IMG/VR virus record: IMGVR_UViG_3300013137_000070
Location: 1-32,101 of that record
Reading direction: 5' to 3' (one strand)
DNA: 32,101 nt
Source of the DNA: a virus
In this document: positions 1 to 32,101 of the stretch, in pieces
How the letters are laid out: every line of letters starts with the position of its first letter
Numbering within the stretch: the stretch's first letter is position 1
Notes under the pieces: generated by a model
Databases searched by the model: none
The model's input: the letters and a program-made list of their open reading frames with translations, nothing else
Told to the model about the DNA's origin: nothing
Position numbers and translations under genes: made by a program

Positions 1-2
1 AA

Positions 3-125
3 CAATGGGACCTCCCTCCAGCAATCCACAACCCTGACTATTATCGTTCACTGTATGCCCAATTTATAATGGAAAAGTACCATTTGAATATAACAAAGGA
101 AGAAGTCCTGGAGAAGTTTAAATAG
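3..125 (+). CDS. C-terminal end of an upstream head-module gene (partial)
   Basis: An open frame runs from the window edge to TAG at 123-125 and gives 40 residues ending in EEVLEKFK. It is followed at once by the GGAGGG that serves the next ORF, so it looks like the end of a real gene. The visible part is rich in aromatic and charged residues (NPDYYRSLYAQF). The position just before the MuF gene would suit the portal or a small neighbour of it, but the fragment is too short to assign. Confidence 0.6.
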   Translation, partial: QWDLPPAIHNPDYYRSLYAQFIMEKYHLNITKEEVLEKFK

Positions 126-135
126 GAGGGTAGAT

Positions 136-171
136 ATGGCATCACGACCGTACAAAGCCGGGAATAACTAA
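136..171 (+). CDS. possible 11-residue mini-ORF
   Basis: ATG at 136 follows a good Shine-Dalgarno (GGAGGG at 125-130) and is closed by TAA at 169 after 11 codons (MASRPYKAGNN). A second Shine-Dalgarno for the next gene lies just after its stop. It may be a real micropeptide, a leader, or the remains of a start region. Nothing beyond the ribosome-binding site supports translation. Confidence 0.2.
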   Translation: MASRPYKAGNN

Positions 172-187
172 TCAGGAGGATTGAATC

Positions 188-496
188 ATGGCATTAAAAG
201 TAGCGTACACACTGAATGGGACAAATCTTACAGCAGCAGCAGCATACCTGAGAATCAGCAGAATCAATGGTGGCAAGAATCAGCTCTCTGTGGAAGTAGA
301 AGTATTCGAGACAGCAGAGAAAGCTCAGTTGCAGGGAGGCGATGACCCGATTCCTTTTCGTCATACTGTTGGGCATCCTATTGCCAATTTCTCATTTTCG
401 TTCGCTCCAGACCTGAATTCAGAAGATAACTTTCTGAAGCAAGCATATAATTACATGAAGACGCTGGAGCAGTATGCTAAGGCTGAGGATGTTTAA
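188..496 (+). CDS. hypothetical head-module protein, 102 aa
   Basis: The ORF starts at ATG 188 behind AGGAGG (174-179), and its stop (TAA 494-496) shares one base with the ATG of the MuF gene, so the two are translationally coupled. The protein looks like a compact soluble beta-rich fold: a hydrophobic alternating N-terminus (MALKVAYTLNGTNLTAAAAY), a central strand-rich part and a helical acidic C-terminus (KQAYNYMKTLEQYAKAED). No membrane segment or signal is seen. I do not recognise the family. The position between a presumed portal and MuF suggests a structural or assembly role, which is inference only. Confidence 0.75.
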   Translation: MALKVAYTLNGTNLTAAAAYLRISRINGGKNQLSVEVEVFETAEKAQLQGGDDPIPFRHTVGHPIANFSFSFAPDLNSEDNFLKQAYNYMKTLEQYAKAEDV

Positions 497-1284
497 TGGC
501 TAAGGCTTTGCCAAAGAATCCAGACAAAGATACCAAGAATAAGGAGATTAAAACAGCCCCGAAGAATTCTCCTTTTCAGAAGTCTCAGAGAATTCAAGGC
601 AGATATGCCAAGATCTTGTTTGGGGTAGCAAAAGAAATTGGCAAACTCATAAAAGGGTATGCCCCAACCGATATTCTCCAGGCAGAACGGCTTAGAGCAG
701 CTTTAAGACAATATTCTGACATCATTGGCCCTTGGGCATTAAAGATTTCTTTTGATGTTTTAAATGATGTAGACAGACAGGATAAAGCGACATGGCAAGC
801 TCATTCTAACCAAATGTCTGTTGCTTTAAAGCAAGAATTACTAAATGCACCAACTGGTGATTTATTTCAGCAGTTGATGAAAGAACAAGTTGGTTTGATC
901 AAGTCGATTCCAATCCAAGCAGCTGACAGAGTACATAAATTGGTTTCCGAAAATCTTTATCAAGGTCAACGAGCAGAATCTATCATGGAGAAGATTTTGC
1001 AAACAGAGAAGGTTTCTGAATCCAGAGCTAAATTAATTGCCAGGACTGAAATTGCAAGAGCGAGTACAAAGCTATTGGAGGCAAGGGCGCAACATGTAGG
1101 GAGTGACGGATATATCTGGAGAACGGCAAAGGATCTAATTGTAAGGCCAAGCCATAAAAAAATGAATGGGGTATTTGTGAAGTGGAGTGAGCCTCCTACA
1201 TTAGATAAAATGACAGGCCATGCAGGGTGTCTTCCCAACTGCCGTTGCTATGCAGACCCGGTTTTACCCGATGCAAAGTTTTAA
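496..1284 (+). CDS. MuF-type minor head / head morphogenesis protein
   Basis: This 262-residue protein carries the Phage_Mu_F signature in its C-terminal third. It has an RTEIARA helix near 183-189, R217-x-x-H220, MNGVFVKWSEPP at 223-234, and the terminal H-x-G-C-x-P-N-C-R-C motif at 242-251. MuF proteins sit at the portal vertex inside the head and are needed for head assembly; some members carry cargo or toxin domains, but none is visible here. The first 35 residues are lysine-rich and probably disordered. It starts one base before the end of the preceding stop codon. The family call is firm and the detailed role follows from the family. Confidence 0.9.
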   Translation: MAKALPKNPDKDTKNKEIKTAPKNSPFQKSQRIQGRYAKILFGVAKEIGKLIKGYAPTDILQAERLRAALRQYSDIIGPWALKISFDVLNDVDRQDKATWQAHSNQMSVALKQELLNAPTGDLFQQLMKEQVGLIKSIPIQAADRVHKLVSENLYQGQRAESIMEKILQTEKVSESRAKLIARTEIARASTKLLEARAQHVGSDGYIWRTAKDLIVRPSHKKMNGVFVKWSEPPTLDKMTGHAGCLPNCRCYADPVLPDAKF

Positions 1285-1299
1285 AGGGAGATAGAGAAA

Positions 1300-2235
1300 A
1301 TGCTTTTATCTGAGTTTTTAAAGTGGAAAGTGAACGACTCTGATTTCACAGAATCAGAACACCCCAGAGAATCAGATGGTAAATTCACTGAGAAAGGTGG
1401 AGGATCTTCTTCGTCAAATTTCAAAGCAGCAAAGACAGAGGGCAATATGAGAGTGCAAGCAGACGGATCTGCATTACCGGAGCATATTGCCAGGCTAAAG
1501 ATTCCTCCCGCTTGGACCGATGTTGAGTTTGATAGCAATCCTGATGCAACCCTGTTGGTCAAAGGCAAGGATGCAAAAGGAAGGTTGCAGTATGTTTATT
1601 CGGATGCTCATTGGGCGAAAGCTGCAGAGGCCAAGTTTGCCAGAGTTAATGAACTCAACCAAAAGTTTGAAGAGATCAGTAAGCAGAACAAAGCTAATCT
1701 AAAAGGGGAAAATAAGGAACCTGCGTTAGTGATTGATTTGATCATGAAGACTGGTATCAGACCTGGTTCTGACGAGGACACAAAAGCCAAGGTTAAGGCG
1801 TATGGGGCTACTACTCTTGAAGGGAGGCATGTTATCCAAGAAGGCGGTAAAATCTACTTGAACTTCATCGGCAAGAAAGGCGTCGATTTGAAGATTCCAA
1901 TTCAAGACTCTGATATTGGCCGGATGTTGATTGAACGTAAGATGAATAGAGGAGACAACAAGAAACTGTTTGATGTTTCTAATTCTCGGCTTTTGAATTA
2001 CACTCATATGCTTGATGGAGGTGGCTTTAAGACAAAGGACTTCAGGACCTTGTTGGGGACAAAGACAGCAATGAATCTTGTCAAGACAACAGATCGGCCT
2101 TCTAATGCGAAGGACTATAAGAGGAAAGTGATGGATATCGCGAAGAAGGTTGCATCTGTTCTTGGGAACACGCCTTCGGTTGCTTTGGGGAGTTATATTT
2201 CGCCGGTTGTGTTTGCTGATTGGAGGAAGGTATGA
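1300..2235 (+). CDS. DNA topoisomerase IB with a head-protein-like N-terminal extension
   Basis: This 311-residue protein reads as a poxvirus/bacterial-type topoisomerase IB, which relaxes supercoils through a 3'-phosphotyrosyl nick. Residues 58-118 match the N-terminal DNA-binding part (IPPAWTDVEF at 68-77, KDAKGRLQYVYSD at 90-102). The catalytic domain spans about 138-311. The catalytic set can be placed as Arg154 (TGIRPGS), Lys192 (FIGKKGVD), Arg249 (TKDFRTLLGT), Asn290 (LGNTPSVA) and Tyr299 (GSYISPVV). The nine-residue step from Asn290 to Tyr299 equals that of cellular and poxviral enzymes (His or Asn before Tyr). Residues 20-39 add HPRESDGKFTEKGG, a motif I associate with phage head-module proteins. 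The gene lies between MuF and the protease, an unusual place for a topoisomerase. No truncation or frameshift is seen, so it is probably active. Start by ATG 1300 behind GGGAG. Confidence 0.88.
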   Translation: MLLSEFLKWKVNDSDFTESEHPRESDGKFTEKGGGSSSSNFKAAKTEGNMRVQADGSALPEHIARLKIPPAWTDVEFDSNPDATLLVKGKDAKGRLQYVYSDAHWAKAAEAKFARVNELNQKFEEISKQNKANLKGENKEPALVIDLIMKTGIRPGSDEDTKAKVKAYGATTLEGRHVIQEGGKIYLNFIGKKGVDLKIPIQDSDIGRMLIERKMNRGDNKKLFDVSNSRLLNYTHMLDGGGFKTKDFRTLLGTKTAMNLVKTTDRPSNAKDYKRKVMDIAKKVASVLGNTPSVALGSYISPVVFADWRKV

Positions 2236-2381
2236 TGAATTTACCGAATGTCCACTTTGGTAAGATCAAAGATGAGGATGTTGATTGGAGAAAAGAAAAC
2301 GGAGATAGCGAAGAGGATTCGGAAGAAATTTCTGACGATGTAATTGCGATGCTTGGCTTTGATCCAAGGGATGAAAAATAA
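2232..2381 (+). CDS. small acidic hypothetical protein, 49 aa
   Basis: ATG 2232 overlaps the topoisomerase stop (ATGA), and a second in-frame ATG lies at 2235. GGAGG at 2222-2226 inside the previous gene serves either start. The product is very acidic in the middle (ENGDSEEDSEEISDD) and ends in VIAMLGFDPRDEK. Such short acidic proteins with a C-terminal LGFDP are, from memory, common near MuF and portal genes, but no function is known to me. Coupling to the topoisomerase gene and a strong ribosome-binding site support its reality. Confidence 0.6.
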   Translation: MMNLPNVHFGKIKDEDVDWRKENGDSEEDSEEISDDVIAMLGFDPRDEK

Positions 2382-2437
2382 ATTAAAAAGTATTACCTGT
2401 TTTTGTTTTATATAAATGAAAGTTAAAGGAGGTTAAA

Positions 2438-2688
2438 ATGATTCTTTCTGAATTGGGGATAAAAGATGGCAGACTCCTGACGAAGGATTCTTTGACTGTT
2501 GACGGCGGTCCTGGGTCTGGACAAAAAGGACATAAGACCATTGGTTCAGTTTTTGCTAAACATCAATTAAATATAGCTAAAAAACTCTAAATATGCCTGA
2601 CGCTGCTGTTAATTTTCTTGGTGGAATGACTAAAGAAGAGGCAAGAAATTTATTGAAGCAACATGGGATAAGATTTCGGGAGGGATAA
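2438..2688 (+). pseudogene. small GGxGSG-tagged gene, apparently frameshifted in an A-run
   Basis: AGGAGG precedes ATG 2438, which opens a 50-codon frame to TAA 2588-2590 containing DGGPGSGQKGHKT (residues 22-34). Directly after it, a second frame (ATG 2593 to TAA 2686-2688) encodes LGGMTKEEARNLLKQHG. The two frames join if one base is added or the ribosome shifts -1 in the six-A run at 2579-2584, giving one 83-residue protein. It is either a gene broken by a homopolymer indel, a sequencing error, or two separate tiny genes. The run is not a classical slippery heptamer in the zero frame. A related broken copy lies at 7697-8049. Function unknown. Confidence 0.5.
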
Positions 2689-2970
2689 TGTCTAAAGCCC
2701 GCTTTTACATAGAAGAACAAATCAGTGAGAATATTGCAGAGACCCCGGAAGGTCTTGGGCCTAAAGTTAGGCGTTTCGGAAGAATTGCTCTTGTTTGTGC
2801 TTGCGGCTGTGCACCACATAGATTATTGCAAAACAAATTGCGATCCAGAAAATCTAATTTCATTATGTTTAAGCTGTCATGCAAAAACAGGTGCCGGCAA
2901 AAGACATGTATGGGTCAATTTTTTTGATAATTTGAAGAATGGAAATGCATTAGAGGTGGTTAATGTCTAA
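2688..2970 (+). pseudogene. HNH homing-endonuclease remnant joined to a diverged copy of the protease start
   Basis: The frame from ATG 2688 begins MSKARFYIEEQISENI and continues to TPEG. This mirrors residues 1-22 of the protease at 2963 (MSKIRFYTTEKISEHI), then it runs into an unrelated frame. A second frame (open from 2725, TAA 2968-2970) holds the C-terminal half of an HNH endonuclease: VHHIDYCKTNCDPENLISLC, then SCHAKTGAGKRHVW. The His-His and Asn of the nuclease core and the distal Cys pair (C-x-x-C) are present, but the upstream Cys pair and N-terminal DNA-binding part are missing. It looks like the scar of a homing-endonuclease insertion at the protease gene start. Probably inactive. 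Confidence 0.7.
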
Positions 2971-4363
2971 AATCAGATTTTACACTACAGAGAAAATATC
3001 TGAGCATATTTCAAAAACTCCAGAAGGGTACATTCTTTGTTCTTCGGTGCCAGTAACAAGAACCGGGGTTTTTGTCTACAAGTCAAGCGAAGTTCCTGTT
3101 GCTTCTGGTAAAGATGGCCTTGTCCACATCAAAAGAGACCCGGAGGAAGTATTTCATCCTGACACGATTTCCAGCGCACAATCCAAACCAGTGACGATCG
3201 ACCACCCGAAAGAAGCTGTTGACCCTACCAATTGGAAAGATCTTACAGTTGGAACGATGCAAAATGTTAGAAGAGGCGAAGGCGATCAATCAGATTTATT
3301 GTTGGCGGATCTTTTGATAACGGATGAAAAGGCCATAGAACTGGTTACAAGTGGATTGAGAGAAATCTCATTAGGATATGATTGTGAGTATGAATCTGAT
3401 TCAGACAAGGAGGGTTCTGGGAAACAAAAACAAATAATCATAAACCATTGTGCCTTAGTTCAAAAGGGACGGGCGGGGAGCAGATGTTCCATACGAGATG
3501 CAGAATGTACTCATTGTGGGCGCTGCCATGCTAATGATAAAAATACTACTGAGGAGGCAGGAGAGATGAAAGTCAACATGTTCAAGTCTTTGCTGAGAAA
3601 AATTCTTGATGCAATGCCTGACGAAGAAACAGAAGAAGAGTCCAAAGAAAAAGAGGAAAAGATTAAGCCCGAAGCTGAGCCTTTTAAGCCCAAAGAGAAA
3701 GAGGAAAAGGTCGAAGATGAAGCTGAGGAGGAGGAGAAGAAAGAAACAAAAGAAAAAGAGCCCAAAGAGAAAGAGGAAAAGGTCGAAGATGAAGATCCTA
3801 CCGACAAATACTCTATCAAATTGGAAGCCCTTGAAGCCAAAGTCGACGGTATCATAAAGATGCTTGAAGAACTTCTTTTTGAAGAGAAAAAAGAAGACGA
3901 CGAAGAAGAGAGCACTGAAGATGCCGAAGCCAGTGAAGCTGAAGAGAAAAAAGAAGCTGAAGAGAAAAAAGAAGCTGAAGAGGTTGCCAAGTCAGAGGTA
4001 AAAGATTCCTGGCAGGATATTGTCCATCGTGCAGAACTTCTTTCCCCTGGCATACGCATCAAAAAGCCGACCAAGGATTTTGCCTCTACGCTTATCGGTA
4101 TCAAATCGAATGCTCTTGAAGCGGCTTCCGAGGATGGTAACACCAAAGCGTTTGCTGAAGCTTTTGGGGTCAAGAATGGTAAGATCCCCGTCAAGATGAC
4201 GAGAGATGCTGTTAATGCAGCCTTTATTGGTGTTTCAGAGGCTATCAGTAAGGTCAACAACGCTAAGGTTCACAGTCAGAGCATGATTATTAAAGATCAC
4301 AAGTCTGCTGTTTCTGTGAGAGATATTAACTCCCGTAACAGGGAATTTTACAAAACCGTCTAA
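2963..4363 (+). CDS. prohead protease (DUF2213) fused to an acidic scaffold domain
   Basis: Residues 1-180 match the DUF2213 family of phage prohead proteases: an N-terminal strand region with VPVTRTGVFVY (29-39), PVTIDHP with His81, and GLREISLGYD with Ser136, which are the likely catalytic pair. The family processes scaffold and capsid proteins during head maturation. Cys182, Cys185 and Cys188 form a C-x-x-C-x-x-C cluster (ECTHCGRCHAND) that could bind metal. Residues 202-350 are highly charged Glu/Lys coiled-coil sequence with internal repeats, and 350-466 form a folded scaffold end. GAGGTGG precedes ATG 2963. An in-frame internal start at Met202 probably makes the scaffold alone. The total length (466) fits a protease-plus-scaffold fusion. 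Confidence 0.88.
   Translation: MSKIRFYTTEKISEHISKTPEGYILCSSVPVTRTGVFVYKSSEVPVASGKDGLVHIKRDPEEVFHPDTISSAQSKPVTIDHPKEAVDPTNWKDLTVGTMQNVRRGEGDQSDLLLADLLITDEKAIELVTSGLREISLGYDCEYESDSDKEGSGKQKQIIINHCALVQKGRAGSRCSIRDAECTHCGRCHANDKNTTEEAGEMKVNMFKSLLRKILDAMPDEETEEESKEKEEKIKPEAEPFKPKEKEEKVEDEAEEEEKKETKEKEPKEKEEKVEDEDPTDKYSIKLEALEAKVDGIIKMLEELLFEEKKEDDEEESTEDAEASEAEEKKEAEEKKEAEEVAKSEVKDSWQDIVHRAELLSPGIRIKKPTKDFASTLIGIKSNALEAASEDGNTKAFAEAFGVKNGKIPVKMTRDAVNAAFIGVSEAISKVNNAKVHSQSMIIKDHKSAVSVRDINSRNREFYKTV
3566..4363 (+). CDS. nested in-frame scaffolding protein, 265 aa
   Basis: Inside the protease gene, GAGGAGG at 3551-3557 stands eight bases before ATG 3566, in the same frame (Met202 of the protease). 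This start would yield the Glu/Lys-rich scaffold domain without the protease, as lambda Nu3 is made inside gene C. The product begins MKVNMFKSLLRKILDAMPDE, has a long charged coiled-coil middle, and ends in a more ordered region (about residues 150-265). The ribosome-binding site is as strong as those of normal genes here. The scaffold would shape the procapsid and then be cut out by the protease. Translation from this start is inferred. Confidence 0.6.
   Translation: MKVNMFKSLLRKILDAMPDEETEEESKEKEEKIKPEAEPFKPKEKEEKVEDEAEEEEKKETKEKEPKEKEEKVEDEDPTDKYSIKLEALEAKVDGIIKMLEELLFEEKKEDDEEESTEDAEASEAEEKKEAEEKKEAEEVAKSEVKDSWQDIVHRAELLSPGIRIKKPTKDFASTLIGIKSNALEAASEDGNTKAFAEAFGVKNGKIPVKMTRDAVNAAFIGVSEAISKVNNAKVHSQSMIIKDHKSAVSVRDINSRNREFYKTV
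3687..3794 (+). repeat. 36-bp direct repeat inside the scaffold domain (two copies)
   Basis: An exact 36-base segment occurs at 3687-3722 and again at 3759-3794, an offset of 72 bases or 24 codons, so the frame is kept. It encodes a KEKEEKVEDE-type charged segment. This suggests coiled-coil lengthening by in-frame duplication and is a likely site of length variation. Confidence 0.85.
3935..3982 (+). repeat. 18-bp tandem repeat (EAEEKK), about 2.7 copies
   Basis: The unit GAAGCTGAAGAGAAAAAA is repeated in tandem at 3935-3952 and 3953-3970, with a partial third copy at 3971-3982, in the reading frame of the scaffold. It is a typical slippage-prone charged repeat in a scaffold coiled coil. Confidence 0.85.
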
Positions 4364-4387
4364 CACAAATAAAGGAGGATTTTAACT

Positions 4388-4909
4388 ATGAGTAATGCTT
4401 TTGTTTACAGAATGCCTGCTGGTGTCCCGGGAGATGTTGGTCGGCTTGAACAGGCCACTATTGAACCGAATCAGTACGATACCGATTATCCTTGCCTGGC
4501 GTATGGTATCTTGGTAAAGTTGGTCGCCAGTAAGATCCGCCCCATTGCTTCCGGGGACGATATCTCGGCTGTTGGTTACGGATTCTTGGTCCGCCCGTAC
4601 CCGATTCAGGAACCTATTGGTTCGGCTGCAAGTTCTCAGGCACTTTCTGCTGGTGCACCTAATACGGCTCTTGCGGCTGATGTTCTCCGTAGAGGGTACA
4701 TGACTGTCAAGGTTACAGCTGGTGGTGCAACGGCTATTGCTTCTATTGCCAAGGGAGATGCTGTGTATGTGCGTTCTACTGCAGATACCGGCAAAGTAGT
4801 TGGCGATATTGAAGCTGGCAGCATTTCCGGGAATGATACCGTAACAGGGGCTATCTTCATGGGCGCTGCTGACACCGATGGCAATGTTGAAATTGCCTAT
4901 AACATTTAA
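4388..4909 (+). CDS. capsid cement / decoration protein (gp24-like)
   Basis: This 173-residue protein opens with FVYRMPAGVPGDVGR (5-19) and continues with a TIEP segment, as in the structural cement proteins encoded just before DUF2184-type capsid genes. Such proteins bind the outside of the capsid shell and stiffen it. The middle (about 75-150) is Ala/Gly/Thr-rich and beta-strand-like (GYMTVKVTAGG, AIASIAKGDAVYVR), with no membrane segment. AAAGGAGG at 4371-4378 precedes ATG 4388. The position between scaffold and major capsid fits. An antisense open frame covers the same span and is a codon-usage shadow. Confidence 0.75.
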   Translation: MSNAFVYRMPAGVPGDVGRLEQATIEPNQYDTDYPCLAYGILVKLVASKIRPIASGDDISAVGYGFLVRPYPIQEPIGSAASSQALSAGAPNTALAADVLRRGYMTVKVTAGGATAIASIAKGDAVYVRSTADTGKVVGDIEAGSISGNDTVTGAIFMGAADTDGNVEIAYNI

Positions 4910-4937
4910 CACAGATCAGAAAAGGAGGAAATATATA

Positions 4938-5912
4938 ATGATGACATTTGATAAGTATACACTCGACAGTACCGGCGCTTTTCTGGTCGGCGAGCTTGAA
5001 AGATTGGACCAGAAACTTCATGAACCCTTGGTTGCAGTGACCTGGGGTCGGGACATTGATCTTCGCGAAGATGTAAGTATGGCTGATGAATCATCCAGCT
5101 ATACCAATTCTACCTTTGCCGCTGCTGGTGGGATTGCTCCTACGGGCAAGAACTTCGTTGGTAAAGCAACCAATTCTATCCCTGGCATCGGCCTGGATAT
5201 TGGCAAGACCGTCAGCCCGTTGTATCTGTGGGCTACCGAGATTTCCTATACCATCCCGGAACTGCTTTCCGCCCAGCAGCTGGGTCGCCCTGTTGACGAA
5301 CAGAAATTTGCTGGTATGCAGTTGAAGTGGCAGATGGACATCGACGAAATGGTTTATATCGGCGACTCTGCTTATGGGAAGTATGGCTTGACCAATAGCA
5401 CTGCAGTTACGACTGGCTTTGTTGATGCCGGGACTTCCGGGTATACTCAGTGGACCAATAAGACTCCTGCTGAGATTCTGCATGATGTCAACTCCTTGAT
5501 TTCTGCTTGCTGGGCCGCTGCCGGTTATGCCGTGTGCCCCACTAAGCTTCTTCTGCCTCCGGCTCAGTTTGCTTACATTACCAGTCAGACCGTTTCTACG
5601 GCAGGTAATGTTTCGATCCTGAAGTTCCTGCAGGACAATTGCATCAGCCTCAGCATTAACGGCAAGAAGCTGGATATCCAGCCGGTCAAGTGGCTGGTTG
5701 GTCGCGGTGTTGCTGCTGGTTCCCCTTCAACTGCTACTGACCGTATGGTTGTTTACACGCAGGATAAGATGCGCGTACGCTTCCCACTCGTTCCGCTGCA
5801 GAGGACTCCGCTCGAGTACAGGAGCATAGCACATTTAACAACGTACTTCGGGCGTCTTGGTTGCGTAGAAACGGTTTACCCAGAATGCGTACATTATGCC
5901 GACGGCATATAA
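4938..5912 (+). CDS. major capsid protein (DUF2184 type)
   Basis: AAAGGAGG at 4921-4928 sets the start at ATG 4938, with another ATG at 4941; a longer upstream ATG at 4878 lies inside the cement gene and has no ribosome-binding site. The 324-residue product has the layout of the DUF2184 capsid family: an N-terminal acidic part with a WGRDIDLREDV segment, an EISYTIPELLSAQQLGRPVD helix region, WQMDIDEMVYIGD, and a late IQPVKWLVGRG strand followed by an RTPLEYRSIAHLTTYFGRLG C-terminus. It forms the HK97-fold shell. Codon use is GC-richer than in its neighbours, as is common for a highly expressed gene. Confidence 0.9.
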   Translation: MMTFDKYTLDSTGAFLVGELERLDQKLHEPLVAVTWGRDIDLREDVSMADESSSYTNSTFAAAGGIAPTGKNFVGKATNSIPGIGLDIGKTVSPLYLWATEISYTIPELLSAQQLGRPVDEQKFAGMQLKWQMDIDEMVYIGDSAYGKYGLTNSTAVTTGFVDAGTSGYTQWTNKTPAEILHDVNSLISACWAAAGYAVCPTKLLLPPAQFAYITSQTVSTAGNVSILKFLQDNCISLSINGKKLDIQPVKWLVGRGVAAGSPSTATDRMVVYTQDKMRVRFPLVPLQRTPLEYRSIAHLTTYFGRLGCVETVYPECVHYADGI

Positions 5913-5958
5913 TTTCAAGGGCTTACAATGAATCAGGGCAATGTAAGATGGGGGGCGA

Positions 5959-6255
5959 ATGCCAAAAGTTAATGTAACACGACCAATTCAATTAGGTTTG
6001 GGGTTCGGTAAGAGGGATTTAAAGCCCTCTGCCAATCCCCATGTCCTTACAGAGGAAGAGATGAATGGTTGGTACATTCCTTCTCTGATTGAAACTGGGG
6101 CTATAGTAATTCTTGGCCAACCTTCTATTTCTCCTGAGCCGGCAAATGTCGATTTCGTTTATGAAGAACCGGCTCAGCAGAAAATAGAAAAATCTACTGA
6201 AGAACCAATTAAAGAAGAAATTGCTAAACCGAAGTTTAGAAAGATAAAAAGATGA
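5959..6255 (+). CDS. hypothetical small head protein, 98 aa
   Basis: The ORF follows the capsid gene after a 46-base gap and starts at ATG 5959 behind GGGGGCGA. It overlaps the next gene by four bases (ATGA). The N-terminal half contains an HVLTEEEMNGWYIPSLIETG segment that resembles small proteins often encoded between capsid and connector genes. The C-terminal 30 residues are Glu/Lys-rich and end in KFRKIKR, probably disordered. Its function is unknown to me; a short head-linked or accessory protein is likely from position. Confidence 0.65.
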   Translation: MPKVNVTRPIQLGLGFGKRDLKPSANPHVLTEEEMNGWYIPSLIETGAIVILGQPSISPEPANVDFVYEEPAQQKIEKSTEEPIKEEIAKPKFRKIKR

Positions 6256-6650
6256 GCACTTTCAGCGACCAGTTTAGAATTGATTTCCCAGAATTCTCGT
6301 ATGGGAGCCCTCTCGATTATCCTGATAGTCAAGTAGACTTCTGGTATGATCTTGCGGGGAGTCAGATGAACGTTGACCGTTGGGGAGATTTTCTTCTGCA
6401 AGGGCAAGAGCTATATGTTGCTCACAATCTTTCGTTAAGTAAGGCCAGGCAACAAGCAGCATTAGCTGGTCAAGTGCCAGGCCAGGTGACAGGAGTATTA
6501 TCAAGTCAATCTGCAGGGGGAGTATCCGCTTCTTTGGATACTTCATCTACTGCAGAAACTGAGGCTGGCAATTATAATCTGACAGTTTATGGAAGGCAGT
6601 TTATAAGGCTGGCAAGAATAGTCGGAAGCGGAGGCTTGTATCTCATATAA
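6252..6650 (+). CDS. head-tail adaptor / connector protein (DUF4054-like)
   Basis: This 132-residue protein starts with FSDQFRIDFPEFSYGSP, the typical opening of DUF4054 proteins, which act as adaptors between portal and tail. It continues with the usual helical core including QELYVAHNLSLSKARQQAAL, then a Ser/Gly-rich loop (VTGVLSSQSAGGVSASLD), and ends in GRQFIRLARIVGSGGLYLI. The length fits the family. It is coupled to the previous gene by the overlap ATGA, and it is followed by a 71-base gap. Confidence 0.82.
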   Translation: MSTFSDQFRIDFPEFSYGSPLDYPDSQVDFWYDLAGSQMNVDRWGDFLLQGQELYVAHNLSLSKARQQAALAGQVPGQVTGVLSSQSAGGVSASLDTSSTAETEAGNYNLTVYGRQFIRLARIVGSGGLYLI

Positions 6651-6672
6651 AATCACCATTTAAACGGAGTCT

Positions 6673-6692
6673 AAAGCCTTTTAACGGGCTTT
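6673..6692 (+). other. short hairpin between connector genes
   Basis: AAAGCC (6673-6678) and GGCTTT (6687-6692) can pair around an 8-base loop in the otherwise empty gap 6651-6721. No T-run follows, so it is not a convincing terminator; it could stabilise or process the mRNA. Weak. Confidence 0.25.
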
Positions 6693-6721
6693 GATTTAAA
6701 ATAAGATCAAAAGGACCAGGG

Positions 6722-7270
6722 ATGATATCAGCGGATGTTAAAGCGGCTTTAAAGGACGATAAACTGATGGCCGTTGTAAAAGACCTTCAAGAACTGACTA
6801 AGATTCAAGTTTTGGTTGGGGTCCCCGAAGTTACAGCTGGTAGATCCGATGATGGGCCCAGTAATGCTTTCCTTGCTTATATCCATGACAATGGTTCTCC
6901 AAAGCAAAATATCCCTGCTCGTCCGTTTATGAAGCCAGGAATAGCCTATGCTCAGAATTCCATTAATCGGTACATGTTGGCAGCAGCTCGAGCACAAATG
7001 AACAATGACCCGGAAGCAGTTGAAAGCAATTTAATGATGGCCGGGATGAGAGGTCAGTCCGGGATTCGCCATATGATTACCGAAGGCGATTTTGAACCTT
7101 TGAAGCCAGCTACGTTGAGAGGCAGAATGAGGAGAAGGAAATTCTTCAAAGATATGTCTGCTGCAAAAAGAAAGGAAGTATGGCCGGAAATTATGGCTTC
7201 ATTCAAGCCATTGATCGATACGGGCAGCTTACGGCAGAGCATATCGATGGTGATTAGGAAACTAACATGA
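6722..7270 (+). CDS. head-tail / tail completion protein (HK97 gp10-like)
   Basis: This 182-residue protein has the plan of phage minor tail/tail completion proteins: a helical start, a VLVGVPE strand, AYIHDNGSP (52-60), IPARPFMKPGI (64-74), a long helical middle and LIDTGSLRQSI close to the C-terminus. The pairing of a PARPFM motif with a late DTG-x-L-x-x-S-I motif is characteristic of gp10-like and Mu gpG-like neck proteins. Its place between two connector genes agrees. AGGACCAGGG before ATG 6722 gives only a modest Shine-Dalgarno. The TGA overlaps an ATG at 7267 in the first copy of a 41-bp repeat. Confidence 0.7.
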   Translation: MISADVKAALKDDKLMAVVKDLQELTKIQVLVGVPEVTAGRSDDGPSNAFLAYIHDNGSPKQNIPARPFMKPGIAYAQNSINRYMLAAARAQMNNDPEAVESNLMMAGMRGQSGIRHMITEGDFEPLKPATLRGRMRRRKFFKDMSAAKRKEVWPEIMASFKPLIDTGSLRQSISMVIRKLT

Positions 7271-7304
7271 ACTTTCAAGATCAAGTACAATATGACCGTC
7301 AAAC
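7264..7304 (+). repeat. 41-bp direct repeat, copy 1
   Basis: The segment 7264-7304 is repeated at 7694-7734 with two differences (C/T and G/A). Each copy carries the same start (ATG, encoding MNFQDQV). This copy overlaps the end of the tail completion gene. The repeats flank the connector gene at 7326-7685. Confidence 0.85.
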
Positions 7305-7335
7305 CTTGTTAGAAAGAAAGAATAAATGTTCATGA
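7267..7335 (+). CDS. 22-residue ORF in the repeat copy (probable relic)
   Basis: ATG 7267 overlaps the preceding TGA and opens a 22-codon frame (MNFQDQVQYDRQTLLERK then NKCS) closed at 7333-7335, inside the start of the next gene. The first codons are the same as those of the broken gene at 7697. It has only a weak ribosome-binding site (AGGAA). It could couple translation to the connector gene, or be a leftover of duplication. Confidence 0.25.
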   Translation: MNFQDQVQYDRQTLLERKNKCS

Positions 7336-7685
7336 ACCTAACTAATGTTGCGCAGTCTTTAATTCTGAACGCTCAGAGTTACACTGTAAAGCGGACAACG
7401 GGTTCTTTTACCAGAGGGAGATGGGCTGCGGACACCCCGACTGAAATTGAAATGTTTGGAGTTGTTACCGTTGTTAATGAAAAGGAACTACAACAGATTC
7501 CCGAGGCTGATAGGATCACTGGGGCAATGTATTTCTTCTCCAAAGATCCTATCTACGTTACAAGAGAAGGTGCTGTTTCCGACAAGATTTACTGGCAGGG
7601 AGATTGGTATAGAATTTTCCAGATAGCTCAGTGGTCCGATTACGGATACTATAGAGCAACTGGAGTTAGAACAACAGGGAATTAG
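7326..7685 (+). CDS. head-tail connector / stopper-like protein, 119 aa
   Basis: The protein has a beta-rich layout usual for small head-tail joining proteins: QSYTVKRTTGSFTRGRW, a central FGVVTVVNEKELQQIPEADR, and VSDKIYWQGDWYRIFQIAQW before a strand ending in RATGVR. The motif pattern of a tested hole-closing strand followed by an IYWQGDWYRI segment occurs in myovirus connector proteins at this gene position. There are ATGs at 7326 and 7332; neither has a strong Shine-Dalgarno, and translation may depend on coupling from the short ORF at 7267. Confidence 0.65.
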   Translation: MFMNLTNVAQSLILNAQSYTVKRTTGSFTRGRWAADTPTEIEMFGVVTVVNEKELQQIPEADRITGAMYFFSKDPIYVTREGAVSDKIYWQGDWYRIFQIAQWSDYGYYRATGVRTTGN

Positions 7686-7693
7686 GAGGAGTC

Positions 7694-7734
7694 AACATGA
7701 ACTTTCAAGATCAAGTATAATATGACCATCAAAC
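7694..7734 (+). repeat. 41-bp direct repeat, copy 2
   Basis: Second copy of the segment at 7264-7304. Here AGGAGG stands upstream of the shared ATG (7697), but the C-to-T difference turns the eighth codon from CAA to TAA, so the frame stops after MNFQDQV. Confidence 0.85.
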
Positions 7735-8049
7735 AATTCAGGATATCAATGGATTCAACAGGATGTTTTACAGAGACAAATCCACTATTGACGGAGGCGA
7801 AGGCAGCGGAGTAAAGGACACAAAACATTTGCCAGTAAAGGACACGCTTACTGGATAAAAAGAAGAAATAATCCTCAACTTGGAGTTTATCACACCAATA
7901 TGGGGCATGTTTCTCATAAAGAAATAAGGGCATTGAGTAAAAAAGGAGCGTTATATGGATCAAATGAGTATATACCTTTTAATACGAAAGAAGAAGCCGA
8001 AGAGTTTTTAGCTGCAAGAGAGAAAGAAGAATTAGAAAAGAAAGATTAA
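7697..8049 (+). pseudogene. broken small gene with GGxGSG tag (stop plus frameshift)
   Basis: Read from ATG 7697 behind AGGAGG, the frame gives MNFQDQV, a TAA, then YDHQTIQDINGFNRMFYRD and DGGEGSGVK. From 7813 the continuation is in the -1 frame: GHKTFASKGHAYWIKRRNN, then a helical Glu/Lys-rich end to TAA 8047-8049. Repairing CAA to TAA and one lost A in the A-run near 7813 restores a protein of about 118 residues. The piece DGGEGSGVKGHKT parallels DGGPGSGQKGHKT at 2501-2539. A short frame from ATG 7900 (49 codons) remains and could be translated alone. Function unknown; decay is likely if the sequence is correct. Confidence 0.6.
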
Positions 8050-8050
8050 A

Positions 8051-8623
8051 ATGGCGGAACAGTTTCATACTTTAGCTGAGTTGAACGAAGTCTTTCAAGA
8101 AGCTGTCTTGAAGATTTTGGGATACACTAAGTCGGGTTCCCCGGAAGAGTATTCGGATGCGGCTTATTATGCCGTTAGGATTACTAACCAAACGGAAGGC
8201 CAACCTGCCTGGGAAGTAGGGGAAGACGTAGTATTTGTTAGGTGCCTTGAAGAAGATGAAAGAATTAACAGAGAAAGAGAGGAGGAGAATGCCGATTATC
8301 TGGACAATCTTCTCACCTCCGTTTCATATACGCGAGTTATAGGTTTGTATCTTTCTATATACGGTCCTAACTCTTTTGATAATGCTCAAAGCATTCGTGA
8401 TGGCTTTTTTAATGATTCCCAACGTGAGTTCCTTACAAGGGGACATCTTTATATTGTCCCGGATGTTGTTTCTCCTCGGAGAGTCCCTGAGCTTTGGGTT
8501 GGGCAGTGGTGGGAGCGTGTTGATTTTAACGTGAGGTTTAATGAGCATATCTGTAAGGAAACTGAGACAAATCGGATAGTTTCCGCAGATATACAAGTTA
8601 TTACCGATGTTTCTGTGGATTGA
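8051..8623 (+). CDS. neck terminator protein (gp12-like)
   Basis: This 190-residue protein resembles the LIC_12616/phage neck terminator family, which caps the tail tube below the connector. Seen are an N-terminal helix, YYAVRITNQTEGQPAWEVGEDVVFVR (45-70), a charged helix, SYTRVIGLYLSIYGPNSFDNAQSIRDG, and a C-terminal beta part with WERVDFNVRFNE that ends in a VSADIQVITDV strand. The length fits and it precedes the sheath as expected. ATG 8051 is one base after the previous stop; upstream Shine-Dalgarno is weak, so initiation may depend on reading through from upstream. Confidence 0.78.
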   Translation: MAEQFHTLAELNEVFQEAVLKILGYTKSGSPEEYSDAAYYAVRITNQTEGQPAWEVGEDVVFVRCLEEDERINREREEENADYLDNLLTSVSYTRVIGLYLSIYGPNSFDNAQSIRDGFFNDSQREFLTRGHLYIVPDVVSPRRVPELWVGQWWERVDFNVRFNEHICKETETNRIVSADIQVITDVSVD

Positions 8624-8626
8624 GAG

Positions 8627-10216
8627 ATGCCAATAGCCACTAATATACATGTCCATCCCTTTTTTGTAACCTGTACTGCAGGGGACAATGGGATTGTTAG
8701 GACTCCGGGACCTTCTTATCTGGATGAGTATAGCAATTTAATAGGCTATGTAAATGAAGGAACAGATGCTGTGTTCTTCATTTCTCCTAATCAAGGGTAC
8801 GGGGTGTTAGATGTTATTGTGGATGAGGTGTCTGTGGGGCCAGTTTTAAACTGGGAGTTCTCTAATATTGCGGAAGATCATTCCATTAGCGCCTCATTCT
8901 ATGCGTGCTCTTGGGATTTTACTGTTAATCTTGTTGGTCCTGAAAGCGCTCGTTGGATGGTGGACGAAGGTGCATGGAAGGTTAGTGGAGAGGTCATATC
9001 TATTCCCTCCGGGACCCATCGGGTTAGTTATTTAAATGTTGATCACTGGACTTCTCCAATAGATGAAATTGTTTATTTATCTCAGGATGAAAGCTTAGAC
9101 AGGGTTTATATTTCGCAGTATCTTACTATTACTTCTTCCTCTGGTAGTAATGGTTCAATTTCTCCTTTAGGGAGCACTTTAGTAGCATATGAAGGAAGCT
9201 GCACGTATTTAATATCCCCAGATGTTGGCTATGATTCCTCTGTTATGGTAGATGGGATTGATCAAGGGGGCATAGAAGAATACACTTTTGATAATGTCAT
9301 TGATGATCATACGATTTCTGCTTCTTTTGTCCGTAGTGCTCTAACAATCATGTCGTCTTCTGGAGACAACGGTTCAATTTTCCCTGCGGGGGAGATATCA
9401 ATTGCATATGAGCAGTCTATTCTTTTTGAAATATCTCCTGTTGAAGGGTATCGCGTAGAAGATGTCTTGGTTGACGGCGTAAGCGTAGGTTCTGTGGAAC
9501 AGTACGCTTTTTTAGATGTAACAATAAACCATACAATTTCTGCAACTTTTTCTACCTGGCAGTATTTTACGATTACTCCGTCTGTGAATGACCCCTTGAC
9601 AGGTTTAATAGTTGCTGAGGCCGAAAGCAATACTGTTGTTCAAGGAGGAAGTATAATATATGATGTATACGCGTTTCCGAATTTTTATGTGCGAGATGTT
9701 ACAGTAGATGGGGAGAGATACATATGCGGCCGTACAATAACTCATTATTCGTATGAATTTTCTAATGTCCAGCAGAACCACACAATTTCTGCGTATTTTA
9801 GCAATCTGCTTGATATTCAATTTTTCTTGTCTTTGCCTATGTCTTTAAACCTTTCTTCTCCGAGTTTATCTAAAATAGAAGAGACTCCTGTGAGCTCGAG
9901 TTTTTCTATGAATCTTCCTACTTCACCCGGTTTATCTTCTCCTTCTGCAGTAGTCTTTAGCTCCCTTGGCACTGCTACGATATCTATTGCCGTCCCGGGA
10001 GTAGTCACCAAATCAAGTCATGGTTTAATAGAGAATGATGAAATTAGTTTTTCAACAACGGGAGTTTTGCCGAATCCAATTGCCCCAGGGAAGAGTTTTT
10101 TTGTTCATAAACTTACAGATGACACTTTTAATATTATGGTGGTCCCTGATGGAAGTTACGTTGATACGACAGGGACTTCTTCGGGAGTTCACACTTTATG
10201 GAAAAGGGCAGTATAG
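8627..10216 (+). CDS. virion surface protein with InlB-B-like repeats
   Basis: This 529-residue protein contains about four copies of a ~70-residue repeat of the divergent InlB B-repeat type: residues 12-92, 166-234, 238-309 and 313-391. Each has SSGxNGSI-like starts, a YEGS...ISP strand, a VDG turn (VLVDGVSVGSVEQYAF) and an HTISASF end. Residues 97-165 form a more divergent unit. Residues 446-525 hold a phage-type module with SSHGLIENDEISF and a TFNIMVVPDG strand, seen in several virion proteins. No signal peptide or membrane segment is present. It is encoded between neck and sheath, so it may be a head-tail collar or whisker-like decoration that binds sugar or host surface; that is inference. 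Translation starts four bases after the neck gene stop. Confidence 0.75.
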   Translation: MPIATNIHVHPFFVTCTAGDNGIVRTPGPSYLDEYSNLIGYVNEGTDAVFFISPNQGYGVLDVIVDEVSVGPVLNWEFSNIAEDHSISASFYACSWDFTVNLVGPESARWMVDEGAWKVSGEVISIPSGTHRVSYLNVDHWTSPIDEIVYLSQDESLDRVYISQYLTITSSSGSNGSISPLGSTLVAYEGSCTYLISPDVGYDSSVMVDGIDQGGIEEYTFDNVIDDHTISASFVRSALTIMSSSGDNGSIFPAGEISIAYEQSILFEISPVEGYRVEDVLVDGVSVGSVEQYAFLDVTINHTISATFSTWQYFTITPSVNDPLTGLIVAEAESNTVVQGGSIIYDVYAFPNFYVRDVTVDGERYICGRTITHYSYEFSNVQQNHTISAYFSNLLDIQFFLSLPMSLNLSSPSLSKIEETPVSSSFSMNLPTSPGLSSPSAVVFSSLGTATISIAVPGVVTKSSHGLIENDEISFSTTGVLPNPIAPGKSFFVHKLTDDTFNIMVVPDGSYVDTTGTSSGVHTLWKRAV

Positions 10217-10227
10217 GAGAATAGATA

Positions 10228-10914
10228 ATGAATAGAGATGATAGTGTTGTAAAAGCAGAATATGATCGAATAGAGGAAAAGTACTTGCAGTTGGAGAGAC
10301 TCAATCATGAGCTGAAAATTATGCCTCCTCCAAAAGTTAGTATTGCTTTAAAATCTACCTTAGGGGGAGAAGTAATTAGCGAGTATACGGGCAGGAGTCA
10401 TACGTATAATAGAAATTTCTGGAATATAAATTTCTGTGTCAGAACAACCTTTAACTCTTCAGGGGCTCCTTTTGGAGCGGGGTATTTGACAAGGAAACAA
10501 ACTAATGGATCAATCCAAGTCATTACTGGAGTATCTCTCACGTCGAATCTTGTAGGCTCTCTTGGGGTTGACAATGTGGGAATTGTGGTTGGCACAAGCA
10601 ATACGGCTGAAAGCTTTGATGGGTTTGTGTTAGGGGCGTTAATTTCTAATGGGACCTCTTCAGGGAAATTTTCTTATTCGGCTCAATCGGCTACGACGGC
10701 AGTGTATACTCCTGGCACTTTAACTTGGGAGGCGACGTTAATTAGGATATTTAACAATAACTCCGGAGGGTTGATTACAGTGGCTGAAGCTGGGATTGTA
10801 GATGGGTCTGCTTTTTGTCTTATTACCAGAGATTTAATTGCTCCATCGGTTCCAGTGGCGAATGGCGGTCAGTTGACGGTGACATATATGATTTCTCAAG
10901 TGTTCCCGGGATAA
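10228..10914 (+). CDS. hypothetical virion protein, 228 aa
   Basis: AGGAGA follows the upstream stop, and ATG 10228 starts a protein with a charged helical N-terminus (VVKAEYDRIEEKYLQLERLN, about 8-27) and a beta-rich body. The body has NRNFWNINFCVR, a Gly/Ser-rich middle, LIRIFNNNSGGLITVAEAG, and a terminal GGQLTVTYMISQVFPG. The last two segments are typical of a family of small phage structural proteins without known function. It probably partners the repeat protein before it, as both sit in an accessory spot between neck and sheath. Confidence 0.65.
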   Translation: MNRDDSVVKAEYDRIEEKYLQLERLNHELKIMPPPKVSIALKSTLGGEVISEYTGRSHTYNRNFWNINFCVRTTFNSSGAPFGAGYLTRKQTNGSIQVITGVSLTSNLVGSLGVDNVGIVVGTSNTAESFDGFVLGALISNGTSSGKFSYSAQSATTAVYTPGTLTWEATLIRIFNNNSGGLITVAEAGIVDGSAFCLITRDLIAPSVPVANGGQLTVTYMISQVFPG

Positions 10915-10940
10915 AAATAATTTTATAGAGAGGTGAAAAG

Positions 10941-12095
10941 ATGACAACTCCGAACACATTTAATTTAGACAGCATAGTCGACATTTCAGTGCAGATTTCT
11001 CCGTTGGCTGCTCCAAGAGCTACTTTTAATGAGCTTTTGGTTGTAGGCGCTTCTGCAATCATTTCTACAGCAGAACGTGTCAGAATGTATGAAGATGCAG
11101 ACTCCATGCTGGACGATGGGTTTACAACTTCGAGTATGGAGTATGAAGCAGCACAGATTTATTTTTCTCAGTCCCCTCAGCCGAGAAAATTGTGGGTTGG
11201 GATAAAAGATGGCGGAGAGACTTATGAGGAAGCGGTTATTGCGTGCAGAGATGCCAGTTTTGATTGGTACATTGTGACGTGTCCAGATGCAGTTAAGGCT
11301 GATCATGAGACCTTGTCCGCTTGGGCAGAGTCTGCGAGTCCTTCTTCAATTTATGCCTTTACAACTGCAGATGCTGATGTTATTTCAGGGGCAACGGCGT
11401 CTCCTCCTGGTGTATTTGAGTATATAAAGAATTTGGATTATTCCAGAACTATTGGTCAGTACTCAACAAACCAAGGAGGTTCTCCCGTAACTTATCCTGA
11501 TAATAAGTATGCTATTGTTGCCATTATGGGATATGCATGCGGTCAAAATTCTGGCCTTGCAGGATCGGCTTTTACCCTGAAATTTAAACAGGAGGTTGGA
11601 ATTGCGACTGAACCGCTTACCACTACTCAGAGAGGATATATAGAGAATAACCATGGCAATCTTTATTTGTCTTATGGTAACTATTATTCTTTCTTTGAAC
11701 AGGGAGTAATGGCTGATGGATCTTTCTTTGATGAGAAGATTAATCTGGACATGCTCGTTAATAATATTCAGTTGTCTGTTGCAGATCTTTTATACGGGAC
11801 CCCTAAAGTTCCTCAAACAGAAGCTGGAGTAACTCAGATTATTCGGGCTATAAACCAGGCTTGTGACCAGGCCGTTTCTGTGGGGTTCCTTGGCCCCGGT
11901 ACATGGACCGGAGTTGATATTATGGCCTTGAAAAGCGGTGACACTTTGCCTAAGGGATATATGGTTCAAACTCAGCCTTTATCTGAGCAGTCTGATGCAG
12001 ATCGTCAGCTCAGAAAATCGCCCAGTATTTATGTTGCGATTAAAGAAGCTGGTGCCGTGCATAGTGTTTTGATTGGGGTTTATGTGAACAGGTAG
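10941..12095 (+). CDS. tail sheath protein (DUF3383-like)
   Basis: This 384-residue protein matches the DUF3383 sheath family of small myoviruses: an N-terminal VDISVQISPLAAPRATFNEL, a PRKLWVGIKD strand, a variable domain in the middle, FTLKFKQEVGIATEPLTTTQ, LYLSYGNYYSFFEQGVMADG, and a C-terminal polymerising end with SPSIYVAIKEAGAVHSVLIG. It forms the contractile sheath round the tube. GAGAGGTG precedes ATG 10941. It is followed directly by the tube gene, the normal order. Confidence 0.88.
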   Translation: MTTPNTFNLDSIVDISVQISPLAAPRATFNELLVVGASAIISTAERVRMYEDADSMLDDGFTTSSMEYEAAQIYFSQSPQPRKLWVGIKDGGETYEEAVIACRDASFDWYIVTCPDAVKADHETLSAWAESASPSSIYAFTTADADVISGATASPPGVFEYIKNLDYSRTIGQYSTNQGGSPVTYPDNKYAIVAIMGYACGQNSGLAGSAFTLKFKQEVGIATEPLTTTQRGYIENNHGNLYLSYGNYYSFFEQGVMADGSFFDEKINLDMLVNNIQLSVADLLYGTPKVPQTEAGVTQIIRAINQACDQAVSVGFLGPGTWTGVDIMALKSGDTLPKGYMVQTQPLSEQSDADRQLRKSPSIYVAIKEAGAVHSVLIGVYVNR

Positions 12096-12108
12096 AAAGG
12101 AGAATAGG

Positions 12109-12537
12109 ATGGAAACATATAGTTTTTTGGATTGTGTTCTTAATCTTGCTTTTGCGACAGGGGCGTATACAATTACAGGCAAAGGCATTGGGAAGGTAAC
12201 TGTATCAATGACGCAGGAAAGGACTGCGATTGATGCCGCAGCAGATGGGAATATTATGATTTCGAAGATTGCAGGGAATCATGGGACTCTTACTCTTGAG
12301 CTTCAGCAGACTTCTGATGCGCATAAATTTATGTTGGGGATGTATAATGCTTTAGTGATAGCACCTCCTTCCCTTTGGGCCCAAGGGGTGGGACTTCTAA
12401 GATGCACGAGCGATAGCACAAGTCATTCATTTACGGGTCTTTGTTTTCAGAAGCTTGGGGACAAAGGATATGATAAACAAGGGGCAATGGTGGCTTGGCC
12501 GCTTTTGGCAGGCGACATACAATCTGTGCCCTTTTAA
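12109..12537 (+). CDS. tail tube protein (DUF3277-like)
   Basis: The 142-residue product starts METYSFLDCVLNLAFATG and has ITGKGIGKVTVSMTQERTA, DGNIMISKIAGNHGTLTLEL and a late VAWPLLAGDIQSVPF, which is the DUF3277 pattern of inner tail tube proteins. These stack in hexameric rings inside the sheath. Length and position (next after sheath) fit. AAAGGAG precedes ATG 12109. Confidence 0.85.
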   Translation: METYSFLDCVLNLAFATGAYTITGKGIGKVTVSMTQERTAIDAAADGNIMISKIAGNHGTLTLELQQTSDAHKFMLGMYNALVIAPPSLWAQGVGLLRCTSDSTSHSFTGLCFQKLGDKGYDKQGAMVAWPLLAGDIQSVPF

Positions 12538-12559
12538 TTAACACAGATGGGGGTGTGTT

Positions 12560-13027
12560 ATGGGTATTCGAGAAACAAGTAGAATTGTTATTCTTGATAG
12601 TAGGAAATGGAAGGTATCAAAATTTGATGCCTGGGCTGGTAGTTACATTGCTATTAAATTATTTTCTAAGCTCTCCAATGTTGCGATGGCCGTGGTTTCT
12701 GGTCAAGTAGGGGATGGAGCCGTAGTGGCTATGGCCATCGCTAATGAGCTTGTAAGTATTCCCAGAGTAGAATTTCAGGAGATCCAACAGCTTTGTCTTT
12801 CAACAGTTAAAGAAATCAAAGAAATTGGAGGGAAGGATCTCGAATCGCCTGTTTGGTTGTCAGACGGGAGATGGGGGGTAGAAAATCTGGAGGATGATGC
12901 TCTTTTAGTTATGTCTTTAGTCAGCCATGCTTTGATTTATAACATGACAAGTTTTTTCGACGAAAGCCGGTTGAAGGCATCGATAGAGAGCTTCCAGGGT
13001 TTGATCCCGTCAGGTGCAGTAATTTAG
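12560..13027 (+). CDS. tail assembly chaperone, short (G-like) form
   Basis: The zero-frame product of 155 residues is mostly helical and acidic after a beta start (TSRIVILDSRKWKVSKFDAW). It lies between tube and tape measure, where almost all long-tailed phages encode the G/GT tail assembly chaperones that coat the tape measure during assembly. GGGGGTG precedes ATG 12560. The end (PSGAVI) overlaps a -1 frame, and a slippery heptamer lies 70 bases before the stop, so this is the non-shifted product. Confidence 0.78.
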   Translation: MGIRETSRIVILDSRKWKVSKFDAWAGSYIAIKLFSKLSNVAMAVVSGQVGDGAVVAMAIANELVSIPRVEFQEIQQLCLSTVKEIKEIGGKDLESPVWLSDGRWGVENLEDDALLVMSLVSHALIYNMTSFFDESRLKASIESFQGLIPSGAVI

Positions 13028-13203
13028 ATGAATTTGCTTTTGCTCCTGTTGTCACGGGAGATTGGAGACAATTTCAACTTTGGGACGGGACTTATTCTTT
13101 TGACGATCTTTGTGACTGGCATGAAATGGATTCTGTAAGAAATGAGAATAAAAGGCGGTATCATCAAATGATGGATGCACAAAGAAACATGGCTCCATAT
13201 TGA
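12560..13203 (+). CDS. tail assembly chaperone, -1 frameshifted (GT-like) form
   Basis: A -1 shift at the heptamer 12952-12958 joins 133 zero-frame codons to 81 codons read from 12958 to TGA 13201-13203, giving about 214 residues. The -1 part continues as RRKPVEGIDRELPGFDP, then holds GDWRQFQLWDGTYSFDDLCD and a helical end NKRRYHQMMDAQRNMAPY. It has no start of its own with a ribosome-binding site, is open well upstream of the zero-frame stop, and fills the otherwise empty 13028-13211. This is the layout known from lambda G/GT and conserved in many tailed phages. Confidence 0.8.
12952..12958 (+). other. -1 programmed frameshift site (TTTTTTC)
   Basis: In the chaperone frame the bases read T TTT TTC (end of AGT, then TTT, TTC), a textbook X XXY YYZ slippery heptamer in the right phase. 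Slipping by -1 enters the frame that encodes the T-like domain. I see no single dominant downstream hairpin by eye. Confidence 0.8.
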
Positions 13204-13211
13204 GGCAATAA

Positions 13212-14813
13212 ATGGACGATGTTATAAAATCATATTTAATCTCTCTTGGGTATAAGATTGATACCTCATCTGCAGCGAAGTTTCAGGCTGCAATGAAAGC
13301 AGTCAATGATTCAGTTAATAAGTCTACAGAAAACATGGCGATGTCCTATGCTTCTGCTTCAATAAAAATAGTAGCTTCTTTTGCTGCTATTGGAGCAGGA
13401 ATAGCTTCTTTAATTGACCAGCTTGCTCAGGCGGATCTTGGGTATCAGAAATATGCTTTGCGAATGTATATGGCAAAGGATTCTGCAAAGCAGTTTAAAA
13501 TTGTTACCGATTCTATGGGAGAGTCTCTTCATGATATTGCCTGGATTCCAGAATTAAATGAGAGGTACAAAGATTTTATGGGGACTGCCGCTAAGATGGC
13601 TCTCCCTGAAGATATTGGTGAAACATGGAAAAAGGTTCGTGATATTCGTGGAGAGTTTACCCGGTTGAAAATAGAATCAAAGTTTGCTTTGGAGTGGATT
13701 GGATATAATCTTGTTAAAAATTTAGTATCTCCTATTGGAGACGCAAAGACTGCATTTAAAGGATTTAATGATTGGTTTGTTCAAAAAGTTCCTGAGTGGT
13801 CTAAAAAGATTGCTGATTGGTTTAGTGCTGTTTTGGATTATGTTTCTCCTGTTGGTAGAGCAATAAAAGAATTGGGTGAGATATTTCTTGATTTTTATAA
13901 TTCTTTAGGCCCTCTTGAGAAGCAATTATTGGCTTTTGGAGCGGCTCTTGCGTTTATGCTCAAGACAGGGCCAATAGGGGCAGTTACTACGGCCATGATT
14001 ACTCTAATCGCTCTAATGGACGATTGGTTTGCGTTTTTGGATGGAAGAAAAAGTGTTGGTGGAGAAATAGGAGTTTTTCAGGTTTTTGGAGCGGCTATAG
14101 ATACGGCTATCCGTTCAATGGCGGTAGCTCTTGCTATGGGAGAACGACTCTGGTATACATTGAGAGGAGAACAGTCTCCTGGCCAGAAAAGGAAACTTTC
14201 TGTCGTTGATGAAATAAAAGAAGTTTGGAATGGGGTTTCTGGGTTTTATGGCCCGGGAGGGATAAAAGAAAAGGCTGAAAATAAACACAAAACAGGAGCC
14301 CCAACTCCACCTTTGTCCTCGCACTCTAAAATTGATGTACCATCTGATGTAACTGAAGCTGCAGAATTGGCGTCTAAAAAAACAGGAGTCCCTGCGAAAT
14401 GGATTTTTGCTCAATGGATGCATGAGACAGGAGATTTAAAAAATCGTGGTGCTCGCGAACTTAATAATTTTGCTGGCATCAATGTTCCTGGAGGTAAAGG
14501 TCAAGACTATCGTAAATTTAATAGTGCTAATGATTTTGCGGAGTACTATTCGAATCTAATAAATTCTCGTCGTTACTTAGGGGCTAAGCAAGCGACTTCC
14601 TATGAAGAGTTTGCGAGAGGATTGGGTCGGGGAGGATGGTATACGGCAAATCCTAACGAGTATGTGATGGGAATGGGTCGTCATATAAATGATTATCAAC
14701 CTTTGAAATCCTCTGCCTCTTCTGGCAATACTATTATTATCAATGGGGCAATGGATATGACTCCCAGACGTTTAGAACATGTGCTGAATACAAGTTTTGC
14801 TTATCAGAGGTAG
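13212..14813 (+). CDS. tape measure protein with C-terminal glucosaminidase domain
   Basis: This 533-residue protein begins with a helical tape measure N-terminus, has hydrophobic segments near 51-68 and 236-268, and amphipathic helices between. Residues about 376-495 form a glucosaminidase (FlgJ/Lyz2-like) domain: VPAKWIFAQWMHETGDLKNR with catalytic Glu405, LNNFAGI (417-423), and WYTANPNEYVMGMG (476-489). Such domains cut peptidoglycan while the tail enters the cell. The C-terminus ends in a short helix pair. At 533 residues it is short; at about 0.15 nm per residue the tail would be near 80 nm or less. It starts right after the frameshifted chaperone. Confidence 0.85.
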   Translation: MDDVIKSYLISLGYKIDTSSAAKFQAAMKAVNDSVNKSTENMAMSYASASIKIVASFAAIGAGIASLIDQLAQADLGYQKYALRMYMAKDSAKQFKIVTDSMGESLHDIAWIPELNERYKDFMGTAAKMALPEDIGETWKKVRDIRGEFTRLKIESKFALEWIGYNLVKNLVSPIGDAKTAFKGFNDWFVQKVPEWSKKIADWFSAVLDYVSPVGRAIKELGEIFLDFYNSLGPLEKQLLAFGAALAFMLKTGPIGAVTTAMITLIALMDDWFAFLDGRKSVGGEIGVFQVFGAAIDTAIRSMAVALAMGERLWYTLRGEQSPGQKRKLSVVDEIKEVWNGVSGFYGPGGIKEKAENKHKTGAPTPPLSSHSKIDVPSDVTEAAELASKKTGVPAKWIFAQWMHETGDLKNRGARELNNFAGINVPGGKGQDYRKFNSANDFAEYYSNLINSRRYLGAKQATSYEEFARGLGRGGWYTANPNEYVMGMGRHINDYQPLKSSASSGNTIIINGAMDMTPRRLEHVLNTSFAYQR

Positions 14814-15584
14814 ATGTCCATGGTTAACTGGAATAAGTCTTTATTAGATACGTCAAGATTGCAGTATATTGCATGGCAAACTTGGCTGGAAGCAATAACA
14901 CCTAATCCTCAGTTGGAAGAAACAGCGTATCGTCCTGTTGGTTGGGCTAATCAGCAAATAGCAGAGCAATTGTCCGGGGAGGGGGCAGAAGAGGCGCAGT
15001 CTGGAGCAAATACGTGGATTGATGACGGGACAGGAGAGGCCTGGGTATTTGATGCTGTTCTTCAGTTAAATCATAGTCATTCACAGAGAATTACTCAGCA
15101 TCCCGTTCAAACAGGAGCGAGCAAAACAGACCATTCATTTTCTTTGCCTTCTAATTTGACTTTAGAAATTGGAATGAGCGATGTTATGGATAGTTTCAAT
15201 CCCGGCCAATGGGGAACGGCAGAGGAGGCTCCAACTCGGTCTGTTCAGGCATTCCAGAAATTATTGGAGTGGAAGAATGCTGGGACTCCACTGAATATTA
15301 CTACGAGATTGAACACGTATGAGAATATGGTAATTGCGTTAATTTCGGCTCCAGATGATTTTCAGACTTTTTATGGGTTGAAATGTTCAGTTACTTTTCA
15401 GCAGATTTTTGTAGCGAGTATGGAAGAAGGCTATACGGGAGAATTTACTTCAGATAGAGAAGCCGTGACAAATAAAACAGATGAAGGGACAAAAGGGGAT
15501 TCTCCGGCAAGAGCTACTGACTATAATCGAAATTCTAAGGCATACGATTTTATATTCGGTGATGGAATGTCTTTTGGTAAATAG
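14814..15584 (+). CDS. baseplate Dit-like N-terminal domain protein
   Basis: The 256-residue protein carries the motif HSQRITQHPVQTGASKTDHSF (split here across 88-108) followed by LPSNLTLEIGMSDVMDSF, the mark of the Dit-like baseplate proteins that join the tube end to the hub. The final 50 residues are polar and Gly-rich. It follows the tape measure immediately (ATG 14814 directly after TAG), with a second ATG at 14820. There is a usable AGAGG in the end of the previous gene. Confidence 0.75.
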   Translation: MSMVNWNKSLLDTSRLQYIAWQTWLEAITPNPQLEETAYRPVGWANQQIAEQLSGEGAEEAQSGANTWIDDGTGEAWVFDAVLQLNHSHSQRITQHPVQTGASKTDHSFSLPSNLTLEIGMSDVMDSFNPGQWGTAEEAPTRSVQAFQKLLEWKNAGTPLNITTRLNTYENMVIALISAPDDFQTFYGLKCSVTFQQIFVASMEEGYTGEFTSDREAVTNKTDEGTKGDSPARATDYNRNSKAYDFIFGDGMSFGK

Positions 15585-15593
15585 GAGGGAAGG

Positions 15594-15929
15594 ATGCAGC
15601 TAATTCCTTTGAATAGTTTAGATAATCAGACATTCCAGTCCTCTTTGTTGATAGATGGAGCAAAGAAAAAATTAAACTTTCGTCTATACTTCAATGAAGT
15701 TTGCAATTATTGGGCAATGGATATTATTGATGGAATAACACAAGAAGCTTTGGTTTCTTCAGTCCCATTGATTACGGGGTCAAGTAAGGAATCAACAAAT
15801 CTTTTAGCCCAGTATTCTTATTTGAGAATTGGGTCTGCTTATTTGATTAATGCGGAGAATGTATGGTCGGATCCTGATCATGTAACATTGGGAATTAATT
15901 TTCTCTTAGCTTGGGGTGATACTTTGTAA
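15594..15929 (+). CDS. baseplate plug protein (Pam3 gp18-like)
   Basis: The 111-residue product follows the pattern of the cyanophage Pam3 plug family: IPLNSLDNQTFQSSLLIDG, FRLYFNEVCNYWAMDIIDG, a SSVPLITGS turn, and LLAQYSYLRIGSAYLI. The plug closes the baseplate hub before ejection. GGAGGGA precedes ATG 15594, and its stop overlaps the next ATG (TAATG). Confidence 0.75.
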   Translation: MQLIPLNSLDNQTFQSSLLIDGAKKKLNFRLYFNEVCNYWAMDIIDGITQEALVSSVPLITGSSKESTNLLAQYSYLRIGSAYLINAENVWSDPDHVTLGINFLLAWGDTL

Positions 15930-16927
15930 TGGACACTTCAATGTATGGCCGTTATTGGAAACTTGACATTAAGTGTGCCGATGGGGCTACTTTCACTTTA
16001 AAAGCTGATGGATTTAAAACAGGAGAAATGTTAAAGTGTACTTTTGACATTAATTATCCTGGGTATGATGGCTGGTTTGTTTCTGAATTTAATATCTGGA
16101 ATACGAATTATGAAACACAAAAGAAAATTATTGAGTCCGGAGCTGAAGTGTACTTTTCTGCGGGTTATTCTGATGGCAGACAAGGGCAAATCTTTGGTGG
16201 AGATGTTTTTCAGGTGATGTATACTCGGGAGAATGTAACTGATAATCGATTGACTTTAGTCTGTGTTGATGGAAGTAGGCTCTACTCTGAGAATTTTACT
16301 TTATTTACTTTAGGCCAAGAATATACAGAAGCTACTCTTACCAATGCAGTAGCCTCCAGAGCAATTAAGCCCGTAGAGGTAAACTCTGAAGAACTTCCTC
16401 CTGAAATGGACGAAATAAAGTTTCCCAGAGGGAGAACGGTTTTTGGCTCTCCTTCTACAGTTGTTCGCGAAGTGACTCGAAATGCAAGAGGGTGTTTTTA
16501 TATGGATAAAGGGCAGTTAAACATTTTTTTGCCTACCGATGAGCCTGGGGATGAAATTGTAGATGTTAATCCAGAATCTGGATTAATAGGTACACCAATT
16601 CAAATTGAGAATGGAATTAGATTTAGAACTCTTTTGAACCCATTTATAACGTTGTCTAATCCCCCGAAGTGGGTAAAAGTTGATTTGAGTAAAGTAACTA
16701 TTCAACAGCAGAGAGCACAAATAGGGAAAGATCTTATTAGTAAGCTTCCAAAAGATGGCTATTTTCAAATTGGAGGGATAAGGCATACAGGAGATTCCAG
16801 AGGGAATGATTGGTACACAGATGTTGTTGGGTATTCTCTTGCTGGGGCTAAAGCTGGTTCGCAGTTGACTGTTCCTGGGATGAAAAGGATTTCTGAAAAG
16901 GTAGATCAAACCGGAGGGTCTCAATGA
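15929..16927 (+). CDS. baseplate hub protein (gpD/gp27-like)
   Basis: This 332-residue protein sits between the plug and spike genes, where the trimeric hub is encoded. It shows beta-rich tube-like domains (GRYWKLDIKCADGATFTLKA; ESGAEVYFSAGYSDG; QIFGGDVFQVMYTRENVTDN), then ARGCFYMDKGQLNIF and a late GYFQIGGIRHTGDSRGNDWY segment, the usual order of phage hub proteins of this class. The ATG overlaps the previous stop, and the end overlaps the next gene by four bases. Confidence 0.78.
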   Translation: MDTSMYGRYWKLDIKCADGATFTLKADGFKTGEMLKCTFDINYPGYDGWFVSEFNIWNTNYETQKKIIESGAEVYFSAGYSDGRQGQIFGGDVFQVMYTRENVTDNRLTLVCVDGSRLYSENFTLFTLGQEYTEATLTNAVASRAIKPVEVNSEELPPEMDEIKFPRGRTVFGSPSTVVREVTRNARGCFYMDKGQLNIFLPTDEPGDEIVDVNPESGLIGTPIQIENGIRFRTLLNPFITLSNPPKWVKVDLSKVTIQQQRAQIGKDLISKLPKDGYFQIGGIRHTGDSRGNDWYTDVVGYSLAGAKAGSQLTVPGMKRISEKVDQTGGSQ

Positions 16928-17613
16928 ATACAATCCCTTGTATGATAGGGTCTCCGGGAGAAGGGATAAAGGCTTCTCTTGATAATTTTGATGCGGGTCT
17001 CCGCTGTGCAATCCCCGGAGTAATAGAGACCTTTAACCCCGATAAGCAAACGGCAACTGTAACAGTAGCTATTGCCGAGAGAGTAAAAATTGATGGTGAG
17101 TTGTACTCTGCTCAGATTCCAACTTTGACGGATGTCCCGGTTTGTTTTCCTACTGCTGGTAATTTTTCTCTTACATTCCCAGTCAAACACGGAGATGAGT
17201 GCTTGGTTGTTTTTGCGGATACTTGTATAGATTCGTGGTATCAATCGGGTTGTTTGGACTCTCCTGATGGGCATATTGCTACTCTTCAGATGTCGTTGAG
17301 GCGCCACGATCTTTCTGATGCTCTTGCTATCGTAGGAATTAAATCCCAGCCAAAGAAGCTTTCTAATTACTCTACTTCCAGCGTCCAACTTCGATCCGAT
17401 GACGGGGGAACTTTTGTTGAAATTACTCCATCAGGGGAAGTCAATATAGTCGCTCCTGGGAATATGAATATAACCAGTCCTAAAGCAATGTTTAATGGAG
17501 ATCTTGAGACCACAGGGGATGTGACCGTTGGGACGGGAGCATCTGGTGTTCTTGTTGATTTGAATGGAAGGACTTTTACCATTCAAGATGGAATTGTGAT
17601 CAGTATTACATAA
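16924..17613 (+). CDS. baseplate spike protein with Gp138-type N-domain
   Basis: The 229-residue protein has an OB-fold-like Gp138 N-terminal part: GLRCAIPGVIETFNPDKQTA, PVCFPTAGNFSLTFPVKHGD, and VVFADTCIDSWYQSG. The C-terminal part (about 140-229) is a repetitive beta-helix, with GGTFVEITPSGEVNIVAPGN and MNITSPKAMFNGDLETTGDV, as in gpV-like puncturing spikes. It pierces the outer membrane. It starts inside the hub stop (ATGA). Confidence 0.85.
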   Translation: MNTIPCMIGSPGEGIKASLDNFDAGLRCAIPGVIETFNPDKQTATVTVAIAERVKIDGELYSAQIPTLTDVPVCFPTAGNFSLTFPVKHGDECLVVFADTCIDSWYQSGCLDSPDGHIATLQMSLRRHDLSDALAIVGIKSQPKKLSNYSTSSVQLRSDDGGTFVEITPSGEVNIVAPGNMNITSPKAMFNGDLETTGDVTVGTGASGVLVDLNGRTFTIQDGIVISIT

Positions 17614-17624
17614 GAAGGTGCCAG

Positions 17625-17993
17625 ATGACGTCTGTTAGAGTGAGGAGATTAGATGACAATTGGGATCCTGTTTATGGGAATGGGAGGAATGACTACTTGA
17701 CTGATCAAGATGCGATGCTTCAGATTGTCAAGAGTAGGCTCCAGAATCTTTATGGTGAGTGGTGGGAAAATACTCTTGACGGCCTTCCTTTATTCCAGAA
17801 AATTCTTGGTCGGGTTAGAGTGGATAAATCTATTCCCGATAAGTTGATTCAAAAGCGGATTAAAGAGACGCTCTATGTTAAAAAGATAACAAAGTTTACG
17901 TCTCAGTTTGACCCTAATACAAGGCAGTATAGCTGCCAAGCGGTAATAGATACAGAATTTGGAGTAATTACCGTAGCAAGTGGAGGTGTATAA
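17625..17993 (+). CDS. baseplate wedge protein (gp25-like)
   Basis: A 122-residue protein between spike and J-like gene, the place of gp25/W-type wedge proteins. It shows LTDQDAMLQIVKSRLQNLYGEWW, a compact ILGRVRVDKSIPDKLIQKRI and a final beta pair ending in DTEFGVITVASGGV. Length and order fit. AAGGTGCC precedes ATG 17625, and the next gene begins directly after its stop. Confidence 0.75.
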   Translation: MTSVRVRRLDDNWDPVYGNGRNDYLTDQDAMLQIVKSRLQNLYGEWWENTLDGLPLFQKILGRVRVDKSIPDKLIQKRIKETLYVKKITKFTSQFDPNTRQYSCQAVIDTEFGVITVASGGV

Positions 17994-19214
17994 ATGACAT
18001 ATGCTGCCCCAACCATAGGAGTGCCCGGACTTACAGTCCCCACTTATGCTGACATTCTTCAGTATTTGATTGATGCCAAAAAGACTATTCACGGAAGCGA
18101 CATATATTTAGAGAATGATTCCACAGATTATCAGGAGCTCTCTGTATTTGCGTTGATGCTCTATGATATAAGCATGCTTCTTCAGTATGTTTATAACAAT
18201 AGAGGTCCTCTCACGGCGGTAGGCTCCGGGTTAGATCAAATAGTAAAGCTAAATGGTATAGAGAGAAAGCAAGCTTCTTATTCTACCTGTATTGTAGGGT
18301 TAACCGGGACGATAGGCGCGACAGTAGTAAATGGCATTGTCCAAGATCAGGCAGGTTATCAATGGGGCCTACCTTCTACGGTCACTTTGGAGTCTACAGG
18401 GTCCCCTGCTTATGGGTATAAAGAAGTTACGGCTATTTGTGCGACTCTGGGGGCTGTTTCTGCTACTGCCGGGACAATAGTCCGAATTGTTACTGCTCAA
18501 GCGGGATGGACTTCCGTCACAAATCCTTCTGCAGCGGTAGAAGGAGCCCCAGTTGAAACGGATGCAGAGTTACGATCACGGCAGTCGGCTTCTGTAACAA
18601 GGCCATCGATGAATTTGGTGTCAGGAACTTGGGCGGCTCTTTCAGCAGTTGACAATGTTTCCAGATTAACAGTGAAAGAGAACCCGACTGGAACCCCGGA
18701 TGCTGATGGCTTGCCTCCACATTCTATTTCTTGTGTAGTAGAAGGAGGAACCGATGAAGATGTAGCTACCGCTATTTGGGCCAACAGGGGGATTGGGTGT
18801 CAGATGAATCCCGTAGCTACATCACCGGAACCTTCTTATGCGGTTCACCATGATGTAGAAGATTCTGTTACTTTAATCGTGACAACGATTAATTTTTACC
18901 GCCCTGATTATGTTCCCATTTACGTAGAGATTGGGGTTAAACAGATTTACGGTTATACATCTGTGACAACTGATGCAGTTAAATCTGCGGTTGCAAGCTA
19001 TCTCAACAGCTTAAGTATAGGAGAGGATTTAACCATTTCTGCCCTTTACAGTGTAGCGCTTTCTGTTACCCCTGACTTGGCAAAGCCTATGTTTTCTATT
19101 ACATCTTTGGTCGCAGGAATCTCTCCAGGGGGTATGGGATCCACAGATATTGAATTGGATTATTATCAAACAACGTCTGGGGATATAGCGGATATTACTA
19201 TTAATGTAACGTGA
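17994..19214 (+). CDS. baseplate J-like wedge protein
   Basis: The 406-residue product has the baseplate J pattern: a helical N-terminus, VGSGLDQIVKLNGIERKQAS, a VVNGIVQDQAGYQWGLPSTV beta segment, APVETDAELRSRQSASVTRP near 180-200, GTWAALSAVDNVSRLTVKEN, and VVEGGTDEDVATAIWANRG. J-like proteins form the wedge ring linking hub and fibres. The start abuts the previous stop. Confidence 0.9.
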   Translation: MTYAAPTIGVPGLTVPTYADILQYLIDAKKTIHGSDIYLENDSTDYQELSVFALMLYDISMLLQYVYNNRGPLTAVGSGLDQIVKLNGIERKQASYSTCIVGLTGTIGATVVNGIVQDQAGYQWGLPSTVTLESTGSPAYGYKEVTAICATLGAVSATAGTIVRIVTAQAGWTSVTNPSAAVEGAPVETDAELRSRQSASVTRPSMNLVSGTWAALSAVDNVSRLTVKENPTGTPDADGLPPHSISCVVEGGTDEDVATAIWANRGIGCQMNPVATSPEPSYAVHHDVEDSVTLIVTTINFYRPDYVPIYVEIGVKQIYGYTSVTTDAVKSAVASYLNSLSIGEDLTISALYSVALSVTPDLAKPMFSITSLVAGISPGGMGSTDIELDYYQTTSGDIADITINVT

Positions 19215-19221
19215 GGTTGGT

Positions 19222-19821
19222 ATGCCGGTAGAGCCTTTGTCTCCAGACAATTCGAGAGCGGTTTCTTATTACAATGGGCTTTTTACTTCCCAGTATCAAA
19301 TGTCTTCGAATCTTTTACTCTGGGGAGAGTTTTTGTTCGGAGTCTTGAATTCCGTGGGGGATGTAGCAAGAACTCTTTGTGGGGATTTTGATATTGACTA
19401 TGCAGTAGGTAATCAGCTTGATATTATTGGAGAAATTGTAGGACAAAATAGAACTCTTTCTTTTCAGCCTTCCTCTTCTCCCTCAAATCCTATTATGGAT
19501 GATGAACTTTATAGATTGGTTCTCAAGTGTAAAGTAGCAATTAATCATTGGGATGGGAAGATTCAGAGTATTGAAAGCAAATGGCAGAAAATTTTCCCTG
19601 ATACCCTTATCTCCATTGTGGATAACTTTGATATGTCAATGACTGTTTCGGTCATTGGGGGAGAGCTTGAAGCGATCGTTCAAGAAATGATTCAAAATGA
19701 TATGATTATCCCCCGACCACAGGGGGTTCTTTTAAACTTTGCATGGCTTGGCAAGGTATTTGCGTACGATCTCGAAACTACTTCGTATGCGGGTTACGAT
19801 GAGGCAAATTGGCTTGTATAA
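19222..19821 (+). CDS. DUF2612-like baseplate wedge protein
   Basis: This 199-residue protein follows the J-like gene. It contains SYYNGLFTSQYQMSSNLLLW, a LDIIGEIVGQNRTLSF segment, MDDELYRLVLKCKVAINHWD, and IPRPQGVLLNF near the end, the pattern of DUF2612 (gpI-like) wedge proteins. It would join the wedge to the tail fibre encoded next. GAGGTTG precedes ATG 19222. Confidence 0.8.
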   Translation: MPVEPLSPDNSRAVSYYNGLFTSQYQMSSNLLLWGEFLFGVLNSVGDVARTLCGDFDIDYAVGNQLDIIGEIVGQNRTLSFQPSSSPSNPIMDDELYRLVLKCKVAINHWDGKIQSIESKWQKIFPDTLISIVDNFDMSMTVSVIGGELEAIVQEMIQNDMIIPRPQGVLLNFAWLGKVFAYDLETTSYAGYDEANWLV

Positions 19822-19837
19822 AAAGAAGGAGGAATAA

Positions 19838-20869
19838 ATGTCAGCAAATAATTTCAAACAATTCGATACTGGTAAGACCAATATGATGGATGATGCTACA
19901 TACGATGCTTCTACCCAGAGGGCTGGGGGAGTCCAGACCGGAGTTGCGTCATCACAGCTTCATAACAAGCTTTTTTATCAGTTGAGTACATTTGTGTCTG
20001 CTTTTGGGGCGATGATGTCCAGTAAAGGCATTGAGATCGAAGATGCCACTTCAGTTGACACCTATAATGATCTTGTTACAAAGCTTGGCAATATTCTAAT
20101 TTTTGGCGAAGGCGGTCATACAATAAAAGACGAAGGATCAGCATTAACTCAAAGAACTAATTTAAATTTTACTGGTTCTGGTGTTACCGTTACTGATGAT
20201 TCTGGCAATAATGCTTCTGTAGTAACAATACCTGCTACTGGTGGGTTGATAACAATTTACGATGCTCCTGGTTCCGGGACATATACTGTTCCCACCGGGA
20301 CTACAACCTTAAAAGTTGCAATTTTTGGAGCTGGCGGAGGGGGAGGGATATCCCTCCCTGAGGCAGGAGGGCAAACCGAAGCAACTTCAGGAGGGTATTC
20401 AAAGATTGTTATCGCTGCCGTCGATATAATCGCTGGTGGAGGAACTGGAGGGATGTCAGATAGCACTGTGGGGGATGGTGGCACTATTTCAGATTCGACG
20501 GTTCTTCCTTACTTGTCTCTTTCTCATATTGGATCCGCTGGGGCAGTTGGGCAGAACGATGGAGTTTCGGGAGGTGGAGGAGCCAGCGGGTTTTTTGGGG
20601 GGCAGAATATAGCAACAACCCCAACTGTTCAGACGAACGGAAACGATGGAAATATGGGAGCTGGTGGAGGAGGAGGGTATTCAAACCAACTCGCTGCTCC
20701 TTCGGGGTCGGGAGGAGGTGGAGGAGCATATATTGAACTTTATGTAGAGTCCCCTGCATCCTCTTATTCCTATACTGTGGGGGCCGGAGGCACCGGGGGA
20801 ACTTGGGGTGGCGCAACCCATGGCGGGGCTGGTGGAAATGGTGCGGTTATTTTCGAATGTTTTTCATAG
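19838..20869 (+). CDS. tail fibre / receptor-binding protein with glycine-rich C-domain
   Basis: The 343-residue protein has a fibre-like N-terminus, an HTIKDEGSALTQRTNLNF module (94-111) followed by GSGVTVTDDSGN common in phage fibres, and from about 138 a Gly-rich domain with FGAGGGGG, SGGGGASGFFGG, MGAGGGGGYSN, SGGGGGAYIEL and VGAGGTGGTWGG. Glycine-rich sandwich domains bind receptors at fibre tips in T-even phages; the same use is likely here. Its single chaperone-like gene follows directly. AAGGAGG precedes ATG 19838. No separate longer fibre is seen in the window. Confidence 0.8.
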   Translation: MSANNFKQFDTGKTNMMDDATYDASTQRAGGVQTGVASSQLHNKLFYQLSTFVSAFGAMMSSKGIEIEDATSVDTYNDLVTKLGNILIFGEGGHTIKDEGSALTQRTNLNFTGSGVTVTDDSGNNASVVTIPATGGLITIYDAPGSGTYTVPTGTTTLKVAIFGAGGGGGISLPEAGGQTEATSGGYSKIVIAAVDIIAGGGTGGMSDSTVGDGGTISDSTVLPYLSLSHIGSAGAVGQNDGVSGGGGASGFFGGQNIATTPTVQTNGNDGNMGAGGGGGYSNQLAAPSGSGGGGGAYIELYVESPASSYSYTVGAGGTGGTWGGATHGGAGGNGAVIFECFS

Positions 20870-20878
20870 GGGGAGAGC

Positions 20879-21214
20879 ATGAAAGTAAAGTATGTTGATT
20901 ATGACGGATCTGAACAGCAGATGCAGCAGATGAGAGAAGAGCAATCCCTGCTTGGATGGGTAATGAGATGTTTTGTAAACAACAGTCGGCAGAAATACAT
21001 TGAATTTAGTCTTTTTTCGGATTTTGTAGTTCAGATAGAGCAAAAGAGAAATGATCTTCTTTATAAGTATGATTGGACTCAGCTTCCAGACACAAGGTTG
21101 ACGGCAGAGCAAATTCAGGAATGCAGAACATATCGAGAAGCTCTGAGAGGGATAACGTCTCAAATTACAACCATTGGGACTCCAATTGTATGGCCGGAGG
21201 CTCCTTTGGTATGA
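20879..21214 (+). CDS. tail fibre assembly chaperone-like protein
   Basis: The 111-residue product ends with YKYDWTQLPDTRLTAEQIQE and YREALRGITSQI before WPEAPLV, the C-terminal pattern of phage tail assembly chaperones that follow fibre genes. The N-terminal part is a short beta segment and a basic helix. GGGGGAGAGC precedes ATG 20879. The stop overlaps the next ATG (ATGA), linking it to the glycan cassette. Confidence 0.75.
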   Translation: MKVKYVDYDGSEQQMQQMREEQSLLGWVMRCFVNNSRQKYIEFSLFSDFVVQIEQKRNDLLYKYDWTQLPDTRLTAEQIQECRTYREALRGITSQITTIGTPIVWPEAPLV

Positions 21215-21711
21215 ATCCTTTGCTGATAGTAGGTTGTCACACCGATGCAGTAGAGGAAGCCGAGAAGGCGTCTTTACTCATTGCTAATGAATGCGACTAC
21301 CTTGCTGTTGGTAAAGATGCAGTGAAATTAAAATTTAATTGGAAGTATGTAGCTACATACCATAAAGAGGATCTTGTGGATATTTTATCCCAGATAGACA
21401 AAAGAAAGCTTATTGATTGTCAGATAATTTCGCATGAGAAAGCCGCTGGAGTAGATGTTATTATCCCTTTTGAGAAGCCATCTGGATCTTCTGCCCTTCT
21501 TGGGGCTTTAGCTGGGATTCAATTTGGATATACCAAGATGATCCTCTGCGGGTGCCCCTTAGAAGGAGGGAATAATAAAGGTCATCTTTATAATCAATTT
21601 AGAATAGGATGGGAGAAAAAGAAAATTATTGTAGAAAGTTGTGTTCGTTCAATGTCTGGGTGGACAAAGAATTTCTTAGGTTCTCCATCCCTTGACTGGT
21701 TAGTGGAGTAG
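21211..21711 (+). CDS. DUF115/Rossmann-like protein, possible glycan enzyme
   Basis: ATG 21211 overlaps the preceding TGA and gives 166 residues; an upstream in-frame ATG at 21073 lies deep in the chaperone gene and is rejected. The protein opens with a Rossmann-like strand (LLIVGCHTDAVEEAEK), then YLAVGKDAVKLKFNW, VISH-type segment IISHEKAAGVDV, KPSGSSALLGALAGIQFGY (89-107) and ILCGCPLEGG (111-120). It resembles the DUF115/sialyltransferase-like proteins found beside phage and bacterial glycan genes. No catalytic residues are known to me. It leads the cassette of methyltransferases and glycosyltransferases. Confidence 0.6.
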   Translation: MNPLLIVGCHTDAVEEAEKASLLIANECDYLAVGKDAVKLKFNWKYVATYHKEDLVDILSQIDKRKLIDCQIISHEKAAGVDVIIPFEKPSGSSALLGALAGIQFGYTKMILCGCPLEGGNNKGHLYNQFRIGWEKKKIIVESCVRSMSGWTKNFLGSPSLDWLVE

Positions 21712-21736
21712 TTTCACTTTTTGGGGGAAGTAATAA

Positions 21737-22363
21737 ATGGATAAAGAACATCAGAAGCTATTTGAATTAATTTGGGACAGGGGCAATTTCAGACAAGGCT
21801 CTACGGCATTGAGAATGTCAGAGTTAATCAAAGGGATAATCCCGCCGGGGACAAAAATCAACGATTACGGGTCTGGAACAGGCCGTGTAGAGGTAAATCT
21901 TTTAAAGTGTGGCAAAAACTACTCCTTTAGTATGATAGACATAGCTTCCAACGCCTTAGACCCTGAGCCAAGAAGCTTACTCGGCCCTTATCTAAAGTTT
22001 ACAGTGGCTGACCTTCAAGATCTCCCTCCAGAGATAGAGAAAACAGAGTGGGGCTTGTGTATCAATGCCTTAATGAATATCAAGCCAAAGATGCTTGATC
22101 CAATCCTTTCTGAAATTAGTAGAACCTGTAGCAATTTAATCTTTGAAGCCTATGATATGGATGATTTTCGTTGCGGTTACCAGCTTTCCATGAATCAGTT
22201 AAATAAGGATCAGTGGCATAGGAAATTGAATGAGTATTGGGGGGATGTTCGGTTTATTCAGTCTCCAGAGTCTAAACGTCGTTACATATTTATTTGCAGG
22301 CAAATAACGGAGGAGTGCTCTAACAGGAGTTTGAGTGGCCCCCATCACAAAGATAACTGTTAG
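21737..22363 (+). CDS. class I SAM-dependent methyltransferase
   Basis: The 208-residue protein shows SAM-binding motif I as INDYGSGTGRVEVNL (41-55), a motif II acidic strand SFSMIDIAS (63-71), and a motif post II DLQDLPPE. The order and length (~200) fit a small-molecule or glycan methyltransferase. The substrate is unknown; a sugar is likely from the neighbours. GGGGGAAG precedes ATG 21737. The end of the gene forms a strong inverted repeat with the intergenic region. Confidence 0.78.
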   Translation: MDKEHQKLFELIWDRGNFRQGSTALRMSELIKGIIPPGTKINDYGSGTGRVEVNLLKCGKNYSFSMIDIASNALDPEPRSLLGPYLKFTVADLQDLPPEIEKTEWGLCINALMNIKPKMLDPILSEISRTCSNLIFEAYDMDDFRCGYQLSMNQLNKDQWHRKLNEYWGDVRFIQSPESKRRYIFICRQITEECSNRSLSGPHHKDNC

Positions 22364-22374
22364 AGCATAACTCC
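22312..22374 (+). repeat. inverted repeat across the methyltransferase stop
   Basis: CTCTAACAG (22318-22326) pairs perfectly with CTGTTAGAG (22357-22365), and outside it GGAGT (22312-22316) pairs with ACTCC (22370-22374), round a 30-base loop. The stop codon (22361-22363) is inside the right arm. There is no T-run. It may be a weak attenuator, an mRNA-stabilising structure, or a trace of recombination at a cassette edge. Confidence 0.5.
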
Positions 22375-22392
22375 GACTATAAAGGAGAACAA

Positions 22393-23133
22393 ATGATTTC
22401 GGTGATCACACCTACTGGAGATAGGGAGATTGCTTTTAAACTCTGTCTGTCTTGGATCAATCAGCAAACAGTTAAACCAGATCAATGGATTGTCGTGGAT
22501 GATGGCAAAAGAGAGAAATTTAATATAGATTCTCTCCCCTCTTTTGCACAGTATGTTAGACGTGAGCCTCAGCTTACAGACCACAAGTTCACTCTTGTGG
22601 AGAATATAAAAGAGGCCGTCAAATACATTGCTGGCAATCAGATCTTCATCATGGAGGATGATGAGTATTATGCTCCTCAGTATCTGGAAGTTATGTCCAA
22701 ACACCTTGAGCCTGTGGCCGTAGTTGGTATAGGATGTAGTAAATATTATCACCTGCCTACTGGAGGATATGAAGTTCATCAAAATAAGGAACATGCTTCT
22801 CTCGCTCAGACTGGATTCACAGATAAATTCCTTCCAAATTTCAATTCTTGCATAGAGAAAGGGATGGGGACCTGTTGGCTTGACGACCAACTCTGGAAAG
22901 CCGTTCAAGCAAGTCAAAGATCTTCCGCTAAGATTCCTTTTGACCTTTTTGTTGATAATGGTTCTCCTTTATATGTCGGGATGAAAGGCTTGCCTGGGAG
23001 AGATGGCATTGGGGTAGGACATAAGCCTCAATCATATCGCGGCCGAGTTGACGATAAGAATAGAACCTTGCTTAAACAATGGATTCCTCTGCATTATCAA
23101 AAATACCTTGATGTGCTGGAGAAGATTAGATGA
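22393..23133 (+). CDS. GT-A family glycosyltransferase (GT2-like)
   Basis: The 246-residue protein has the GT2 fold marks: MISVITPTGDREIAFKLCL at the start, WIVVDDG (32-38) for nucleotide binding, and the metal-binding segment IFIMEDDEYYAP (84-95). The remaining half lacks a membrane segment. It probably transfers a sugar from a nucleotide donor to a glycan in the cytoplasm. AAAGGAGA precedes ATG 22393. The stop overlaps the next gene (ATGA). Confidence 0.8.
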   Translation: MISVITPTGDREIAFKLCLSWINQQTVKPDQWIVVDDGKREKFNIDSLPSFAQYVRREPQLTDHKFTLVENIKEAVKYIAGNQIFIMEDDEYYAPQYLEVMSKHLEPVAVVGIGCSKYYHLPTGGYEVHQNKEHASLAQTGFTDKFLPNFNSCIEKGMGTCWLDDQLWKAVQASQRSSAKIPFDLFVDNGSPLYVGMKGLPGRDGIGVGHKPQSYRGRVDDKNRTLLKQWIPLHYQKYLDVLEKIR

Positions 23134-24122
23134 ATAAATTTATCGTTATAACCACTGTTAACGAACCTTCTGAGGCTATCGAGAAGTTTGCACATCTCCC
23201 TGGGTGGAAGGTCATTGTAGTAGGAGATGAGAAGACTCCCAAGGAGTGGCATAATGAAGACGTCAAATACCTAAGCCTTGATGATCAGAAGGAGCTATTC
23301 CCTGTCTTTAGTTCTCAGATTCCCTGGAATTGTTATCAAAGAAAAAACCTTGGCTATCTCTACGCTATTAGAGAGGGCGCAGACCTCATCTTTGAGTCGG
23401 ATGACGACAATACCCCCTATGAGGATTTCAACTCTCTTGTTGCCTCTCTAATGGCCTTTAAACCGGGTTCTTTGAACAGAGTTAGTAGCGTTACAAACTG
23501 GGCGAATATGTATGAGTACTTTGGGAGCTGTGATTGTTGGCCCAGAGGGTATCCTCTGCAGTATATAGGCACCTCTGCAGCAGGTGTTGGTGTTGGGAGT
23601 AATGATTGGTCTGTAGCTCAGTTTCTCGCCGACCGTGACCCTGATGTGGATGCTATTTACCGCCTGACCAATGGAGATGGCACCATATTTGAGGAGGATA
23701 GACACTTCATCCTGGACAAGAATACATTCTGCCCCATGAATTCGCAAGCTACCCTATGGAAGAAAGAAGCTTTCCCTCTGATGTTTCTCCCGGTTGGGGT
23801 CCCGGGGCGTGTGACAGATATTCTTAGAGGATATATTGTGCAGCCCTGTCTGTGGGCAATGAATCGATCGGCTATATTCGCAAGCCCTAATGTATATCAG
23901 GAGAGGAATGAGCATAATCTTCTCAAAGATTTTAAAGAAGAGATTCCTCTATACTTGAATGCCGATAGGTGGTGCAAGGAAATTATGCATCTTGCCGGCA
24001 ACTCAATGGAGGCCAATTATTTCCAGGCTATAACCAGGCTAATAATGGTAGAGGCTTTACCGTATGACAATGTAGACTATTATAAACTGTTTTTAAGAGA
24101 AATGGGGGATTACTATGGATAA
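23130..24122 (+). CDS. STELLO/DUF288-like glycosyltransferase
   Basis: The 330-residue product opens with FIVITTVNEPSEAIEKF, then GWKVIVVGDEKTP, QRKNLGYLYAIREGADLIFE (70-89) and SDDDNTPYEDF (90-100). This order, with the acidic D-D-D-N, is the signature of the STELLO/DUF288 family of GT-A-like proteins. Family members act on cell-surface or cell-wall glycans. No membrane segment is seen here, unlike plant STELLO. It overlaps both neighbours by 4 and 8 bases, so the genes are co-translated. Confidence 0.78.
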   Translation: MNKFIVITTVNEPSEAIEKFAHLPGWKVIVVGDEKTPKEWHNEDVKYLSLDDQKELFPVFSSQIPWNCYQRKNLGYLYAIREGADLIFESDDDNTPYEDFNSLVASLMAFKPGSLNRVSSVTNWANMYEYFGSCDCWPRGYPLQYIGTSAAGVGVGSNDWSVAQFLADRDPDVDAIYRLTNGDGTIFEEDRHFILDKNTFCPMNSQATLWKKEAFPLMFLPVGVPGRVTDILRGYIVQPCLWAMNRSAIFASPNVYQERNEHNLLKDFKEEIPLYLNADRWCKEIMHLAGNSMEANYFQAITRLIMVEALPYDNVDYYKLFLREMGDYYG

Positions 24123-24732
24123 GAAGGTGTTTGAAGAAGAGTTTAAGAAGTTGTTGTCCCAGGTAAACTTAGATGGTTCGGTTGTAGGGAAGAGACTTAA
24201 CCAGAATCCTCCTGAGTTTATGGATTTCCTCCGGTTTAGTAAGGAATATCTTGATAAGAAGAAAGTTATTCGGCCTGTGGTTGTAGAGATTGGGATTCTT
24301 GATGGTATGCAGAAAAGATTCTATGAACAACTTCTTGATGCCCAATACTACAGTATTGATATAGACCCGAAGTCCTCTGCAACCATAAAAGGGGATTCTA
24401 CAGCAAGTAGTACGATTAGACAGTTGAAAACTATTTTGGGGAGAAGAAAGATAGATCTCTTATTTATAGACGGTCTTCATACATACAATGGGGTGGAAGG
24501 CGATTTTGATGCTTACTATCCTTTGACTCAGCACCTTATTGGAGTTCATGATATTTTTACCCCCAAGATTGTTCCCCAAGAATCTGTCGATGTAATGCGG
24601 TGGTGGTCAGATTACAAAAAACTCTCAAAGGATAAGTGGTTCGAGATCCAGCATCCGAATGACCGTCCAGAGACAGCCTTTAATGGCCGTCCTTTAGGGA
24701 TAGGCATTGTAGTAAAAGAGGGGTTAAAATGA
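24115..24732 (+). CDS. class I SAM methyltransferase (CmcI/Methyltransf_24-like)
   Basis: The 205-residue protein shows VVVEIGILDGMQKRFYEQLL (55-74) as motif I, SIDIDPKSS (80-88) as motif II, KIDLLFIDGLHTY (112-124), and GVHDIF (143-148), the usual order of the CmcI-like methyltransferases of glycan and antibiotic clusters. The C-terminus GIGIVVKEGLK stops just where the next gene begins (ATGA). The N-terminal 200 residues of the gene at 25481 are a diverged copy of this protein. Confidence 0.78.
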   Translation: MDKKVFEEEFKKLLSQVNLDGSVVGKRLNQNPPEFMDFLRFSKEYLDKKKVIRPVVVEIGILDGMQKRFYEQLLDAQYYSIDIDPKSSATIKGDSTASSTIRQLKTILGRRKIDLLFIDGLHTYNGVEGDFDAYYPLTQHLIGVHDIFTPKIVPQESVDVMRWWSDYKKLSKDKWFEIQHPNDRPETAFNGRPLGIGIVVKEGLK

Positions 24733-25472
24733 AGATTGCCGTGATTACAAGATGGTTTAATGAGGAGTTCTTCGCGCCTTTCTTTCTTTCCCACTATTCT
24801 GAGTTTGCGGATAAGATTATTGTATTTCTTGAGCAAACTTCTACTGATAGGAGTAGAGAAATTGTTCCAACTTTTCCTAAAGCGGAACTGGTCATGGTTA
24901 GCAATGGCGAGACCCTTAATGATAGAATACTCTCTGATATGATGTCCAATGCGGCAGCTTCTTTGGCTGATTATGACTGGGTTATTCGGGCGGATGCTGA
25001 CGAATTGACCTTTCCATATAATTTTGAATCCCCAAGGGAAGTCCTCTCCAGAGCTACGGGCAATGTCATTAACACCTGGTATCGATGGGTGTATAGGCAT
25101 AACTCTGAATCAGATCTTGATCCCTCTAAACCTGCTGTATTTCAAAGAAGGCATGGTGGGGAGTATCGTATCTGGCCTGGCATGGGACAGAACTACTCTA
25201 AGCCTACAATTGTCAAGCCCTCTGCAAAAGTAAGATGGACAGCAGGAGAGCAATCTATTCTCCCAAATCCTTTAGTCAAGATGAATTCCGAATCCTGGGA
25301 TGGAGTTCATTGGCAGACAGCGGATGTTGAGCAATGGATTAAAAGGAATGCGTCTAATGATAAGAGGCTCTCTGAAGAGAATAAGAAGAATAAGTGGGGA
25401 GTTAAGAACTTTACTGAAGAGATGATTCGAAAAGAGTGTGATTCACACCTTAATGATTTGCAACTATTTTAG
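24729..25472 (+). CDS. GT-A glycosyltransferase (Glyco_tranf_2_4-like)
   Basis: The 247-residue product starts IAVITRWFNEEFFAPFFL (3-20), has KIIVFLEQTSTDRSREIV and a metal-binding VIRADADEL segment (Asp89 and Asp91), followed by GVHWQTADVE and a terminal HLNDLQLF. This is the pattern of the Glyco_tranf_2_4 group of sugar transferases. The C-terminal half of the gene at 25481 is homologous to it throughout. It is coupled to the methyltransferase by ATGA. Confidence 0.78.
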   Translation: MKIAVITRWFNEEFFAPFFLSHYSEFADKIIVFLEQTSTDRSREIVPTFPKAELVMVSNGETLNDRILSDMMSNAAASLADYDWVIRADADELTFPYNFESPREVLSRATGNVINTWYRWVYRHNSESDLDPSKPAVFQRRHGGEYRIWPGMGQNYSKPTIVKPSAKVRWTAGEQSILPNPLVKMNSESWDGVHWQTADVEQWIKRNASNDKRLSEENKKNKWGVKNFTEEMIRKECDSHLNDLQLF

Positions 25473-25480
25473 GAGAAGAA

Positions 25481-26818
25481 ATGGACTTAGAGAAATTCAC
25501 ACTACTTGCTGATGAGATAGGCTTTGCTATTGAACGTCCGACGGGGAGACTTTTGCAAAACAGGGGTGAGTTTAAGAACTTTCTTCTGTTTGTTGATACT
25601 GTGTTTAAAGCTCGTGGAATCATTAATCCTATTGTTGTTGAGATTGGCATAGCTTATAATGGTCAGAAGAGATTCTATGAGGAGCTGATGGGTGCTACCC
25701 ATATTAGCATTGATATTAATCCTCAAGGGGGACCAGATATCCTTGGGGATTCTCACGATCCTGAAACTTTAAAAAGATTAAAGGAAATGCTTAATGGCCG
25801 GTCTGTAGATCTCTTGTTTATCGATGGCGGCCATTTATTCCATGAGGTTAAACAGGATTATCAGATGTACGAGCCCTTGGCCTCGCATCTTGTTGCTCTT
25901 CACGATATTCATCTTGTACGTTGGGCTTCCGACGTTAGCGAGGTCAATTACTATTGGCAGAAATTGGTGGAACTGGAGAGAGAAAAGACGACCATAACCT
26001 TTAGAAAGTATTATGATTGTCCTGATCAGAAGCCTGGTCAGATGGGCATTGGTCTTATAGTTAAAGAGGGAGGGCAAAAAATAACTGTTCTCACAAAGTG
26101 GTACAATGAAGAGATTCTTGCTCCGTTTTTTCTCAAACATTATTCTTTTGCTGACGAGATAGTTATTTTCCTTGACAGTAAAACGGATGATAAGACAGAA
26201 GAGATCATTTCTCAATATAAAAATGCTCGTATTGTGAAGTGTGACTACCCGAATCAAGTATACAATAACCGGATTGCAATAGATCGTATGAATCAAGAAG
26301 CTCTTAGCATTCCTTCTGGTTGGATAATTTGTGCAGACGCTGATGAATTTTTATTCCCCTCTGAAAACAGGAGCATGCGCGATTTTCTTGGTGATGTTGT
26401 TGGCAATGTAGTTTATGCGAATATGTGGCAGGTTTACCGGAATAAAACAGAGATGGATCTTGATGCGTCCTTGCAGCCTATCTGGTTAAGGCGTTATGGT
26501 GATCCAGATCGGGAAACGGGGATAAATAAGCTTTATTGTAAACCCTCTGTAATAAAGGCAGGGTGCGGGATTAGATGGCAGATTGGCCATCATTATTTAG
26601 AAGCAAACTATCAGATTCAAGAGTCAAAGGTGTGCTTAAATGGTGCGCATTGGACTGCAGCCGATCCGGTTCTTATTCCTCGCTGTTTAAGATGGAGGAT
26701 AGAGAATATGGACAAGGAGTCTATTGATAAACAATGGGGCAGTTCAAAGTATTATCGGACAGAAGAGGAGTTAAGAAAAATATGCGAGGACCATCTTAAT
26801 GATCCTCAACTATTCTAA
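25481..26818 (+). CDS. fused methyltransferase-glycosyltransferase
   Basis: This 445-residue protein joins two domains that match the two preceding separate proteins. Residues 1-197 are a CmcI-like methyltransferase (VVEIGIAYNGQKRFYEEL from 52; VDLLFIDGGHLFHE near 109-122; ALHDIH at 139-144). Residues 200-445 are a GT-A glycosyltransferase (KITVLTKWYNEEILAPFF from 200; ICADADEF with Asp286 and Asp288; terminal HLNDPQLF). The join GIGLIVKEGGQKITVL aligns with the stop/start overlap between the two separate genes. The two domains probably act in sequence on one glycan. GGAGAAG precedes ATG 25481. The protein is intact. Confidence 0.85.
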   Translation: MDLEKFTLLADEIGFAIERPTGRLLQNRGEFKNFLLFVDTVFKARGIINPIVVEIGIAYNGQKRFYEELMGATHISIDINPQGGPDILGDSHDPETLKRLKEMLNGRSVDLLFIDGGHLFHEVKQDYQMYEPLASHLVALHDIHLVRWASDVSEVNYYWQKLVELEREKTTITFRKYYDCPDQKPGQMGIGLIVKEGGQKITVLTKWYNEEILAPFFLKHYSFADEIVIFLDSKTDDKTEEIISQYKNARIVKCDYPNQVYNNRIAIDRMNQEALSIPSGWIICADADEFLFPSENRSMRDFLGDVVGNVVYANMWQVYRNKTEMDLDASLQPIWLRRYGDPDRETGINKLYCKPSVIKAGCGIRWQIGHHYLEANYQIQESKVCLNGAHWTAADPVLIPRCLRWRIENMDKESIDKQWGSSKYYRTEEELRKICEDHLNDPQLF

Positions 26819-26831
26819 GGAGGAGTAAATT

Positions 26832-27254
26832 ATGCAAGCGACATTAATCAGGATAATGACTGGTAATGATGGAGTGATTTCTGAGTTTTCTATTGATGAT
26901 GGAGCTTTTAAATGTTTTGCTCTTGCGCCGGATTCTTTAGATGAAAAGAAGTTCTTCCTTCCAAATGGCGAGTACGAGTGCAGGAGATTTCATGGGTCTA
27001 AATGGCCCAACACTTTTGAAATCGTAGAACCAGAAAAGGATAATGTCGATGGACACAAATACTTATTGTTTCATGCTGGCAATACTGAGCATGATTCTTT
27101 GGGCTGCCAGCTCTTAGGCTCTACTATTGGCAAGTTGAATGGCGACAGGGCGGTTCTTAATTCAGGGAATACATTTAGGACCTTTTTGAAATACACAGAA
27201 AACGTCGATCATTTTACCTTGACTGTCACTGAAGATTATGGGGTCTTAACATGA
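26832..27254 (+). CDS. DUF5675 family protein
   Basis: The 140-residue protein shows the DUF5675 marks: an N-terminal strand pair, FFLPNGEYECRRFHGSKWPN, YLLFHAGNTEHDSLGCQLLG (77-96) and a late VLNSGNTFRTFLKYT. Proteins of this group are encoded near lysis genes in many phages; their activity is not known to me, and the conserved His and Cys suggest a possible enzyme. AAGGAGGAG precedes ATG 26832. It overlaps the spanin gene by four bases. Confidence 0.8.
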   Translation: MQATLIRIMTGNDGVISEFSIDDGAFKCFALAPDSLDEKKFFLPNGEYECRRFHGSKWPNTFEIVEPEKDNVDGHKYLLFHAGNTEHDSLGCQLLGSTIGKLNGDRAVLNSGNTFRTFLKYTENVDHFTLTVTEDYGVLT

Positions 27255-27742
27255 TACCTTGGACTTGGTTTTTAAATCCGAAAAATATGATCTTGGTCGC
27301 TTTGGCCTGTGTCCTTACTCTTGGTGCCGGGTATATTCTCATGCAAAAAATTGAACTTACTAAAAACAAAGCTTCTATAGAGACGTTGACTCAAAGAAAT
27401 TTAGTTCTTGATGTTCAAGTGGAAGCGTATAAAAAGAATATTGAGGACATTAAAGCTTTGAAGCAGAGAGAGCGGATTATTGAAAAGAAAACGGCGACAA
27501 TTAGAGAGATAGTCAAAGAAGTACCAGTAGATCGACCTGTAGGAGGTGTTGATTGTGGAACCCCACAAGATAAAGATGCACTTGAAAAGATTCGTAAGGC
27601 TGTGGTTGCTACCACTGATTATTTTAATTCCGGTATTAGGATGCAGCAGCTGCCCGGTAGTTCAACCGTTGACTCCAAAGTATTGTCCTCCCCCGTCGAG
27701 GCCGGTCCTAAGTCAACCATCGACGGAGCAACAGTTCATTGA
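27251..27742 (+). CDS. Rz: inner-membrane spanin (Rz-like)
   Basis: The 163-residue product has one N-terminal membrane segment (about 13-31, MILVALACVLTLGAGYIL), then a charged helix (about 32-90) with QRERIIEKKTATIREIVKE, as in i-spanins that span the periplasm. The gene overlaps the Rz1-like frame from 27555 in another phase and the DUF5675 gene by ATGA. With the outer lipoprotein it would fuse inner and outer membranes at the end of infection. The ribosome-binding site is weak, so coupling is likely. Confidence 0.8.
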   Translation: MIPWTWFLNPKNMILVALACVLTLGAGYILMQKIELTKNKASIETLTQRNLVLDVQVEAYKKNIEDIKALKQRERIIEKKTATIREIVKEVPVDRPVGGVDCGTPQDKDALEKIRKAVVATTDYFNSGIRMQQLPGSSTVDSKVLSSPVEAGPKSTIDGATVH

Positions 27743-27857
27743 CAATTTTGTTACTGTTGTTGATTATGTCTTAAAGCTGGAATCAACACTTAAATGCTAT
27801 GAGGAGGGACCGAAGAATGGAACAGATAAAAAACTTCCTGTTGTCAATGTTCAGTGA
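27555..27857 (+). CDS. Rz1: outer-membrane spanin lipoprotein (Rz1-like)
   Basis: AGGAGG at 27541-27546 stands eight bases before GTG 27555, which starts a frame inside the Rz gene in a different phase. A signal with RLWLLPLIILIPVLGC ends in a lipobox (VLGC, Cys30 from the GTG). The mature part is proline-rich (CPPPSRPVLSQP), as in Rz1. The longer GTG at 27546 and the ATG at 27576 are alternatives. About 100 residues; it extends past the end of Rz to 27857. It pairs with the i-spanin across the periplasm, which indicates a Gram-negative host. Confidence 0.78.
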   Translation: MEPHKIKMHLKRFVRLWLLPLIILIPVLGCSSCPVVQPLTPKYCPPPSRPVLSQPSTEQQFIDNFVTVVDYVLKLESTLKCYEEGPKNGTDKKLPVVNVQ

Positions 27858-28038
27858 AGATAAATCTATTTCTATGATGCGGATTACCTCTTTTATGGTT
27901 TGTATAAATGTTATGGCAGTTTGGACTTGGGAATGTTTGACAGATAAATTTACAGATATTGGATTAAACAATGCTTTACTTGTTGCTGCTGCTATTGGAG
28001 GCAAGGCATTGCAGAGTTTTGCAGACAATAAGAAATAA
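27817..28038 (+). CDS. small membrane protein, holin candidate
   Basis: GAGGAGG at 27801-27807 sets the start at ATG 27817 (73 residues); an earlier in-frame ATG at 27799 has no site. The protein has two possible membrane segments (about 21-40, RITSFMVCINVMAVWTW, and about 50-65, NNALLVAAAIGGKAL) and a basic/acidic tail ending in SFADNKK. Position after spanins and topology fit a holin or holin-like protein. The GGKALQSF end is shared with several small phage membrane proteins. It overlaps the Rz1 frame by 41 bases. It is the last gene of the rightward block. Confidence 0.6.
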   Translation: MEQIKNFLLSMFSEDKSISMMRITSFMVCINVMAVWTWECLTDKFTDIGLNNALLVAAAIGGKALQSFADNKK

Positions 28039-28057
28039 TCAGTCTCTCGATTAATAT

Positions 28058-28098
28058 GCTCAGGCTTGTCCAATCCCCTTTTTGAGCCAAGCCTGAGC
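28058..28098. terminator. inverted repeat between convergent genes, possible bidirectional terminator
   Basis: GCTCAGGCTTG (28058-28068) and CAAGCCTGAGC (28088-28098) form a perfect 11-bp stem with a 19-base loop that contains CCCCTTTTT. It lies in the 76-base gap where the rightward and leftward operons meet. The strong GC-rich stem and place suggest a shared terminator, though no T-run follows the stem on either strand. Confidence 0.55.
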
Positions 28099-28114
28099 GT
28101 CGAAAGTGAGATAT

Positions 28115-28312
28115 TTAGGGCCTTTCTTTTATCTCATATACTTTGTTGTTCATAAGCACCGCACCAAGCTCAATGGATTCTTTGAGACGAAATTGGACAT
28201 ATTTATAGGTTAGGTAGCTCCCCGCCGAAAGGCCAATCCAAAAAAGGATGAGAAAATAAAATCCAACTCGGTAAAATATCTCTTTAGTAAATGTGAAATG
28301 AAATAAAGCCAT
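28115..28312 (-). CDS. small single-pass membrane protein, 65 aa
   Basis: AAAGGAG lies eight bases before ATG at 28312 on the minus strand, so this start is chosen over a longer one at 28357. The protein starts MALFHFTFTKEIFYRVG and has one membrane segment (about 16-36, FYFLILFWIGLSAGSYLTY), followed by a basic region and an acidic tail. It is the last gene of the leftward operon. A lysis or membrane-modifying role is possible; I do not recognise the family. Confidence 0.6.
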   Translation of the reverse strand: MALFHFTFTKEIFYRVGFYFLILFWIGLSAGSYLTYKYVQFRLKESIELGAVLMNNKVYEIKERP

Positions 28313-28325
28313 GATATCAACTCCT

Positions 28326-28877
28326 TTACACAAGATGAATATGGGTTGAATGATCAAACAAGAAATTCAGAGATATCTGATCATTAGCGTTCAAGCGTTG
28401 CAAAACGATAGAGTCCAGACCGGGAGGCTTAGCGATAGGATAATACTCCCAAGAAGTATCAAATTCATCGGCTCTCCGTTGAATCTCTGCCCGGTATTCC
28501 ATCTCCTGTTCGATTGGGATACCTTTGACGGAAGGATGATCTGTTTTAATTTCGAATTGACTGAAGATCGCCTGAAATACTTTATCATTATAACCCACCT
28601 CTTTGGCAGAATCGAGGGCTTTGGTAATTTCTTCTTTAAACTGTTTGTAAAATTTGGGAGGGACAAAAGCATACCCCGGAATATCTTCCATATACTTCTT
28701 TCTGGTTAAATCAACGATGCTGCACCATCTATCATAAACCTTTCTGTAGTTCTTGATATTGCGGTCCAGCCAATAAACGGTTTTCTGGTCGATGTTTGGA
28801 AGATTCATAAGATTTTGGAGTGCAGCACCAACCTTTAAGAATTCCTGTAGTGATTTTTTATGTACAAGAGTGGCCAT
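28326..28877 (-). CDS. hypothetical protein, 183 aa
   Basis: The ORF starts at ATG 28877 behind GGGGAT. The product is soluble and mostly helical: KKSLQEFLKVGAALQNL, NIDQKTVYWLDRNIKNYRKV, PPKFYKQFKEEITKALDSAK, and later PIEQEMEYRAEIQRRADEFD. No known motif or membrane segment is visible. It is in line with the other leftward genes and lies between the membrane protein and the transglycosylase. Function unknown. Confidence 0.65.
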   Translation of the reverse strand: MATLVHKKSLQEFLKVGAALQNLMNLPNIDQKTVYWLDRNIKNYRKVYDRWCSIVDLTRKKYMEDIPGYAFVPPKFYKQFKEEITKALDSAKEVGYNDKVFQAIFSQFEIKTDHPSVKGIPIEQEMEYRAEIQRRADEFDTSWEYYPIAKPPGLDSIVLQRLNANDQISLNFLFDHSTHIHLV

Positions 28878-28897
28878 AATTCTATCCCCTTTTCTAT

Positions 28898-29383
28898 TTA
28901 TATCTGGGTCTCTTTTAATTTACGAGATAAGGTGAGAACCTTATCGGCCTCATACTCGCCCTTCTTGTCGTTTAGCCTCCATCCCTTGTACAACACTAAG
29001 GCATCTCTCACGTTTCCCTTCGCAATCGATAATTTTTCCAAAAGTATCCTTGCACCGGTTAAAGTATTTGCATCTTCCCAATGTATCTTCCACGGGATCT
29101 GCATTAACCCTTGATACTTCTTGCTGCTTACCGCTTGCCTTTGGAAGGAACTCTCCGTAAACATTAAAGCCATTAGAAGATTCTGTGATAACCCAGTTTG
29201 TTGAGAGGCCAATAATATCGCCTTTACCACTTCCTCTCCCGGATCTCCCATCCCGACTGAGATGGCGGCGTTTTGCAATGCCTGCCGGGATGAAATTTGG
29301 TGCACAGGGGTTATCAGTTGCGAAATGTTTATTAAGTGAAACACTAATACCAAGCTTAGGACAAGAGTTAGTAGATATTTCAT
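28898..29383 (-). CDS. lytic transglycosylase, secreted (candidate endolysin)
   Basis: The 161-residue protein opens with a hydrophobic segment (4-20, LLTLVLSLVLVFHLINI) that would act as a signal or signal-anchor. The body has ILLASQQTGLSQNLLMALMF followed by TESSF with catalytic Glu77, YQGLMQIP (90-97), and a LTGARILLEKL helix, the transglycosylase SLT pattern. It cuts peptidoglycan glycan strands. No other endolysin was found in the window, so it may be the main lysin. It starts within the last copy of a 52-bp repeat that contains the Shine-Dalgarno AAAGGAGG and ATG. Confidence 0.82.
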   Translation of the reverse strand: MKYLLTLVLSLVLVFHLINISQLITPVHQISSRQALQNAAISVGMGDPGEEVVKAILLASQQTGLSQNLLMALMFTESSFQRQAVSSKKYQGLMQIPWKIHWEDANTLTGARILLEKLSIAKGNVRDALVLYKGWRLNDKKGEYEADKVLTLSRKLKETQI

Positions 29384-29521
29384 GTTTTAGATCCTCCTTT
29401 CGATCCAGAATTGGAGCAAAGCGTAGATATTTCATGTTTTAGATCCTCCTTTCGATCCAGAATTGGAGCAAAGCGTAGATATTTCATGTTTTAGATCCTC
29501 CTTTCGATCCAGAATTGGAGC
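29371..29521 (-). repeat. 52-bp tandem repeat carrying Shine-Dalgarno and start codon (2.9 copies)
   Basis: Copies begin at 29371, 29423 and 29475 (period 52; the last is partial to 29521) and look identical. On the minus strand each holds AAAGGAGG, an ATG nine bases later, and the codons for MKYL. The starts are at 29487, 29435 and 29383. Because 52 is not a multiple of three, each ATG opens a different frame. The one at 29383 leads into the transglycosylase. The one at 29487 gives 35 codons and stops at 29380, overlapping that start (ATGA). The one at 29435 runs on in the wrong frame. Confidence 0.9.
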
Positions 29522-29626
29522 CAGATATAGATTATGCCTGTTCCCGCAGGCAGGGCAAGCATGGATATTTGTTCTATCAAAAACTTCTTCGCAATCAAGG
29601 CAGAGATTAGCATCTTTAAGCTTCAT
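29432..29626 (-). CDS. small zinc-ribbon protein, 64 aa
   Basis: The ORF starts at ATG 29626 behind AGAGGA. It has CLDCEEVF and, after a short spacer, CPACGNRH, two Cys pairs that would bind one zinc ion, like other small phage zinc ribbons. From about residue 36 it is encoded by the 52-bp repeat region (LAPILDRKEDLKHE), so its C-terminus has been changed by the repeat expansion, and it stops with TGA overlapping the ATG at 29435. Function unknown; such proteins often bind nucleic acid or protein partners. Confidence 0.65.
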   Translation of the reverse strand: MKLKDANLCLDCEEVFDRTNIHACPACGNRHNLYLAPILDRKEDLKHEISTLCSNSGSKGGSKT

Positions 29627-29652
29627 GAGAAGATCCTCTTCGACCAGACAAT

Positions 29653-29686
29653 ATTATAATCTTTGGCTTCTTTCAATTTTATTATA
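29653..29686 (-). promoter_or_regulatory. AT-rich gap with two TATAAT hexamers, weak promoter candidate
   Basis: In the gap 29627-29709, two TATAAT hexamers read on the minus strand at 29658-29653 and 29686-29681, upstream of the zinc-ribbon and transglycosylase genes. No -35 box at 16-18 bases was found for either (a TTGAAA lies only 12 bases away), so this is a weak candidate. Confidence 0.25.
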
Positions 29687-29709
29687 CCCTGCTTTAGACA
29701 AAATCATCT

Positions 29710-30279
29710 TTATTTTAATAAAAGAAATTGAACTACTACTTTGAATATTTTTTTTGCTTCGTGATATCGGTGGTATCCAATGCCTGTTTCCTTTTCCCGT
29801 GCTACCCTGTCGCTTCTGTTAGGGACCATACTCATAACAGAATCATCGAATATCATATCGTAAGGGGGAGAGAGCATTCCTCGAAATATCAGTAATTCTT
29901 GAAGATGATCATAGACAGGGTATTTCTCCCTCTCGGGATGGCCGTCAATGTCGTCCGAATTGTTATTCGGTTCTTTCTTCGCTATATCATTTGCAATGTA
30001 GAACCTGGTGTAAGAATAGAAATGATTCGGCACAGGGATGTTTTTTTCTGGCTTATAAGAAAGAAGGCAGGCCAAAAAGTAGTCCCAACTTTTTGACCTG
30101 ATTTCTTCATGGCTCCAATAGATTTTCTTGTTCGCCAGAATGGATGAAATCCATTTCTCCATATAAGGTTCCATGTTTATGAATATTTCATTCCGAATTT
30201 TATTCCTCTCCTTCTGTTCTTTTGTTTCTCGCCAGAGAATAATTCGTGAGTGATACCATGCAATTTGAACCTTATCCAT
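29710..30279 (-). CDS. hypothetical protein with possible sigma-like features, 189 aa
   Basis: GGAG six bases before ATG at 30279 sets the start; a TTG at 30291 directly after the preceding stop is the longer choice. The protein is basic and helical: EEIRSKSWDYFLACLLSYKP, then FYSYTRFYIANDIAKKEP, resembling sigma region 2, and a C-terminal part (SDRVAREKETGIGYHRYHEA) that could be an HTH-like end. Phage late sigma-like factors have this size and general plan. The match is by impression only; other DNA-binding functions are possible. Confidence 0.5.
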   Translation of the reverse strand: MDKVQIAWYHSRIILWRETKEQKERNKIRNEIFINMEPYMEKWISSILANKKIYWSHEEIRSKSWDYFLACLLSYKPEKNIPVPNHFYSYTRFYIANDIAKKEPNNNSDDIDGHPEREKYPVYDHLQELLIFRGMLSPPYDMIFDDSVMSMVPNRSDRVAREKETGIGYHRYHEAKKIFKVVVQFLLLK

Positions 30280-30291
30280 TTCGGCTCCCAA

Positions 30292-30933
30292 TTATGAGAC
30301 AAAGGTGAAGAATTTATCCAGAATCAGCATGTGGTCAACAAGAATAGGGACCTTAGCATTCTTATTTAAAGAATCAAGAAGCTCGCCTTTAATCTGCATT
30401 GGAGCGATTGAAAGATTGTAATTGTGATCTATAAATATAGAAAAGGCTTCATTGAACTGGGAAAGCTTTTCGGGGTCAATCTTGACCATGCTGGTTTTCT
30501 CTCTGATTGGTTTGCCTTCCGGATCTTTATCAGATAATGATTCCGCAAGCAATGATGCAAGTTTGATTCTTTCTTCCTCTGAATCTGCAGAGATTAAAGC
30601 CACTTGTTCAGCATACACCTTTTGATTCTCCTCGGAAAGGACATAGGGACCTTCAGCATTAATTGGTTGGCCTTTATCATCTTTTAATGCATAATCTTCA
30701 ATCAAACTCTTTCTCTGCTCCTGCATTTCTGTTACTATAGCCGACAACTGTTTCATCAACCTGTACATAAAGACTTGTACAGCACCACTTTTTGATGCGT
30801 TTTCTTTCATGGCCATTAATGCCTGGTTGCGGATAGTGCCATTAGTCGAGAACTCCTCAATTTCAACCGCTTTCAGGGTTATCTTATTGTCCACCAAATC
30901 CGTTACTACTTCCGCCATCTTTACATCTTCCAT
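30292..30933 (-). CDS. hypothetical soluble protein, 213 aa
   Basis: AAGGAGG before ATG at 30933 sets the start over an upstream ATG at 30969 that overlaps the neighbour. The protein is acidic and helical with a core of KSGAVQVFMYRLMKQLSAIV, then YALKDDKGQPINAEGPYVLS, a LASLLAESLSDKD segment, and a final VPILVDHMLILDKFFTF. No motif is recognised. It is followed within a dozen bases by the sigma-like gene. Confidence 0.65.
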   Translation of the reverse strand: MEDVKMAEVVTDLVDNKITLKAVEIEEFSTNGTIRNQALMAMKENASKSGAVQVFMYRLMKQLSAIVTEMQEQRKSLIEDYALKDDKGQPINAEGPYVLSEENQKVYAEQVALISADSEEERIKLASLLAESLSDKDPEGKPIREKTSMVKIDPEKLSQFNEAFSIFIDHNYNLSIAPMQIKGELLDSLNKNAKVPILVDHMLILDKFFTFVS

Positions 30934-30952
30934 TTTTTTATCCTCCTTGTTA

Positions 30953-31348
30953 TTATTTAGATATGTCATCGGTTGTTTCCTTCTGCTGCTGTTGGTCTAA
31001 AAGAATTCTTAATAAAGCTTCTACCATTGTATTACCATATTTATATATGTATCTATGCTCTTTTGTGCAAGAACAAAGCGTCTTACCATCATTTGCTTTG
31101 CAAAAAGTTATATAGTCAAAGTCGCCTATCATCCCCAGCAGGCCTCGTTCTGGTTTGGTACTATCTCTTGACACAATATCCGGGACGCGTAAACAAGATG
31201 GTGCCACGGTAGATATATTCAAAAAGATATATTCGTGATCCTCAGGAGTTATAAACCGGTCGCCCTTCTGGTATTTTCCCATCTTCTCCTTAAACAGCTT
31301 CTGAAGTTTTGGATTCTTTATCAGTTCAAGCTCTGTTTTAGTTAACAT
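30953..31348 (-). CDS. hypothetical protein, 131 aa
   Basis: ATG at 31348 is preceded by GGGGGC. The protein starts with a lysine-rich helix (LTKTELELIKNPKLQKLFKE), has KGDRFITPEDHEYIFLN (28-44), a Cys-containing middle (Cys52, Cys83, Cys92, Cys94) and a Gln-rich terminal segment LLDQQQQKETTDD. It does not match a family known to me. The Cys set could bind metal but spacing is irregular. Confidence 0.6.
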   Translation of the reverse strand: MLTKTELELIKNPKLQKLFKEKMGKYQKGDRFITPEDHEYIFLNISTVAPSCLRVPDIVSRDSTKPERGLLGMIGDFDYITFCKANDGKTLCSCTKEHRYIYKYGNTMVEALLRILLDQQQQKETTDDISK

Positions 31349-31361
31349 AGTTGCCCCCTAT

Positions 31362-31616
31362 TTAACTTGCTATTTCTGGCATAGTAATTCTGAAATGACC
31401 CGCGTATCTATTGTTCCATGTTTGGAAGTATAATCCTACCAGTTCCAACCCAAAGGATCTGGCCAAAGCCTCAACCAGAGTCCACTTAACGACGCCATCT
31501 GGGAGTTCGATATTTAACCCTCCATCTTCACAGTACATATTCACCTTCCCGCCGTATCGTTCTATTAGGTTTATGGCTAATAGACGATTCTCCTCATTCA
31601 TGTCTGTGAACTTCAT
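31362..31616 (-). CDS. hypothetical protein, 84 aa
   Basis: GGAGG four bases before ATG at 31616 supports the start. The product is small and mixed alpha/beta: NEENRLLAINLIERYGGKV, a DGGLNIELPDGVVKW strand pair, VEALARSFGLELVGLYFQ, and a basic-aromatic end. It has no recognised motif or membrane segment. It belongs to the leftward run of short genes. Confidence 0.6.
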   Translation of the reverse strand: MKFTDMNEENRLLAINLIERYGGKVNMYCEDGGLNIELPDGVVKWTLVEALARSFGLELVGLYFQTWNNRYAGHFRITMPEIAS

Positions 31617-31668
31617 ATAGCCTCCTTTCTCTTTAGGAACTTTGCTACGGCCTTCTTGATATTTATGT

Positions 31669-31881
31669 TCACTTTAATATACTCTCGGAAGTTTTTAGCT
31701 CACAAAGTCTAAAGAATGTCTCCCACATCTTGTCTGCCTGCTTCTGCTCTCTGTTACTATTGCCGAGATAGCCATCTTCTCCAACTTCTATTCCCTCTTG
31801 TTGCGCGGCTATTTCCAGTTGGATTAATTCCCGTATCATCTTTGCCTCTGGTAATGTTATCACAGTAACCTCCTTACTCAT
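31669..31881 (-). CDS. hypothetical helical protein, 70 aa
   Basis: The longest frame uses ATG at 31881 (MSKEVTVITLPEAK), which has no good ribosome-binding site and overlaps a short ORF. AAGGAGG lies inside it, five bases before an in-frame GTG at 31863, so the true start may be that GTG (64 residues). The product is helical and charged (MIRELIQLEIAAQQEGIEVG, then a REQKQADKMWETFFRLCE helix). Function unknown. Confidence 0.55.
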   Translation of the reverse strand: MSKEVTVITLPEAKMIRELIQLEIAAQQEGIEVGEDGYLGNSNREQKQADKMWETFFRLCELKTSESILK

Positions 31882-31924
31882 TATAATTTAAGTCTTGCAG
31901 CGCCTTTGTTTCTTCTTTAGTCAT
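31874..31924 (-). CDS. possible 16-residue mini-ORF
   Basis: ATG at 31924 follows a GTGAGG site that can be part of a hairpin (31926-31946), and runs 16 codons (MTKEETKALQDLNYNE) to TAA 31876-31874, overlapping the next ATG. It may be a leader that couples to the downstream gene, or chance. Confidence 0.25.
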   Translation of the reverse strand: MTKEETKALQDLNYNE

Positions 31925-31925
31925 C

Positions 31926-31946
31926 GTAGCCTCACCCGAGAGCTAC
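31926..31946 (-). promoter_or_regulatory. hairpin covering a Shine-Dalgarno-like site
   Basis: GTAGC and GCTAC form a stem, extended by CTC/GAG with one bulged base, round a GGGT loop. The GAGG that would serve the mini-ORF at 31924 is inside the stem, so folding could block its translation. Next to it, 31950-31969 holds a second hairpin (CCGCC/GGCGG). Inferred only from pairing. Confidence 0.3.
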
Positions 31947-32016
31947 AAGCCGCCTGCTTTAGCTGGCGGAGTGTCACTCAAGGCCAGAACGACTGTCTCT
32001 TGGATGGGTTCCTTAA

Positions 32017-32101
32017 TTATTGCTTCTGCAGGATCAGTGCATTCAAGCACGCTTCAGCGAGGCTGTCTCCTGGGTAACTATACACATCGCCTAAAACTGA
32101 A
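32017..32101 (-). CDS. C-terminal end of a small phage protein (partial)
   Basis: Reading the minus strand from the window edge to TAA at 32019-32017 gives 27 codons with YSYPGDSLAEACLNALILQ near the end. The GDSLAEACLNAL segment is like the C-terminus of small uncharacterised phage proteins seen elsewhere. The gene begins outside the window. It is followed by the gap 31925-32016, which holds two hairpins and no clear gene. Confidence 0.45.
   Translation of the reverse strand, partial: SVLGDVYSYPGDSLAEACLNALILQKQ

Follow-up and report, generated by a model that had tools for sequence, protein, structure and literature searches.

The window analysed here, a whole IMG/VR record of 32,101 bp, includes in its head-gene region an intact ORF whose product was confirmed, by sequence and predicted fold, as a complete topoisomerase IB (TopIB), with DNA relaxation as its predicted activity (Table 1). 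As the first-pass annotation had described, the gene lies between those for MuF and the prohead protease. It begins 15 nt after the end of the MuF gene, is separated from the DUF2213 protease gene by a few short ORFs and, in this phage, stands alone, without fusion to any other protein.

Table 1. Coordinates of the topoisomerase IB gene of the window, its parts and its neighbours.
Feature	Position	Strand	Basis or remark
MuF head morphogenesis protein, upstream neighbour	496..1284	+	PF04233 (3e-17), phrog_324
Topoisomerase IB, 311 aa	1300..2235	+	intact ORF; catalytic R154, K192, R249, N290, Y299
Putative head-cargo tag, residues 16-34 (FTESEHPRESDGKFTEKGG), then Gly/Ser linker	1345..1401	+	motif survey
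N-terminal DNA-clamp domain, ~residues 41-100	1420..1599	+	PF21338 at residues 62-91; model strands 41-100
Catalytic domain, ~residues 102-311	1603..2232	+	PF01028 at residues 109-294; Foldseek
Acidic 49-aa partner (MMNLPNVHFG...DVIAMLGFDPRDEK)	2232..2381	+	start overlaps topoisomerase stop (ATGA)
DUF2213 head maturation protease with acidic scaffold-like part, downstream neighbour	2963..4363	+	PF09979, phrog_530
Cement protein	4388-4909		downstream of protease
Major capsid protein	4878..5912	+	PF09950

The HMM search and the structure prediction proposed with that annotation matched a TopIB profile and gave a TopIB fold, respectively, and Pfam, PDB sequences, AlphaFold and Foldseek all concurred on an intact enzyme. 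The product matched PF01028 with an E-value of 9e-21, and the expected N-terminal DNA-binding domain was recovered both as strands of the model and as a match to the bacterial domain PF21338 (E 6e-5, below the curated cut-off of that profile). By phmmer, it matched the PDB sequences of the Deinococcus radiodurans TopIB (2f4q, 3e-25) and the variola topoisomerase (2h7f, 5e-10). AlphaFold, run with a 49-sequence alignment, reached a pLDDT of 91 and a pTM of 0.81 (pLDDT 42 in the single-sequence run), with lower values, of about 50-66, in the tag region. The best Foldseek matches of this model were 3m4a/2f4q and variola 2h7f/3igc, at a TM of about 0.65. An identity as tyrosine recombinase or integrase was rejected, since recombinases appeared only at E > 5e-3 (XerH, 6e-3), against 6.5e-15 for the TopIB 3m4a. 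The five catalytic residues named in the first-pass annotation are at the positions it gave and were invariant across 53 aligned sequences, which indicates that catalysis is under selection. With the D. radiodurans enzyme (2f4q/3m4a) the phage protein shares the fold, the N-terminal clamp and the catalytic residues including the Tyr, as well as the Asn that replaces the poxvirus His. It ends 12 residues past the catalytic Tyr, whereas the aligned bacterial TopIBs extend tens of residues beyond.

In the interval between the topoisomerase and protease genes, positions 2725-2970 and 2688-2927 hold an HNH endonuclease remnant (HNH_3, E 0.002) beside a partial duplicate of the start of the protease gene, covering its first ~20 codons (MSKARFYIEEQISENIAETPEG versus MSKIRFYTTEKISEHISKTPEG). 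Together they are probably a decayed homing-endonuclease insertion.

The protein had also been described as starting with a tag linked to proteins of the MuF region. The tag is real, but it occupies residues 16-34 rather than the extreme N-terminus, and its sharing among proteins of the MuF and portal region was borne out by a survey of tagged loci. Its profile reads [F/W]xE[S][D/E]HPRDxDGKF(T)xGGG, followed by a Gly/Ser-rich linker, and within the window the HPR motif was not found in any other protein. As a DNA pattern, HPRxxDGKFT alone gave at least 119 loci in viral contigs; among the matches listed, the motif lay mostly in long ORFs, near the N-terminus or at domain junctions, and at least one head gene was recognised at 74 of the 119 loci with a limited profile set. 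The motif core occurred 276 times in ORFs of the fetched loci and twice in composition-shuffled ORFs, figures that do not amount to a background rate because many of these loci had been chosen by the tag. Behind the tag, in 103 segments among the matches listed, the recognisable domains included Zeta toxin (5), PBECR3 (4), ADP-ribosyltransferase (ART; 3), topoisomerase IB (3), NUDIX (3) and GNAT (3), and also LPD13, LPD3 and RelA/SpoT. Cultured phages have it too: Pseudomonas phage Orimi01 encodes a portal (PF06381)-tag-ART protein and Faecalibacterium phage FP_Brigit a portal-NUDIX-tag-payload protein. In T4, a short N-terminal capsid-targeting sequence sends the internal proteins into the prohead as cargo; the HPR tag is likewise short and N-terminal, but the two sequences are unrelated, and targeting by the tag, like its possible cleavage by the protease, is putative.

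The domains found behind the tag are largely the companions of polyvalent and MuF-linked effectors (PMC5512222, PMC5576092, PMC9503650), domain types that have been argued to be packaged in the virion (PMC5512222, PMC9503650). Those effectors resemble the tagged proteins in being multi-domain products of head operons, fused to portal or MuF, and share with them ART, NUDIX, PBECR, InPase, GNAT and LPD domains. A topoisomerase was not found among the effector domains in the texts of PMC5512222 and PMC9503650, nor the HPR tag in that of PMC5512222, and the acidic partner described below is new here. No description of the tag was found in the open-access literature; it gives a simple means of predicting head cargo among phage proteins. 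A 50-aa ORF of the window (2438-2590) contains another tag-like motif, DGGPGSGQKGH; the motif may be a second cargo tag, and the ORF the remains of a cargo gene. GGPGSG/GSGNFGH-like motifs also occur upstream of the topoisomerase domains of three related loci (L203, L243 and L265).

Viral contigs were searched for relatives of the enzyme with its catalytic core alone, leaving out the tag, to avoid the tag bias of the earlier pattern search. This gave 171 relatives, 80 of which were kept, at 70 distinct loci. The HPR tag directly preceded the topoisomerase domain in 43 of the 70, and 17 had variant tags by pattern (for example, EPRDERGRWTAGG or GGPGSG); seven had no tag by pattern, with a variant visible by eye in five of these, and three were truncated. 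Among the 43 HPR-tagged loci, the enzyme was fused to a portal in 18 and to a head protease in three, while head genes were near in 21 of the remaining 22. Portals of four Pfam families (PF06381, PF05136, PF06074, PF04860) were involved, and other fusions joined the topoisomerase to MuF (L212, L240), to the DUF2213 protease (L141, L146), to ART (L248, L253) and to NUDIX (L234 by Pfam, L096 and L038 by reading). Portal-tag-topoisomerase and protease-tag-topoisomerase arrangements were seen by Pfam within single ORFs. Many loci without matches to the survey profiles had other portals or MuF proteins, fused or adjacent, including portals of PF05136, PF06074, PF04860 and the T4-type PF07230; a few were left without a recognised neighbour. 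On a tree of the phage sequences the portal-fused state required 18 changes, so portal fusion was gained or lost many times.

In a TopIB tree with some long branches and rough supports, the window enzyme nested in a phage clade, apart from the bacterial plasmid-borne and the jumbo-phage TopIBs. The members of this clade also differ from the bacterial enzymes in having the head tag, the acidic partner and the head-operon position, and in lacking the C-terminal extension. Two plasmid matches (H2 and H24), the alignments of which start near the tag, were untagged bacterial-type enzymes.

A replication-module location in related phages, the counter-evidence named in the first-pass annotation, would have spoken for an ordinary topoisomerase of replication or transcription, merely expressed from the head operon. 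Almost all the relatives were instead among head genes or fused to portal, MuF or protease. The exception was L210, a 281-kb contig on which an untagged member of the clade lies next to a gene for NAD-dependent DNA ligase, and the TopIBs of the Lu11-like phage HRDY3 and of Rhizobium phage RHph_N46 are likewise near DNA-metabolism genes. The HRDY3 and RHph_N46 enzymes, however, belong to a separate, longer family. Jumbo-phage TopIBs (Lu11, HRDY3, PaBG type) are also phage-encoded but measure ~540-600 aa, have ~26% identity to the window enzyme and are in a DNA-metabolism context where this was read. Such a housekeeping role leaves the tag, the portal and protease fusions and the company of effectors unexplained, and we consider it very improbable. 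On L210, two different TopIBs (8812-9798 and 14296-15987) lie ~5 kb apart and flank the DNA ligase, one of them the untagged member of the head-cargo clade and the other of jumbo type.

Overlapping the stop codon of the topoisomerase gene is a small ORF that was absent from the first-pass annotation. Its product is strongly acidic, with ~30% Asp+Glu and the consensus LPxxHFG...DWR...DPDDEEL..TPxDVIAMLGFDP, and matched no family in Pfam, PHROGs or PDB. This partner was present on the same strand in 68 of the 71 topoisomerase loci with room downstream, mostly at -15 to +60 nt, as a separate ORF in 60 and within the same ORF, downstream of the topoisomerase domain, in eight. Among the matches listed, it was present at none of the tag loci without a topoisomerase gene. 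The reverse search of viral contigs, with the DNA pattern DV[IV]xMLGFDP, yielded 51 stretches. The peptide profile confirmed 41 of these, and the topoisomerase was upstream of the partner in 37 of the 41. Two of the other four (L284 and L315) have the same portal-tag gene with the topoisomerase domain deleted in frame; in the remaining two, the topoisomerase gene was found separately on the same contig (L292 with L244, L295 with L220). All 41 contigs reached from the partner motif thus carry the topoisomerase gene or a remnant of it, and the partner is a near-obligate companion of the enzyme. The ORFs of L284 and L315 retain the first ~35 residues of the topoisomerase domain and the acidic peptide, and their tag reads HDRDNEGKF.

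Because the peptide is also present at L210, the data suggest that it belongs to the enzyme and not to the head, and that untagged locus beside the DNA ligase indicates that the pair can exist outside head operons. The partner represents a new family, associated with a single enzyme, and may be a natural inhibitor of TopIB. Independently of how the enzyme is used, the peptide might, instead of an inhibitor, be a split subunit: the C-terminal part of the enzyme, supplied in trans. Its fusion downstream of the topoisomerase domain in eight of the 68 loci and the shortness of the window enzyme after its Tyr would agree with this, but the partner has no visible sequence similarity to the bacterial C-terminal extension, and so acidic a composition is unusual for a subunit of a DNA enzyme. 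We regard the split subunit as a serious possibility, though not the favoured one.

The gene is rare among known genomes. A tblastn search of 50,697 phage records with three members returned no close relative and no cultured phage with this gene, the only matches being an enzyme of Bacteroides phage BS162P1, distantly related and lacking the HPR tag, and those of large phages. With the window protein alone as query, no close relatives were found in viral contigs. Among species genomes, one Gammaproteobacteria MAG had the same arrangement (TerL-portal-MuF-tagged topoisomerase-peptide-NUDIX/protease-MCP) and a second match (L267) was partial; no second carrier was found in 369 genomes around the MAG. 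Three of the isolates closest in MuF and capsid (Acinetobacter A785.1, Burkholderia Magia and Bordetella IFTN9) have no topoisomerase, and in them MuF is followed directly by the gene in the protease position, which makes the topoisomerase an optional gene.

These isolates bear on whether the enzyme acts during packaging or after ejection, both of which had been suggested at first. In the former case, it would be active at the portal inside the prohead and take twist or kinks out of the DNA as it is packaged. The position in the head operon agrees with this, and fusion to the C-terminus of the portal, which is equally compatible with an action in the head and one after ejection, would place the enzyme at the DNA entrance. 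The nearest relatives, however, package their DNA without it, other members are fused instead to protease, ART, NUDIX or GNAT-like parts, and a free end allows linear DNA to lose its twist. A role in packaging looks less likely, and we hold it to be improbable; an action after ejection is favoured because the nearest isolates package without the gene and many of the domains fused to it are effectors, which play no part in packaging.

Among the features by which virion effectors are recognised, the window gene has the head-region location, and fusion to portal, MuF or effector domains was seen in its relatives only. From the head-protein tag and these portal fusions, we infer that the virus particle probably contains the enzyme, just as poxvirus particles contain their topoisomerase. 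The direct results (the fold and intact active site, the head-operon position, the tag, the recurrent portal, MuF and protease fusions and the near-obligate peptide) are, in our judgement, best read as those of a tagged head cargo with a dedicated partner, a reading we consider likely. The enzyme would be made late, from the head operon; its tag would single it out for loading into the prohead, as has been inferred for other phage effectors with a tag, and it would travel in the virion and be ejected with the genome. Phage genomes enter the cell as linear DNA. In the first minutes of infection the active enzyme could then relax supercoils on the incoming molecule, needing neither ATP nor host enzymes. 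The acidic peptide would most likely be a DNA-mimic-type inhibitor or a chaperone, preventing the enzyme from engaging DNA in the producing cell; alternatively, it would be a subunit.

A delivered enzyme might also be directed at the host chromosome, as a weapon or counter-defence effector with the acidic peptide as its immunity protein. The tag is common to toxin and effector domains, and the gene order, with its overlapping start, is like that of toxin-immunity pairs. A TopIB, however, re-seals what it cuts, many bacteria carry one of their own, and plasmid-borne copies were found; we judge a weapon to be unlikely, marginally more so than a packaging role. A bolder form of the head-cargo reading, to which we give a little less than an even chance, is that of a two-part module widespread in uncultivated tailed phages: a TopIB loaded into the head by a cargo tag or portal fusion, silenced in the producing cell by an acidic DNA-mimic peptide and released onto the genome at entry, as the phage counterpart of the poxvirus virion topoisomerase. 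The vaccinia/variola enzyme (2h7f) is likewise a small TopIB, of similar fold (TM ~0.65), but has ~20% identity to that of the phage, has neither tag nor portal fusion and belongs to an unrelated particle; its virion location is reported, and that of the phage enzyme is deduced. According to references cited in PMC12188299, vaccinia encapsidates its TopIB, which works mainly in early transcription.

Neither the TopIB family nor the notion of phage effectors packaged in the head is new. The literature searched seems to contain no description of TopIB as head cargo, of the tag as a mark shared by such cargo or of the acidic partner, and the open-access literature yielded nothing on packaged or virion topoisomerases in phages. 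If true, delivery of a topoisomerase with the DNA would be the first case known to us in tailed phages and would mirror the poxviruses. To our knowledge, the topology of phage genomes in the first minutes after entry has been little studied.

Several of the related loci had unusual architectures. Apparent intein or HINT insertions were seen in the portal gene of L155 (4657-9444) and in the MuF gene of L266 (5908-7713), and the MuF-topoisomerase fusion of L240 gave a match to Pfam Intein_splicing. In the portal-tag-topoisomerase fusion of L148 (212-2455), the N-terminal DNA-clamp domain is absent and the catalytic domain intact. L140, L145 and L146 have polyprotein-like ORFs of 1375-1767 aa, in which several HPR tags lie between protease, topoisomerase, NUDIX-like and metalloprotease-like domains.

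Follow-up and report, generated by a model that had tools for sequence, protein, structure and literature searches.

According to two papers that cite Freeman 2023 (PMC12363180 and PMC12619734), enzymes of mycobacteriophages make capsid and tail-tube glycans. Che8, Corndog, and Myrna are named through such citing papers as mycobacteriophages with virion glycosylation (Freeman et al. 2023), and in the literature that we reached, glycosylation of tailed-phage virions was known mainly from a few Mycobacterium phages. As far as these accounts go, phage-encoded glycosyltransferases of Che8 act on virion proteins and are encoded by a short run of adjacent genes (108–110). The locus analyzed here resembles that of Che8 in its adjacent glycosyltransferase genes and, probably, in acting on virion proteins, and its phage-encoded glycosyltransferases of the GT2 and GT2_4 families are predicted to be soluble, with no transmembrane-like segment. 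From its protein families, conserved motifs, synteny, and gene fusions, its assignment as a glycan cassette in a phage late operon, first proposed in a first-pass annotation, is well supported.

Gene content and borders of the cassette

The window, that is, the whole 32,101-nucleotide stretch of DNA analyzed, is a fragment (32 kb) of a contractile-tailed phage. ORF calling showed that positions 21211–26818 are filled by seven long ORFs on the same strand, and the cassette is a real co-directional gene set. Homologues of all seven genes were found in other phages; the cassette is therefore not a chance occurrence. It is bordered upstream by a tail fibre assembly chaperone gene (20879..21214, + strand; PF16778, 4e-12; phrog_4912), the TGA of which overlaps the ATG of gene 1, and downstream by a lysis block starting with a DUF5675 protein gene (26832..27254, +; PF18925, 1.6e-20), followed by an Rz-like spanin gene (27251..27742, +; phrog_739, 9e-4) that overlaps a small lipoprotein-like ORF (27546–27857) with a lipobox-like LGCSSC sequence. 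The proposed position between a tail fibre chaperone and lysis genes was thus confirmed. The first-pass annotation had also described six genes with overlapping starts and stops; the same-strand set stood, but overlaps (4–8 bp) occurred at only four of the eight junctions (chaperone/1, 3/4, 4/5, and 5/6), and junctions 1/2, 2/3, 6/7, and 7/next had gaps of 25, 29, 8, and 13 bp, respectively. A promoter and terminator scan gave a signal no better than that of shuffled sequences.

Gene 1 (21211..21711, +) encodes a small conserved protein of 166 aa, for which a 23-member alignment revealed the motifs GSSALLG...GY.K.ILCGCP and RSMSGWT. Five of its relatives were in bacterial genomes, and the ORFs of certain relatives extended into a glycosyltransferase-like domain. 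The gene had been called DUF115-like; Pfam gave no match, and weak MptE-like (PF01973) matches were found in three of the 23 relatives, with a best E value of 0.0047, so that this identity received no direct support and is unproven. Gene 2 (21737..22363, +; 208 aa) encodes a predicted SAM methyltransferase with the motif NDYGSGTGR (Methyltransf_25, 31 bits against a cut-off of 27), which showed 41% identity with its homologue in the related phage G002. The product of gene 3 (22393..23133, +; 246 aa) was assigned to the GT2 glycosyltransferases by the sequence ITPTGDR...VVDDG...MEDDE and a Glycos_transf_2 match (29 bits, cut-off 23.3), and had at least 80 viral relatives. Gene 6 (24729..25472, +; 247 aa) encodes a GT-A glycosyltransferase with a DADE motif, identified by alignment and by a Glyco_tranf_2_4 match of 35 bits (cut-off 27.5). 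These three assignments agreed with the first-pass annotation. For gene 5 (24115..24732, +; 205 aa), described as a CmcI-like methyltransferase, the methyltransferase part was upheld by alignment and by a Methyltransf_24 (PF13578) match of 28.0 bits, above the cut-off of 26.3, and the protein is O-methyltransferase-like; the match to CmcI itself was weak (E 0.11).

Gene 7 (25481..26818, +; 445 aa) had been recognized as a fused gene, and the family search and trees bore this out as an in-frame fusion of a Methyltransf_24-like domain (residues about 1–198) and a Glyco_tranf_2_4 domain (about 199–445). The N-terminal half scored 23.4 bits with Methyltransf_24, just under the cut-off of 26.3, and showed 36–40% identity with gene 5. 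In the methyltransferase tree, gene 5 grouped with loci L030 and L126 (99/98) and the methyltransferase domain of gene 7 with L035 (98/98). Because the two group with different phages, the methyltransferase–glycosyltransferase pairs of genes 5–6 and gene 7 are old and separate, and catalytic motifs were intact in both. The idea that genes 5–6 had been copied in place to give gene 7 was rejected on the basis of this tree; the glycosyltransferase tree was weaker. A sequence search of solved structures gave no relative for genes 3, 5, and 7, and placed the GT2_4 family weakly near GmaR and an entry named 'Glycosyl transferase'.

None of the cassette proteins looks membrane-bound. The peak mean hydropathy over any 19-residue segment of genes 1–7 was 1.43, and neither the family search nor hydropathy revealed a membrane glycosyltransferase, polyprenyl-phosphate transferase, or flippase among the seven. 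Nor was any sugar-nucleotide synthesis gene found in the cassette besides the mutase homologue of gene 4, and donors must therefore be host-derived or encoded outside the 32-kb fragment. That the set suffices for assembly of a short methylated glycan, as first claimed, is accordingly plausible but unproven.

Gene 4 and the GT75 mutases

Members of the GT75 mutase class are defined by FAD-free, divalent-metal-dependent interconversion of pyranose and furanose forms. A sequence search of the PDB matched gene 4 (23130..24122, +; 330 aa) with MtdL (PDB 7XPR and others) at 1e-24 with the single sequence and 7e-43 with a profile, the homology spanning about 230 residues. Residue mapping showed that gene 4 shares with MtdL the DDD motif (D91-D92-D93), the catalytic arginine (R139, corresponding to MtdL R159), and D172, D230, S205, Q206, R227, and R259, corresponding to D195, D260, S228, Q229, R257, and R289, respectively; the phosphate-binding residues were retained. 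The equivalents of DDD, R159, D195, Q229, R257, D260, and R289 were each present in 83 of 84 phage homologues. Differences from MtdL, an enzyme of an antibiotic pathway and not of a phage glycan cassette, were found at the base-selectivity residue Ser86 (Cys in gene 4) and at Asp87 (Tyr). The Mn-ligand His287 of MtdL corresponds to Gln257 in gene 4, and Gln occupied this position in 81 of the 84 phage homologues. This Mn-coordinating histidine is kept in active GT75 members and lost in the inactive AtRGP5 (PMC9937993). Owing to this replacement, mutase activity of gene 4 is uncertain, and we class the protein as a GT75-like NDP-pyranose mutase homologue, not as a proven mutase.

Gene 4 had been described as STELLO-like, an assignment that did not hold. 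Its score with STELLO (PF03385) was 25.4 bits (26 bits in a second search) against a cut-off of 27.8, and the match, which lay in the last third of gene 4, covered only 100 of 387 positions, whereas the GT75 match was far stronger. STELLO are plant Golgi proteins, and the resemblance consists of this weak Pfam match alone. A literature search, with most subscription journals outside its reach, found no paper on GT75 in phages.

Recurrence of the module in other phages

Judged by family matches and gene order, a module consisting of gene 1 or a sialyltransferase-like protein, a GT2, in some cases the mutase homologue, a methyltransferase, and a glycosyltransferase is recurrent among phages that are not related to one another. 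In many cases it follows the capsid gene immediately, and sometimes its parts form a single fused ORF. Among the pooled loci, the orders C5-G3, G3-MT24, and MT24-GT24 were counted 25, 19, and 14 times, respectively, C5 being the sialyltransferase-like family. Locus L126 carried a major head protein gene, gene 1, two small genes, and then genes 3, 4, and 5; L214 had fused C5-G3, G4, and fused MT24-GT24 after decoration and presumed capsid genes; and in L215, C5-G3-MT24-GT24 formed a single ORF of 1246 aa adjoining minor head genes. PHROG tallies included major head protein, decoration, portal, protease, neck1, and head-tail adaptor upstream of the cassettes and minor head, Hc1, Ad1, and neck downstream. 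Near-identity searches of phage records with the cassette, single-sequence pattern scans of viral and bacterial contigs with genes 4 and 7, and tblastn searches of phage records with genes 1 and 3 gave no matches. No paper on the module was found by the literature search, which most subscription journals again lay beyond.

In sister cassettes, the slot of gene 1 was held by the sialyltransferase-like protein. Profile comparison gave no match between gene 1 and the C5 family and thus no support for homology between them. No locus contained both (57 C5 loci and 24 gene-1 loci, taken from separate scans in which contigs repeat, so that no significance is claimed for this count), which suggests that their roles may be interchangeable.

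At the same site, G002 had a different, larger glycan cassette, with homologues of genes 1–3 and additional WbqC, DegT-like, GNAT, GH130/32-like, glycosyltransferase, and methyltransferase genes, as expected of a variable glycan. Such swapping of whole cassettes at one site between related phages would suggest selection on the glycan. Contig G001, with 99.9% identity, lacks one base at window position 21595, which truncates gene 1; this deletion may be an assembly error.

Proposed function and comparison with known systems

We consider it rather probable that the cassette acts in the cytosol to attach an O-methylated glycan, possibly one containing furanose, to a virion protein. By homology with MtdL, gene 4 would convert a host NDP-pyranose to an NDP-furanose donor; the GT-A glycosyltransferases encoded by genes 3, 6, and 7 would add sugars stepwise, both to the protein and to the chain as it grows; the methyltransferase products of genes 2, 5, and 7 would cap or modify sugar hydroxyls; and gene 1 might, speculatively, be an initiator or a further transferase. 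The product would be a short O-methylated glycan, with a fibre, capsid, or decoration protein as the candidate acceptor. The glycine-rich tail fibre (19838..20869, +) and the major head protein (4878..5912, +; phrog_264, 2.7e-84) are possible acceptors in the window. The cassette here lies beside fibre and lysis genes, away from the phage's own capsid gene, which speaks against the virion reading.

The first-pass annotation had left the target as either the virion or the host surface. Since homologous cassettes in unrelated phages are found amid capsid, portal, neck, and head-tail genes, and since the cassette has no membrane glycosyltransferase or flippase, the predictions favour the virion. 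That the cassette instead remodels the host surface (LPS, capsule, or S-layer) against superinfection or re-adsorption to debris, like serotype-converting phages, is in our estimate unlikely. Late genes adjoining lysis genes would suit this role, the WbqC and DegT-like genes of G002 resemble surface-polysaccharide genes, and cyanophage homologues of gene 4 lie within a heptose/nucleotide-sugar cluster; however, the missing membrane functions, including a polyprenyl-phosphate transferase, and the homologous cassettes inside capsid/neck operons argue against it, and late expression would leave little time for surface change. Very improbable is a recent tandem duplication of genes 5–7 heading to loss, with the cassette largely decaying cargo: the truncated gene 1 of G001 and the absent metal-ligand histidine of gene 4 would fit decay, but the deletion is possibly artefactual, the glutamine is common to nearly all gene 4 homologues, and the two methyltransferase–glycosyltransferase pairs are old, separate, and intact in their motifs.

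We also gave little credence to synthesis of a small glycoside or modification of a host protein, in which the late operon would provide strong late expression only. CmcI-type methyltransferases act on small molecules, which would be compatible with such a product. Mutases of the MtdL type are likewise known in antibiotic pathways (PMC9937993). However, scaffold synthesis, export, and resistance genes were not found, and the module accompanies morphogenesis genes across unrelated phages. Modification of phage DNA, with glycosylated or methylated hypermodified bases blocking restriction, appears improbable as well. Phage glycosyltransferases often act on DNA (PMC12619734), and genes 5 and 7 had PHROG matches named DNA methyltransferase, but these were weak and covered about 40–55 residues, no thymidylate synthase/hydroxymethylase (PF00303) homologue was found in the 98,971-bp G002 (the window itself being a fragment), and the cassette occupies a late position among virion genes, not replication genes.

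Extending virion glycosylation beyond this phage, we tentatively propose, as a possibility that may well fail, a widespread modular system in capsid/neck operons with the order GT2-(GT75-like mutase with a His-to-Gln metal site)-MT24-GT2_4, led by gene 1 or a sialyltransferase-like protein, that would give unrelated tailed phages of environmental bacteria O-methylated, furanose-containing virion coats. If this is true, the presence of the module beside the capsid genes of numerous unrelated phages would imply that virions commonly carry sugar coats, and its genes would be markers for finding glycosylated virions. From the occurrence of a GT75-like enzyme in phages, furanose sugars would be expected on viruses.

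Like the present cassette, Gtr O-antigen serotype-conversion cassettes are carried by phages and combine genes for sugar transfer with a variable portion; they differ in genomic location and include membrane-spanning GtrA/GtrB-like proteins, whereas genes 1–7 encode none, as judged from their family matches and hydropathy. In the clusters of cyanophages S-T4 and Sf-CH8, a gene 4 homologue (33–34% identity) lies amid methyltransferase and glycosyltransferase genes, together with epimerase, heptose kinase/adenylyltransferase-like, and isomerase genes, all absent from the cassette. These clusters could serve another glycan, a possibility that counts against the virion reading. Che8 gp108–gp110 gave no meaningful match with genes 1–7. 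Because the Che8 glycosyltransferase genes, which show no detectable homology with the cassette, lie at the genome end and not beside the capsid gene, the late-operon location of the cassette is only suggestive of a virion target. The cassette further differs from Che8 in having three methyltransferase domains and a mutase homologue. Phage virion glycosylation is already known from mycobacteriophages, and the cassette is apparently a variant that differs from those systems.

Layout of the cassette and its enzyme families

The window, 32,101 bp long, is a single linear virus record from IMG/VR and carries genes of a contractile-tailed phage for head morphogenesis, protease, major head protein, tail sheath, tape measure, and baseplate. 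It is probably a fragment, since a relative whose sheath is 75% identical occupies a contig of 98,971 bp. A 529-aa ORF (8627–10216) that precedes the tail sheath had no match when Pfam and PHROG were searched; it may be a virion protein specific to this group of phages. The seven cassette genes (21211–26818) lie on the same strand, preceded by a tail assembly chaperone and followed by a DUF5675/spanin block. The first-pass annotation described them as having overlapping starts and stops, which was correct for four junctions (overlaps of 4–8 bp), whereas four others had gaps of 8–29 bp. The spanin region (27251–27857) contained an Rz-like spanin and an out-of-frame ORF bearing a lipobox-like LGCSSC, which is the usual overlapping Rz/Rz1 arrangement.

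Genes 2, 3, 5, and 6 encode a Methyltransf_25 protein, a GT2 enzyme, a Methyltransf_24 (MT24) protein, and a Glyco_tranf_2_4 (GT2_4) enzyme, respectively; in gene 7, a further MT24 domain is fused in frame to a further GT2_4 domain. The acidic GT-A motif DxDE and the MT24 motifs F.DG.H and HD were kept in invariant columns of the respective alignments. Genes 5–6 and gene 7 resembled a duplicated pair in sequence comparison; however, in the methyltransferase tree gene 5 clustered (support 99/98 and 100/99) with proteins of the phage loci L030 and L126, and the methyltransferase domain of gene 7 with L035 (98/98), all three having unfused methyltransferase and glycosyltransferase genes side by side. 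These separate groupings ruled out gene 7 as a copy of genes 5–6 and, with the two domains allied to different phages, the tree indicates that the two pairs are of old, separate descent. Methyltransferase-glycosyltransferase fusions were also present in L214, L215, L216, and L218, and in the 735-kb phage genome LR756501.

Gene 1 (166 aa) had no match in Pfam; it belongs to a conserved small family with the motifs GSSALLG, GY.K.ILCGCP, and RSMSGWT in a 23-member alignment, three relatives of which weakly matched MptE-like. Relatives also occurred on contigs of Deltaproteobacteria/Syntrophaceae MAGs, and weak ones adjoined phage-like genes in Shinella and Pseudaminobacter. Paralogues were paired, in tandem or nearby, in L110, L111, L114, L115, L119, L120, and L123, where some of the ORFs ran into a glycosyltransferase-like domain (WDGRDYYSPEYVN...). 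L025 (IMGVR_UViG_3300013136_000067), a contig sharing 99.9% identity with the window, has a one-base deletion at window position 21595 that cuts gene 1 short upstream of RSMSGWT and may be either a real inactivation or an assembly error.

Gene 4 as a homologue of a GT75 mutase

Gene 4 had been labelled STELLO-like, a Pfam match that scored below the cut-off. Among solved structures it instead matched the GT75 NDP-pyranose mutase MtdL (1e-24 with the single sequence and 7e-43 with a seven-member profile). The matched chains carry the database name "Transglycosylse" and were identified as MtdL because the residue numbering of PMC9937993 (D109-D110-D111, R159, S228, R257, and H287) fits the aligned chain exactly. 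The MtdL active site comprises DDD109–111, the proposed nucleophile Arg159, Asp195, Ser228/Gln229, Arg257, the proposed base Asp260, and Arg289 (PMC9937993). Residue mapping showed that gene 4 has equivalents of all of these, each of which, except Ser228, was conserved in 83 of 84 phage homologues. The Mn ligand His287 was replaced by Gln in 81 of the 84. Because an inactive plant member has lost both His287 and Arg257 (PMC9937993), mutase activity of gene 4 is plausible but uncertain; the Gln could still bind the metal. Homologues of the GT75-like mutase turned up often among viral contigs (at least 170 matches, including L134–L212), and nearly all of those read had Gln for the metal-ligand His.

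Recurrence and exchange of the module in other phages

Scanning viral contigs with genes 3, 1, 4, and 5 yielded approximately 250 loci, among which one order recurred: gene 1 or C5 (a sialyltransferase-like family taking its place), the gene 3 homologue, optionally the gene 4 homologue, MT24, and GT2_4. Adjacent pairs numbered 25 for C5–gene 3, 19 for gene 3–MT24, 14 for MT24–GT2_4, and 2 for gene 3–gene 4, with some contigs entered as more than one locus. In L126, a major head protein was followed by gene 1, two small genes, and then genes 3, 4, and 5, at which point the contig ends; L214 had fused C5–gene 3, gene 4, and fused MT24–GT2_4. In L215 (5667–9407), C5, GT2, MT24, and GT2_4 were fused in a single 1246-aa ORF, with a second MT24 after it; fusion of the four parts argues for their joint action.

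Among 109 genes upstream of cassettes bearing C5 or gene 1, the commonest annotated PHROGs in a raw tally, in which some genes may fall under more than one PHROG, were major head protein, head decoration, portal, neck1, head-tail adaptor, and head protease; downstream neighbors were minor head, head closure, adaptor, and neck proteins. The frequent phrog_24071, for which no relative was found among solved structures, was counted as a capsid protein solely by its position after the decoration gene.

At the same site in the 98,971-bp relative (L022/L124, IMGVR_UViG_3300035459_000118), homologues of genes 1, 2, and 3 with 38–44% identity followed the fibre, and the remainder of a cassette larger than that of the window differed from it: WbqC, GH130/32-like, GNAT, DegT-like, GT2, and further methyltransferase genes. 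The DegT-like protein, short at 218 aa, could be a fragment; ThyX-like and SbcCD-like genes were seen by eye nearby. L043 had a shorter gene set between the fibre and opposite-strand genes, and L015/L023 had the fibre and a possible chaperone with no cassette as far as the contig end. Such exchange of content at one site would be the pattern expected for a glycan under diversifying selection. HNH/AP2-type homing-endonuclease-like ORFs were also noted by eye among tail genes of relatives (L015, 671–1171; L024, 2014–2685).

Predicted function and comparison with known systems

The genes, families, motifs, synteny, fusions, and location point, with moderate confidence, to cytosolic glycosylation of a virion protein as the likeliest role of the module. 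Gene 4 would supply a furanose donor, genes 3, 6, and 7 would transfer sugars, genes 2, 5, and 7 would methylate, and the acceptor would lie on the virion. Modification of DNA by these enzymes is conceivable but has little support, and the cassette has none of the membrane components of Gtr serotype-conversion systems. Possible benefits of the glycan are stability, adsorption, or shielding; for mycobacteriophages, shielding from antibodies has been reported (PMC12363180, PMC12619734), which need not extend to environmental phages. In its mode of action, the cassette may resemble the virion-glycosylation systems of mycobacteriophages. Comparison with the Che8 enzymes revealed no homology, and the cassette was therefore not classed in that set.
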